Shown here: in pieces, positions 1 through 49,824 of the stretch | How the letters are laid out: the number at the start of each line of letters is the position of its first letter | Position numbering within the stretch: the first letter of the stretch is position 1 | Notes under the pieces: generated by a model | The model's input: only the letters and a program-made list of their open reading frames with translations | Databases searched by the model: none | What the model was told of the DNA's origin: nothing | Program-made: the position numbers and the translations under genes | NCBI GenBank assembly: GCA_025355465.1 | Contig: JANXZO010000035.1 | Location: 1 to 49,824 of the forward strand | DNA from: Bacteroidales bacterium | GTDB lineage: Bacteria > Bacteroidota > Bacteroidia > Bacteroidales > FEN-979 | DNA length: 49,824 nt | Direction: 5' to 3'

Positions 1-187
1 CATTGCCAGCGGTGCCAACAGCATGTCGGTGAGCTCCTTTGTAAGCACACCTGCCACCACCGGAACACTGAATGCCAGCGGAGCCCAGACCCTCACCGTA
101 GGTGCCACACTGAATGTAGGCGCTGCCCAGGCTGCCGGAACTTACACCTCAGCAACCCCGTTCACCGTAACCGTGAACTACAACTAA
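1..187 (+). CDS. DUF4402-type surface protein, C-terminal fragment
   Basis: The gene begins before the window. The readable frame starts at base 2 and gives 61 residues before TAA at 185-187. The fragment is rich in Ser, Thr, Ala and Gly, has alternating beta-strand character, and ends in TPFTVTVNYN. A glycine-containing 'GTY' turn followed by 'FTVTVNYN' at the extreme C-terminus is typical of DUF4402 domains, which are secreted or surface-exposed beta-sandwich proteins in Bacteroidota and Proteobacteria. Nothing upstream is visible, so the signal peptide and full length are unknown. A strong terminator follows directly. The family is recognised from memory of its C-terminal pattern; any role in adhesion or surface display would be inference. 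Confidence 0.6.
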   Translation, partial: IASGANSMSVSSFVSTPATTGTLNASGAQTLTVGATLNVGAAQAAGTYTSATPFTVTVNYN

Positions 188-235
188 GAAAAATATTGTC
201 CGCCAGGGCGGCGGATTTTTGGAGGTTCTCACGCA

Positions 236-269
236 AAGAAGCTGTCTGAAAAGGCAGCTTCTTTTTTTT
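236..269 (+). terminator. Rho-independent terminator after the DUF4402 gene
   Basis: AGAAGCTG at 237-244 pairs with CAGCTTCT at 255-262 around a 10-nt loop, and a run of eight T follows at 262-269. A smaller GC hairpin (CCGCC at 200-204 with GGCGG at 207-211, followed by a T run) lies just upstream, so there may be two terminators in series. Confidence 0.8.
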
Positions 270-317
270 GGTTTCCCAAAAGATTGACGTTACTTTGCCG
301 GAAATAACCCAGTGCGG

Positions 318-935
318 ATGAAAAATAACACCAGAATCATTTTTTTTGTTTTTATTGCCTTGATTACCATCTCCATGGATGTTCAGGCACAAAAATGGGA
401 GTTCATAAAAGAAAAGGAGGGTATTAAGATCTATACCCGGAAAGAGACAGGCAACAACCTGAAATCTTTCAGTGGCATCATGGATGTGCGCTGCGATTTT
501 GAAACCGTATGCAACCTCATCGGTAATGTAAAAAATGTAGACTGGTGGGATAAAAATCTCAGGGAGATCCGGGTTTTACTGTATGAAAAGGATAAGCATA
601 TTCAATATTATCTTGTATATGGCGCTCCGTGGCCCGTCACCGACCGCGACCTGTGCGTGGACGCCACCGTCTCCACCGATCCCGCCACGGGAGCCCGTAC
701 CATCTATTCGGTTCCGCTCCTCAATACCATCCCCGAAAATCCTGACTATGTACGCATCACCGAGTACTGGCAGAAATGGACCATGCAGGATATGAAGAAC
801 GGCAAAATTCACCTGGTGCTCGAAGGCTATGTTGACCCTGCAGGGAGTGTTCCCGACTGGATCTATAACATGGTGATCACCGATACTCCGCTCAAGATCA
901 TGCGAGGGATCAAAGAGCGGGTAGAAAAGCGATAA
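318..935 (+). CDS. START-domain (lipid-transfer-like) exported protein
   Basis: A 205-aa protein. Residues 1-25 form a signal peptide (MKNNTR, hydrophobic core, ending near VQAQ). The rest looks like a START/StAR-related domain: 'WEFIKEKEGIKIYTRK' at the start, 'VDWWDKNLREIRVL' in the middle, 'APWPVTDRDLCV' with the conserved W-P-x-x-x-R-D pattern, and a C-terminal amphipathic helix. START domains form a hydrophobic pocket for lipids or other apolar ligands. In Bacteroidota such proteins are usually single-domain and secreted or periplasmic, with unknown ligands. The ATG at 318 is chosen over the GTG at 312. A TACTTTG at 291-297, one base short of the TAnnTTTG consensus, may be the -7 element. 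It stands alone between a terminator and a non-coding gap. Confidence 0.75.
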   Translation: MKNNTRIIFFVFIALITISMDVQAQKWEFIKEKEGIKIYTRKETGNNLKSFSGIMDVRCDFETVCNLIGNVKNVDWWDKNLREIRVLLYEKDKHIQYYLVYGAPWPVTDRDLCVDATVSTDPATGARTIYSVPLLNTIPENPDYVRITEYWQKWTMQDMKNGKIHLVLEGYVDPAGSVPDWIYNMVITDTPLKIMRGIKERVEKR

Positions 936-1131
936 GTGTCAACAAATGCTACACCTGTCCAAAATATAGACACCTAACAATAATTAGATAAACATCTATT
1001 TTGTTGTCTATTAATCACCCATTTAAACATTTACATTTCTGTATCTGTATTGGTATGTAATTTGATAATTGCGGGCACGGTTTCAAAATAGCCGCGCAAG
1101 CAAAATATGTCAAACCTGCTGATACCCTGAT
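936..1131. other. Non-coding gap with a large imperfect inverted repeat
   Basis: No coding frame is convincing here. The region is AT-rich and holds an inverted repeat: ATAGACA at 965-971 pairs with TGTCTAT at 1004-1010, and TAGAT at 984-988 pairs with ATCTA at 993-997 around an AAAC loop. There is no T run after it, so it is not an ordinary terminator. Confidence 0.45.
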
Positions 1132-1332
1132 ATGCATTTTTTATTTCCCAAGCTCATCTTTGTGATGGCTGAGATCACCCATTATTTTATGAAGGTTCAC
1201 CTGTTCCGGTTCCTTGTGATTATCGGGTCGCTGCATATTTTTCAGTTTTTTGTACTATTGGGCTTGCTCACCTTCCAGACGCAGCGGGAGCGCATCGACC
1301 AGCGGAAAGAAGATTTTTATCAGGAGTTTTAA
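1132..1332 (+). CDS. Possible small membrane protein
   Basis: An open frame of 66 codons with a single hydrophobic stretch (HLFRFLVIIGSLHIFQFFVLLGLLTF, roughly residues 23-48) and a charged tail (QRERIDQRKEDFYQEF). This layout would suit a single-pass inner-membrane protein with a cytoplasmic tail. An internal ATG at 1165 is an alternative start. I do not recognise a family. It converges on the cytochrome gene with 5 bp between stops. No clear promoter or ribosome-binding site supports it, so it could be a chance frame. Confidence 0.35.
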   Translation: MHFLFPKLIFVMAEITHYFMKVHLFRFLVIIGSLHIFQFFVLLGLLTFQTQRERIDQRKEDFYQEF

Positions 1333-1337
1333 CAGGC

Positions 1338-2027
1338 TCACTGCGGTTTGCCGGTACGGATCCAGATCGCAAACAGGTTGATCTCGCACGGTGAAAGTTT
1401 CATGATTCCTGGTTTTGGCATGGCTGAAAAGCCCGGCTCCTGCCTGATGGCTCCCATCAACCTGCCGCTGTTCGCACTGGTTACTACCTGGTCGTACGTT
1501 TCAAGTCCAAACCCGCCCTGAGGGTTGGAGCCGCTGTGGCAGGTTACGCACCAGTTCTGAATTACCGGGTTCACCGACTTGGTCCAGGTTACGTTCAGCG
1601 TGTCGCACCCGGTGGAATCGCAACCGTTGTTGAAGGAGCCCTGTTTGATCCACCAGTAAATAATGCTTTTCCCTTCAGCGCTCAGGGGCGTATCAGGCGG
1701 CATTCTGCCAGCGGAGTTACTGTACAGAAGTTTATAGAGCTTGCTTTGCTGCGGAATGAAAGGGTTAACCAGCGCGTAGATGTCGGCATAGTTGTCTAGC
1801 ACGTGTCCCGATTTATGGCTGGACTGATCGTGGCAGCCGGTCCTGGCACAGCCTGTGAGGATCACCGGGTAAACGCTGTTCCGGAAATACACCGTGTCGA
1901 CAGAACATTTCCATCCGGATGGAGGCGGAGCCGGGCGGGGCGGTTCAAAATTGAGGTCGGCATTGTGGTGACAACCTGCAAAGATCATGGGAATCAGCAA
2001 CAGCAGGCAGCGGAGGAAGTTTCTCAT
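1338..2027 (-). CDS. Two-domain c-type cytochrome lipoprotein
   Basis: A 229-aa protein starting at the ATG at 2025-2027 (MRNFLRC). A lipoprotein signal ends in IFAGC, so Cys-19 is probably lipidated. Two heme c-like modules follow. The first has CARTGCH (a C-x4-CH spacing common in Bacteroidota lipoproteins of this type) and a downstream RMPP. The second has CVTCHSG (standard CxxCH) and SAMPKPG. Each CH would bind one heme, with the Met of the MP motif as a likely sixth ligand. The protein resembles planctomycete-type cytochrome C domains often found in cell-surface or periplasmic lipoproteins; its partner is not in the window. A Pro-rich linker (PPRPAPPPSG) follows the anchor. An earlier in-frame start at 2048 would spoil the signal peptide. 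Confidence 0.75.
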   Translation of the reverse strand: MRNFLRCLLLLIPMIFAGCHHNADLNFEPPRPAPPPSGWKCSVDTVYFRNSVYPVILTGCARTGCHDQSSHKSGHVLDNYADIYALVNPFIPQQSKLYKLLYSNSAGRMPPDTPLSAEGKSIIYWWIKQGSFNNGCDSTGCDTLNVTWTKSVNPVIQNWCVTCHSGSNPQGGFGLETYDQVVTSANSGRLMGAIRQEPGFSAMPKPGIMKLSPCEINLFAIWIRTGKPQ

Positions 2028-2072
2028 GGGGAAACAGTGTTTAACCAATGTAACAGGCTACACAAAAGTAAA

Positions 2073-2105
2073 CAAAATTATAGAGATTAAATTATCGTTA
2101 ACAAA
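2073..2105 (-). promoter_or_regulatory. Promoter of the cytochrome lipoprotein
   Basis: On the minus strand, TTTG (complement of 2102-2105), a 21-bp spacer and TAATTTTG (complement of 2073-2080) match the Bacteroidota -33/-7 consensus TTTG-N19-21-TAnnTTTG. Transcription would begin near 2066, about 40 bp before the ATG. A second possible -7 box, TACTTTTG, lies at 2063-2070. Confidence 0.6.
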
Positions 2106-2163
2106 TTGTTAATTCAGAGCATGTTGACAAGATCTGTCAGAAATTTGCCGTAAAATTTACGAC

Positions 2164-3366
2164 ATGAAAATAGTGACGGGACAATTCAATGATTCCTATT
2201 TTCCGATCATGGACGGCGTTGGTATGACGGCGCACAATTATGCCCACTGGCTCAACGAGAAGCACGGAACCAGCATACTTGTTGCCCCCCGGGTAAAGGA
2301 TTATACCGAAAAGGCCGACTATAAAGTATATCGGTTCAAGTCGCTGTTGCTCCCGGGGATGAATCCCTACCGGGTGGGTTTGCCGATGATCGATGTGCAG
2401 TTTAAAAAACGGCTGAAAAAGGTGAATTTCGATATCCTGCATGCCCATTGTCCTTTCATCAGCGGACAACTGGCGCAGAAACTGGCAAGGAAGATGGAGG
2501 TTCCGCTGGTGGCTACGTTTCACACAAAGTACCGCGACGACTTTAAGAAGGTGCTGAAAAATGAGACGTTCATTGACTTTCTGCTGAATCTGACCATGGA
2601 TTTCTACAACTCGGCCGACCAGGTATGGGTTCCCAACAAGGCGACAGGCGATACGCTGCGGGGCTATGGTTTCAGGGGCACACCGCACATCATTCCCAAT
2701 GGAACGGACATGGACATCCCGGAGAAGAACAAGCTGATAAAATTCCGGAAGAAGGGGCTGGCCGTTACCGGAGCGGGTTCCGATGAGTTCGTGATGCTTT
2801 TCGTGGGTCAGCACCGGTGGGAAAAAAACGTGCGGATGATCATCGAATCGATGAAGAAGATAAAGGCTTCCGGCAAGTCCTTCAGAATGGTTTTCGTTGG
2901 CGAGGGATACGCTGCCAAAGAGATGAAGAAACTGGTAGCGCAGTACAACCTGAAAAACGAAGTTATCTTTCTGGGTCTGATTACCGACCGAAAGGAGCTT
3001 CAGTACATCTATGCGGCCTCCGACCTTTTTGTTTTTCCTTCGGTTTACGACAACTCCCCGCTGGTGATGCAGGAGGCCGCAGCTTTCGACATCCCGTCGC
3101 TGGTGGTCGCCAACAGCTCGGCGGCCGAAGATATCCACGACGGAGTGAACGGATTCCTGATCGAGGATAATGTTGATTCGCTTACGCTCAAGATCCAGGA
3201 GTTGATGAAACACCCGGAGGCGTTGCGGCGTGCCGGCGAAGGAGCCCGGAAAACGATTTATCACCCCTGGGAGAACATCGTGGAAGATGTATACCACCGC
3301 TACGTCGACCTTATTCATGCCTATGATCCCCGCAAACATGCTGATCCGGATGGGGATGACGCGTAG
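2164..3366 (+). CDS. Glycosyltransferase, GT4-like
   Basis: A 400-aa protein with a GT-B fold layout. The N-terminal Rossmann half begins MKIVTGQFNDSYFP and has a Gly-rich acceptor loop (MDGVGMTAHNYAHWL). The linker carries 'HIIPNGTD', a classic GT4 signature, and the C-terminal half has FVGQHRWEKN, FVGEGY and the retaining-enzyme motif E-x7-E region (MQEAAAFDIPSLVVANSSAAEDI). It would transfer a sugar from an NDP-donor to a lipid or saccharide acceptor at the cytoplasmic face; the exact acceptor cannot be read. It resembles the alpha-diglucosyl- or monoglucosyl-diacylglycerol synthase branch, but that is only a possibility. A perfect palindrome (CGTAAA-A-TTTACG, 2149-2161) lies just before the ATG. 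It stands alone, with no sugar genes next to it. Confidence 0.85.
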   Translation: MKIVTGQFNDSYFPIMDGVGMTAHNYAHWLNEKHGTSILVAPRVKDYTEKADYKVYRFKSLLLPGMNPYRVGLPMIDVQFKKRLKKVNFDILHAHCPFISGQLAQKLARKMEVPLVATFHTKYRDDFKKVLKNETFIDFLLNLTMDFYNSADQVWVPNKATGDTLRGYGFRGTPHIIPNGTDMDIPEKNKLIKFRKKGLAVTGAGSDEFVMLFVGQHRWEKNVRMIIESMKKIKASGKSFRMVFVGEGYAAKEMKKLVAQYNLKNEVIFLGLITDRKELQYIYAASDLFVFPSVYDNSPLVMQEAAAFDIPSLVVANSSAAEDIHDGVNGFLIEDNVDSLTLKIQELMKHPEALRRAGEGARKTIYHPWENIVEDVYHRYVDLIHAYDPRKHADPDGDDA

Positions 3367-3478
3367 CAGCGGCACTTAGTCCGGCTACCGGAGTGTCTGC
3401 GGAAAACCGGGATGGGGGGAACGGAGGTATTCCCGAAAATTGGTTATATTTACGCGGACAATAAATAATCTTTCCCCC

Positions 3479-3922
3479 ATGAAAAAGGAGAAGAAAGCCC
3501 CCAAAAAAGGTGTGAAGTCGATGGTTTCAAGCGCTGCTGAAGCCTGCAAAAATGAGTTCTATCTCGAATCCTCCATGATCACTTCCAACGTTATGGAGTT
3601 CCGGTTGCGTTCCCTCATCACCCGGGTGGAACACGCTAACCCCGGTGCCGGATTCAACCTCGAACAGTGTTTGAAACGGATGAAGTTCCTTCACCTGGCC
3701 GGAAAGGATCCGTTATTGAATCAGCATCTCGAGGTACGCCTGATCGACGACATGCGCACCTGGAAGAACCAACGCAACGCCATTCTCAAGGACCTGGCCG
3801 AGATCCATGTTTCAAAGCGCCGGATCGAAACGCTGGCAAACGATGGCATACGGCTGTCGAAAGAGTTTACAGCGGTGTGCAAAGGGTTCAAAAAAAGCTG
3901 GAAAAGCAGGAAACCCGCATGA
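3479..3922 (+). CDS. Conserved-looking hypothetical protein ahead of a kinase
   Basis: A 147-aa soluble, basic, mostly helical protein from the ATG at 3479. It begins with a Lys-rich tail (MKKEKKAPKKGVK) and has no signal peptide or membrane segment. I do not recognise a domain. Its stop codon overlaps the start of the following histidine kinase by 4 bp (ATGA), so the two are probably co-translated and may work together. The base composition matches its neighbours and the reading frame is well ordered, so I treat it as a real gene. TATATTTA at about 3447-3454 differs from the TAnnTTTG box at one position. Confidence 0.7.
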   Translation: MKKEKKAPKKGVKSMVSSAAEACKNEFYLESSMITSNVMEFRLRSLITRVEHANPGAGFNLEQCLKRMKFLHLAGKDPLLNQHLEVRLIDDMRTWKNQRNAILKDLAEIHVSKRRIETLANDGIRLSKEFTAVCKGFKKSWKSRKPA

Positions 3923-6294
3923 AACGAGATCTGTTCTGTCTCCTTATTCTTTGTTTGCTCTCCGTCTCTTCCTTTGCGGGATACCTGTCGCCGTTGCGCT
4001 GTACCTACGACAGCCTGATCACGGTAAGGAACTCGCCGGAGATATCCGTGAATGAGAAAATCAATGTCTATTTCAAACTGGCCGACCTTTTGGTCGACAG
4101 TTTACCGGACAGATCGTTTGTTTATATGATGGAAGCCTACCGGTTGTCGGCATTGGCCAGCAATATCAACGGAAAGGCACAGGGAAGGGAGATGATGGGG
4201 AGCTATTTTGCTTCCAAGCGGAAATACAACCTGGCCCTCGAGAATTATCTTGGATCCCTGCGGTTGTATGAGATCCTGCGCGATACAACCAATCAGCTTA
4301 AAGTACTGGGCAACATCGGCATAATACATCAGCAGGTGCTGAAATACCAGGAAGCGATTGGATTTTACAAAAGGGGAATACTCCTTGCCCATGCCGCAAA
4401 GGACGAAAAGATGGATGGCCAGTTCATGGAGCGGATGGCCCTCACCAGCCAGTATCAGAAAAAATACGACACTGCCATGACTCTTTTTCAGGAAGCGCTG
4501 ATCCACTACCGGAAGGCAGGCTTTCCTTTTGGGGAGTACAGTGTTAAGAGTAACATTGCAGGTCTGTACATGGACCAACGCAGGTTTGAAGAGGCCATGG
4601 AATACCTGGATCCGCTATTGAAAAAGGGCGACAGTCTTACCTATCCTGTTATCGGGTCAATTTACACGCGGGTGGCGCACATTTACAGCATGAACGGCAA
4701 TAACAGGATGTCGCTGGAGTATAACCTTAAAGCGCTGGATGCACGCATCCGGGGCAGGAAACCGGCTGACATCAACAGTTCGCTGATCAATATCGGGGGG
4801 GATTACCTGATGCTCGGGCAGACTGATTCGGCCTGGAGATACCTGAATTCCGGTTTAAGCCAGGCACGCTTTTACCACCGCCTGGGGTTGATCGAAAATG
4901 GCTACCGCCGGATTTATTTATATTATTACGGCAAGGGGGATTTCGTGAAAGCCCTGGATTATCTGCAGCGTAAATCGGGGATAAGGGATACCATCATGCT
5001 GGAAAATAACAGCAGCAGCCTGGAGCTGATCAGTGCCACCCAGCGATATTCCAGCATCATGGAGACCAATACACTGTTGCAGAAACACATCGAAAGTCAG
5101 CTTCTGAATTCCCGGAAACAGGCGATTCAGTCATATCTGGTGGAGATTGTCACCGCGCTGGCCGCCATCGTGGTGATCATCGTCATGGGGCAGTTTATCT
5201 ACAACCGGGTTATGCGCCGGAATTCGCAGCATGTGAACGAGAAGCTGAACCTGGAGATATGGGAACGAAAGGAGACTCAGAAACAGACCCGTTTGAGGGA
5301 GGAACAATTCCGGTTCATCCTGGAGCATTCGCTCGACGTGATTACGCGGGTAAACCATGAGTTCCGGCACACTTTTGCCTCTCCGTCATCGAAGACACTG
5401 TTCGGCTATACCGCCCTGGAGATGCTGTCGCTGACTCCGTATGATGTCACACACCCCGATTTTCACGGATATGTGGGGCGTAAGGTGGAGGAGATGATCC
5501 GTACCCGTTCGGCAACGGAACTGGTTTATCCTGCCAAAAGGAACGACGGTAGTTTTGGATGGGTTGAAAGTATTTTAACGCCCGTTTTTGATCATCACAA
5601 CGGTGCGTACAAGGAGCTGGTAGCCGTTACACGCGACATTCAGGAACGAAAATCAAAGGAGCTTGAAATCATGGAAGGTACAAAGCAAAAGGAGAATCTT
5701 CTGAAAGAGATTCACCACCGGGTGAAAAACAATTTCGCCATCCTGGTAAGTCTGATCAACATGCAGAAGGAGCAGACCGGAAGTCCGGAACTTATCCAGT
5801 CGCTCACCAACCTGCAGCTCCGCATCCGCTCCATGGCGCTGGTTCATGAGATGCTTTACCGCTCTTCCGATTTCGAACGGATCTCGTTTACCGACTACCT
5901 CCATTCCCTCGCCTCTGTTATTGCCGGAACCTATAACCGTCGGGAGATATCGCTGAAAATTGAGGCCGATCCCGCCGAGATCAATATTGAGACCTCCATT
6001 CCGCTGGGACTGATCATCAATGAGATACTCAGCAACTCCTACAAACATGCCTTCAACACGGGAACCCCGGGAAATATCCTGCTCAGGCTTGTGAACGACT
6101 ACGGGTCAAACCAGCTCACCCTCACCTTTAGCGATGATGGCGCCGGGATGCCGAAGGGTTTTAACATCGAATTCTGCAAAACCATGGGACTCCAGATCGT
6201 AAACATCCTGGTGAAGCAGATCGAAGGCACGCTGACCCTCACCGGTTCGCCCGGTACCACCTTCACCCTGAGTTTTTCTACGGTTACCGTCTGA
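3919..6294 (+). CDS. TPR-PAS sensor histidine kinase (HisKA_2 type)
   Basis: A 791-aa protein. The start at 3919 gives a good signal sequence (MKRDLFCLLILCLLSVSSFAG). Residues 25-390 are TPR-like helical repeats predicted to lie outside the inner membrane. A membrane segment follows (VTALAAIVVIIVMGQFIY, about 410-430), then a short coiled coil and a PAS domain (FRFILEHSLDVITRV, to a PAC motif ending AVTRDIQER). The phosphoacceptor region is HisKA_2-like (LKEIHHRVKNNFAILVSLI), and the HATPase has the N box (LIINEILSNSYKHAF), G1 (DDGAGMP) and G2 (MGLQIVNILV). This is the common Bacteroidota 'tetratricopeptide sensor kinase' layout. No response regulator is adjacent, so it is an orphan apart from the overlapping 147-aa protein upstream. 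The frame stays open upstream to 3667, but that part only shadows the preceding gene. Confidence 0.9.
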   Translation: MKRDLFCLLILCLLSVSSFAGYLSPLRCTYDSLITVRNSPEISVNEKINVYFKLADLLVDSLPDRSFVYMMEAYRLSALASNINGKAQGREMMGSYFASKRKYNLALENYLGSLRLYEILRDTTNQLKVLGNIGIIHQQVLKYQEAIGFYKRGILLAHAAKDEKMDGQFMERMALTSQYQKKYDTAMTLFQEALIHYRKAGFPFGEYSVKSNIAGLYMDQRRFEEAMEYLDPLLKKGDSLTYPVIGSIYTRVAHIYSMNGNNRMSLEYNLKALDARIRGRKPADINSSLINIGGDYLMLGQTDSAWRYLNSGLSQARFYHRLGLIENGYRRIYLYYYGKGDFVKALDYLQRKSGIRDTIMLENNSSSLELISATQRYSSIMETNTLLQKHIESQLLNSRKQAIQSYLVEIVTALAAIVVIIVMGQFIYNRVMRRNSQHVNEKLNLEIWERKETQKQTRLREEQFRFILEHSLDVITRVNHEFRHTFASPSSKTLFGYTALEMLSLTPYDVTHPDFHGYVGRKVEEMIRTRSATELVYPAKRNDGSFGWVESILTPVFDHHNGAYKELVAVTRDIQERKSKELEIMEGTKQKENLLKEIHHRVKNNFAILVSLINMQKEQTGSPELIQSLTNLQLRIRSMALVHEMLYRSSDFERISFTDYLHSLASVIAGTYNRREISLKIEADPAEINIETSIPLGLIINEILSNSYKHAFNTGTPGNILLRLVNDYGSNQLTLTFSDDGAGMPKGFNIEFCKTMGLQIVNILVKQIEGTLTLTGSPGTTFTLSFSTVTV

Positions 6295-6342
6295 TTTATA
6301 AAAGCCGGCAAATAGCGGTAAAACGCGTTCCGGTCAGTTCAG

Positions 6343-6409
6343 TTAACAATTATTTAACAATTAGGTAACCTTGTGTTAACATGGGCAGAATGCGGCATTT
6401 TTACCTTTG
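6343..6409 (+). promoter_or_regulatory. Pho-box-like repeat array and promoter of the phosphate operon
   Basis: Four hexamers start at 6343, 6354, 6365 and 6376, an exact 11-bp period: TTAACA, TTAACA, GTAACC and TTAACA. A perfect TAnnTTTG box (TACCTTTG) lies at 6402-6409, 20 bp after the last hexamer. The last repeat therefore sits where the -33 element should be, and no TTTG is present there. PhoB/PhoP family regulators bind direct repeats with 11-bp spacing, and the Bacillus PhoP site is TTAACA-like. This looks like an activator-dependent promoter induced by low phosphate. Transcription would start near 6416, about 17 bp before the porin ATG. Confidence 0.7.
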
Positions 6410-6432
6410 CCGCAAAATTAAACCAACCGATT

Positions 6433-7974
6433 ATGAAAAAAATTACCAGAATTCTATTGACTTTCGGATTGATACTTCCAATCCTGATTGTTTCCACAAA
6501 GACGATGGCCCAGAAAGAGGTCGACGTAATGAAGAAGGAGCAGGACACCATCAAAGAGAACGTGTCGACACTGCGCGATAAGATCAATGGTGTAGAAGAG
6601 AGAATTGCTACGGCAGAAGCAGATTTGTCAAAACTCACAAAAATTAAATTGTCTGGTTACATCCAGGCTCAATGGCAGCATCTTGAAGCAGCCTCCGCAT
6701 ATCCCGACAACCTTTTCATGATCCGCCGGGCACGTATCAAGTTCACGTATGAGCCGGTTCAGGGTGTTGTCTTTGTTTTACAGCCCGATTTTACCCCCGG
6801 AAACATCACCGTGAAGGATGCCTATCTGCAACTCAACGACCGTTGGCTGAAAACCTTCTCCATCACGGCAGGTAAGTTCAACAGACCCAACTACGAAGTG
6901 GAATATTCCTCCAGCAACCGTGAGGTTCCCGAGCGTTCACGCGTGATCCGTGCAATCTATCCCGACGAACGCGCAACCGGCGCCAAGCTTGAGATCGCCC
7001 CTCCCAGGGTGCCCCTGAAGATTCAGCTGGCCGTGTTCAACGGAAACGACGGACTTACCATTCCGGATGCTTCCGGCGTCAACATCAACCCCACCAACAG
7101 CGACTTCGACAATCATAAAGACTTTATGGGCCGCGTAACCTACACCTTTAAACTGGGATCGGTTGGCGGACTCTCCATCGGCGCGCACGGTTATTATGGC
7201 GCCATCAAAGCAAACTCACTGGATGTGCTCAATTCTGACTATACCTATAACAAGACCAACGACAACATCGGAAAGCTTGTAAAGAAAAACTGGGTAGGTT
7301 TCGAGGCACAGCTCTATTTTGATTTCCTTGGCGGACTGGCCCTCAAAGGCGAATACATCTTTGGTGTGAATGGAACTCCCGGCTATACCAGCAGTTCAAC
7401 GGTGGTGAGCCCCATGACCTCCACGCTGAAAAACGACACCCTCACCCTCACCACCCTCACCACCAAGACCACGGCAAGCCGTCCGGCCATTGAAAAGAAC
7501 TTCATGGGTTACTACGTTTACCTGATCAAGAACATCGGCAAACGCAACCAGGTGGCAGTTCGTTACGACTATTACAACCCGAACACCAAGCTTTCCGCCG
7601 ACCAGATCGGGACAAACAAATGGGATGGCGGCAGCTCCAAAACGGTCAACAACATCACCTACGCCGGAACGGATGCCGTAATTGCCACAAACGCCCAGAG
7701 CAAAACCGTGGTTACCAACAACCTGAAAAGCGGCACAGGCGACATCGCCTACGGAACATGGACCTTTGCCTACACCTATTTCTTCGACGACAACATCAAG
7801 ATCATGCTTGCCTACGAAATTCCGATGAACACAAAGAGCGGAATTGTGGATGAGAAGACCGGCCTTGGCAATGTAACCTCAAACTACACGGTAAATGGCG
7901 TGGCCAGCAGCTATGATTACAGCAATGTGATCAAACAGAACACACTTACTCTACGTTTACAGGTAAAGTTTTAA
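6433..7974 (+). CDS. Phosphate-selective porin O/P family outer-membrane protein
   Basis: A 513-aa protein from the ATG at 6433 (MKKITRILL, signal peptide ending TMAQ). A short coiled coil (about residues 25-70, 'KEQDTIKENVSTLRDKINGVEERIATAEADLSKL') precedes a beta-barrel, as in OprO/OprP-type porins. The barrel opens with LSGYIQAQWQH and 'FMIRRARIKF', the latter typical of this family. It ends in an aromatic-rich final strand (LTLRLQVKF, terminal Phe), as needed for BAM-mediated insertion. One loop is Thr/Leu/Ser-rich (residues near 325-345). It is the first gene after the Pho-box-like array and lies 61 bp before pstS, so it probably supplies phosphate to the Pst transporter across the outer membrane. 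Confidence 0.88.
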   Translation: MKKITRILLTFGLILPILIVSTKTMAQKEVDVMKKEQDTIKENVSTLRDKINGVEERIATAEADLSKLTKIKLSGYIQAQWQHLEAASAYPDNLFMIRRARIKFTYEPVQGVVFVLQPDFTPGNITVKDAYLQLNDRWLKTFSITAGKFNRPNYEVEYSSSNREVPERSRVIRAIYPDERATGAKLEIAPPRVPLKIQLAVFNGNDGLTIPDASGVNINPTNSDFDNHKDFMGRVTYTFKLGSVGGLSIGAHGYYGAIKANSLDVLNSDYTYNKTNDNIGKLVKKNWVGFEAQLYFDFLGGLALKGEYIFGVNGTPGYTSSSTVVSPMTSTLKNDTLTLTTLTTKTTASRPAIEKNFMGYYVYLIKNIGKRNQVAVRYDYYNPNTKLSADQIGTNKWDGGSSKTVNNITYAGTDAVIATNAQSKTVVTNNLKSGTGDIAYGTWTFAYTYFFDDNIKIMLAYEIPMNTKSGIVDEKTGLGNVTSNYTVNGVASSYDYSNVIKQNTLTLRLQVKF

Positions 7975-8035
7975 GATCGTTCAGGTCGAACAATAATTAC
8001 GAATTAATAATTATCACCGTATAAAATCAAGTAAG

Positions 8036-8875
8036 ATGAAAAATTTTAAAAAAGCAAAGCTGTCACTGGGCCTGCTGATCGTAGCTATGATCGGGTTCGC
8101 CTTCATGCCGGCGCCAACCAAGATAACTGTTAAGGGTTCGGATACCATGGTGATTCTGGCTCAGAAATGGGCAGAGGTTTATATGAAATCACACCAGGAT
8201 GTCATCATCCAGGTGACAGGCGGAGGCTCCGGTACCGGTATCTCAGCCCTCATCAACGGAGCAACCGATATCTGCAATTCAAGCCGCCCGATGAAATCTT
8301 CTGAAATCGATAAGCTGAAAGAGCGTTACGCCAGCATGGGTGTTGAAATTCCGTGTGCAAAGGATGGCATCACCATCTTCCTGAATGAATCGAACCCGGT
8401 AAGCGAGTTGAGCGTTAAGCAGCTGGCCGGTATCTTCTCCGGAAAGATCCGCAACTGGAAAGAGGTTGGCGGTCCCGACCAGGATATAAAGCTTTACGGA
8501 CGTGAGAACAGTTCGGGTACCTATGTTTTCTTCAAGGATAATGTGGTGAAGGCCGACTATGCCGCCAGCTGTCAGACCCTTCCGGGAACAGCCGCCGTGG
8601 TGAATGCCGTTTCGAAGGACAAATTCGGAATCGGTTACGGTGGCGCTGCCTATGCTGCAGGGGTAAAACATTGCAAGGTTAAAAAGGACGATAAAGGGGT
8701 AGCCTATTTCGCAACGGCGGAAACCATTGCAAAAGGTCAGTATCCCATCACGCGTTACCTTTACATGTATCTGAGAAACCGTCCGACCGGACAAACCAAG
8801 GCATACATTGACTGGATCCTCAGCCCGGAGGGACAGAAACTTGTAACAGATATTGGATATTTTCCGGTAAAGTAG
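8036..8875 (+). CDS. pstS: PstS, periplasmic phosphate-binding protein
   Basis: A 279-aa protein with a signal peptide (MKNFKKAKLSLGLLIVAMIG, cleavage near AFMPAP). The PBP-like domain holds the phosphate-binding elements: KGSDTM near residue 34, GGGSGTG near 62, and 'ENSSGTY' in the second lobe, which is the SGT loop that hydrogen-bonds phosphate. It ends with the usual 'WILSPEGQKLVTDIGYFPV'. It delivers phosphate to the PstCAB ABC importer encoded immediately downstream. There is no lipobox, so it is probably soluble in the periplasm. A strong stem-loop lies between it and pstC. Confidence 0.93.
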   Translation: MKNFKKAKLSLGLLIVAMIGFAFMPAPTKITVKGSDTMVILAQKWAEVYMKSHQDVIIQVTGGGSGTGISALINGATDICNSSRPMKSSEIDKLKERYASMGVEIPCAKDGITIFLNESNPVSELSVKQLAGIFSGKIRNWKEVGGPDQDIKLYGRENSSGTYVFFKDNVVKADYAASCQTLPGTAAVVNAVSKDKFGIGYGGAAYAAGVKHCKVKKDDKGVAYFATAETIAKGQYPITRYLYMYLRNRPTGQTKAYIDWILSPEGQKLVTDIGYFPVK

Positions 8876-8894
8876 TTTTTTGTTAGTACCAGTG

Positions 8895-8945
8895 AAAATG
8901 GATGACTGGCGACATCTCACAAGGTGTTGCCTTTCATTTTTAATT
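8895..8945 (+). promoter_or_regulatory. Intercistronic stem-loop between pstS and pstC
   Basis: GGCGACA at 908-914 (offset 8000) pairs with TGTTGCC at 8925-8931 with one G-U pair and a 10-nt loop. AAAATG at 8895-8900 can extend the structure by pairing with CATTTT at 8935-8940, and a T run follows. It may stabilise the 3' end of pstS mRNA or partly terminate, giving more binding protein than permease. Confidence 0.5.
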
Positions 8946-8953
8946 ACAAAACA

Positions 8954-10072
8954 ATGAATAATCCCGATCAGAAAGAGTACCGCTTCACGCGAGACTCGCT
9001 CAGAAAGAAATTCCGGCTTTCTGAATTCCTCTCTGAAAAGATCATAACCGGCGTTGCCTTTCTTTCCATCACCATCATCGTGCTGATCTTTTTCTTCGTA
9101 TTCAAAGAGTCCCTTCCGATTTTCAGGTCTGAAAAAAAGGCGGCTGTGAAAGTTGAATCCATTCAGAAGCAGGAGCAGTACGGCGTCGACACCAGCGTGA
9201 CCAGCAACGCCTCGGGCCAGGAGCAGTATGGAGTTACCACCAAGGACACCCTGATGATAGAAAACCAGGCTCCGGAGCGTGATACCGTTGCCCATGGTTC
9301 CGAACAGGCAACCCTGAAAAGCCTGGTGGGGAAACAGTGGCTGCCGGTTTCCGATAATCCCCGGTACGGACTGATCCCGCTCATTGTGGGTACTTTGAAA
9401 ATAACGCTGATCGCCATGTTATTCGCCGCACCCATTGCGATTTTAGCGGCCCTGTTCTCCGCTTCGTTTGCACCTTACTGGTTGCGCGAAATTATCAAAC
9501 CAGCCATCGAGTTGCTTGCCGGGTTCCCTTCCGTGGTGATCGGTTTTTTCGCCCTGATGGTGATGGCTTCCTTTTTCCAGAACATTTTTGGTTACGACGG
9601 ACGGTTGAATGCCTTTGTGGGCGGAGTGGCCATGGCCCTTGCTGCCATTCCGATCATATTTACCATTACCGAAGATGCCCTTACCGCCGTTCCGCGCACC
9701 TACACCGAAGCCAGTCTTGCCCTGGGCGCCACACGATGGCAAACGGCCCTGTTCGTCACCTTGCCGGCTGCAACACCCGGAATATTTGCGGCGATCCTGC
9801 TTGGGATCGGTCGTGTTTTCGGGGAGACGATGATCGCCCTGATGGCCACCGGGAATGCCGCCATGATCTCTGCCAACCCTTTCGAATCGGTGAGAACCCT
9901 GGCTGCTACCATTGGCGCCGAAATGGCGGAGGTGGTTTTTGGAGATACCCATTACAGTGTGCTTTTTCTGATCGGCTCCCTGCTGTTTATTTTCAATTTC
10001 AGTCTCAATGCGATGGCTGAGTTCTGGGTGAAAGGAAAATTGGTGAAACGTTTTCAAGGAAAGCAATCATGA
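8954..10072 (+). CDS. pstC: PstC, phosphate ABC transporter permease
   Basis: A 372-aa protein from the ATG at 8954; an in-frame codon at 8924 lies inside the stem-loop and is less likely. TM1 is at about residues 30-50 (ITGVAFLSITIIVLIFFFVF). A long hydrophilic periplasmic loop (about 51-135) follows, then five more hydrophobic segments. The EAA loop that contacts PstB is visible (EASLALGATRWQTALFVTLP). The loop contains a duplicated octamer, QEQYGVDT at 73-80 and QEQYGVTT at 89-96. Its stop overlaps the pstA start (ATGA), so translation is coupled. Function: one half of the transmembrane phosphate channel. Confidence 0.93.
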   Translation: MNNPDQKEYRFTRDSLRKKFRLSEFLSEKIITGVAFLSITIIVLIFFFVFKESLPIFRSEKKAAVKVESIQKQEQYGVDTSVTSNASGQEQYGVTTKDTLMIENQAPERDTVAHGSEQATLKSLVGKQWLPVSDNPRYGLIPLIVGTLKITLIAMLFAAPIAILAALFSASFAPYWLREIIKPAIELLAGFPSVVIGFFALMVMASFFQNIFGYDGRLNAFVGGVAMALAAIPIIFTITEDALTAVPRTYTEASLALGATRWQTALFVTLPAATPGIFAAILLGIGRVFGETMIALMATGNAAMISANPFESVRTLAATIGAEMAEVVFGDTHYSVLFLIGSLLFIFNFSLNAMAEFWVKGKLVKRFQGKQS

Positions 10073-10968
10073 GCAAGAGAAAATCTTTAACCGGCGGAAT
10101 ATTTATCGGAGCCACCGCCTTGTCTGCATTCCTGATCATTGCCGTGATCATCGTCCTGCTGGTGGTGATCATCCTCGGCGGAAAAGGTACCTTCTCGTGG
10201 GAATTTCTCACTGCCTTTCCCACAGACGGCATGATGAAAGGAGGGATCTTCCCGGCCATCTATGGTACTGCACTGCTGGTTCTCATCATGTCGGTGGCGG
10301 CGGTCCCTTTTGGTACCATCACCGCCATTTATCTTACCGAATACGCGAGCGAAAAGTCCATCCTGGCGCAAACCATACGTTTTGCCGTCAGAACACTGGC
10401 TACCGTTCCCTCCATCATCTTCGGCCTGTTCGGACTCGGCTTCTTTATCAAGTTCGTGGGGGGAGGGATGGACAACTTCTTCCTCGGGGGAGAGCTGAAA
10501 TGGGGGCAACCCAACATCCTCTGGGCCAGTCTCACGATGGCCTTGTTAACGCTCCCAGTGGTGATCGTTTCGGTGGAGGAGGCCATCCGCACCGTTCCGC
10601 GCGAGCTGCGCGAGGCAAGCCTGGCCCTGGGTGCCACCAAATGGGAAACCATCAAACGGATCGTGCTGCCCGGTTCCAGGGCCGGCATCATGACCGGCAC
10701 CATCCTGGCGGTGAGCCGCGGGGCGGGAGAGGTGGCGCCGATCCTTTTTACAGGGGCTGCCTATTACCTGGCCACCCTGCCCACTTCGCTCAGCGACCAG
10801 TTCATGAATCTCGGCTATCACATCTACATCATGGCTACACAGTCGGCCAATGTGGATCAGACACTGCCCATTCAGTTTGCCACAACCATGGTATTGCTGA
10901 TGCTCACTTTTATGTTAAATTTAACCGCGGTAATCATCCGCGCCCGTTTACGCAGAAAAGCAAAATGA
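10069..10968 (+). CDS. pstA: PstA, phosphate ABC transporter permease
   Basis: A 299-aa membrane protein with six hydrophobic segments, the first at about residues 15-38 (LSAFLIIAVIIVLLVVIILGG). The PstA signatures are present: 'FAVRTLATVPSIIFGLFGLGFF' and the EAA loop 'REASLALGATKWETIKRIVLP'. It ends with a basic tail (RARLRRKAK). It overlaps pstC by 4 bp and is followed by pstB after 20 bp. It pairs with PstC to form the permease and docks with PstB through the EAA loop. Confidence 0.93.
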   Translation: MSKRKSLTGGIFIGATALSAFLIIAVIIVLLVVIILGGKGTFSWEFLTAFPTDGMMKGGIFPAIYGTALLVLIMSVAAVPFGTITAIYLTEYASEKSILAQTIRFAVRTLATVPSIIFGLFGLGFFIKFVGGGMDNFFLGGELKWGQPNILWASLTMALLTLPVVIVSVEEAIRTVPRELREASLALGATKWETIKRIVLPGSRAGIMTGTILAVSRGAGEVAPILFTGAAYYLATLPTSLSDQFMNLGYHIYIMATQSANVDQTLPIQFATTMVLLMLTFMLNLTAVIIRARLRRKAK

Positions 10969-10988
10969 TCAACGACGAAGTTTGAACA

Positions 10989-11747
10989 ATGAAAGAGACT
11001 AAAATCAAAACGAAGAACTTAACACTTTTCTACGGTGCGAAGATGGCGTTGAATTCCATCTCGGTCGATATTCCCGAGAATGAGGTCACCGCCTTTATCG
11101 GTCCTTCGGGATGCGGCAAATCGACATTCCTTCGCACCCTGAACAGGATGAATGATCTTATTCCCGGCGTGAAAATTACCGGCGAAGTGCTTGTCGACTC
11201 CCTGAACATCTACGACAAACAGATCGATGTGGTAAATCTGCGGAAAAAAATAGGGATGGTTTTTCAAAAGTCGAACCCGTTTGCCAAATCCATTTTTGAG
11301 AATGTCGCCTATGGCCCGCGGATCAATGGGATCACCGACCGTAAGAAACTGGAGGAGATTGTAGAGCGGTCGCTTAAAAATGCCTTCATCTGGGAAGAGG
11401 TGAAGGACCGGCTGCACGACTCCGCCATGGGTTTATCTGGCGGTCAGCAGCAGCGCATGTGCATCGCACGCACGCTCGCCGTGGAACCCGAGATCATCCT
11501 GATGGACGAGCCCGCCAGTGCTCTTGATCCCATCTCAACCGCCAAGATCGAAGAGCTGATCTTCGAGCTGAAGAAAAATTACACCATAGTCATCGTTACC
11601 CATAACATGCAGCAGGCTGCGCGCGTTAGTGACCTTACCGCGTTCTTTTACCTGGGCGAGCTGATCGAATTTGGGAAAACAAAAAAAATCTTCACCTCCC
11701 CCGATAAAAAACAGACGGAGGATTATATCACGGGACGGTTTGGTTAA
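10989..11747 (+). CDS. pstB: PstB, phosphate ABC transporter ATPase
   Basis: A 252-aa ATPase of typical PstB length. Walker A is GPSGCGKST at residues 38-46, followed by the PstB-specific '[14 protein letters not shown]'. The Q-loop lies in '[10 protein letters not shown]', the ABC signature is LSGGQQQR, and Walker B is [13 protein letters not shown]. The switch His is in '[15 protein letters not shown]'. All catalytic residues are present. It hydrolyses ATP at the cytoplasmic face to drive phosphate import. It begins 20 bp after pstA and is followed by phoU after 57 bp. Confidence 0.95.
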
Positions 11748-12500
11748 AAAGCCGTGATTCGTGAAAGGGGAGATGTAACAATAATGTGATTAAAACGCAA
11801 GATCATGGAAAGACATTTTGAACAAGAGCTGGATAAACTTAACAAGCGGATCCTCAAAATGGGGAACCTCGTGGCCGAGCAGGTTCACATGGCTCTGACC
11901 GCGCTACTGAACGGTGATATCGAAATTGCCGGCCAGATCGTGGAGAACGATAAAAAGGTAGATAAACTGGATGTCAAGATCGATAAACTCTGCCAGCGTA
12001 TTTTTGCCTTAACCCAGCCGGTGGCAACCGACCTGCGGCTTATCATGTCGGCACTGCGCATGAACAACGACCTGGAACGGATGGGCGACCATGCCGTGAG
12101 CATTGCCACCAAGGTTGACAGTGTTAGTGAATACCGCGACATCATCCATGAACTTCAAATCGATGAGGTGGTGCAGATGACAGACATGATCGTGAATGAT
12201 GTGATCACCATCCTCAACAGCAGGAATACGGCGTTTGTGAAGGATATTTTCGACCTGGCCGGTACCATCGATGAAAAGGTCAAGGTTGCCTCGGCCCGGA
12301 TCATCGACGAAATGATGCACAAGTCGGAAGTCATCGTGGTGGCCACGCAGCTGATCCTTATCCTCACTGCCATTGAACGGCTCGCAGCCTACTCCACAAA
12401 CATAGCCGAGTCGATCATTTTTATCGTAGAAGGAAGGCTTGTCAAACATGCAAAGCTAAACTCCGGCGCCACGCTGCAGGATGAGGATTCAGATCCTTCC

Positions 12501-16067
<3,567 letters not shown>

Positions 16068-16082
16068 AGGCGAAGGTGACAA

Positions 16083-18119
16083 TTATTTGTAACAAAATTT
16101 CTCGATGGTCCCGAATACATCTTCAGGATGAAGCGGTTTTGAGATGTAGTCATCCATACCGGCTTCCAGACATTTCTCGCGGTCTCCCTTCATGGCATTG
16201 GCGGTTAGCGCGATAATCGGTGTCTTTTGATTTTTGCCGCCAGCGTCGCTGCGGATGGTGCGGGTGGCCTCAAACCCATCCATTTCCGGCATCATGACGT
16301 CCATGAGGATCAGGTCGAAGGAAATTTCACGGGCCTTTTTCACAGTCTCCAGCCCGTTCACGGCTGTAACCACATCCCACCCTTTTTTTGCCAGAAGTTG
16401 TACCACGATCTTCTGGTTTATGAGCTGGTCCTCGGCAAGCAGGATATTCAGTTTGCGGGCCTGCACGTTGCCGGGGGTAAATTTATTGGCCTGGCTGCCG
16501 GCAACAGGAAGATGTGAATCGACCTTGAAAATTCGCTGAATAAGATTACGCAGCTCCTTTTGCAGGACCGGTTTAAAGATATAGAAACGGATATCCTGGG
16601 CCTGGATCTGACGGATGGCATGAATCGATTTGTCGTCGGTCATGATCACGAATTCTGCCGATTTCTGCGCCGGCAGGGCGGCACGAAGCAGCTGAACGAC
16701 AGATTTCCCCTGGTAAGAAAAGAGCAGGTGATCCACCAGGATAATGTTATAACCGGAACCTTTGGCCGACAGCAGCGATTCAATCGCCATATTCACCGAA
16801 GTGGCAAAATCGGCCCTGATATTCCAGGCTTTGAAATAGTTTGCAAGCTGCGCGTTGTGCTCGGAATGGGTGTCGACAACCAGCACGTTAAGGGGCTTGA
16901 GTGATTCGGGGAGGGGCAGACTCCAGGCACTTTCGGAGGGATGACCGGGTTTGAGCGGTAGGTTGAAGTGAAAGGTGCTTCCTTTGCCCGGGGTACTCTC
17001 CACGCCGATCTTTCCGCCCATCATCTCAACAAGTTTTTTGGAGATGGTGAGTCCGAGACCTGTACCGCCATAGTTTCGGGTTGTGGAGGCGTCGGCCTGC
17101 CGGTACGACTCGAAAAGGATGTCTGTTTTGTCGGCCGAAATGCCGATGCCGGTATCTTTTACGGTGAATTCAAAATCGTTCACCCCGTTTTGAACGCCGG
17201 TGATCCCCACCGCCAGGGTGACTGTTCCGGTTTCGGTAAATTTGATGGCATTGCCTACCAGGTTTATCAGCACCTGACGCAGGCGTGTCGGATCGCCAAT
17301 CACCACATCGGGCATGGTGGCAGGATGCTGCAGGATAAGTTCGAGTTTTTTCTGAAAAATCTTTACCGACAGTAACCTTACAATCTTTTCCAGCAGATCG
17401 CGCAAGCTGAATTCAATGTGTTCAATCTCCAGCTTGTCGGCTTCTATTTTCGAGATATCGAGGATCTCATTGATGATCTCCAGGAGTGATTCGGAGCTTT
17501 GCTTGATATCGGTCAGATGTTCAAAATACTGGTCGGTGATGTCGCGGTCCATCAGGATGAGGTCGGTCATCCCGATGATACCGTTCAGCGGGGTGCGGAT
17601 CTCGTGGCTCATGCTGGCCAGGAACGAACTTTTCGCCAGTGTGGCCTCTTCGGCAATGCGTCTGGCTTTTTCGAGTTCCGAGATGGTTCCCTGCAACTCC
17701 TTGGTGGTTACCTGAAGGGCATGTTTCTGTTTGAAAAAATCGATGTACGCCCGGATCTTGTTTTGCAGGATCTTCCGGTCGAGGGGTTTGTAGAGATAAT
17801 CAACGGCGCCGGTTTCATAACCCCTGAAGATCTGTTTCGGCTGACGGAAGGTGGCGGTGATAAAGATGATGGGAATACTTTTTGTACGTTCGCTGCCCCG
17901 CATCAGCTCTGCGGTTTCAAAGCCATCCATGCCGGGCATGTTCACGTCGAGCAGCACCAGCGAGATGTCATAATCGATCATCAGCCCCAGCGCCTCGTTT
18001 CCGGAGAGGGCTTTGATTATGGTCAGCTCATCACTGTCGATGATCGTTTCAAGGGTGAGCAGGTTTTCCGGCCGGTCATCAACAATGAGGATATTGAACT
18101 TTTCTGGTTTATTCTCCAT
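16083..18119 (-). CDS. Soluble hybrid histidine kinase (REC-HisKA-HATPase-REC-REC)
   Basis: A 678-aa cytoplasmic protein. The N-terminal REC has the DD pair in IVDDRPEN, the phospho-Asp at residue 58 ([11 protein letters not shown]) and the Lys in YKPL. A coiled coil (about 130-160) leads to the HisKA box ([15 protein letters not shown], His-172). The HATPase has NLVGNAIKF and [13 protein letters not shown] second REC-like module (about 405-530) is diverged: it has one acidic residue where the usual pair sits (VVDTHSE), but keeps an Asp (LVDHLLF), Thr and Lys. The third REC is canonical ([27 protein letters not shown]). It lies 15 bp upstream of the membrane hybrid kinase on the same strand, so the two probably form a phosphorelay pair. 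Confidence 0.9.
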
Positions 18120-18192
18120 CGGTTATCAATATTTAGTCGACAAGTCCTGTTAATTCATATAAGGCGGAGGACTTGGAGGAGTGTATTATTTA

Positions 18193-18200
18193 CAAATGTA
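18193..18200 (-). promoter_or_regulatory. -7 element for the hybrid kinase pair
   Basis: TACATTTG on the minus strand (complement of 18193-18200) is a perfect TAnnTTTG box. Transcription would start near 18186 with a leader of about 65 nt. No TTTG is found at the ideal -33 position. It lies in the divergent region shared with the sugar transporter. Confidence 0.45.
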
Positions 18201-18213
18201 TTATTATTTTGAA

Positions 18214-18246
18214 TTGTTTACCTAACACAAATTTACTTTATTTTTG
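18214..18246 (+). promoter_or_regulatory. Promoter of the sugar transporter operon
   Basis: TATTTTTG at 18239-18246 is a perfect TAnnTTTG box, with TTG at 18214-18216 and a 22-bp spacer. The start would be near 18253, about 30 bp before the ATG. Confidence 0.55.
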
Positions 18247-18284
18247 TCGCAGTTAACTGGTTAAAAGGACCAAACAAAGCCTTC

Positions 18285-19643
18285 ATGACACAACAGGTTC
18301 CCGGGCAGGGTTTAACGCCAAAAGGGAGTTATGCACTCTCGGTATCCATCATCGGTCTCTTCTTTTTTATCTTTGGTTTTGTTACCTGGCTCAACGGGAT
18401 CCTCATTCCTTACCTGAAAATTGCCTGTGAGCTGTCGAATTTCCAGGCTTTGTTCGTCGCCTTCGCTTTTTACATCTCCTATACCGTAATGGCTTTACCC
18501 TCCTCCTGGGTGCTGAAAAGGACCGGCTTCAAGACCGGTATGATGGTTGGGTTATGGGTGATGGCCCTGGGCACGCTGCTGTTCATTCCGGCTGCCATGC
18601 TGCGAACATTTCCGCTCTTCCTGCTGGGGCTTTTTGTCCTCGGCACCGGGCTGGCCATTCTGCAAACGGCTTCGAACCCTTATATCACCATCATCGGACC
18701 GCGTGAGAGTGCCGCCCGGCGAATCAGCATCATGGGGATCTGCAACAAGCTGGCTGGTGCCATTGCCCCGCTCATCCTGGCCTATTTCATTCTGCACGAC
18801 GGAGACACGTTTGTCAAAAGCCTGGAGAATCTGAGCCGGGAAGCCAGGGTGGCGGCGCTCGATGTACTGGCACGCAGGGTGATCAATCCTTACCTGGTGA
18901 TGACGCTGGTACTCTTTGCCCTCGGACTTTTCATCCGCAAAGCGCCGCTCCCCGAGGTGGAAGCGGAGGAAGATGTTGATACCGGAAACAACGAGGCCTC
19001 TTCCAAAACTTCGATTTTTCAGTTTCCGCACCTGATCCTGGGCGTGATCACCCTTTTTTTTTACGTAGGGGTTGAGGTGATTGCGGGCGATACCATCATC
19101 CGGTACGGACTCTCTATCGGCGTGGCCCTTGAATCAGCCAAAAATTTCACCTCCCTCGTGCTGATCTCCATGGTGGCGGGGTACATCCTCGGGATCCTGG
19201 GTATCCCGAAGTACCTCTCGCAAAAAACAGCGCTGGCCTGGTGTGGCGTGCTGGGTATCCTCTTCACCGTGCTGATCACCGCCGTTCCGGTTACCGCGCA
19301 TTTCAGCTTCCCGTTTGTGGACCTTATGACCCTCCGTCCGGTGGAGCTGGTCGTTCCTTACACCGTGCTTTTCGTGGGTTTGCTCGGGCTGGCAAATGCC
19401 CTCGTGTGGCCTGCCATATGGCCGCTTGCCATCCATGATCTGGGTAAATTCATTAAAACCGGATCGGCCCTGCTCATCATGGGTATAGCCGGCGGAGCCA
19501 TTCTGCCCCTGCTGTGGGGCTACCTCTCGGATGTGTGGTCGCCGCAACAGGCCTACTGGCTGGCGGTGCCGTGTTACCTTTTTATCATTTATTTCGCACT
19601 GCAGGGCCATAAGGTCAGGTCCTGGAAAATTCAGAAACCATGA
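18285..19643 (+). CDS. Sugar MFS transporter, FucP family
   Basis: A 452-aa protein with about 12 membrane segments. The N-terminal helix contains 'FFFIFGFVTWLNGILIPYLKIACELSNFQALFV', typical of FucP-like fucose, galactose and glucose H+ symporters; the Asn and acidic residues of the first helices are kept. Further family marks are 'GTGLAILQTASNPYITIIGPRESAARRISIMGICNKLAG' and, in the second half, 'FFYVGVEVIAGDTIIRYG'. It overlaps the nucleotidyltransferase gene by 4 bp, so uptake and activation of a sugar may be coupled. The substrate cannot be read; glucose, galactose, fucose or N-acetylhexosamine are all possible for this family. Confidence 0.88.
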   Translation: MTQQVPGQGLTPKGSYALSVSIIGLFFFIFGFVTWLNGILIPYLKIACELSNFQALFVAFAFYISYTVMALPSSWVLKRTGFKTGMMVGLWVMALGTLLFIPAAMLRTFPLFLLGLFVLGTGLAILQTASNPYITIIGPRESAARRISIMGICNKLAGAIAPLILAYFILHDGDTFVKSLENLSREARVAALDVLARRVINPYLVMTLVLFALGLFIRKAPLPEVEAEEDVDTGNNEASSKTSIFQFPHLILGVITLFFYVGVEVIAGDTIIRYGLSIGVALESAKNFTSLVLISMVAGYILGILGIPKYLSQKTALAWCGVLGILFTVLITAVPVTAHFSFPFVDLMTLRPVELVVPYTVLFVGLLGLANALVWPAIWPLAIHDLGKFIKTGSALLIMGIAGGAILPLLWGYLSDVWSPQQAYWLAVPCYLFIIYFALQGHKVRSWKIQKP

Positions 19644-20548
19644 AACCAACGCTACTCATTCTTGCAGCCGGCATCGGCAGCCGTTATGGCGGACTCAAGC
19701 AGCTCGACAAGATCGGTCCTTCGGGAGAAACCATCATCGATTATTCAATTTACGACGCCATCAGGGCGGGATTCGGAAAGGTGGTATTCATCATCAAAGA
19801 GAGTATCGAAGATGATTTTAAGGAGACCTTTGTCGAAAAACTTCAGGACAAGATCGCGATAGATTATGTGTTTCAGGAGATCTGGATGGTACCGGAGGGA
19901 GTGCTTGTTCCCGACGAGCGTCAGAAGCCCTGGGGCACAGGTCATGCGGTAATGATGGCCGACGGTAAGATTGACGGGCCCTTTGCAGTCATCAACGCCG
20001 ACGATTTCTACGGTCGCGGAGCCTATAAATCCCTGGCTGATTACTACAAGGGCTGGACCCCGGCGCGCGAAAACGATTATTGCATGGTTGGATACCATGT
20101 TGCCAACACCCTCTCTGAATTCGGGTCGGTTTCGCGCGGCATCTGCCAGCCTGATGCCTCCTCTTTTTTGGTGGACGTGGCGGAACGTCACCACATCGAA
20201 AGGGGTGAAAACGGGATCACCTACAAGGATGAACATGAAAAGCTGGTGGGCATTTCCGACAACACCATCGTGTCCATGAACTTCTGGGGATTTACCCCCT
20301 CGTTCTTTACCTTCCTGAACCAGGGGTTTGGGGAGTTCATTAACAGGAACGCCGAGAACCTGAAAGCGGAATTCTATATCCCGAGCATGGTGAACGATCT
20401 CATCAACAGCCACAGGGCTACCGTGAAGGTGCTCGATTGCTACGACAAGTGGTTTGGCATGACCTACAAGGAGGATCGGGAAACGGTGGTGCGAAGCATC
20501 AGAAACCTTATCAAACAAGGGGAGTACCCCGAAAATTTGTGGGGCTGA
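19640..20548 (+). CDS. Sugar-phosphate nucleotidyltransferase
   Basis: A 302-aa cytoplasmic enzyme. The N-terminal nucleotide-binding signature is LLILAAGIGSRYGGLKQLD followed by 'GPSGETIIDYS', as in NTP_transferase/MobA-like enzymes. 'KPWGTGHAVM' and 'FAVINADDFYG' supply the nucleotide-binding and metal-binding residues (the DD pair near residue 119). The C-terminal part has no hexapeptide repeat, so it is a stand-alone pyrophosphorylase rather than GlmU-like. It would join a sugar-1-phosphate to an NTP. It overlaps the FucP-type transporter by 4 bp, which suggests that the transported sugar or its phosphate is the substrate. Confidence 0.8.
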   Translation: MKPTLLILAAGIGSRYGGLKQLDKIGPSGETIIDYSIYDAIRAGFGKVVFIIKESIEDDFKETFVEKLQDKIAIDYVFQEIWMVPEGVLVPDERQKPWGTGHAVMMADGKIDGPFAVINADDFYGRGAYKSLADYYKGWTPARENDYCMVGYHVANTLSEFGSVSRGICQPDASSFLVDVAERHHIERGENGITYKDEHEKLVGISDNTIVSMNFWGFTPSFFTFLNQGFGEFINRNAENLKAEFYIPSMVNDLINSHRATVKVLDCYDKWFGMTYKEDRETVVRSIRNLIKQGEYPENLWG

Positions 20549-20604
20549 TCAAATTTTTGGCACCCTCATCCGTTATCATAATCGGCTGCAACGTATAAAT
20601 TACC

Positions 20605-20612
20605 TATCTTTG
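20605..20612 (+). promoter_or_regulatory. -7 element for the beta-barrel protein
   Basis: TATCTTTG is a perfect TAnnTTTG box 21 bp before the ATG at 20634. There is no clear TTTG at -33. Confidence 0.5.
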
Positions 20613-20633
20613 TCACTGGCAAATTGAAATTCT

Positions 20634-21326
20634 ATGAACAACTGCAAGCGCATATTTTACTTTTTCACCCTCACGGCAATCCTTTTCAGCATGCTTGTTC
20701 CCTCTGTTGGCAGGGCCCAGGTGCTCAACGAAACCACCAAAAAACGCATCGCGGTGGGGATCGGATTGTTTACCGATATCTGGCAGAACATGCCTTCGGG
20801 AACAAAGACCAGGACCATCAACCAGGGTTTTCATGCCTATGTGCTGTATGGCGTTCCTTTCGGTAAAAGCAATTTTGGCGTTGGCATCGGTCTCGGACTT
20901 TCGGTTCACAACATGTACGGGAATTTCACGGTCACCGGCAAGAACGACACCACCCGGTTCACTGTTATTCCCGACTCCATAAGCTATAAGCGCAGTAAAA
21001 TGACCCTGCCTTATCTGGAGTTGCCCATCGAATTCAATTTTTCAACAAAGAAAAAATTTGCCATGGGCATTGGCTTCAAGTTGGGTTACCTGCTCCCTGC
21101 ATTCACCAAATATGTGGGCGACAATCCTTTGCCTCCTCACGAAGAGTTGCGGATGAAACTCAGAAACATTAAAAACCTGGAGGCCTTTGCCTATGGTCCG
21201 TACCTGCGGATCGGATATAAATGGTTTCATTTTTACGGCTACTACCAGCTCTCTGATGTATTCAAAAAGGGGCTGGGTCCGAATGTATATCCCATTACCC
21301 TGGGATTCCTGCTCAGGCCTTTCTGA
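20634..21326 (+). CDS. Outer-membrane beta-barrel protein
   Basis: A 230-aa protein with a signal peptide (MNNCKRIFYFFTLTAILFSMLVPSVGRAQ). The rest is made of alternating strands, with Gly and aromatic residues at strand ends ('NFGVGIGLGLSVHNMYG', 'FAMGIGFKLGYLLP', 'YLRIGYKWFHFYGYYQLS'). It ends in 'PITLGFLLRPF' with the terminal Phe of an outer-membrane barrel. This is the PorT-like/OMP beta-barrel family, common and diverse in Bacteroidota. It would form an eight-stranded barrel of unknown role. It has its own promoter and converges on the PAP2-like gene, with the two stop codons directly adjacent. Confidence 0.78.
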   Translation: MNNCKRIFYFFTLTAILFSMLVPSVGRAQVLNETTKKRIAVGIGLFTDIWQNMPSGTKTRTINQGFHAYVLYGVPFGKSNFGVGIGLGLSVHNMYGNFTVTGKNDTTRFTVIPDSISYKRSKMTLPYLELPIEFNFSTKKKFAMGIGFKLGYLLPAFTKYVGDNPLPPHEELRMKLRNIKNLEAFAYGPYLRIGYKWFHFYGYYQLSDVFKKGLGPNVYPITLGFLLRPF

Positions 21327-21941
21327 TCACAGGAGAAATACCAGCAACGAAACAACCATAGCGCCCATCAGGAAGCCGGTGTAAATCTCGGCAGGCTGGT
21401 GGGCGTTTGATTTTAGTCTGGCATAGCCGACCACCCCCGACAACAAAATCCCTGTTACCACCTGCAGGTTGAAATTCAGTCCGAAATTGAGGGTGAGGCC
21501 CACAAAAAGTCCCACAAAAGAGCCCATGCCGATCATGTGAAGACTGATCTTGCGGTAAAAATTGATGACCAGCGCGCAGATGGAGAGGAATGTTGCACCG
21601 AGCATGTAAAAGCTGAAGATCGTGGAGACCTGGATGCCTTTGAGGAGGTAGTAGGTTACATAATAAAATACGGCTGCCGCCAGGATCGGGTAAACACGTT
21701 CTTCGCGTTTTTCCATGAACAGGGAGGAGATCACCCTGAGGCGAAACAGGATGAAGGTGATGAACAGGGGAAAGAGGATGGTGGTGAGCACGGCAATCCC
21801 CAGCAGGATCAGCTTGAGATGAAGCGGGATATCAAAGTTGAAGAGACTTCCGGTATTGAGCATAACGAGCAGTATGTATACCGGCATCAGCAACGGGTGG
21901 AAAATGCAGGAGAGCCCCCGGGCTATTGTGTTTTCAGACAT
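21327..21941 (-). CDS. PAP2-like membrane protein
   Basis: A 204-aa protein from the ATG at 21939-21941 (MSENTIARG). It has five or six hydrophobic segments. The C-terminal half contains 'KISLHMIGMGSFVG' and 'ARLKSNAHQPAEIYTGFLMG', which line up with the S-x-x-H and R-x5-H-x3-D motifs of PAP2 phosphatases. The final catalytic Asp is replaced by Glu, and the first motif (K-x6-RP) is represented only by 'EKREERVYP'. It may be a lipid phosphatase relative that is partly degenerate. It lies 10 bp downstream of rpoN in the same orientation, so the two are probably cotranscribed. Confidence 0.6.
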   Translation of the reverse strand: MSENTIARGLSCIFHPLLMPVYILLVMLNTGSLFNFDIPLHLKLILLGIAVLTTILFPLFITFILFRLRVISSLFMEKREERVYPILAAAVFYYVTYYLLKGIQVSTIFSFYMLGATFLSICALVINFYRKISLHMIGMGSFVGLFVGLTLNFGLNFNLQVVTGILLSGVVGYARLKSNAHQPAEIYTGFLMGAMVVSLLVFLL

Positions 21942-21951
21942 AAAAATTGGG

Positions 21952-23442
21952 TTAGAGTTCTTTTCGGAGCCGGGCAACGGGCACATTGAGCAGTTTCCGG
22001 TATTTGGCAATGGTACGGCGGGCGATGTTATACCCTTTATCCTTCAGGATGTCCATCAGTTCGTCGTCAGTGCGCGGGTTGGCTTTGTCTTCGGCTTCGA
22101 TGGTATCGGTAAGGATCTTCTTGATCTCGCGGGTGGATACCTCTTCTCCGTCGCTGTTCAGCATCGATTCGCTGAAGAAACTCTTGAGCAGAAAAGTTCC
22201 GAAGGATGTTTGCACATATTTGCTGTTTGCCACGCGTGATATGGTTGAGATGTCCATACCTACAATACCGGCAATGTCTTTCAGGATCATGGGCCGCAAG
22301 CGGGTCTCATCGCCGGTAACAAAATATTCGCGCTGGTATTCCATGATTGCCTCCATGGTGGTAAAGAGGGTTTGCTGCCGTTGCCGGATGGCATCGATGA
22401 AACCTCTTGCCGCATCCAGTTTTTGCTTGACGAACGACAGGGCTGCCTTCTCGGATCCCGATATTTTTCGTTTGTTGCCGCTGTATTCCCGCAGCATATC
22501 TAGGTAATCGCGGTTGAGGTTCAACTCGGGGGTATTTCTGGAATTGAGCGTAAGTTCAAGTATTCCGCCGGTATTGGTCACGAGAAAGTCGGGAACGATG
22601 TAAGGATTGTCGCGGGTTCCTTCTGAAATGGCAGCGCCGGGTTTGGGGTTGAGTGTCTGGATCTCTTCGATGGCCTCCTTCAGCTCCTCTTCCGAGATGT
22701 TTCCTTTCTGAAGGATTTTATCGTAATGTTTCTTGCTGAATTCATCAAAATAAAATTTCAGGATTATCTCGGCAAGTTCTGTGGCATAGGTTCGGTCGGT
22801 CTTCATCCTGAGCTGGATGAGCAGGCACTCCTGAAGGTTGCGTGCGGCGATGCCCGGCGGATCGAAAGTCTGAACTGCTTCAAGCACTTCGAGGATCTCT
22901 TCGGGCGACGATTCCAGGTTCTGGTTAAAGGCCAGGTCGTCGGCAAGGGCAGGAATTTCGCGACGCAGGTAGCCCGATTCGTCGAGGTTGCCGATGATGG
23001 TTGAGGCAATGATATACTGTTTGTCGGTAAATTTATGTAACCCGATCTGTGCAATCAGAAAATCCTGGAAGCTGATCCCCGAGATGATCGGAATCTCCCG
23101 GCTCTCTTCGTCGGGGCTTTTGTTGTCGGCAACCAGGCGGTATTCGGGGATATCCTCCTCGTCTACATAGTCTTCGAAAGAAAACTCATCCTCTGCCGAT
23201 TCCACAGGTTCATTCTCATCGTGAAATTCATCCTCATCGGCATCGATCGATTCGAGGGGCATCTCTTCCTGTTCAATCTCCTCTTCCTCATTTACCTCCT
23301 CGTCGAGGGCCGGATTTTCTTCGATCTCCTGCTTGATACGTTGTTCGAGAGAGAGGATAGGTTCCTGCAACAGACGCATAACGAGCACCTGCTGAGGCGA
23401 AAGCTTTTGTGTTAGCCGTTGTTGTAGTTTCTGATTGAGCAT
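21952..23442 (-). CDS. rpoN: RNA polymerase sigma-54 factor
   Basis: A 496-aa protein with the full sigma-54 layout. Region I is LNQKLQQRLTQKLSPQQVLVMRLLQ, Gln- and Leu-rich, the target of AAA+ activators. A very acidic region II lies at about 40-110, the core-binding region follows, and a helix-turn-helix precedes the C-terminal RpoN box (ARRTIAKYRKLL). The length is normal. Sigma-54 binds -24/-12 promoters and needs an ATP-driven enhancer-binding protein to open DNA; none is in this window. The start codon lies only 5 bp downstream of a perfect -7 box, which suggests a leaderless transcript. Confidence 0.95.
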   Translation of the reverse strand: MLNQKLQQRLTQKLSPQQVLVMRLLQEPILSLEQRIKQEIEENPALDEEVNEEEEIEQEEMPLESIDADEDEFHDENEPVESAEDEFSFEDYVDEEDIPEYRLVADNKSPDEESREIPIISGISFQDFLIAQIGLHKFTDKQYIIASTIIGNLDESGYLRREIPALADDLAFNQNLESSPEEILEVLEAVQTFDPPGIAARNLQECLLIQLRMKTDRTYATELAEIILKFYFDEFSKKHYDKILQKGNISEEELKEAIEEIQTLNPKPGAAISEGTRDNPYIVPDFLVTNTGGILELTLNSRNTPELNLNRDYLDMLREYSGNKRKISGSEKAALSFVKQKLDAARGFIDAIRQRQQTLFTTMEAIMEYQREYFVTGDETRLRPMILKDIAGIVGMDISTISRVANSKYVQTSFGTFLLKSFFSESMLNSDGEEVSTREIKKILTDTIEAEDKANPRTDDELMDILKDKGYNIARRTIAKYRKLLNVPVARLRKEL

Positions 23443-23447
23443 CGAAA

Positions 23448-23455
23448 CAAAGATA
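23448..23455 (-). promoter_or_regulatory. -7 element directly upstream of rpoN
   Basis: TATCTTTG on the minus strand (complement of 23448-23455) is a perfect TAnnTTTG box. Its downstream end lies 5 bp from the rpoN ATG, so transcription should begin at or very near the A of the start codon. Confidence 0.5.
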
Positions 23456-23584
23456 ACGATTAATCTTTGCCGGAATTTTTTATGTCGGTGAAAAAATATT
23501 CATGAACGTCAAAAATACTTTAACTGTCTATTATATCGATGAGATATAACAGAAAGGGGTAAATTAGCAACAAATACTACAGGC

Positions 23585-24613
23585 ATGTCCCAGCAAACCG
23601 GATTAATAAACAGAAGGTTCACACCCTGGATTCACCTGCTACTCTGGCTGGCATTTTTCCTCGTTCCCCTGTTTTTTATCGACAACGAATCAAACCGTAC
23701 CCGTTTTATATACCTGGGCTGGTTCCTTCAATTGCTGATGGTATGCTATTTTTACATTAACTTTTTTTTCCTGATCCCTCATTTTCTTCTCCGGAAAAGA
23801 TTCCTCAGCTACCTGGTTCTCATGCTTTCCGGCATGTTTGTTATCTGTGTGCTGAATGCCCTCTTTATCTATGTCACCTTTGATATCATTCCGCACCGTC
23901 ATCCTTTTGATTTCTGGCGATCCTTCAACGGAACCATCTCGCCATCCTTTTTTATTGTGGCGTTGAGTTCAGCCATCCGGATAACAAACGAATGGTTTAA
24001 AAATGAACGGCAGAAAAAGGAGATGGAGGCAGAGAAGCTCTCCTCCGATCTCGCCTTCCTGAAGTCGCAGATAAACCCTCATTTTCTCTTCAACATACTC
24101 AACAACATCTGTGCGCTCGCCCGGAAAAAGTCTGATGATACCGAACCCGCCATTATCAAGCTTTCGCAGATCATGCGATACATGTTGCAGGACTCCAAGG
24201 ACGAAAAGGTTAGTCTGGAAAAGGAGGTAGAATATCTTCAGAGCTACATCGAACTCCAGCAGCTCCGGATTTCGAAGGAGGTGAAGGTCAGGTTTACCAT
24301 TGAAGGGCAACCTGAACGATACGTCATTGAACCACTCCTGCTGATCCCCTTTGTTGAAAATGCGTTTAAACACGGCGTAAGCTATTATGAAAATTCAAAC
24401 ATTGAGATCACCCTGGTCATCCGGGAGTCGGTCCTCACTTTTACCGTGAAAAACAACATTATCAAGCACCAGGATGCAACCCTTGAGTCAGGTTCGGGTA
24501 TCGGCCTGAAAAATGTCACCCGCCGGCTTGAACTACTCTATCCCGACAGGCATGTGCTCAGCATCACCGACAATGGTTGCAGCTACCAGGTTGAACTTAC
24601 CATACAATTCTGA
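23585..24613 (+). CDS. LytS-type sensor histidine kinase
   Basis: A 342-aa membrane protein. Four hydrophobic segments occupy about residues 14-135 with very short loops, so there is no large external sensor. The His_kinase (PF06580-type) domain begins with 'LAFLKSQINPHFLFNILNNICALAR', whose His near residue 165 is the phosphoacceptor. The ATPase part has 'LLIPFVENAFKHGV' and 'GSGIGLKNVTRRLELLY'. It is 2 bp from the LytTR response regulator gene, giving a clear two-component pair. The pair precedes an efflux operon, so it may sense membrane or envelope stress and control that operon. Confidence 0.92.
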   Translation: MSQQTGLINRRFTPWIHLLLWLAFFLVPLFFIDNESNRTRFIYLGWFLQLLMVCYFYINFFFLIPHFLLRKRFLSYLVLMLSGMFVICVLNALFIYVTFDIIPHRHPFDFWRSFNGTISPSFFIVALSSAIRITNEWFKNERQKKEMEAEKLSSDLAFLKSQINPHFLFNILNNICALARKKSDDTEPAIIKLSQIMRYMLQDSKDEKVSLEKEVEYLQSYIELQQLRISKEVKVRFTIEGQPERYVIEPLLLIPFVENAFKHGVSYYENSNIEITLVIRESVLTFTVKNNIIKHQDATLESGSGIGLKNVTRRLELLYPDRHVLSITDNGCSYQVELTIQF

Positions 24614-24615
24614 AT

Positions 24616-25344
24616 ATGATACGATGTATTGCGATAGATGACGAAGCGCTGGCGCTCGATCTGATCGAGGACAACATTAAGAAACTCCCGTTTCTGGAAA
24701 TGGTAAAGACATGCAAAAGTGCATTTGAAGCCATGGAGGTTCTGCGGAATGAGTCCATCGACCTGATTTTTCTCGACATTCAGATGCCCGATGTTTCTGG
24801 GATACAGCTGCTCAAGACCCTTAAGTCGAGGCCCATGGTGATCCTCACCACGGCATATGAAAAATATGCGACCGAAGGATTTAACCTGGATGTGATCGAC
24901 TACCTGCTGAAACCCTACTCACTGGAGCGTTTTCTGAAAGCCGTGAACAAAGCCAGGGAATATCAGGACCTCAGGGAGAAAGCGCTGATTCAGGAGCATC
25001 ACAAGGAGATCATCGCCTCTCCCAATTTCCTGTTTGTACGGGCTGATTATAAGTTGGTGAAAATTGACCTGGCCAGTGTTCTGTACATTGAAGGGCTGAA
25101 GGATTATGTAAAGATCTACATGGGGGATAAACCGATCCTGACCCAGATGAGCATGAAGGCGCTGGAAGAGAAGCTGCCTCCAAAGGAATTCGTGAGGGTT
25201 CATCGCTCATTCATCGTGGCCTTCAGCAAGATTGATTTTATCCAGAAACAGATGCTTACCATCGGACGGAAAGAGATTCCCATCTCCGAGCACTACCGTG
25301 ATCAGCTTTATAAAATGATCAACAATGATAAAAGTGTTGAATAA
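24616..25344 (+). CDS. LytTR-family response regulator
   Basis: A 242-aa protein. The receiver domain (1-120) has the acidic pair (IDDE), phospho-Asp at residue 54 (FLDIQMP), Thr (LTTAYE) and Lys (LLKPYS). The LytTR DNA-binding domain (about 140-240) begins 'NFLFVRADYKLVKIDLASVLYIEGLKDYVKIY' and contains 'FVRVHRSFIVAFSKID' and 'IPISEHYRDQL', all family signatures. LytTR domains bind direct repeats about 10 bp apart with beta-strand contacts. It partners with the upstream LytS kinase and overlaps the possible first start of the TolC gene. Confidence 0.94.
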   Translation: MIRCIAIDDEALALDLIEDNIKKLPFLEMVKTCKSAFEAMEVLRNESIDLIFLDIQMPDVSGIQLLKTLKSRPMVILTTAYEKYATEGFNLDVIDYLLKPYSLERFLKAVNKAREYQDLREKALIQEHHKEIIASPNFLFVRADYKLVKIDLASVLYIEGLKDYVKIYMGDKPILTQMSMKALEEKLPPKEFVRVHRSFIVAFSKIDFIQKQMLTIGRKEIPISEHYRDQLYKMINNDKSVE

Positions 25345-25345
25345 G

Positions 25346-26689
25346 ATGAGGGTAGTCCTCTTGCTTGTCGTTCTCATTTTTTCATCTGCGTTGCGGACGA
25401 ACGGCCAGAGTCAGGCATGGACCTTTCAGCAGTGCCTTGATACTGCACTGCAGAGAAACATCAGTGTGAACCAGAGCAGGCTTACCAATGAACTCAACAA
25501 AGTGAGCCTTGAACAGTCAAGGTCAAACCGGATCCCCAGCCTGAGCGGCAGCGCCAATGAGGCGGTCAACTTCGGAAAGAACGTGGACCCCACCACCAAC
25601 CAGTTCGTTACCCAGGCCTATCATTCAACGAACTTCGGGATCAGCAGCGGACTCAACCTTTTCAACGGCTTGCAGAACACCAATACCATCCGGCAAAACC
25701 GGCTGAATGTGCAGGCAGGTACCTACGATATTGAAAAGGTGAAGAACGATGTCATCCTGAATATCACTACCGGTTACCTGCAGGTGTTGTTTGCCTACGA
25801 AGCCCTCACCAACGCCAACAACCAGGCGGCCTCCACGGCGGCACAGGTTGACCGCACACAGCGGATGGTCACTGCCGGCAAAGTTCCGGAAAGTGATCTG
25901 CTGCAGATCAGGTCGCAGCAGGCTACCGACAACCTCGCTGTGATCACTGCCCAGAACCAGCTCGACATGGCCAAGGTGACCCTGATGCAGCTGATGGAGA
26001 TCCCGATAGCGGATAACTTCGATGTGGAAATCCCGGCATTCAACGACCCGGTGAATGTTCTGTTACAGAGCAACGAAGAGATCTACCAGAAATCACTTAC
26101 CGTGCAGCCGCAGATCACCAGTGCCTCCATGAAGACCAATGCCGCGCTGATGGCGTTAAAGGTCTCTGAGGGTGCCCGGTGGCCGCGCCTCAACATAAGT
26201 GCCAACATGAGCAGCAACTTCGCCTCCAGCCGGAAAAAGGGAACCAATGTGAACCCGGAGGGATATCCGTTCTTTACGCAGCTGTGGGACAACATCGGAC
26301 AGTCGTTCGGCATGGGCCTTTCGATACCGATTTACAGCAACCGGCAGATAAAAAGCAACATAGACCGGGCAAAGATCAATGCCCAGAATGCCAGTCTGAA
26401 CGAGCAGAACACGAAAAACCTGCTGAGAAAATCGATCGAACAGAACTACACCGACCTGCGGGCTGCCGCCAAAAAATTCGAAGCATCAAAGGAGCAGCTT
26501 GCGGCGGTAGAGGCGGCCTACCTGAATTCGGAAAAAAAGTTCGAGGTCGGGGTACTTAATGCCATCGATTTCATGATCCAGAAAAACAGTTATTCCCAAT
26601 CGCAGTCGAACCTGCTGCAAGCCAAGTACGATTACATTTTCAAGACCAAGATCCTCGAATTTTACCAGGGGAAGGCGATACAGTTCTGA
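25346..26689 (+). CDS. TolC-family outer-membrane efflux protein
   Basis: A 447-aa protein starting at the ATG one base after the regulator's stop codon; a 25325 start would overlap the regulator and spoil the signal peptide (MRVVLLLVVLIFSSALRTNGQ). Long helical coiled-coil segments alternate with short beta regions in two repeats, as in TolC trimers, with 'FQQCLDTALQRNISVNQSRL' as the N-terminal OEP signature. It would form the outer-membrane duct for the adaptor and MacB-type pump encoded downstream. Its place between regulator and adaptor supports co-expression. Confidence 0.9.
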   Translation: MRVVLLLVVLIFSSALRTNGQSQAWTFQQCLDTALQRNISVNQSRLTNELNKVSLEQSRSNRIPSLSGSANEAVNFGKNVDPTTNQFVTQAYHSTNFGISSGLNLFNGLQNTNTIRQNRLNVQAGTYDIEKVKNDVILNITTGYLQVLFAYEALTNANNQAASTAAQVDRTQRMVTAGKVPESDLLQIRSQQATDNLAVITAQNQLDMAKVTLMQLMEIPIADNFDVEIPAFNDPVNVLLQSNEEIYQKSLTVQPQITSASMKTNAALMALKVSEGARWPRLNISANMSSNFASSRKKGTNVNPEGYPFFTQLWDNIGQSFGMGLSIPIYSNRQIKSNIDRAKINAQNASLNEQNTKNLLRKSIEQNYTDLRAAAKKFEASKEQLAAVEAAYLNSEKKFEVGVLNAIDFMIQKNSYSQSQSNLLQAKYDYIFKTKILEFYQGKAIQF

Positions 26690-26722
26690 TGCCGGTGTTA
26701 TTAATTGAGCGTTAAAAGTGAG

Positions 26723-27928
26723 ATGATGAAAAAGGTATATTGGATTTTAATCCTTGTTGTGATTGTGGTCATTGCGGCTGCCTGCTGGATTTTTTACAGC
26801 AAGGAGAAAGTGTCGGCCCCCGAATGGAGAACAGCCAAAGTGGAAAAGGGAGATATCCAGGTCACCGTGCGGGCCAGTGGAACCCTGCAGGCTGTTACTA
26901 CGGTACAGGTTGGAACCCAGGTGTCGGGGATCATCAAAAAGATCCTTGTCGATTTCAATTCGGTGGTGAAGGAGGGGCAGCTCATTGCCGTGCTGGATAC
27001 GACCTATCTTGTACAGGCCGTGGATGATGCCAAAGCCTCCTACAAACGGGCCGAGATACAGGTAAACCAGGCAAAGCGCGACTACGACCGCACAAAGCAG
27101 CTCTTTGAACAAAAGGTGATGGCACAGGCCGATTACGATCTTGCACTCACCACTTATGAAACCGCTGTTACCAACGCCAGTTCTGCGATGTCGGCCCTGA
27201 ACCGCGCTAAGATCAATCTTCGCTATGCTACCATCGTCGCCCCGATCTCGGGTGTGGTGGTGTCGCGTGCGGTAGATGTTGGCCAGACCGTGGCTGCCAG
27301 TTTCAGCACCCCGACGATGTTTACCATTGCCAACGACCTCACCAAGATGCAGGTTCAGGCCAACATCGACGAAGCCGATATCGGCAAGATCAAAGTGAGC
27401 CAGGAGGTGACCTTTTCGGTGGATGCCTACGACGATCAAACCTTCACCGGTGTGGTGAGGCAGGTACGGCTCCAGCCGGTCGTAACCCAGAATGTGGTGA
27501 ATTATACCGTGATCATCGATGTTCCCAATCCCGATCTGAAGCTCCTGCCGGGGATGACGGCGACCATCACGGTGCTGGTAAACGAGGTGAAGGATATCCT
27601 GAAGGTGCCGGCTGCTGCGCTGAGATTCGTACCCTCACAGGAGGGCATGCGCGGCGGCCATCCCGAAGGGGGAGGCCATATGGGTCGTCCGAACCTCGGC
27701 ACCCTATGGGTAAAGGAGGGAGATAAAATAGCGAAACAGCGGGTAAGGATCGGTTTGACAGACGGAAGCTACACCGAAGTGATGGGACGGAATCTAAAAG
27801 AGGGCGCTGAAATCATCACCGGTCAGTTGAACGCCCAAACGGCCAAAGGATCAGCGCCGGCTCAGCAAAATCCCTTTGCACCGCAAATGGGCAGACCGGC
27901 GGGTGCCGGCGGCAGGGGAGGACACTGA
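26723..27928 (+). CDS. Periplasmic adaptor subunit, MacA-like
   Basis: A 401-aa protein from ATG 26723 (ATG 26726 is equally possible). An N-terminal membrane anchor (YWILILVVIVVIAAACWIFY) is followed by a barrel-sandwich hybrid ('GTLQAVTTVQVGTQVSGIIKKILVDFNSVVKEGQLIAVLD'), a helical hairpin (about 95-160), the second lipoyl half ('IVAPISGVVVSRAVDVGQTV') and a beta-barrel domain. The C-terminus is unusual, with a Gly/Pro/Gln-rich low-complexity tail (GRPAGAGGRGGH). It bridges the MacB-type pump and the TolC duct. Its stop is followed after 1 bp by the ATPase gene. Confidence 0.9.
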   Translation: MMKKVYWILILVVIVVIAAACWIFYSKEKVSAPEWRTAKVEKGDIQVTVRASGTLQAVTTVQVGTQVSGIIKKILVDFNSVVKEGQLIAVLDTTYLVQAVDDAKASYKRAEIQVNQAKRDYDRTKQLFEQKVMAQADYDLALTTYETAVTNASSAMSALNRAKINLRYATIVAPISGVVVSRAVDVGQTVAASFSTPTMFTIANDLTKMQVQANIDEADIGKIKVSQEVTFSVDAYDDQTFTGVVRQVRLQPVVTQNVVNYTVIIDVPNPDLKLLPGMTATITVLVNEVKDILKVPAAALRFVPSQEGMRGGHPEGGGHMGRPNLGTLWVKEGDKIAKQRVRIGLTDGSYTEVMGRNLKEGAEIITGQLNAQTAKGSAPAQQNPFAPQMGRPAGAGGRGGH

Positions 27929-27929
27929 T

Positions 27930-28682
27930 ATGGACAAAACCATCATTGCCGTTAAGAGCCTGGTGAAAACATACACCATGGGCGATGTGGAGGTTCACGC
28001 CCTGCGTGGGGTCAATGCGGATATTTTACCCGGCGAGTTTGTGGCCATCATGGGCAAAAGCGGTTCCGGCAAATCTACCTTTATGAACATCCTGGGGTGT
28101 CTGGATGTTCCTACCCGTGGCAGTTACCTGCTTGACGGAGCCGATGTGAGCAGCCTCTCGAAAGACCAGCTCGCCACCCTCCGCAACCGGAAGATCGGCT
28201 TTGTATTCCAGTCGTTCAATCTTTTGTCGCGCACCTCGGCGCTCGAAAACGTTGAACTGCCCCTGATGTATAATCACAAGATCAGCTCCCGGGAGATGCG
28301 CGATCGTTCCCTCAAGGCACTTGAGCAAGTGGGACTGGCAAGCCGTTCAAGCCATATGCCAAACCAGCTGTCCGGCGGTGAGCAGCAGCGCGTGGCCATT
28401 GCCCGTTCGCTGGTAAACGACCCCGTGGTGATCCTGGCTGATGAGCCGACCGGTAACCTTGACACCCGGACCAGCCTGGAGATCATGGATATTTTCCAAA
28501 AGCTCAATGAGAAAGGGATCACCATCGTAATTGTGACCCACGAAGCAGATATTGCAGGCTTCACAAAGCGCAACATCACCTTCCGCGACGGCAGGATCAT
28601 GCGCTCCGTGATGGTCGGCAACCAGCGCAATGCCCGCGAAGAGCTGGCTCAGCTACCGGTAAACGTGGAGGACGAAGTATGA
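27930..28682 (+). CDS. MacB-type ABC transporter ATPase
   Basis: A 250-aa ATPase starting at the ATG at 27930. Walker A is GKSGSGKST, the Q-loop lies in '[10 protein letters not shown]', the signature is LSGGEQQR, Walker B is [12 protein letters not shown], and the switch His is in '[11 protein letters not shown]'. The 'DEPTGNLDT' and '[14 protein letters not shown]' patterns place it in the MacB/LolD/FtsE group. The ATPase and permease are separate proteins, unlike the fused E. coli MacB. Its stop overlaps the permease start by 4 bp. Confidence 0.93.
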
Positions 28683-29899
28683 AGATGAAGAACCTGCTGA
28701 AGGCGGCCATCCGTTCGCTGACAAAAAATAAGATGCGCACCTTCCTTACCATGCTGGGCATCATTATCGGCGTAGCCTCCGTTATCGCCATGCTGGCCAT
28801 CGGACAAGGCTCACGGGAAAGTATCCAGTCGCAGATATCCACCCTCGGTACCAATGTGCTGATGATCTTTCCGCAGGCCAGCAGCAGCGGCGGAGTAAGG
28901 ATGGAAGCCGGCACCTCGCAGAAGATGACCCTCGACGACGCCAGGGCGCTTATCGAGCGTTGCCCGTCGGTTGCCTACCTCACACCCCAGGTTCGCACCA
29001 GCGGTCAGCTTGTGGCCTCCAACCTGAACTGGCGGAGTTCGGTGTATGGCGTATATCCCGATTATTTCAGCATCCGCAACCTGAAGATTGAAACCGGGAA
29101 TCCCTTCACCATGAATGACGACAAAAGCGCAGCCAAGGTATGCGTGGTAGGCCAGACCATCGTTACGAATCTTTTCGGCGAAGGGGCTGACGCCGTGGGC
29201 CGGGTGATCAGGATCAACAAGATACCGTTCAAGATCACCGGCGTGATCGAAAAGAAGGGACAGAATGCCTTTGGGCAGGATCAGGACGACATGGTGATTG
29301 CTCCGTTTTCCACCGTGCAGAAGCGAATGCTGGCCATTACCTACATTCAGAGCATGCTCGCATCCGCAACCACGGAAGACAAAATTCCGGCAGCTACGGC
29401 AGAGATCACCGAGGTGCTGAAAGAACGCCACAGACTTGGCCCGTCGGAAGATGCCGACTTCACCATCAGGACCCAGAGCGACATTGCCAATGCGGCCACC
29501 GCAACGTCAAAGATCCTTACCATTCTGCTGGCCAGTATCGCCAGTATTTCGCTGCTCGTCGGCGGCATCGGGATCATGAACATCATGCTCGTTTCCGTGA
29601 CGGAACGTACGCGCGAGATCGGGATCCGGATGAGTGTGGGCGCCCGCGGCCGGGATGTCCTGCTGCAGTTCCTCATTGAAGCCCTGCTGATCTCCCTGCT
29701 CGGAGGTTTGATCGGAATCGGTCTGGGGATGCTGGTTTCGCAGGTTATTGCCAACCTGATGAGCTGGCCTGTGACCATCACCATTCAATCCATCCTTATG
29801 TCGTTTATCTTCTCTTCGGCCATCGGCATCTTTTTCGGATGGTACCCGGCACGCAAGGCGGCCCGCCTGAACCCGATCGATGCGTTGAGATATGAGTAG
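28679..29899 (+). CDS. MacB/FtsX-type ABC transporter permease
   Basis: A 406-aa protein with the MacB layout: one N-terminal membrane segment (MRTFLTMLGIIIGVASVIAMLAIGQG), a large periplasmic domain (about 45-270), and three C-terminal membrane segments. The family signature 'LLVGGIGIMNIMLVSVTERTREIGIRMSVGARGRDVLLQFLIEALLIS' is present. It works by mechanotransmission, pushing substrates from the periplasm through TolC. It overlaps the ATPase gene by 4 bp and the TPR gene by 8 bp. The natural substrate is unknown; macrolides, peptides or lipoproteins are known for relatives. Confidence 0.93.
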   Translation: MKMKNLLKAAIRSLTKNKMRTFLTMLGIIIGVASVIAMLAIGQGSRESIQSQISTLGTNVLMIFPQASSSGGVRMEAGTSQKMTLDDARALIERCPSVAYLTPQVRTSGQLVASNLNWRSSVYGVYPDYFSIRNLKIETGNPFTMNDDKSAAKVCVVGQTIVTNLFGEGADAVGRVIRINKIPFKITGVIEKKGQNAFGQDQDDMVIAPFSTVQKRMLAITYIQSMLASATTEDKIPAATAEITEVLKERHRLGPSEDADFTIRTQSDIANAATATSKILTILLASIASISLLVGGIGIMNIMLVSVTERTREIGIRMSVGARGRDVLLQFLIEALLISLLGGLIGIGLGMLVSQVIANLMSWPVTITIQSILMSFIFSSAIGIFFGWYPARKAARLNPIDALRYE

Positions 29900-31856
29900 C
29901 GAAATAGTGAAATGGCGAAACTGGTTGGTGATCGCGGTTTTCTTCCTTCTACCCTTTGCGCTTAAGGCCCAGAATGATTTCAACTTCAAGCAGGCAGGAT
30001 TGACGAACCTTCGCCAGGGCGATTATATCGGGGCGCTGGCGAACCTCAACAATGCAATACAGCGCGAACCCGGGCTTTCCGAGTTGTACTTCCTCCGGGG
30101 TTATGCAAAATACGGACTTGATGATTTCTTAGGCGCCGAGCGCGATTATACCTTATCCATCGAACTTTCACCCGTGCTGGCAGATGTATTCATCAACCGT
30201 GCCGTGGTGAGGGCGCAGCAGCAGAATTTCCGCGGGGCCATGGATGATTTCGCCAGGGCCCAGGAGCTTTCGCCCGACAACCCCGATATTTATGTAAACC
30301 GGGCACGGACCAACCTCTACCTCAAAAATTATTATGCCTGTATCGTCGATTGCCGCAAAGCCATCGACCTGAAATACCGTCACGAAGGCATCTATATCCT
30401 GAAAGGAACATCCGAGGTTGGGATCAAACGCTACGAGAACGCCATCGATGACTTTCGTATGGCCATATCCATCAACCCGGGCGACCCGAATAGCTTTATC
30501 CAACTGGGATCCACACACCTGGAGCTGAACCAGCCCGACTCCGCCATCCGTTGCTTCAGCCAGGCCATCGTGCTTGATTCGAACAATACCTACGCACTGT
30601 TCAACCGGTCGCTGGCAAGTATCAAGGTCAAGGCGCTGAGTCCGGCCCTTCTGGACCTGAATAAGGTCATCCGCCTCTCGCCCTATAACTCCTATGCCTA
30701 CTTCAACCGGGCGATCGTTTTAAATGACATGAAGGACAAGAAAGGCGCGGTGCGCGATTTCAGTGCCGTGATCAACCTGAACCCCAAAAACATCATCAGT
30801 TATTATTACCGGGGACTGCTGAAAGCCGAACTGAAAGACTACAAAGGAGCGCTGGCAGATCTCGATAAGACCATCGAGCTTTTTCCCGATTATGCCGATG
30901 CCTATTACAGCCGGTTTGAGATAAAAAACAAAACCGGCGACCGGGCAGGTGCCGCAAAAGATTATCAGCGGGCTATGGAGATCGGTGAAAAGAACCACAT
31001 CGATCCGGCTACGCTGGCTCAACAGAAAAATTACCTGGAGAGTCTGGTTAAACTGACCGGCGATTTTGAAGAGATGAACACGCTCAACAGCAAATTCCAG
31101 AATCAGTACATAGACATCCAGCTCATTCCGATGTTCAGCGTATTTCTGGGCAAACTGAATTACGACCAGATAAGCCTTTACGATACCTACCGGAAAGAGC
31201 ACTACTATACCAACATTATCACCTTCACCAACAAGCCTGAACTGCTGAGGGATTCGGTTTGCCGCCGTGAAATTGAAAACCAGACCCGGGTCATCGATTC
31301 GGTTTCCCATAAACCGGAAGCTTACTATAAGCGGGCGATCTCCTGGTCGGCCCTCCGCAATTTCAATAAATCGTTTGCCGATTATGACTCCGTTCTGCGG
31401 CTCGACTCGGCCTTTATCATGGCCTGGTTCAGCCGGGCACAAACAAGGTTCGAGCTTATCCGCCTGCTGCAGTCGCAGGATGAGGCAGGACAGGAGATTT
31501 CGATCGGGAAAGTGAGGCCAAAGATCGAAACGCCGCCAAAAACCAATGAACAGGACCAGTCGTATGAAAAGGTCCTGGCCGACCTGGATATGGCTACCCG
31601 GCTCGATCCGGGATTTCCTTATGCCTTTTTCAACAAAGGATTCGTTCACTGCACCATGGGAAACTACCCGGCCGCCATCGACGATTTCAGCCGTGCCATC
31701 GACTGCCGGGAAAAATTCGCGGAGGCCTATTTTAACCGCGGACTGCTCTATATTCTTGTTAACGATAAGTCGAAGGGATGCGAAGACCTGAGCAGGGCAG
31801 GGGAGTTGGGAATACTGGATGCCTATCGGGTAATGAAAAGGTATTGCTACAAGTGA
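29892..31856 (+). CDS. Large TPR protein at the end of the efflux operon
   Basis: A 654-aa protein with a signal-anchor (WLVIAVFFLLPFALKAQ, about residues 11-28) and at least ten TPR units in two blocks. The first (about 30-385) shows repeated patterns such as 'FLRGYAKYGLDDFLGAERDYTLSIEL', and the second (about 470-645) ends with 'AYFNRGLLYILVNDKSKGCEDLSRA'. A less regular middle part has 'FNDLISLYDTYRKEHYYTNI'-like sequence. It is predicted to be periplasmic or surface-exposed and to act as a scaffold. The start codon lies inside the permease gene (8-bp overlap), so it belongs to the operon. Its stop codon lies within the first unit of an octamer tandem repeat. Confidence 0.85.
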   Translation: MSSEIVKWRNWLVIAVFFLLPFALKAQNDFNFKQAGLTNLRQGDYIGALANLNNAIQREPGLSELYFLRGYAKYGLDDFLGAERDYTLSIELSPVLADVFINRAVVRAQQQNFRGAMDDFARAQELSPDNPDIYVNRARTNLYLKNYYACIVDCRKAIDLKYRHEGIYILKGTSEVGIKRYENAIDDFRMAISINPGDPNSFIQLGSTHLELNQPDSAIRCFSQAIVLDSNNTYALFNRSLASIKVKALSPALLDLNKVIRLSPYNSYAYFNRAIVLNDMKDKKGAVRDFSAVINLNPKNIISYYYRGLLKAELKDYKGALADLDKTIELFPDYADAYYSRFEIKNKTGDRAGAAKDYQRAMEIGEKNHIDPATLAQQKNYLESLVKLTGDFEEMNTLNSKFQNQYIDIQLIPMFSVFLGKLNYDQISLYDTYRKEHYYTNIITFTNKPELLRDSVCRREIENQTRVIDSVSHKPEAYYKRAISWSALRNFNKSFADYDSVLRLDSAFIMAWFSRAQTRFELIRLLQSQDEAGQEISIGKVRPKIETPPKTNEQDQSYEKVLADLDMATRLDPGFPYAFFNKGFVHCTMGNYPAAIDDFSRAIDCREKFAEAYFNRGLLYILVNDKSKGCEDLSRAGELGILDAYRVMKRYCYK

Positions 31857-31893
31857 AATGGTGAAATGGTGAAATGGTGAGATGGTGAAAATG
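31853..31893 (+). repeat. GTGAAATG tandem repeat
   Basis: Three perfect GTGAAATG units (31853-31876), a GTGAGATG unit (31877-31884) and a GTGAAAATG remnant (31885-31893). The stop codon of the TPR gene (TGA 31854-31856) lies in the first unit. A related degenerate octamer run (tagcgaaa, tagtgaaa, tggcgaaa) occurs at 29896-29919, at the start of the same gene. Confidence 0.8.
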
Positions 31894-31904
31894 TGGAGGA
31901 TAGT

Positions 31905-31939
31905 TTTGGGGTCAAAACCGGAATATATCGTTATTTTTG
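31905..31939 (+). promoter_or_regulatory. Promoter of the Ehr-like operon
   Basis: TATTTTTG at 31932-31939 is a perfect TAnnTTTG box, and TTTG at 31905-31908 lies 23 bp upstream. The start would be near 31946, about 27 bp before the first ATG. The promoter lies just after the octamer repeats. Confidence 0.6.
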
Positions 31940-31972
31940 CGGAGCAGATGCTCGCTCAGCAGAAGACCTGAC

Positions 31973-33967
31973 ATGACAGAATTGATTGTTTTAAGTTGGC
32001 TTTTACCACTTTTTGCCGTCGGTTTAATACCCTTTGTTCCATCAAAATATAAACCTTACACAGCGGCTGTTTTTATCCTGCTGGGTTCCCTGGTTTCGGG
32101 ATGGCTTGCCGTTTCCGCCTTGTGCGGAGATGTTACCAATACGACCTTTTATGCCGGGTCTTTCCTGGGAAACGTGGCTGTTCGCATTGATGCACTCTCT
32201 GCCTGGTTCATCCTTATCATAAATTTTACCGCCATTGCGGGAGCTTTCTATGGAACAGGTTACCTGAAAGCTTACCCGGATGATGCGGCCAAAATTTCGT
32301 GGCACTGGTCGCTCTATGTGCTTTTTCATTTTTCGATGGTTTGGGTATGCATGCTGCAGAACGGATTTGCCTTTCTCATTGCCTGGGAGGTCATGTCGCT
32401 GTCGTCGATGATGCTTGTGATATTCGATCATCACAAAATACAAACCCTCAGGGCCGGTTTAAACTACCTGGTTCAGATGCACATCAGCGTCGTTTTGCTC
32501 ACCGTTGGTTTTATCTGGGTCTACAGCCAGACAGGTTCCCTGGATTTCGCCGCCATCGGGACTTTTTTCCGGGGAAATCCCAACACGGGGTTGTTCATGT
32601 TGTTCTTTGCCGGGTTTGGATTTAAGGCAGGATTCGTGCCGCTTCACAGCTGGCTGCCCCACGCACACCCTGCCGCTCCTTCCCATATTTCGGGGGTCAT
32701 GTCGGGCGTTATTGTGAAGCTGGGGATCTACGGCATCATCCGGATGATCAGCTACCTTCACGCAGATTTTATCGTGCTGGGAGAGATCGTTATTTCACTT
32801 TCGGTGCTGACCGGCATCTATGGAATTTTAAATGCTTCGGTGCACCGCGACTTCAAAAAGATGCTCGCCTATTGCACCATCGAGAATATCGGCATTATCG
32901 GCATCGGCATCGGAGTGGGGCTGATCGGCATGGGAACAGGTTCCCCGCTGATGTATTTTCTTGGATTCGGCGGGGCCCTGCTGCATGTCCTGAACCATTC
33001 ACTGTTTAAATCGCTGCTCTTTTTCTCTGCCGGCTCGGTTTATCAGCAGACCCATACACGGGATATGGAAAAACTTGGCGGGCTGATCAAAAGTATGCCG
33101 AAAACAGCGGTCATTTTCCTGGTCGGCGCCATTGCCATCGGAGGGATCCCTCCATTCAACGGGTTCGTGTCGGAATTCCTCATCTATTGCGGACTGATCG
33201 CAGGTATGCAAACCGGCTCCATCTACCTCCTCTTATTAATGATCATGGTTTTGGCGGGACTCAGCGTGATCGGGGGCTTGTCGGTGCTTGCCTTCACAAA
33301 AACTTTTGGTACGGTATTCCTGGGCCAGCCGCGTTCCGTGCTGCCCCACCAACCCCATGAAGTGGCGCCCCTGATGCTGGTGCCGCAATATATTATCATT
33401 GCCCTCATGCTGACCATTGCCGTGGTTCCTCAGTTTTTTCTTCACCTCGTCAATGATGTACTTTCGGGGCTGAGCCCTGTCCTTGCTTTGGACCCGCAGG
33501 TTGCAACAGGCTATTCCAATACCGCCGCCGGTGTTGGAATGTTTTCGCTGTTGCTGATCGCACTCACCGGCATGGTGTGGTTTATCCGCTCCCGGGTGGT
33601 GAAAAACAGAGTGTCTGCCTTCGGAAATACCTGGGGATGCGGTTATGGAAATCCGGACAGGGTCATGCAGTACACCGGCAAATCCTTTTCTAAACCTGTC
33701 GGCAAAACATTTTATTTTCTGCTCTTCGAGAAAAAGGTGTACAAGGAGTTGAAACCGGAGGAGATCTTTCCAGGGCAGAAAAGGTATGATTCACACTATC
33801 TCGATTTTTTTGAATTCAATTTTATCGAACCTTTTACAAAATACCTGATCCGGGGAGCCGGATATTTTCGATTTATCCAAAACGGAAGAACCCAGTCTTA
33901 CGTTATGTATGGCATCTTATTCATTCTGGTCATGTTTCTGTTAACGATGTTTAATATTATCCCATGA
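31973..33967 (+). CDS. HyfB/NuoL-like antiporter subunit (first copy)
   Basis: A 664-aa polytopic membrane protein of the proton-pumping antiporter family. The start at 31973 (MTELIVLSWLL) follows the promoter by about 27 bp. Key pump residues are visible: Glu in 'AFLIAWEVMSLSSMML' (TM5 position) and Lys in 'GFGFKAGFVPLHSWLPHAHPAAPSHISGVMSGVIVKLGIYGIIRM' (TM7/TM8 region). The C-terminal part ends with a tail common to HyfB/HycC ('NTWGCGYGNPDRVMQYTGKSFSKP'). It overlaps the second copy by 4 bp. In the complex it would translocate H+ or Na+ across the inner membrane. Confidence 0.9.
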   Translation: MTELIVLSWLLPLFAVGLIPFVPSKYKPYTAAVFILLGSLVSGWLAVSALCGDVTNTTFYAGSFLGNVAVRIDALSAWFILIINFTAIAGAFYGTGYLKAYPDDAAKISWHWSLYVLFHFSMVWVCMLQNGFAFLIAWEVMSLSSMMLVIFDHHKIQTLRAGLNYLVQMHISVVLLTVGFIWVYSQTGSLDFAAIGTFFRGNPNTGLFMLFFAGFGFKAGFVPLHSWLPHAHPAAPSHISGVMSGVIVKLGIYGIIRMISYLHADFIVLGEIVISLSVLTGIYGILNASVHRDFKKMLAYCTIENIGIIGIGIGVGLIGMGTGSPLMYFLGFGGALLHVLNHSLFKSLLFFSAGSVYQQTHTRDMEKLGGLIKSMPKTAVIFLVGAIAIGGIPPFNGFVSEFLIYCGLIAGMQTGSIYLLLLMIMVLAGLSVIGGLSVLAFTKTFGTVFLGQPRSVLPHQPHEVAPLMLVPQYIIIALMLTIAVVPQFFLHLVNDVLSGLSPVLALDPQVATGYSNTAAGVGMFSLLLIALTGMVWFIRSRVVKNRVSAFGNTWGCGYGNPDRVMQYTGKSFSKPVGKTFYFLLFEKKVYKELKPEEIFPGQKRYDSHYLDFFEFNFIEPFTKYLIRGAGYFRFIQNGRTQSYVMYGILFILVMFLLTMFNIIP

Positions 33968-35991
33968 ATTGGGTGATTGCATTCATACTGACTTGCATCG
34001 CAGGGGTTGTGCTGATCCCATTCGTTCCTGTGAGGTGGAAAGGGTTTATCGTCATCCTGGCGATTTTCCTGAATTCCCTCCTTTCGGGGTACCAGGCAGC
34101 TGCAGCTCTTTTGGGGCAGATGTTCAGCTACACGATGCCGGGAAGTGTGATCACCGGGGCCATCCCCGTGCGGATCGATGCCTTGTCGGGATGGTTCATC
34201 CTGATCGTAAACTTTATTTTTCTCACCGGGGGATGGTACGGCCTCTTTTACATGAATGGCTACAAATACCAGCGTAAAAAGATATCGCTCCATGCCATCG
34301 CCTTCCTGATCCTTCACGCCTCGCTGGTGGCGCTGCTGTCGGTTCAGAACAGTCTGGTTTTTCTAATTGCCTGGGAATTTATGATGTTCTCGGCGTTCAT
34401 CTGTGTGATTTTTGAGCATGAAAAGGAGTCGACCCTCAAAGCCGGCATCAACTACCTCATCCAGTCACACATCTCTGTAGTACTGCTGGTGACCGGCTTT
34501 TTATGGGTGTCGTTCAAAACAGGCAGCTATGATTTTCTGGCGATAACAACATTCAGCAGTTCCCAGCCGGGAGCCGGAGCCATGTTTTTGTTCCTCCTTT
34601 TTTTCGTCGGGTTTGCGATCAAAGCAGGTTTCGTGCCATTTCACACCTGGCTGCCCTATGCCCATCCGGCAGCCCCGGCACATCTGTCGGGCATCATGTC
34701 GGGGGTGTTGATCAAGTGCGGAATATATGGCATACTGAGAATGCTGCTGCTCATTAAAACCGATTATACCACCATCGGGTATATCATCCTTACGGTTTCC
34801 GTTATCTCAGGACTGTATGGTGTCATGCTGGCCATTGTTCAGCACGACCTGAAGCGGTTGCTGGCCTATCACAGTGTCGAAAATATCGGCATCATTGGTC
34901 TGGGGATCGGCATCGGGTGTGTTGGTCTGGGCTCCGGCAGTTATATCGTAGCCTCCCTTGGATTTGCCGGGGCATTGCTGCACACCCTGAATCATGCATT
35001 GTTCAAATCATTGCTTTTTTATGCGGCAGGGATGGTTTACCAGGCAACACACACGCTCAACATTGAGCATCTGGGCGGACTGATAAAAAAAATGCCGCAG
35101 ACCGCGTTCTTCTTTCTGGTAGCGGCCGTGGCAATCTGCGGAATTCCTCCGTTCAATGGTTTTATCTCCGAATTTATCATCTATACCGGCTTGTACCAAT
35201 TGCTGCAGCAGGCCATGCTGGGTTCGCTCATTTTTGTCCTTTTTTTAATCCTGGGGCTGGTGCTGATCGGCGGTTTGGCCATGTTGTGCTTTACCAAGGC
35301 ATTCGGGATCGTATTTCTGGGGAATGCCCGCCGGGAGTTTCACCACGAGATTCAGGAGGGACCCCTCCTTCAGATGGTGCCGCTCGGCCTGATCACCGTT
35401 TTCATGCTGTTTATCGGGTTGTACCCGCAATGGTTTCTCACCATGCTGGAAGGGCCTGTGCGGTTGTTTACCGGAAACCCGGGAGCTGCCGTGCCGCTGT
35501 TCCCCGTTGCGTTCGCCGGCACGCTGGCCCCGTTAAGCTTCGCCACCCTGGGGTTGATATTGCTGATCCTGGCGATCTACTGGATCAGGATCCGGGTGTT
35601 GCGTAACCGCCAAGTATCCTTCGGACTGACCTGGGGATGCGGATATGTTGCACCTACGCCAAAGCTTCAATATACGGCAGGTTCCTTTGTGCGGTCGTAT
35701 GTTAAACTGAATAAACCCACGCTCACCTTCTCGAAGGATGAAAAAGAGGTGATCGGCGTGTTCCCTGCGCATAGCCACTACGAAACCAATGCCTATGATA
35801 AGTTCGAACGATGGCTGATCGACAGACCTGTTAAAGGCTTAAAAAAGTTCCTGACACGGTTTCTGTTTCTTCAGAACGGGAGCCTGCAGTCTTATATCTT
35901 ATACGGGGTACTGTTTATTCTCGGGGTGCTGATCATCCCCATGATATACGACACCCTTTTAATGTTAATTGACTTTTTAAAACGTTTATAG
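33964..35991 (+). CDS. HyfB/NuoL-like antiporter subunit (second copy)
   Basis: A 675-aa paralogue of the preceding subunit with the same order of motifs: 'IPVRIDALSGWFILIVNF', Glu in 'FLIAWEFMMFSAFICV', Lys in 'FAIKAGFVPFHTWLPYAHPAAPAHLSGIMSGVLIKCGIYGILRM', and a 'GLTWGCGYVAPTPKLQYTAGSF' tail. The two copies clearly arose by duplication, but differ along their length, so they are not a recent event. Having two antiporter subunits of this type next to each other suggests a pump with more than one ion path. It starts at the ATGA overlap with the first copy and is followed by the HyfC-like gene after 2 bp. Confidence 0.9.
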   Translation: MNWVIAFILTCIAGVVLIPFVPVRWKGFIVILAIFLNSLLSGYQAAAALLGQMFSYTMPGSVITGAIPVRIDALSGWFILIVNFIFLTGGWYGLFYMNGYKYQRKKISLHAIAFLILHASLVALLSVQNSLVFLIAWEFMMFSAFICVIFEHEKESTLKAGINYLIQSHISVVLLVTGFLWVSFKTGSYDFLAITTFSSSQPGAGAMFLFLLFFVGFAIKAGFVPFHTWLPYAHPAAPAHLSGIMSGVLIKCGIYGILRMLLLIKTDYTTIGYIILTVSVISGLYGVMLAIVQHDLKRLLAYHSVENIGIIGLGIGIGCVGLGSGSYIVASLGFAGALLHTLNHALFKSLLFYAAGMVYQATHTLNIEHLGGLIKKMPQTAFFFLVAAVAICGIPPFNGFISEFIIYTGLYQLLQQAMLGSLIFVLFLILGLVLIGGLAMLCFTKAFGIVFLGNARREFHHEIQEGPLLQMVPLGLITVFMLFIGLYPQWFLTMLEGPVRLFTGNPGAAVPLFPVAFAGTLAPLSFATLGLILLILAIYWIRIRVLRNRQVSFGLTWGCGYVAPTPKLQYTAGSFVRSYVKLNKPTLTFSKDEKEVIGVFPAHSHYETNAYDKFERWLIDRPVKGLKKFLTRFLFLQNGSLQSYILYGVLFILGVLIIPMIYDTLLMLIDFLKRL

Positions 35992-35993
35992 TC

Positions 35994-36899
35994 ATGCTCA
36001 GTTTTTTTCTCATCTTGCTGTCGGCATTCTTTTTTACCGGGGTGATCAATGTTACCAAAAGCATCTATACCGGACGCAAAGGCCCTGGTATCCTTCAGCC
36101 GGTATACGACACCATCCGGCTCTTTAAAAAGGGGTCTGTTTACAGCACGACAACAAGCTTTATTTTTCAAATCGCCCCCACCATTTATTTCTCCACTGTG
36201 GTGATGGCGATGCTGATGGTTCCCTTCGGACAATCGAAAGGGTTGATCAGTTTCAATGGTGATTTTATTTTCTTCGCCTACGTGCTGGCGCTCGGAAAAT
36301 TTTTCAGCATCATTTCGGCCATGGATACCGGCAGCAGTTTTGAAGGCATGGGTGCCAGCCGCGAGGCGCTCTATTCCATGTTTGCAGAGCCGGCATTTTT
36401 CATCCTTCTGGGGTCGATGGCGTTGCTCACCGGACAAACCTCTTTCCAGGAAATTTTTGCCACCCTGCACCTGGGTTCACCCATCAGCTATGCACTGGCC
36501 GTACTTGCTTCCTTTGTTCTTGGAATGATCATGATGATTGAGAACAGCCGGATGCCCATCGATGACCCAAAAACGCACCTTGAGCTGACCATGGTGCATG
36601 AAGTAATGATTTTGGATAACAGCGGGTTCGACCTGGGTCTGATCCAATCGGCCGGGATGCTTAAATTCTCGATCTACGGAGCGCTTATCGTGAATCTGTT
36701 CATCGGCATGTTTCCCTATGGATATACGATTCCGATGTTCTTTGCCATTCAGTTCGGCGCGGCAGTGGTTACCGGAACCATCGAATCGTTCATGGCACGA
36801 TTCAGGATGAGCCACAATGCACAGTTTATTTTTGCCCTGACATCGGTAAGTCTGCTGATATTTTTTGGCGTACTGATGTTACTCGGGAAATTCATTTAA
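35994..36899 (+). CDS. HyfC/NuoH-like membrane subunit
   Basis: A 301-aa protein with about eight membrane segments. It has the NuoH-family features: 'GRKGPGILQPVYDTIRLFKKG' after TM1 (quinone-site or junction loop), 'GSSFEGMGASREALYSMFAEP' and 'MIENSRMPIDDPKTHLELTMVHEVMILDNSG', which carries conserved acidic residues of the cytoplasmic cavity. This subunit joins the soluble arm to the antiporter subunits. All the usual conserved charges appear to be present, so the coupling machinery is probably intact. Confidence 0.9.
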   Translation: MLSFFLILLSAFFFTGVINVTKSIYTGRKGPGILQPVYDTIRLFKKGSVYSTTTSFIFQIAPTIYFSTVVMAMLMVPFGQSKGLISFNGDFIFFAYVLALGKFFSIISAMDTGSSFEGMGASREALYSMFAEPAFFILLGSMALLTGQTSFQEIFATLHLGSPISYALAVLASFVLGMIMMIENSRMPIDDPKTHLELTMVHEVMILDNSGFDLGLIQSAGMLKFSIYGALIVNLFIGMFPYGYTIPMFFAIQFGAAVVTGTIESFMARFRMSHNAQFIFALTSVSLLIFFGVLMLLGKFI

Positions 36900-36916
36900 T
36901 ATAAAAATTGCACGAC

Positions 36917-37546
36917 ATGATAAATGTATTGCTGATCACATTTCTAATCACCCTGTTTTTTGTTGCCATTGCCAACCGGCTTCTCACTTACATCAAAGTC
37001 CTTGCGTTTCAGGGTGTCTTACTTTTTGCCGTGGTATTTATTCAGCTCAACAACATAAATACCTTCAACCTGATCCTCATCCTGATGGAGACCATCTTTT
37101 TCAAATCGATCGCCGTACCGGTATTTCTGGCCTATATCATCAAACACAACAAGATTACCCGGGAAGCGGAGCCCTATCTGCCGCATTTCATCTCGCTGAT
37201 CATCGTTACCATGATCTGCGTTGCCTCCATATTGCTTGTAAACAGCATCAAGGACAACGAGCTGGATAAAATATTTTTTGTCGTTGCGTTGTCTGCCTTA
37301 TTCACCGGCCTCTATTTCATTATTTCCCGACGAAAAATTATCACCCATGTGATGGGTTACCTGATTATCGAAAACGGAATTTTCGTACTGTCGCTCGCCC
37401 TGGGCAGCCAAATGACCATGCTTGTCAACATCGGTATCATGCTCGATGTGTTTGTCAGCGTGCTGGTGCTGGGAATTTTCACCAACCGCATCGGCGACAC
37501 CTTTGAAGCGATGAGCGTCGACAATTTATCAAACCTAAAAGATTAA
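36917..37546 (+). CDS. HyfE-like membrane subunit
   Basis: A 209-aa membrane protein from the ATG at 36917; a TTG at 36908 is possible but less likely. Hydrophobic segments alternate with short loops ('LLITFLITLFFVAIANRLLTYIKVLAFQG', 'ISLIIVTMICVASILLVNSI', 'MGYLIIENGIFVLSLALG'). The last of these, with Glu in 'YLIIENGIF', is the NuoK-like signature that also marks HyfE/HycD-type subunits. It lies between the HyfC- and HyfF-like genes, the same order as in hyf operons. It probably contributes to the ion path. Confidence 0.85.
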   Translation: MINVLLITFLITLFFVAIANRLLTYIKVLAFQGVLLFAVVFIQLNNINTFNLILILMETIFFKSIAVPVFLAYIIKHNKITREAEPYLPHFISLIIVTMICVASILLVNSIKDNELDKIFFVVALSALFTGLYFIISRRKIITHVMGYLIIENGIFVLSLALGSQMTMLVNIGIMLDVFVSVLVLGIFTNRIGDTFEAMSVDNLSNLKD

Positions 37547-37551
37547 TTTCC

Positions 37552-38979
37552 ATGTTCGGATATTACCTGATCATTGTTTTACTCCTTGGAACCGGAACGC
37601 TGATAAACCGCAACGGGCCGATCCGCATTGTGCTGCTGACAATCTTTCTGCTGGTGCAGACGGCCATCGCCCTGTATGGATTTTTTCACATCAACACGGG
37701 CCAGCTCGACGGGAATTTTTATTTCGATTCGCTGGGGGTCATTTTTCTTCTGGTACTGGCCATTTTGAGCTATACCACTGTTCTTCACAGCTACATCTAC
37801 CTTCAGCACCGGAAGGACAGCAGCCGGAATCAAAGCATCTACTTTACGGCCCTGATCGTTTTGATCGGCGGGATGACCAGTGTATATCTTGCGGCTACCA
37901 TCGGTATCATGTGGGTGCTGATCGAGCTTACCACCCTGAGTGTGGCTGTTTTGATCTATCACGAGCGAACAAATCTTTCCCTCGAAGCCACCTGGAAGTA
38001 TGTCTTTATCTGCTCCATCGGCATTACTTTTGCGTTTGTGGGGATTGTATTTCTGAGCAAAGCCCTGCAGGAGGCAAAATCGGTGAACCTCTCTTTCTCC
38101 GACATTCCGAACCATCTGCAAAATGTCAACACCTTCTGGTTAAAGCTTGCCTTTATCTTCATGCTGGTGGGATTCAGCACCAAGATGGGGCTGTTTCCCA
38201 TGCACACCATCGAGGTAGATGCCAACACCGTGGCTCCGCCGCCGATCAGCGCCTTTATCTCCACCGCCTTGCTGAATGTCGGATTTATCGCCATTTTCCG
38301 CACGTACACATTGATGGCCCACACCTCCATCCTCCCCTGGATGAACCACATCCTGCTCTGGAGCGGTTTCCTGTCGCTGTTTGTATCGACAGTCTATATT
38401 CTGAAAGTAAACCATCTGAAACGAATGTTTGCCTATTCCGGACTTGAACACATGGGACTGGTTGCCATTGGCCTTGCTTCGGGAGGGATCGGTTATTTCG
38501 CTGCCATGCTGCACATGGTCCTGCATTCTTTTATCAAGGCGAGTGTTTTTTACCAGATCGACCAGGTTTACCGGGTCTTCGGCACCTTTATCATCAGCAA
38601 AACGGGAAACTATTTCAACAAAAACCTCGCCGGGGCGATGGTCATGCTGCTGCTGTTCGTCAGCGTAACAGCAATACCCCCTTCAGGCATGTTTGTGAGC
38701 GAATTCCTGATCTTCCGTTCGCTGTTCGAAGCCCACAACATCCTGTTATTTATTGTTGTCCTGCTGCTGCTCACGCTGATCATGTGGGCGGTGGGAAAAA
38801 ATATCTTTTCGATGTTGTTCCTGCCGCAGCATGAACAAACCGGCAAATTTGTTAAAATAAGTCCATGGGAGTCTTCCACACAATTTGTTCTTCTCACCCT
38901 GGCAATCTACCTGGGAATCAACCCGCCGCCCTTTTTTCTGCAGTTAATCAACGAGGCTATTCTTGCATTACCCAAGTGA
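37552..38979 (+). CDS. HyfF/NuoN-like antiporter subunit
   Basis: A 475-aa antiporter-like membrane protein. Glu in 'GIMWVLIELTTLSVAVLIYHER' and Lys in 'GFSTKMGLFPMHTIEVDANTVAPPPISAFISTALLNVGF' match the pump residues of the family, and 'LKRMFAYSGLEHMGLVAIGL' is the HyfF-type version of the broken-helix motif. The DNA downstream encodes the HyfG-like subunit after 1 bp. It is the third antiporter-like subunit of the operon. Confidence 0.9.
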   Translation: MFGYYLIIVLLLGTGTLINRNGPIRIVLLTIFLLVQTAIALYGFFHINTGQLDGNFYFDSLGVIFLLVLAILSYTTVLHSYIYLQHRKDSSRNQSIYFTALIVLIGGMTSVYLAATIGIMWVLIELTTLSVAVLIYHERTNLSLEATWKYVFICSIGITFAFVGIVFLSKALQEAKSVNLSFSDIPNHLQNVNTFWLKLAFIFMLVGFSTKMGLFPMHTIEVDANTVAPPPISAFISTALLNVGFIAIFRTYTLMAHTSILPWMNHILLWSGFLSLFVSTVYILKVNHLKRMFAYSGLEHMGLVAIGLASGGIGYFAAMLHMVLHSFIKASVFYQIDQVYRVFGTFIISKTGNYFNKNLAGAMVMLLLFVSVTAIPPSGMFVSEFLIFRSLFEAHNILLFIVVLLLLTLIMWAVGKNIFSMLFLPQHEQTGKFVKISPWESSTQFVLLTLAIYLGINPPPFFLQLINEAILALPK

Positions 38980-38980
38980 T

Positions 38981-40480
38981 ATGAAATATACAACCATCGT
39001 TAATAATCAAACCATACCGGTCTCTCAGATCCCGGAAATTCCCTATGATGCCTTCTTTGAGCTGAATGCCGGATTTGTTACCGATGCGCCGGAACTCCAC
39101 TGTGTAAATTACTTCGGGTATCCGGCGGGTTCAAAGGTAAAGCTGATCTGCTGCATGGCCGATGACCTGCACCATGTGATCCATGTCTCCTCCTGCCAGG
39201 TTCACCCGACAGACCAGCTCCCTTCGCTGGCATCGCAACTCTTTTGTTTCGAGAAATTTGAACGCGAAATTCACGAGAACTTCGGGATCCAGTTCACCGG
39301 TCACCCCTGGCTTAAACCCCTAAGGTATGCACACAACCGGAAAGATCCCGGGCAGACCATCGCAAACTACCCTTTTTACAGCATCCACAGCGAGGAACTA
39401 CATGAGGTAGGGGTCGGTCCGATACATGCCGGGGTGATAGAGCCCGGTCACTTCCGGTTTATCTGCAACGGCGAACAGATCTTACATCTCGAGATTCAGC
39501 TGGGTTACCAGCACCGGGGCATAGAATCGCTGTTTCTCAGCAAAACCAGGTTATCCGAGCGTGTTCAGATCGCCGAAAGCATTGCCGGTGATAATGTGGT
39601 GGCGCATACCCTCGCTTTTGCTGCGGCATGGGAGAGCTTATGCGGCTACAAACCTTCCCCCATGCTCGAATCCGCACGAACGGTGGCCCTTGAACTGGAG
39701 CGCATCGCCATTCATACCGGCGATTTAAGCGCGGCCTGTGCCGATATTGCATACCAGATCGGCAGTGCGGTGTTCGGTCGGCTTCGTACTCCGGTGATCA
39801 ACTTTATGCAGGAGTGGTGCGGAAACCGTCTGGCCAAAGGATTGATAAGACCAGGTACGGATCAATATCCTTTTACCCCGGAGCTGGCTCAGCGGCTTGC
39901 AGAAGTACTGCTCCGCTTTGAGCCCGAATTTATTGAGATGAATACCGAGCTTTTTAAGATGCCAAGCGCCCTTTCCCGTTTTGAGCGCACCGGCACGGTT
40001 TCCCTGGCGAACACCACCGCGATAGGATCGGTTGGATTGGCCGCCCGTGCCAGCGGTTTAAGCAGAGATATCCGTTCATCACATCCTTACGCCGGCTATC
40101 ACACGCTGAAACATGAGCCCATCGTAAAACGTCATGGCGATGTCTATTCCCGCCTTCAGGTGCGTAAACAGGAGGTTCCCCAGTCTATCGGCTATGTGCG
40201 TGAACTCCTGAAAAGTATGGAGACTTCTCAGACTGTCGCAACCCCGCCGGGAACTCCCGCTCCGGGGTCGCTGGTTGTTTCGCTGGTGGAAGGCTGGCGC
40301 GGTGAGATCTGCCACTGCGCTGTTACGGATGCCGGCGGCGAATTGCTGATTTACAAGGTGAAGGATCCCTCCTTTCATAACTGGATGGCGCTGGCCATGG
40401 CGGTGAGGAACAACGAGATCTCGGATTTCCCGATTTGCAACAAGAGTTTTAACCTTTCCTATTGCGGGCACGATCTTTAG
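38981..40480 (+). CDS. HyfG-like large subunit (NuoC-NuoD fusion) without [NiFe] cysteines
   Basis: A 499-aa protein from ATG 38981. Residues 20-130 resemble the NuoC/30-kDa domain ('KFEREIHENFGIQFTGHPWLKPLRY'), and 145-499 the NuoD/hydrogenase large-subunit fold ('GVGPIHAGVIEPGHFRF', 'HLEIQLGYQHRGIESLF'). At the L1 site, where hydrogenases have C-x2-C before a conserved AH, this protein has SIAGDNVVAH (residues 200-209): Ala-202 and Asn-205 replace the two Cys. At the L2 site near the C-terminus it has NLSYCGHDL, with Ser-493 and Gly-496 at the two Cys positions and one Cys shifted by one. It should not bind a [NiFe] center, which fits Ehr complexes. The gene runs straight into the HyfI-like gene. 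Confidence 0.88.
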   Translation: MKYTTIVNNQTIPVSQIPEIPYDAFFELNAGFVTDAPELHCVNYFGYPAGSKVKLICCMADDLHHVIHVSSCQVHPTDQLPSLASQLFCFEKFEREIHENFGIQFTGHPWLKPLRYAHNRKDPGQTIANYPFYSIHSEELHEVGVGPIHAGVIEPGHFRFICNGEQILHLEIQLGYQHRGIESLFLSKTRLSERVQIAESIAGDNVVAHTLAFAAAWESLCGYKPSPMLESARTVALELERIAIHTGDLSAACADIAYQIGSAVFGRLRTPVINFMQEWCGNRLAKGLIRPGTDQYPFTPELAQRLAEVLLRFEPEFIEMNTELFKMPSALSRFERTGTVSLANTTAIGSVGLAARASGLSRDIRSSHPYAGYHTLKHEPIVKRHGDVYSRLQVRKQEVPQSIGYVRELLKSMETSQTVATPPGTPAPGSLVVSLVEGWRGEICHCAVTDAGGELLIYKVKDPSFHNWMALAMAVRNNEISDFPICNKSFNLSYCGHDL

Positions 40481-40500
40481 CCTGCCTAAACAACCCAAGC

Positions 40501-41244
40501 ATGTTAGGTCATATCAAAATACTTTACCACGAGGGAAAACAGTTCATACCGGATGTTACAACAGCCAGGGTGCCGGGCATCTTCAGAGGACGGCCGGTGA
40601 TCAGCAGGACGAAGGCAGACGAAGAGGCGCTGGTTAACATCTGTCCGCTTGGCGCGATCACGGCCAGCCCCGTTCAACTCGATCTGGGGAGATGTTCCTT
40701 TTGCGGTGAATGCGCCCGGCAGTTTCCCGAGAAGATAGAATTTACCACCGACTACATGATCTCCGTCAACGACAGGGAGCGTCTGATCATCACGGAAGGG
40801 GTCAATGAACCGCTGAAGATCAGCCCGGAAAAGGTAAGGAGGGAGATCCCCCGTTTGTTCCGGAAATCGCTCAAGTTAAGAGAGGTTTCGGCGGGTGGCG
40901 ATAACAGCTGCGAGTGGGAACTCAATGCCGCAAACAATGTTCAGTTCGACATGAGCCGCTTTGGCATAGAGTTCGTGGCGTCGCCGCGTCATGCCGATGG
41001 AGTGGTGATCACGGGGCCGGTAACGGAGAACATGGCCGAAGCGCTTCAGATTTGCTACGATGCCATTCCCGACCCTAAAGTTATCATCCTGGCAGGAACG
41101 GATGCCATCAGTGGCGGCATCTTCCGGGACACGCCAGCGATAAACCGCGATTTTTTGAACAGGTATAAGATCGATCTTTACGTGCCGGGAAATCCGATAC
41201 ATCCACTCACTTTTATCAATGGGGTACTGGATCTGATAAAATAA
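40501..41244 (+). CDS. Ferredoxin-HyfI-like small subunit with degenerate proximal cluster
   Basis: A 247-aa protein from ATG 40501. The N-terminal ferredoxin-like part keeps Cys-48 (NICPLGAI) and Cys-65, -68 and -71 (CSFCGEC), which together make one [4Fe-4S] site of a two-cluster ferredoxin. The last Cys of the second site is Phe-75. The C-terminal part is NuoB/HyfI-like (SPRHAD, 'VVITGPVTENM', 'GTDAISGG', 'YVPGNPIHP'). The family's four proximal-cluster Cys lie in CxxC, GxC and GCPP motifs. Here they are Asp-134, Cys-137, Asp-201 and Asn-231, so that cluster is very probably absent. It could still receive electrons through its one ferredoxin cluster. It ends the operon. Confidence 0.88.
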   Translation: MLGHIKILYHEGKQFIPDVTTARVPGIFRGRPVISRTKADEEALVNICPLGAITASPVQLDLGRCSFCGECARQFPEKIEFTTDYMISVNDRERLIITEGVNEPLKISPEKVRREIPRLFRKSLKLREVSAGGDNSCEWELNAANNVQFDMSRFGIEFVASPRHADGVVITGPVTENMAEALQICYDAIPDPKVIILAGTDAISGGIFRDTPAINRDFLNRYKIDLYVPGNPIHPLTFINGVLDLIK

Positions 41245-41280
41245 TCCGACCTTTGCCTTACCCTCTCTTATACTTATGAC

Positions 41281-41288
41281 TATCTTTG
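41281..41288 (+). promoter_or_regulatory. -7 element for the small TPR gene
   Basis: TATCTTTG is a perfect TAnnTTTG box. A TTTG at 41252-41255 lies 25 bp upstream, longer than the usual spacer. The start would be near 41295, about 15 bp before the ATG. Confidence 0.5.
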
Positions 41289-41309
41289 ATCCATTCAAAA
41301 GTCTGCCGA

Positions 41310-41858
41310 ATGAAAAAGTCAGCGCTGATCCTCTCTTCACTGTTTTGCAACATCATGTTGTTGATCCCGTTTTTCACGGCTGCACAGACACCCATCGACG
41401 ATTCCATCAGGTATTACTACTATTTTGCCTATGCCCAGACCAATGCGGTGGGTGATAACCGTGAAGCGATAAAGGCCTATACCAAGATCCTGCGTCTCGA
41501 TCCGAAAGATGATGAGGCCCTGATGATGCGGGCAAAGAACAAACGGGCCATCGGCGATTACGCCGGCGCCGGGAATGATTACACGCGTGTTTTGCAACTT
41601 GATCCCGGCAGCATTGCCGCTATTGCCGCCAGGTCGGAATGCAGTGCGATCCTTAAAAAATATGCCGATGCAATCCGCGACAATAATCTGCTTATCTCCA
41701 TGGAGCCAGGCAATCCATCGTATTACACCAACCGTGGATTGAACAAAGTACAGCTCAACGACATCCAGGGAGCCTGCGATGATTTTGAAAAGGCGAAGTT
41801 CCTGGGCGGCGTCTATGCTGCCGTGCTGATCCGGCAATTTTGTCTGGAGCTTTATTGA
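41310..41858 (+). CDS. Exported TPR protein
   Basis: A 182-aa protein from ATG 41310 with a signal peptide (MKKSALILSSLFCNIMLLIPFFTAAQ). About three TPR units follow: 'REAIKAYTKILRLDPKDDEALMMRA', 'AGAGNDYTRVLQLDPGSIAAIAA' and 'ADAIRDNNLLISMEPGNPSYYTNRGLNKVQLNDIQGACDDFEKA'. It is likely to lie in the periplasm and bind a partner protein. It resembles the repeats of the larger TPR protein at 29892-31856. It has its own promoter and is 65 bp from the end of the Ehr-like operon; a link between the two is not shown. Confidence 0.75.
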   Translation: MKKSALILSSLFCNIMLLIPFFTAAQTPIDDSIRYYYYFAYAQTNAVGDNREAIKAYTKILRLDPKDDEALMMRAKNKRAIGDYAGAGNDYTRVLQLDPGSIAAIAARSECSAILKKYADAIRDNNLLISMEPGNPSYYTNRGLNKVQLNDIQGACDDFEKAKFLGGVYAAVLIRQFCLELY

Positions 41859-41918
41859 CCTCCTTCCGATCTGTTTTTTTCTTACCTTGGCCCTGTTTTT
41901 AATACGTCTTCAAAGGTT

Positions 41919-43847
41919 ATGAAAATATTGCTTATCAGTCCGGGAACGGCCGATGACATCGATGGAAAAATAACGCGTGAAATTCCTTATCTTTTTGCAA
42001 AAACCCTCTTTGCGCCACATGCCGTAGCTGCGGTAGCCGCACTTACGCCGGCCGGCTACGAAGTGGAAATACACGATGAATATGCCCGCGGACCGGCCGA
42101 CCCGGTTCTTCAAAAGAACGGGCACGACATCATCGGAATCTCTATCACCTCCAACCAGCTCAAACGGTCGTTGCACCTTGCGAACGTCGCTAAAAAAAGC
42201 AATCCGAAAGCGTTGGTGGTAGTCGGAGGCATCGGTGTTGAGCACCTCGTCTCCAAAAATCCGGAGGATATCGACGTGGTTTTTCATGGAGAGGCCGAGG
42301 AGACCTGGCCGGTTTTTCTGGAGGATCTAAAACGGGGTAAATGGCTTCCGGTGTACAAGCACCACTCCAAACCCGACATGACGAAAACCCCGCCGCCGCG
42401 CTGGGAGCTGATGAAAGCCGACCTCTCGGCGTATACGGCAGCGCTGGTGCAGACCACCCGGGGCTGTCCGTTCGATTGCAGTTTCTGCGATGTGATCTAT
42501 ACCTACGGACGGAAACCCCGGAGCAAGACCATCCCCCAGGTGCTGGAAGAGGTAAAGCGGCTCAGCGCCTTGAATACCACCATGATCTTCATTGCCGACG
42601 ACAATTTCGCCGGAGATAAAAAATACACCAAAGCCCTGCTCAGGGAACTCATCCCGCTGAACAATTCATTTGCCGTGCCGATCGGATTCCTTACGCAGAT
42701 CGATATCACCATTGCCGGCGATGAGGAGTTGCTGAAATTGCTGGCCGATTGCAACTTTCAGGCGGTCATGATCGGCATCGAGTCGGTGAATGAAGAGTCG
42801 CTGAAGGACCTCAACAAGCAGCAGAACCTGCGTATTTCGGTCACTGAGGCCGTCCGCACAATACAGTCGTATGGCATTGTGGTGCTGGCGCATATGATCA
42901 TCGGCGCCGATTCCGACGACAACACGGTATTTGAGAAAACCGCTGCCTTTATCGCCGAAGCCAATATCGTACACCACCTCTGCCATCCGCTGGCGGCTCC
43001 CTACGGAACAAAAATGTGGTACGACCTGAAGCGCAAAGGACGGATCATCTCCACCGAAAACGAGGAGATCAGCGACAAGCTCGACATCGTTACCAACATC
43101 ATCCCGAAACAGATGACCCGCGTGGCGCTGTTCGAAGGACTGGCCGGTTACTGGGAAGATATCTACAGCCTGGAGAAGTTTAAACATCGGGCGCTCTCTT
43201 TTATTAAGGACATAAAGTATAAGGCGAAAGTAAAATCTCCCGGGATCACGGCCCTCTGGACACAGCGGAAAATGCTGTCGCGCGTTTTTACCTTTTTCAT
43301 GTTCGAAATGGGCCGGGAGCACCGAAAGACATTCTTTACCATACTCCTGGCTGCAGGGTGGAAAGGGATGTACCTGCTTCCCAAGATCATCTACATTTAC
43401 AGCTGCTACCTGGTCGATTCCAAAAGGTCGCTGCACGATGCAGGGGTTGCCCGGGAACATGCAAAATGGGAGCGTGAAAATGCCGGCAAGATCATGGTCG
43501 ACACCACGGTGATCCCTGTTTCGGAAAAGATCCGGGCCGAAGCATCACCCCTGTTCACGGCGGCATACCAGCACTGCAGGTTGAAGTTTTCGAAAAAGGA
43601 GGGACTGTATGCCGCGGTAATCACCGCCATGGTAGATTTTAACGACCGGTTTGGAAATACATTTGAAACGTATGATGATTTCCAGAAGGAGAATCTGAAA
43701 AATTGCTGCGACCGGATCATCGCGCAGCTGGTTGAAAGCGAAGCCGACGATTCCCCTGACCTTCCGCTCACTCCTCCGCCGGGATTCGTGCGCGAAATAC
43801 TCGATGCCCTCGACAACGCTGTTCGCTACCGGAACATGAACAATTGA
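41919..43847 (+). CDS. B12-binding radical SAM protein
   Basis: A 642-aa protein. Residues 1-150 form a cobalamin-binding-like Rossmann domain ('MKILLISPGTADDIDGKITREIPYLF', 'VVGGIGVEHL', 'VFHGEAEETW'), without the DxHxxG histidine, as in many radical SAM/B12 enzymes. The radical SAM core starts at 'TTRGCPFDCSFCDV' (Cys-183, -187, -190, the CxxxCxxC cluster ligand) and includes 'MIFIADDNFAGD' and 'VMIGIESVNEESL'. A long C-terminal extension (about 430-642) resembles DUF4070. Substrates of such enzymes include hopanoids, lipids and tetrapyrroles. It precedes the GT87-like gene by 14 bp, which is consistent with a lipid or envelope role, but this is inference. Confidence 0.85.
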   Translation: MKILLISPGTADDIDGKITREIPYLFAKTLFAPHAVAAVAALTPAGYEVEIHDEYARGPADPVLQKNGHDIIGISITSNQLKRSLHLANVAKKSNPKALVVVGGIGVEHLVSKNPEDIDVVFHGEAEETWPVFLEDLKRGKWLPVYKHHSKPDMTKTPPPRWELMKADLSAYTAALVQTTRGCPFDCSFCDVIYTYGRKPRSKTIPQVLEEVKRLSALNTTMIFIADDNFAGDKKYTKALLRELIPLNNSFAVPIGFLTQIDITIAGDEELLKLLADCNFQAVMIGIESVNEESLKDLNKQQNLRISVTEAVRTIQSYGIVVLAHMIIGADSDDNTVFEKTAAFIAEANIVHHLCHPLAAPYGTKMWYDLKRKGRIISTENEEISDKLDIVTNIIPKQMTRVALFEGLAGYWEDIYSLEKFKHRALSFIKDIKYKAKVKSPGITALWTQRKMLSRVFTFFMFEMGREHRKTFFTILLAAGWKGMYLLPKIIYIYSCYLVDSKRSLHDAGVAREHAKWERENAGKIMVDTTVIPVSEKIRAEASPLFTAAYQHCRLKFSKKEGLYAAVITAMVDFNDRFGNTFETYDDFQKENLKNCCDRIIAQLVESEADDSPDLPLTPPPGFVREILDALDNAVRYRNMNN

Positions 43848-43861
43848 CCAACCGGGCACCG

Positions 43862-45049
43862 ATGAACATTGAAACAAACCCGTTCATTCGATTCATTGCC
43901 GGAAAACCAATTCAGGTGATGGCGGCAATCTGGCTTCTGATCTCGCTGGGCGCCGCCATTCAACAGATCTCACTCAGTACAACACAGGATCCGGACAATC
44001 ATAAGTTTTACACAAAATACAATAACTACGTTATTTTTGAGCAGTCGCACCATCATCTGCTGGAGGGCAAAAACCTCTATGTCGGGTACGAAGATGAATA
44101 CTGCGACCTATACAAGTACAGTCCTACGTTTGCCCTGCTTTTCGGCTTTTTCAGTTACCTCCACGCAGGCCCGGGGCTTGTTCTCTGGAACATGTTAAAT
44201 GCGATGCTTCTGCTGCTTGCCGTAGTAATCCTTCCCAAACCCGGACTGAAGATGAAGGCGGCCATGCTGCTTTTTATGACGGTGGAACTGGTGTCCTCGG
44301 TTCAGAATTCACAATCCAATGCACTGATGGCCGCGCTGATCATATTAACCTTTGTATTCCTCGAACGAAGAAATTACCTCCTGGCGCCATTGTTTCTGAT
44401 GGTCGCGGTATTTATTAAACCGTTTGCCCTCGTCGCATTGGCGCTCTATCTGTTGTATCCCGGAAAGCTGAAGCTCGCTGCGATGACCCTTTTCTGGTTC
44501 CTGGTTCTGCTGGCAGCGCCGTTGCTGGTCGTCAGTTTTTCATCCCTGGAATCTCAATACCATAGTTGGTTCACTTTGCTGCAGTCGGACCATACAGCCT
44601 CGGTTGGACTTTCGGTGATGGGGTTGATAAACAGCTGGTTCGGGACAGAAGTGAATAAGCTCTTTATGATGGCAGTGGCGGCCACGCTCTTTATGGTGCC
44701 GTTTCTCCGGGTGAAGTGTTATGGCGATTTTCTTTTCCGGGTTAACCTTTTGTGCTCGGTCCTGATATGGGTCGTGATATTTAACCACATGGCCGAACCG
44801 CCCACCTTTATCATTGCCATGAGCGGGGTGGCCATCTGGTTTTTCAGTCAGTCCGCCAACCGGGTGAACACAATTCTGGCCATTTCGGCTTTTGTGCTGA
44901 CCTCCCTAAGCCCCACAGATATCTTTCCGGCAACCTTCCGCGATGAAGTACTGGTACCCTGGTGCATCAAGGTGGTTCCCTGTATCGTGATCTGGGGAAA
45001 GATCATTTACGACTTGTTGAATTCTAAACTCAATCGATATGAAGGCTAA
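43862..45049 (+). CDS. GT87-like glycosyltransferase (DUF2029)
   Basis: A 395-aa polytopic protein from ATG 43862; a TTG at 43844 would overlap the radical SAM gene by 4 bp. About nine hydrophobic segments follow a short cytoplasmic start. After TM1 the external loop has an acidic region ('YVGYEDEYCDLYKYSPTFALLF') with the Asp/Glu residues typical of GT-C enzymes, and 'LVSSVQNSQSNALMAALIILTF' is a DUF2029/GT87 feature (the QN/SN pattern). Such enzymes use polyprenol-phosphate sugars as donors on the outer face of the membrane. It overlaps the HAD gene by 11 bp and so forms an operon with it. Confidence 0.72.
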   Translation: MNIETNPFIRFIAGKPIQVMAAIWLLISLGAAIQQISLSTTQDPDNHKFYTKYNNYVIFEQSHHHLLEGKNLYVGYEDEYCDLYKYSPTFALLFGFFSYLHAGPGLVLWNMLNAMLLLLAVVILPKPGLKMKAAMLLFMTVELVSSVQNSQSNALMAALIILTFVFLERRNYLLAPLFLMVAVFIKPFALVALALYLLYPGKLKLAAMTLFWFLVLLAAPLLVVSFSSLESQYHSWFTLLQSDHTASVGLSVMGLINSWFGTEVNKLFMMAVAATLFMVPFLRVKCYGDFLFRVNLLCSVLIWVVIFNHMAEPPTFIIAMSGVAIWFFSQSANRVNTILAISAFVLTSLSPTDIFPATFRDEVLVPWCIKVVPCIVIWGKIIYDLLNSKLNRYEG

Positions 45050-46307
45050 AAAACAATTCTTTGCGCTACTCGTCCTGATGTTCTTTGTTACCGGTTCCGG
45101 TATTGGTCAGAAAACCGGTTTTTCAGCGGACGGCGGGCTCGACCGGCTGAACTGGTCGGAGAGAAACTACCAGGTGCTCAACCAGCTGATCGCCGATTAC
45201 GGGAGCAACGGACCGCGTTACGATAAACAAAATCCGCCTTACGCCGTATTTGACTGGGACCAGACCTGTGCCCATTTCGATGTGGAGGAGGCGATGATGC
45301 GGTATCAGATGTTTCACCTGCTGTTCAAACTTACGAAGGAGCAGTTCAAAGGGCTGCTCAAAGACGACATCAACGGCATAACGACCTTATCAGCGGAGGA
45401 TCGGAAGGTAAAACTCGCCGACCTCAATGCCGACCTCACCGCGGATTACAATTTCCTGTACGATAACTTCTCGGGGATGAGCGGAACCATGAGCCTTGCA
45501 GATATTAAGAAAACCAATCAATACAAGGACTTCATTGCCAAACTCTCGTTTTTGAGCGATGGCTATTCCGCCACCAGAGGCATCGGGATCGAGTACAGCT
45601 ATGCCTGGGTGCTCTCGCTGTTTGCCGGGTACACCACCAGGGAGGTAAAATCGATGGCCAGGGAGGCCATATCCTGTGAACTGGCCGATCAGCTAAGCAG
45701 GCAAACCCTGCAATCACCGGCCGGATTTAAATCAAAAGCCGGCGTTGTCAGCTCCTCTTACCACAGTGGGTTAAGGGTTTTTCCCGAGATGCAGAACCTA
45801 TTTGCCACGCTGATGAAGAACGGGATCGAAGTCTATATTGTCTCGGCCAGTTTCAAGCCGGTGGTAACGGTATTTTCGGGTATCGGAGCCTTCGGGTACA
45901 ACCTGCCGGCTGCCCATGTGATCGGGATGGAACTTGATACCGCCAAAGATGGCAGGATCCTTCCCGGATATAAGAGCGGCTGGGTGAAAACGGTCAGATA
46001 CGGAAAAGTTGAGGCGATCAACAGGGTTATTAAGCAGGGCCTGGGCAGAACCAGTGACCCGTTGTTTGGCGCGGGCGACAGCGACGGCGATTATGAGATG
46101 CTGACCGGGTTTCCGGGGATGAAATTATCGCTGATCTGGAACCGGGTGAAAGGCGGTGATATCGGCAGGTTATGCAAGCAGGCGGTGGATGAGATGAACA
46201 ACCCCAATCCACGGTACATCCTTCAGGGACGCAACGAAAATACCGGCTTGGCCATACCCGGTTCATCTACGATTCTTTTTGGGAAGTCAGAACCACGGCT
46301 TCTTTAA
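45039..46307 (+). CDS. Exported HAD-family phosphatase
   Basis: A 422-aa protein with a signal peptide (MKAKKQFFALLVLMFFVTGSGIGQ). Motif I is VFDWDQTC, with nucleophile Asp-72 and general acid Asp-74. Motif II lies in 'VYIVSASFKPVV' (Ser), and the acidic motif IV is 'FGAGDSDGDYEML'. A helical cap (about 85-220) follows motif I. It resembles the phosphoserine phosphatase/phosphorylcholine phosphatase branch and would hydrolyse a phosphomonoester in the periplasm. The substrate is unknown. It shares 11 bp with the GT87-like gene. Confidence 0.78.
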   Translation: MKAKKQFFALLVLMFFVTGSGIGQKTGFSADGGLDRLNWSERNYQVLNQLIADYGSNGPRYDKQNPPYAVFDWDQTCAHFDVEEAMMRYQMFHLLFKLTKEQFKGLLKDDINGITTLSAEDRKVKLADLNADLTADYNFLYDNFSGMSGTMSLADIKKTNQYKDFIAKLSFLSDGYSATRGIGIEYSYAWVLSLFAGYTTREVKSMAREAISCELADQLSRQTLQSPAGFKSKAGVVSSSYHSGLRVFPEMQNLFATLMKNGIEVYIVSASFKPVVTVFSGIGAFGYNLPAAHVIGMELDTAKDGRILPGYKSGWVKTVRYGKVEAINRVIKQGLGRTSDPLFGAGDSDGDYEMLTGFPGMKLSLIWNRVKGGDIGRLCKQAVDEMNNPNPRYILQGRNENTGLAIPGSSTILFGKSEPRLL

Positions 46308-46427
46308 AGATCCCCTTCCGGGAAAAGAACTTATTACCGTTTGTTGTTGATAAAATTCCCTGTTGCGCTGTTTCCCTGTGCAAAATGCCCAGTAATTTTA
46401 AGTGGTAACCAAAAGAAACCCGCTGTC

Positions 46428-46640
46428 ATGAAAAACGTACGACATATTACCGCAAACGATGTAGTTGACAACAGGATGGCCATGTCAAACCACCAGGCGA
46501 ATGTTCCAAAGTCAAAGTTGTCTTCAGGATCAGTTGCCGATAAATATCCGGTACTGCTCGACGATGGTAAAACGATTGTATTTATAACCGATAAAAGCCG
46601 GGAGCGGGAGATCAGACTGCGTTATGCCTTGCGGAGGTAA
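46428..46640 (+). CDS. Small hypothetical protein
   Basis: A 70-aa soluble protein from the ATG at 46428 (MKNVRHITANDVVDNRMAM). It is polar and Lys/Arg-rich, ending 'TIVFITDKSREREIRLRYALRR'. I do not recognise a domain. An upstream in-frame codon at 46341 would add a hydrophobic, Cys-containing stretch that does not look like a signal peptide. No neighbours suggest a role, and it lies at the start of a long gene-poor stretch. Confidence 0.5.
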   Translation: MKNVRHITANDVVDNRMAMSNHQANVPKSKLSSGSVADKYPVLLDDGKTIVFITDKSREREIRLRYALRR

Positions 46641-47094
46641 TGATTATCTCTACCTGTTAATAGGGCTGGATATAAACTGATGAGAATCCGCAGTGTTATA
46701 GACACCGGTCGTCTATTCGGTTTCGTTATCTGCTGCGATACTGATATATTCGGTTGTTTCAGGGTAATCCCAAATTTACATTTTCAGCTCCCTGCACGAA
46801 CCCATCCCATACGACTCTGTTAAACAATAGGACAAGATCATCTCTCCCACCATGATATAATTATCTCATTCTAAGTGATCAATGAGTCGATACTGTGGCT
46901 AAACACTTTCCAATTACGTGTATTAGGAACATATTTTTTGCAACTGTTGCATTGTTATCAATATATTTTTACTTTTACCATATCATTTACTTATAATTCA
47001 GTATTGTAATGCTTGAATGGCAAGTATTGTGTGACCAATCTCCTATGAATATCCAAACCATAATAAAAAATCAAACTAACCCAACAATTTAAAT
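46641..47094. other. Gene-poor AT-rich stretch
   Basis: I see no gene, repeat or clear promoter here. The second half is AT-rich and ends in the A-rich leader of the 34-aa lipoprotein. It may be a relic of a lost gene or an insertion. Confidence 0.4.
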
Positions 47095-47199
47095 ATGAAA
47101 ACAAAATCTTTACTTTTTATGGCAGCGGTTGCACTAATATTAGCCTCGTGCGGAACAAGGAAGGTTAGTTGGGCTTACGGTAGTAGTGAGGAAGCTTAA
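47095..47199 (+). CDS. 34-aa putative lipoprotein
   Basis: ATG at 47095 and TAA at 47197-47199. The peptide begins MKTKSLLFMAAVALILASC, a clean lipoprotein signal: two Lys, a hydrophobic core and a LASC lipobox with Cys-19. The mature part would be only 16 residues (CGTRKVSWAYGSSEEA). An A-rich leader precedes the ATG. Either it is a true small lipoprotein, as known in several Bacteroidota, or the 5' remnant of a longer decayed gene. The next frame (ATG at 47201) is only about 19 codons. There is no known partner. Confidence 0.5.
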   Translation: MKTKSLLFMAAVALILASCGTRKVSWAYGSSEEA

Positions 47200-47304
47200 A
47201 ATGAAGATAAAGACCAATATGGGCTATAGGGGAATTGTCAACTTGGGGGTGAAATGATGAACTTGAAAGAAAATAGAATTCTGAATGAAAGTGTTGGTCT
47301 TCAG

Positions 47305-47348
47305 AAAAAAAAATAACTTGCAAGACATTCAAAATCTGCAAGTTATTT
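47305..47348 (-). terminator. Terminator of tRNA-Arg
   Basis: AAATAACTTGCA at 47311-47322 and TGCAAGTTATTT at 47337-47348 form a perfect 12-bp stem with a 14-nt loop. On the minus strand a T run (complement of A at 47305-47313) follows, as in a rho-independent terminator 18 nt downstream of the tRNA. Confidence 0.8.
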
Positions 47349-47365
47349 AGTTACAGTGCTAAAAG

Positions 47366-47437
47366 TAGCCCCGGCAGGAATCGAACCTGCATTTAAAGTT
47401 TAGGAAACTTCCGTTCTATCCATTGAACTACGGAGCC
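47366..47437 (-). tRNA. tRNA-Arg (anticodon CCU)
   Basis: A 72-nt tRNA read on the minus strand, including the discriminator A at 47366. The acceptor stem GGCTCCG pairs with CGGGGCT (the first pair is G-U). The D-arm has GTTC-AATGGATA-GAAC, the anticodon stem is GAAGT/ACTTT and the loop is TTCCTAA, giving anticodon CCU for AGG codons. The T-arm is GCAGG-TTCGATT-CCTGC. CCA is not encoded. Each arm forms and the conserved T33, T54-like and C56-like bases are in place. Confidence 0.95.
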
Positions 47438-47442
47438 AATTC

Positions 47443-47475
47443 GATTTACGAATTGCGATTTACGATTTATGAATG
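47443..47475. repeat. GATTTACGA direct repeat in the tRNA leader
   Basis: CGATTTACGA occurs at about 47443-47452 and again at 47457-47466, followed by a further partial copy (TTTATGAATG). Such GATTTACGA/AATTACGA runs resemble short dispersed repeats of Bacteroidota. A related AATTACGAATTA run is at about 7995-8006, before pstS. Confidence 0.5.
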
Positions 47476-47507
47476 TTCCTCGCATTCCGTATCTCGCATT
47501 TGCGCTG

Positions 47508-47515
47508 CAAAGATA
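47508..47515 (-). promoter_or_regulatory. -7 element for tRNA-Arg
   Basis: TATCTTTG on the minus strand (complement of 47508-47515) is a perfect TAnnTTTG box. The start would be near 47501, giving a leader of about 63 nt before the mature tRNA. Confidence 0.55.
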
Positions 47516-47531
47516 GAAATATTTGTTCAAT

Positions 47532-48773
47532 TTATTTCTGCAGAAACCCGTCAAACCATGGTTTGACATTGATTATGGAGTAGACAAAAGTTCCGCGGTG
47601 GTCGGCGTTTGATCCGGCGCAGACAGCGCGGGTGGAACCACGGCTTGCCAGTTTATGAAATCCTTCGGGAAGTTTGGCGATATAAACCGGAACTACCTCA
47701 TCTCGTTCACCGTAATACATGTTGAGGGCTGTGTGACAGCGCCAGCGGTATGCCTGCGATGTTTCCATGATCTGCCAGAACGAGGAAGCGGCCATATTTC
47801 CGGTTGCCAGAAACTCGGGCCGGAAGAAGTTCCTCACGGTATCCCCGGTGGCTTTACGGAAGGTGGTCCAGTCGGTTTTCCAGTCGTAGAAGTCTTTTGC
47901 TGTCTGGTAAAACTGCGGGCGAATGGCTGAATAGGCCAGTCCGGGTATCTGGCAGTAATATTCCACTGCAAAGACGAAATTAGATAAACAGGCCGGGAGG
48001 TACACCGCATCGATGGGCTGGTAATTGTTCATCCACCGGTCCATGGTCCAGCAAACCTCGGCCGGAGCGCTGGCTGTAGCTGCCGCCGCCACCGGAATAT
48101 TAAGCGATTCCAGCTTGCGCAGAAAAGTCATGGTGGTCCATCCGCCCTGCGACCAGCCATGCAGGAAAAGCTGACCCGGTTTGATTTTAAGTGCGGAGAG
48201 AACATCCCGGGAGGCAAAGAGCATGTCGAGACAGGCCTGTTCGGAACTGTTTCTTATGAGGTATGCGTTCGGAAGGTCGGAGGTACCAAGTCCAAAATAG
48301 TCGGCGCCGATCACGATATACCCCTGTGCGGCAAACCGGGCGATCATCAGCCGGGTTTCCATGGAGGAGTCAGGGTTGGAAGGGCATTGGAATTTCCCGA
48401 AAACCGTTCCATGCTGGTATGAGATAACCGGCATGGAATCCCTGCCGTTATCAGGAATGGCGATCAATCCCGAGGCAATGGCAGGTCTGTTGTCAAATTC
48501 AGGGATCACCGAATGGTAATGAACCCGGTAGAGCTTAACAGGATATTTCGGGGTGTCGAGCTTCCCTTTGAAGTCGTTGTACGAATTGGTCGTTCCCGCA
48601 AGGAAATTTTCAAGCTCCTGGCTGATGATCTTATTCATTCTGGTCACATCGTAGGATCCGATATACTGGTATTCAACACCTGCCGCCACGGGTGTGTAAA
48701 CACTGCCGGTTTGGGCATTCGCCCGGGTGGTGAAGCAGCAACAGAGAAAGAGGATCAGGAGATTTTTTTTCAT
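47532..48773 (-). CDS. Secreted alpha/beta hydrolase
   Basis: A 413-aa protein from the ATG at 48771-48773 (MKKNLLILFLCCCFTTRANAQ, a signal peptide). The nucleophile elbow is HGWSQGG (G-x-S-x-G), the acid is probably the Asp in 'YYGERDEVVP', and the catalytic His lies in 'SNADHRGTFV'. 'ISYQHGTVFG' supplies the oxyanion-hole HG. This matches the secretory lipase/esterase-like group of alpha/beta hydrolases. Several Cys residues in the mature part could form disulfides. Its location, upstream of tRNA-Arg and 22 bp after the carbonic anhydrase gene, suggests cotranscription with the latter. An in-frame start at 48848 would disrupt the signal peptide. Confidence 0.82.
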   Translation of the reverse strand: MKKNLLILFLCCCFTTRANAQTGSVYTPVAAGVEYQYIGSYDVTRMNKIISQELENFLAGTTNSYNDFKGKLDTPKYPVKLYRVHYHSVIPEFDNRPAIASGLIAIPDNGRDSMPVISYQHGTVFGKFQCPSNPDSSMETRLMIARFAAQGYIVIGADYFGLGTSDLPNAYLIRNSSEQACLDMLFASRDVLSALKIKPGQLFLHGWSQGGWTTMTFLRKLESLNIPVAAAATASAPAEVCWTMDRWMNNYQPIDAVYLPACLSNFVFAVEYYCQIPGLAYSAIRPQFYQTAKDFYDWKTDWTTFRKATGDTVRNFFRPEFLATGNMAASSFWQIMETSQAYRWRCHTALNMYYGERDEVVPVYIAKLPEGFHKLASRGSTRAVCAGSNADHRGTFVYSIINVKPWFDGFLQK

Positions 48774-48795
48774 CGTTTTAGGGATTTGGATTAAT

Positions 48796-49539
48796 TTATT
48801 CAAGGAACATGACAACACCGGTTTTAAGCTCATAAAGCGCCCCAACAATCTTGATCTCCCCTTTTAATGCCATCTCCTTCAGGATCGGGCTTTGCGCTTT
48901 TATCTGGTTGATCGAAACCATGACGTTGTTCAGACACACTTCATCGAGGTACCGGTCATTTTTCACAGATTTATCGCCATCGAAATTCGACGATCTGTCC
49001 AGCGCGGGTTTGATTTTCTGAAGCAGGCCGGTGATGTTGCCCAGCTTAACATTGTTTATGGCCGCCTTCACCGCGCCGCAATGGTGGTGTCCCATCACGA
49101 TGATCAATTTCGCCCCCGACTCTTTGCAGGCATACTCCATGCTCCCCAGGATATCCTTGTCGATGATGTTTCCCGCCACCCTGATCACGAACAGATCGCC
49201 GATACTCTTGTCGAAGATATATTCGGGAGGAACCCGGCTGTCCATGCAGGAAAGGATCACTGCTTCGGGATACTGACCATCAGCACTTTTTCTTACCTGG
49301 TCCGGAAAATTATAATGCGTCAGCCTGTTTGCGATGAACCGCTTGTTGCCCTCCTTGAATGCGATGAGCACCTTGCCGGGGGTAAGAGCAGCCTGTTCCG
49401 CCGCGGTTATCACATGTGCCGCCAGGGCCGAATCAGGTTCGGGAGTTGCTGAACGCTGTTGGGTCTCCGGTTTGTTGCAGTTACAGGAGCTTAGCAGAAG
49501 CGCTCCTGAAAAAAGTGTAAATAGGATCAGGTGTTTCAT
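48796..49539 (-). CDS. Beta-class carbonic anhydrase, lipoprotein
   Basis: A 247-aa protein with a lipoprotein signal (MKHLILFTLFSGALLLSSC, Cys-19) and a polar linker (about 20-50). The beta-CA zinc motifs are complete: SCMDSR (Cys-98, Asp-100, Arg-102) and HHHC (His-151, Cys-154). 'GDLFVIRVAGNI' and 'SMEYACKESGAKLIIVMGHHHCGAVKAA' are typical of the family. It catalyses CO2 + H2O to bicarbonate + H+. The lipid anchor predicts a location in the periplasm or on the outer membrane, unlike the usual cytosolic beta enzyme. It lies upstream of the secreted hydrolase on the same strand. Confidence 0.92.
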   Translation of the reverse strand: MKHLILFTLFSGALLLSSCNCNKPETQQRSATPEPDSALAAHVITAAEQAALTPGKVLIAFKEGNKRFIANRLTHYNFPDQVRKSADGQYPEAVILSCMDSRVPPEYIFDKSIGDLFVIRVAGNIIDKDILGSMEYACKESGAKLIIVMGHHHCGAVKAAINNVKLGNITGLLQKIKPALDRSSNFDGDKSVKNDRYLDEVCLNNVMVSINQIKAQSPILKEMALKGEIKIVGALYELKTGVVMFLE

Positions 49540-49659
49540 AACAACACTCCGTTAATTAATGTGATAAATCTTTTATATTCAGTAAAATAAGTAGAAATAA
49601 ATTTGGTTAAACCATTGGAAATCACCACATTAGATGATTATTTCCGTAATTATCTAAAC
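49540..49659. other. Possible left flank of an insertion sequence
   Basis: A 120-bp AT-rich gap between the carbonic anhydrase and the transposase start. The left end of the element should lie here, but I cannot define an inverted repeat because the right end is outside the window. Confidence 0.35.
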
Positions 49660-49824
49660 ATGACTTCCAAGGTTAACCAAAACGTTAAACGTCTTATTAT
49701 AAGCATGTTACAAAGTAACACATTTTCCAGCCTCAACAAATCCCGAAAGGATTTCATTTTCAGTGTGCTTTGGCATATTTTGAGCATCAAAGGTAAAATT
49801 AATTTCATGCAGTTAGCCCGCTTT
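49660..49824 (+). mobile_element. IS4-like transposase, N-terminal fragment (cut by window edge)
   Basis: An open frame of 55 codons from the ATG at 49660 to the last base. It reads MTSKVNQNVKRLIISMLQSN, then 'TFSSLNKSRKDFIFSVLWHILSIKGKINFMQLARF'. The pattern 'L-x-K-x-R-K-x-F-x-x-x-x-L-x-x-x-L-S-I-K-G-x-I-N-F-x-x-L-x-R-F' matches the N-terminal region of IS4-family transposases found in Bacteroidota. The DDE residues would lie beyond the window. The gene is intact as far as it can be read. The strand and position suggest insertion upstream of the carbonic anhydrase gene. Confidence 0.65.

Follow-up and report, generated by a model that had tools for sequence, protein, structure and literature searches.

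An Ehr-type complex of the Bacteroidota type that lacks the ligands of the proximal iron-sulfur cluster

How a redox reaction near cluster N2 is coupled to distant ion pumping in complex I and its relatives is an open question, and the authors of the work on the Pyrococcus MBS likewise call the coupling of redox chemistry and pumping not clear (PMC7684303). The locus at 31973-41244 of the window (the whole stretch of 49,824 nucleotides of Bacteroidales DNA analysed) raises this question in an unusual form, as it had been predicted to encode a hydrogenase-like membrane complex that keeps the Glu and Lys residues of its pump subunits but has its metal sites removed. We therefore asked what this complex is, which of its metal sites are missing, how far the losses extend among its relatives and how such a complex may work.

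The locus and its membrane arm

The window carries seven + strand ORFs (Table 1), and profile searches placed all seven products in the expected Pfam/NCBIfam families, which bears out the predicted hyf/complex I order; the NCBIfam matches listed for the seven genes all lie under the curated cut-off (e.g. EhrA1 against hydrogenase 4 subunit B, E 2e-151). Not mentioned in the original prediction were the doubling of the HyfB-like gene and the fusion of ferredoxin and NuoB in the small subunit (S), which holds one complete [4Fe-4S] motif. The start codon of EhrC is uncertain, with a TTG upstream at 36908. The set of NuoL-like, HyfC/NuoH-like, HyfE-like, HyfF-like, large and small subunits is that of an Ehr operon. 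The large subunit (L) is related to group 4 hydrogenases and lacks the CxxC pairs that bind [NiFe] there, as Ehr large subunits do according to two reports (PMC10284858, PMC6349859). In the L tree the window's sequence falls together with one from Geobacter (L110) in one 95-row group (SH-aLRT 99), apart from HyfG. Thus the locus can be securely identified as Ehr-type, related to group 4 hydrogenases and complex I and belonging to the Bacteroidota type, and the suggestion of an Ehr-type complex without [NiFe] ligands proved right.

Table 1. Genes and sites of the Ehr-type locus in the window
Feature	Coordinates	Strand	Remarks
EhrA1: HyfB-like antiporter-type membrane subunit	31973..33967	+	664 aa; PF00361 E 9e-55
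EhrA2: second HyfB-like antiporter-type subunit	33964..35991	+	675 aa; PF00361 E 4e-54
EhrB: HyfC/NuoH-like membrane anchor	35994..36899	+	301 aa; PF00146 E 1e-33
EhrC: HyfE-like membrane subunit	~36917..37546	+	NCBIfam hydrogenase 4 membrane subunit E 2e-22, under cut-off
EhrD: HyfF-like antiporter-type subunit	37552..38979	+	475 aa; PF00361 E 3e-41
EhrL: fused NuoC-NuoD large subunit, without [NiFe] Cys pairs	38981..40480	+	499 aa; PF00346, PF00329
N-terminal [NiFe] CxxC position, reads A202-G-D-N205	39584..39595	+	alignment to E. coli HyfG
C-terminal [NiFe] CxxC position, reads S493-Y-C-G496	40457..40468	+	alignment to E. coli HyfG
EhrS: fused ferredoxin-NuoB small subunit	40501..41244	+	247 aa; PF01058 E 2e-20
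Kept ferredoxin [4Fe-4S] motif in EhrS: C48, C65, C68, C71	40642..40713	+	
Degenerate N2/proximal site in EhrS	40900..41193	+	alignment to S rows with four Cys; codons

The pump subunits keep their Glu and Lys residues, as predicted: all three antiporter-like subunits carry the Glu of TM5 and TM12 and the Lys of TM7 and TM8, which are invariant in the aligned rows of the group, namely E139, K218, K346 and E401 of EhrA1 (16/16 rows), E138, K220, K348 and E403 of EhrA2 (18/18) and, in EhrD, E125 and K211 (30/30 rows with letters there, two rows being gapped at both sites) and K329 and E384 (32/32). In EhrB, R123, E132, E197 and E203 occur in 24/24 rows and D190 in 23/24. Where loci leave enough room to tell, the HyfB-type gene is double in 10/20 group loci compared with 4/28 others; the doubling is found in the window's subgroup.

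Metal sites lost and kept

Alignment to HyfG confirmed that both [NiFe] CxxC motifs are missing from the large subunit (Table 1), for which formate hydrogenlyase subunit 5 (HycE) is the nearest solved relative (E 2e-63). All L rows carry Ser and Gly at the C-terminal ligand positions, whether N2 is lost (43/43) or intact (48/48). Cysteines elsewhere in L could have replaced the lost ligands; those frequent in the 43 N2-lost rows are C162 (42 rows), C41 (41), C253 (40), C444 (38), C280 (36) and C495 (35), and in the sequence alignment none of them forms a CxxC pair at the former [NiFe] ligand positions. C162, C280 and C495 are equally frequent where N2 is intact, whereas C41 and C253 are then found in only 1/48 and 2/48 rows, respectively. 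The stretch near residues 141-160 is largely invariant whether or not a row has kept N2, as are stretches of the C-terminal tail. At the positions aligned with the quinone-site His and Tyr of complex I, the window's L has Ile153 and Gly203.

In the small subunit, the four ligand positions of the proximal cluster (N2) read D134 (GAT, 40900-40902), C137 (TGC, 40909-40911), D201 (GAT, 41101-41103) and N231 (AAT, 41191-41193), so that Asp, Asp and Asn indeed replace three of the four Cys. The claim that the metal sites are removed thus holds for the [NiFe] and proximal sites, but not for the ferredoxin half, where one [4Fe-4S] motif is kept: C48 represents Cys4 of motif I, and C65, C68 and C71 represent Cys1-3 of motif II. 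These four Cys are invariant across the 72 sequences of alignment A2, and the motif is complete in 121/121 distinct fused S (four rows, i.e. three unfused NuoB-type sequences and one fragment, were excluded). Going by two publications (PMC9783039, PMC8357420), the kept cluster would be N6b-like and adjacent to N2. EhrS gave profile matches to MbhJ, HycG and HycF; its AlphaFold2 model (mean pLDDT 95.2) retrieved NuoB/HycG/MbhJ-type chains among the 50 Foldseek matches listed, the ferredoxin half being matched by sequence profile only.

While the kept motif is universal in fused S, the N2 ligands are intact in 58 and lost in 59 of the 118 distinct readable S rows, the latter with 14 different residue combinations at the ligand positions; we know of no statement that makes an intact N2 a criterion of the Ehr family. 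The D/C/D/N pattern of the window is common to 32 distinct S rows, its own among them, and N2 is lost in 24/24 same-order relatives with four readable sites. This leaves a sequencing or assembly error in the contig, which might have removed the motifs and for which we found no support, with a negligible probability. Two carriers without N2, Allomeiothermus silvanus DSM 9946 and Ancylomarina sp. 16SWW S1-10-2, are represented by records of named strains rather than by MAGs. Within the N2-lost rows, the first ligand position (P1) is Asp or Glu in 59/61 and the fourth (P4) is Asn in 58/61, and the near fixation of both indicates continuing constraint on the former N2 site; P2 varies widely but is still Cys in 33/61, and P3 is Ala in 6/61. 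One of the two ferredoxin clusters is lost in all but one member read of the Bacteroidota-type group, but the full second motif is missing in 28/58 N2-intact rows, too, so that this loss is not special to the group.

Of the 44 N2-lost rows placed in the L tree, 43 lie within one Bacteroidota-type group and one (Allomeiothermus) lies outside. A common origin of the N2 loss in Allomeiothermus and in the group was rejected (p-AU 0.0005), with the caveat that L037 sits on a long branch. Loss of the proximal cluster is real and sets these complexes apart from most Ehr S read outside the group. Instead of the single odd locus first described, we find a trait of the whole Bacteroidota-type group and a separate second case in Allomeiothermus. 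The sister row of the group, L125, has all clusters, yet already carries the L residues of the group (H40, C41, Y44, Q259, Q277, W279 and H368); hence L changed before N2 was lost. Another row, L060, is without N2 but keeps both ferredoxin clusters, and together the two indicate a stepwise dismantling. In the open-access literature, surveyed mostly by listing, we found no paper on a loss of the N2/proximal cluster, nor did the accessible parts of Ehr papers mention it.

Genomic context and possible modes of action

Four loci have no S after L, with 10 kb (L076), 1.2 kb (L072), 1.3 kb (L056) and only 0.3 kb (L059) of sequence beyond L. A complete loss of S in these four was dropped, because S was found elsewhere in all four genomes, whose operons are thus split. 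In the L074 and L064 genomes, searches for S returned no more than a NuoB-like hit or a 21-residue fragment, and in the L055 genome a fragment reading D and N at the final two N2 positions; none of these bears on a loss of S. No recurrent donor or acceptor gene stands beside the seven in the flanks, a search limited by the fact that only 22/36 group loci have >3.5 kb beyond L. Clustering of neighbouring frames beyond the seven genes gave a single family shared by three group loci (L044, L067 and the window), >8 kb away, and otherwise pairs only. Two complex I-like clusters of the window's genome keep a NuoB with four Cys. Co-occurrence was compared in 61 relatives by twelve tests, which kinship confounds, so that no result is used as evidence: RnfC is rarer with Ehr overall (4/30 vs 18/31, p 0.0004), without a clear difference within the window's own family (0/24 vs 2/13) or the rest of the order (4/6 vs 16/18); COX1 is commoner with Ehr overall (27/30 vs 17/31) and in the own family (24/24 vs 9/13, p 0.011), but not in the rest of the order (3/6 vs 8/18); FeFe hydrogenase and cytochrome bd show no association.

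Tentatively, and with less than even confidence, we favour the reading that this Ehr variant has a peripheral arm without electron delivery to L and a membrane part that acts as a gated cation/proton transporter. As no usual Fe-S route would lead from the kept ferredoxin cluster to the L cavity, L would no longer be the seat of a redox reaction. The membrane arm, i.e. three antiporter-like subunits and the NuoH-like anchor, would be a secondary cation/proton transporter with a mechanism akin to that of Mrp antiporters, the S-L arm would be its gate, and the single kept [4Fe-4S] cluster may serve as a redox sensor or structural pin that sets the gate open or shut. Arguing for this are the varied loss of N2 beside a kept motif that is always complete, the invariance of the antiporter residues together with the more frequent doubling of the HyfB-type gene, the change of L ahead of N2 loss, the lack in L, at the aligned sites, of both the [NiFe] Cys pairs and the quinone-site His/Tyr of complex I, the presence of S in all four genomes where it does not follow L, the flanks free of a recurrent donor or acceptor gene, and the four-Cys NuoB kept in complex I-like clusters of the same genome. 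Against it count the invariance of L 141-160 and of the C-terminal tail, as expected of a still-working site, the Cys that often remains at P2 and the incomplete second ferredoxin motif of many N2-intact rows; also, missing Fe-S ligands are compatible with another cofactor or a bound carrier.

Indeed, the complex might still be a redox-driven ion pump in which electrons that enter at the kept ferredoxin cluster are passed to a substrate within or close to L via a non-Fe-S cofactor or a docked partner encoded elsewhere. The completeness of the kept motif, the near fixation of P1 and P4 and the group-typical C41 and C253 of L would suit such a pump; however, the flanks offer no recurrent neighbour gene, the variation at P2 and the Ala at P3 are unlike one metal site, and C41 is already present in the N2-intact L125 while C253 is missing in L125, L059 and L076, so that we consider it rather unlikely. 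Less probable by a wide step is that the kept cluster itself is the reaction centre, exchanging electrons with soluble carriers at the S surface while its redox state shifts interface loops that drive the pumps. The second motif is often incomplete where N2 is intact, which would let carriers dock directly on the kept cluster, and the invariance of L 141-160 in both types agrees with this; but a net reaction between two soluble partners would be required, of which the flanks encode none, and the energy per cycle would presumably have to serve several putative translocation sites. Marginally more improbable still is an inert arm that serves as a scaffold for assembly only, or a complex in decay: stepwise ligand loss and a widely variable P2 would fit, but one cluster keeps its four Cys throughout, no aligned row departs from the antiporter residues, and P1 and P4 hardly vary. 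The mean top-residue frequency in S also points away from decay (0.71 in N2-lost vs 0.60 in intact rows), a weak comparison, as the intact set covers more phyla.

Taken further, the group may represent a branch of the complex I superfamily uncoupled from electron transfer, in which a complete complex of hydrogenase-like build, with as many as three antiporter-like subunits, serves for secondary ion transport and is gated by the redox state of one [4Fe-4S] cluster; this wider proposal we regard as possible, but doubtful. It would have evolved stepwise from a redox pump, by change of L, then loss of N2, then loss of the outer ferredoxin cluster, while one subgroup doubled a pump subunit and Allomeiothermus lost N2 separately. 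A natural complex in which the antiporter residues and a good part of the L interface persist without N2 splits the coupling question in two. Its intermediates permit stepwise tests: L125 combines all clusters with the new L residues, and L060 has both ferredoxin clusters but no N2.

Comparison with known systems

A close known counterpart is found in Geobacter. The Ehr of G. sulfurreducens (GSU0739-45) comprises seven genes including NuoL-like EhrA-1, HyfE-like EhrC, EhrL and EhrS (PMC7894505). In G. argillaceus (L110), A, B, C, D, L and S follow in the same order as in the window, but the operon has one HyfB-type gene instead of two, and its S has all four N2 Cys instead of one. E. coli Hyf shares the hyf-like gene order; HyfG has both CxxC pairs and HyfI four N2-type Cys, whereas the window has neither set. 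Ferredoxin and small subunit are separate genes in E. coli formate hydrogenlyase and hydrogenase 4 but fused in the window's S, whose ferredoxin half has HycF as its closest solved relative (E 6e-16) and whose NuoB half has HycG as its second closest (E 6e-37), after MbhJ.

Respiratory complex I has a homologous core of NuoD, NuoB, NuoI and NuoH with antiporter-like subunits, but it has the N2 ligands in NuoB and the quinone-site His and Tyr in NuoD, where the window's subunits lack the N2 ligand set and have Ile153/Gly203 at the aligned positions. The Pyrococcus MBS, a sulfane sulfur reductase, is likewise a complex I relative without a [NiFe] centre; it has two antiporter-like pump subunits, and its catalysis depends on a proximal [4Fe-4S] cluster held by three Cys (PMC7684303), of which a single Cys is left in the window's S. 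Mrp-type cation/proton antiporters, finally, have homologous antiporter-like subunits; those of the window keep the key residues but differ in being joined to a hydrogenase-like peripheral arm.

Genes and metal sites of the operon

The seven-gene operon of the original prediction was recovered in full, as seven open frames on the forward strand (31973-41244) with the expected families. None of the listed matches for these frames reaches a curated NCBIfam cut-off, as expected for a divergent set. The small subunit S is a ferredoxin domain joined to a NuoB domain rather than a plain small subunit; its predicted model has a mean pLDDT of 95.2, and HycG and MbhJ take the top Foldseek ranks. On the opposite strand, ~7.5 kb past the downstream end of the operon, lies a carbonic anhydrase gene, and carbonic anhydrase was absent from the recurring neighbours of Ehr loci found by clustering neighbouring frames.

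Features of the operon and its surroundings
Feature	Position	Strand	Family or remark
Short tandem repeat, tggtgaaa-like	31853-31893		gap preceding the operon; by eye
Antiporter-type frame (HyfB-like)	31973-33967	+	PF00361 (Pfam)
Antiporter-type frame (second HyfB-like)	33964-35991	+	PF00361 (Pfam)
Membrane-anchor frame	35994-36899	+	PF00146 (Pfam)
HyfE-like frame		+	PF00420, below threshold (Pfam)
Third antiporter-like frame	37552-38979	+	PF00361 (Pfam)
L, large subunit (fused NuoC-NuoD)		+	PF00346 + PF00329 (Pfam)
S, small subunit (fused ferredoxin-NuoB)	start ATG at 40501	+	PF01058 + Fer4 below threshold (Pfam)
Small TPR protein	41286-41858		upstream of B12-binding radical SAM gene
B12-binding radical SAM protein	41919-43847	+	DUF4070 domain
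Carbonic anhydrase	48796-49539	-	PF00484, E 3e-43

All three antiporter-like subunits keep their Glu and Lys residues, as had been claimed: the Glu of TM5 and TM12 and the Lys of TM7 and TM8. These are invariant across the members of the Bacteroidota-type group (see below) with letters there. The reported loss of both CxxC motifs in L is confirmed by alignment to E. coli HyfG, which gives A-G-D-N and S-Y-C-G; C495, the Cys inside NLSYCGHDL, sits between the two ligand positions. Among 91 L rows compared (43 with the ligands of the proximal cluster N2 lost, 48 with them intact), a full CxxC pair is kept in none, the first [NiFe] Cys is retained in 1/43 N2-lost and 6/48 N2-intact rows and the second in 0/91, and every one of the 91 has Ser and Gly at the C-terminal ligand positions. 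The window L also has Ile153 and Gly203 where the quinone-site His and Tyr of NuoD align.

In S, the N2 ligand positions read D134, C137, D201 and N231, and the proposed replacement of three of the four Cys by Asp, Asp and Asn thus holds, with C137 remaining. Of the ferredoxin motif Cys, S retains the fourth of motif I (C48) and the first to the third of motif II (C65, C68, C71), and no others. Two-cluster ferredoxins bind one cluster through just this set of four and the second through the remaining four Cys; one site of S is therefore complete and the other absent. The view that the metal sites had been removed is hence correct for the [NiFe] pairs and the N2 ligands, but not for this complete ferredoxin motif. 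The kept site is probably the N6b-like one, adjoining N2: the motif Cys of E. coli NuoI are 60, 63, 66, 70 and 99, 102, 105, 109, PMC8357420 places NuoI Cys74 near N6b with a numbering offset to sheep of 17, and by this offset Cys126, reported to bind N6a in PMC9783039, would be the fourth Cys of motif II.

Distribution of N2 loss

The original observation is sound and extends beyond one odd locus. L matches were found in 54 of 61 relatives' genomes (own genome counted), 30 of them at E <= 2e-80, which we read as Ehr. Within the same order, N2 is lost in 24/24 S loci readable at all four sites; two loci were left out, L033, which ends after two sites (both lost), and L023, which stops short of them. 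We also scanned named genomes (80 loci, the best 80 of at least 568 relatives). In the resulting S alignment (127 rows, 125 distinct, including split and phylum-sample copies, with named-genome loci being the best 80 of at least 568), C48, C65, C68 and C71 are all Cys in 121/121 fused rows, the four rows outside these being three unfused NuoB-type sequences and one fragment; N2 is lost in 59, intact in 58 and intermediate in 1 of 118 readable rows; and both ferredoxin clusters are complete, by pattern match, in 1/59 N2-lost vs 30/58 N2-intact rows. The 59 comprise the window, 24 relatives, 28 named-genome loci (from the best 80 of at least 568), 5 later copies and Allomeiothermus. The intermediate set, CACW in an Opitutaceae S, is possibly the beginning of a third N2 loss.

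The phylum sample of 395 genomes contains 17 with an S-like match (E <= 1e-30). Besides the window's, one of these S reads DCDN at N2 and 15 read CCCC (two matched by the NuoB half only). Intact N2 is therefore common in this phylum, and its loss does not extend to every member. In four genomes S lies elsewhere in the genome, away from L (L076, L072, L056, L059); all four have lost N2 and kept the ferredoxin motif. One relative (G014) carries two different Ehr L genes, on contigs C10 and C23, which share 78% and 53% identity with the window L.

History on the large-subunit tree

On the L tree, built without S sites, 43 labelled N2-lost and 3 unlabelled rows fall together (46 rows, SH-aLRT 85); adding their sister row L125 gives 47 rows at SH-aLRT 100, and an earlier tree, with the phylum sample left out, gave a group of 48 at 100. 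The labelled N2 states require 2 changes. L125 combines an S with every N2 Cys and both ferredoxin motifs with an L that already carries the group residues H40, C41, Y44, Q259, Q277, W279 and H368. L060, a member of the group, has DDHS at N2 yet both ferredoxin clusters. The simplest order is thus that L was altered, then N2 was lost, then the outer ferredoxin cluster. With an SH-aLRT of only 85, L125 may instead sit inside the group, which would imply more than one N2 loss there. A row from a MAG titled Phycisphaerae (L066, N2-lost) is nested within the group, by either transfer or bin contamination.

The S of Allomeiothermus reads TDES at N2, a loss separate from the group's: a tree forced to place it with the group is worse by 64.5 log units (p-AU 0.0005), with its long branch as a caveat. 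Plasmid pMESIL01 of Allomeiothermus silvanus carries two copies of the Ehr operon together with much of the surrounding DNA (L037 and L167), with an identical S protein accession.

Counting loci with enough upstream sequence, the HyfB-like gene is double in 10/20 group loci vs 4/28 others. Within the group, all doubled loci fall, on the L trees, in the subgroup that contains the window, to which the single-gene loci L051, L064 and L065 also belong; this confinement suggests, most simply, that a pump subunit was gained after N2 loss. Locus L047 has a second, divergently oriented HyfB-HyfC-like pair (1-2917) immediately upstream of its operon.

Possible function and known systems

Taken together, the machine is conserved, keeps one Fe-S motif complete along with all examined antiporter residues, and lacks both the N2 ligand set and a [NiFe] Cys pair. 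The reading we favour, at somewhat less than even odds, is that the complex may be a cation/proton transporter that is redox-gated or redox-blind. Only a little less probable is that it would still be a redox machine, using a cofactor or partner outside those seen.

The window's own genome (G000) encodes two more NuoB with canonical Cys, in two separate complex I-like clusters on one contig (C52), and a candidate Tat-exported [NiFe] hydrogenase small subunit, identified by eye. The Ehr of a Variovorax plasmid (L036) has a fused S like the window's, but with every Cys present; two distinct Ehr-type operons lie within a few kb of each other on this plasmid, with the small subunit fused in one and unfused in the other. 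MBS, a solved relative without [NiFe], relies on its proximal cluster (PMC7684303), so MBS chemistry cannot hold unchanged here. Ehr complexes without [NiFe] ligands are already published (PMC10284858, PMC6349859, PMC7304191), and these reports either do not settle what the complex does or suggest that it partners a formate dehydrogenase. Geobacter sulfurreducens is reported to have higher levels of all Ehr subunits on formate than on hydrogen (PMC7894505), but the Geobacter relative compared here keeps N2.
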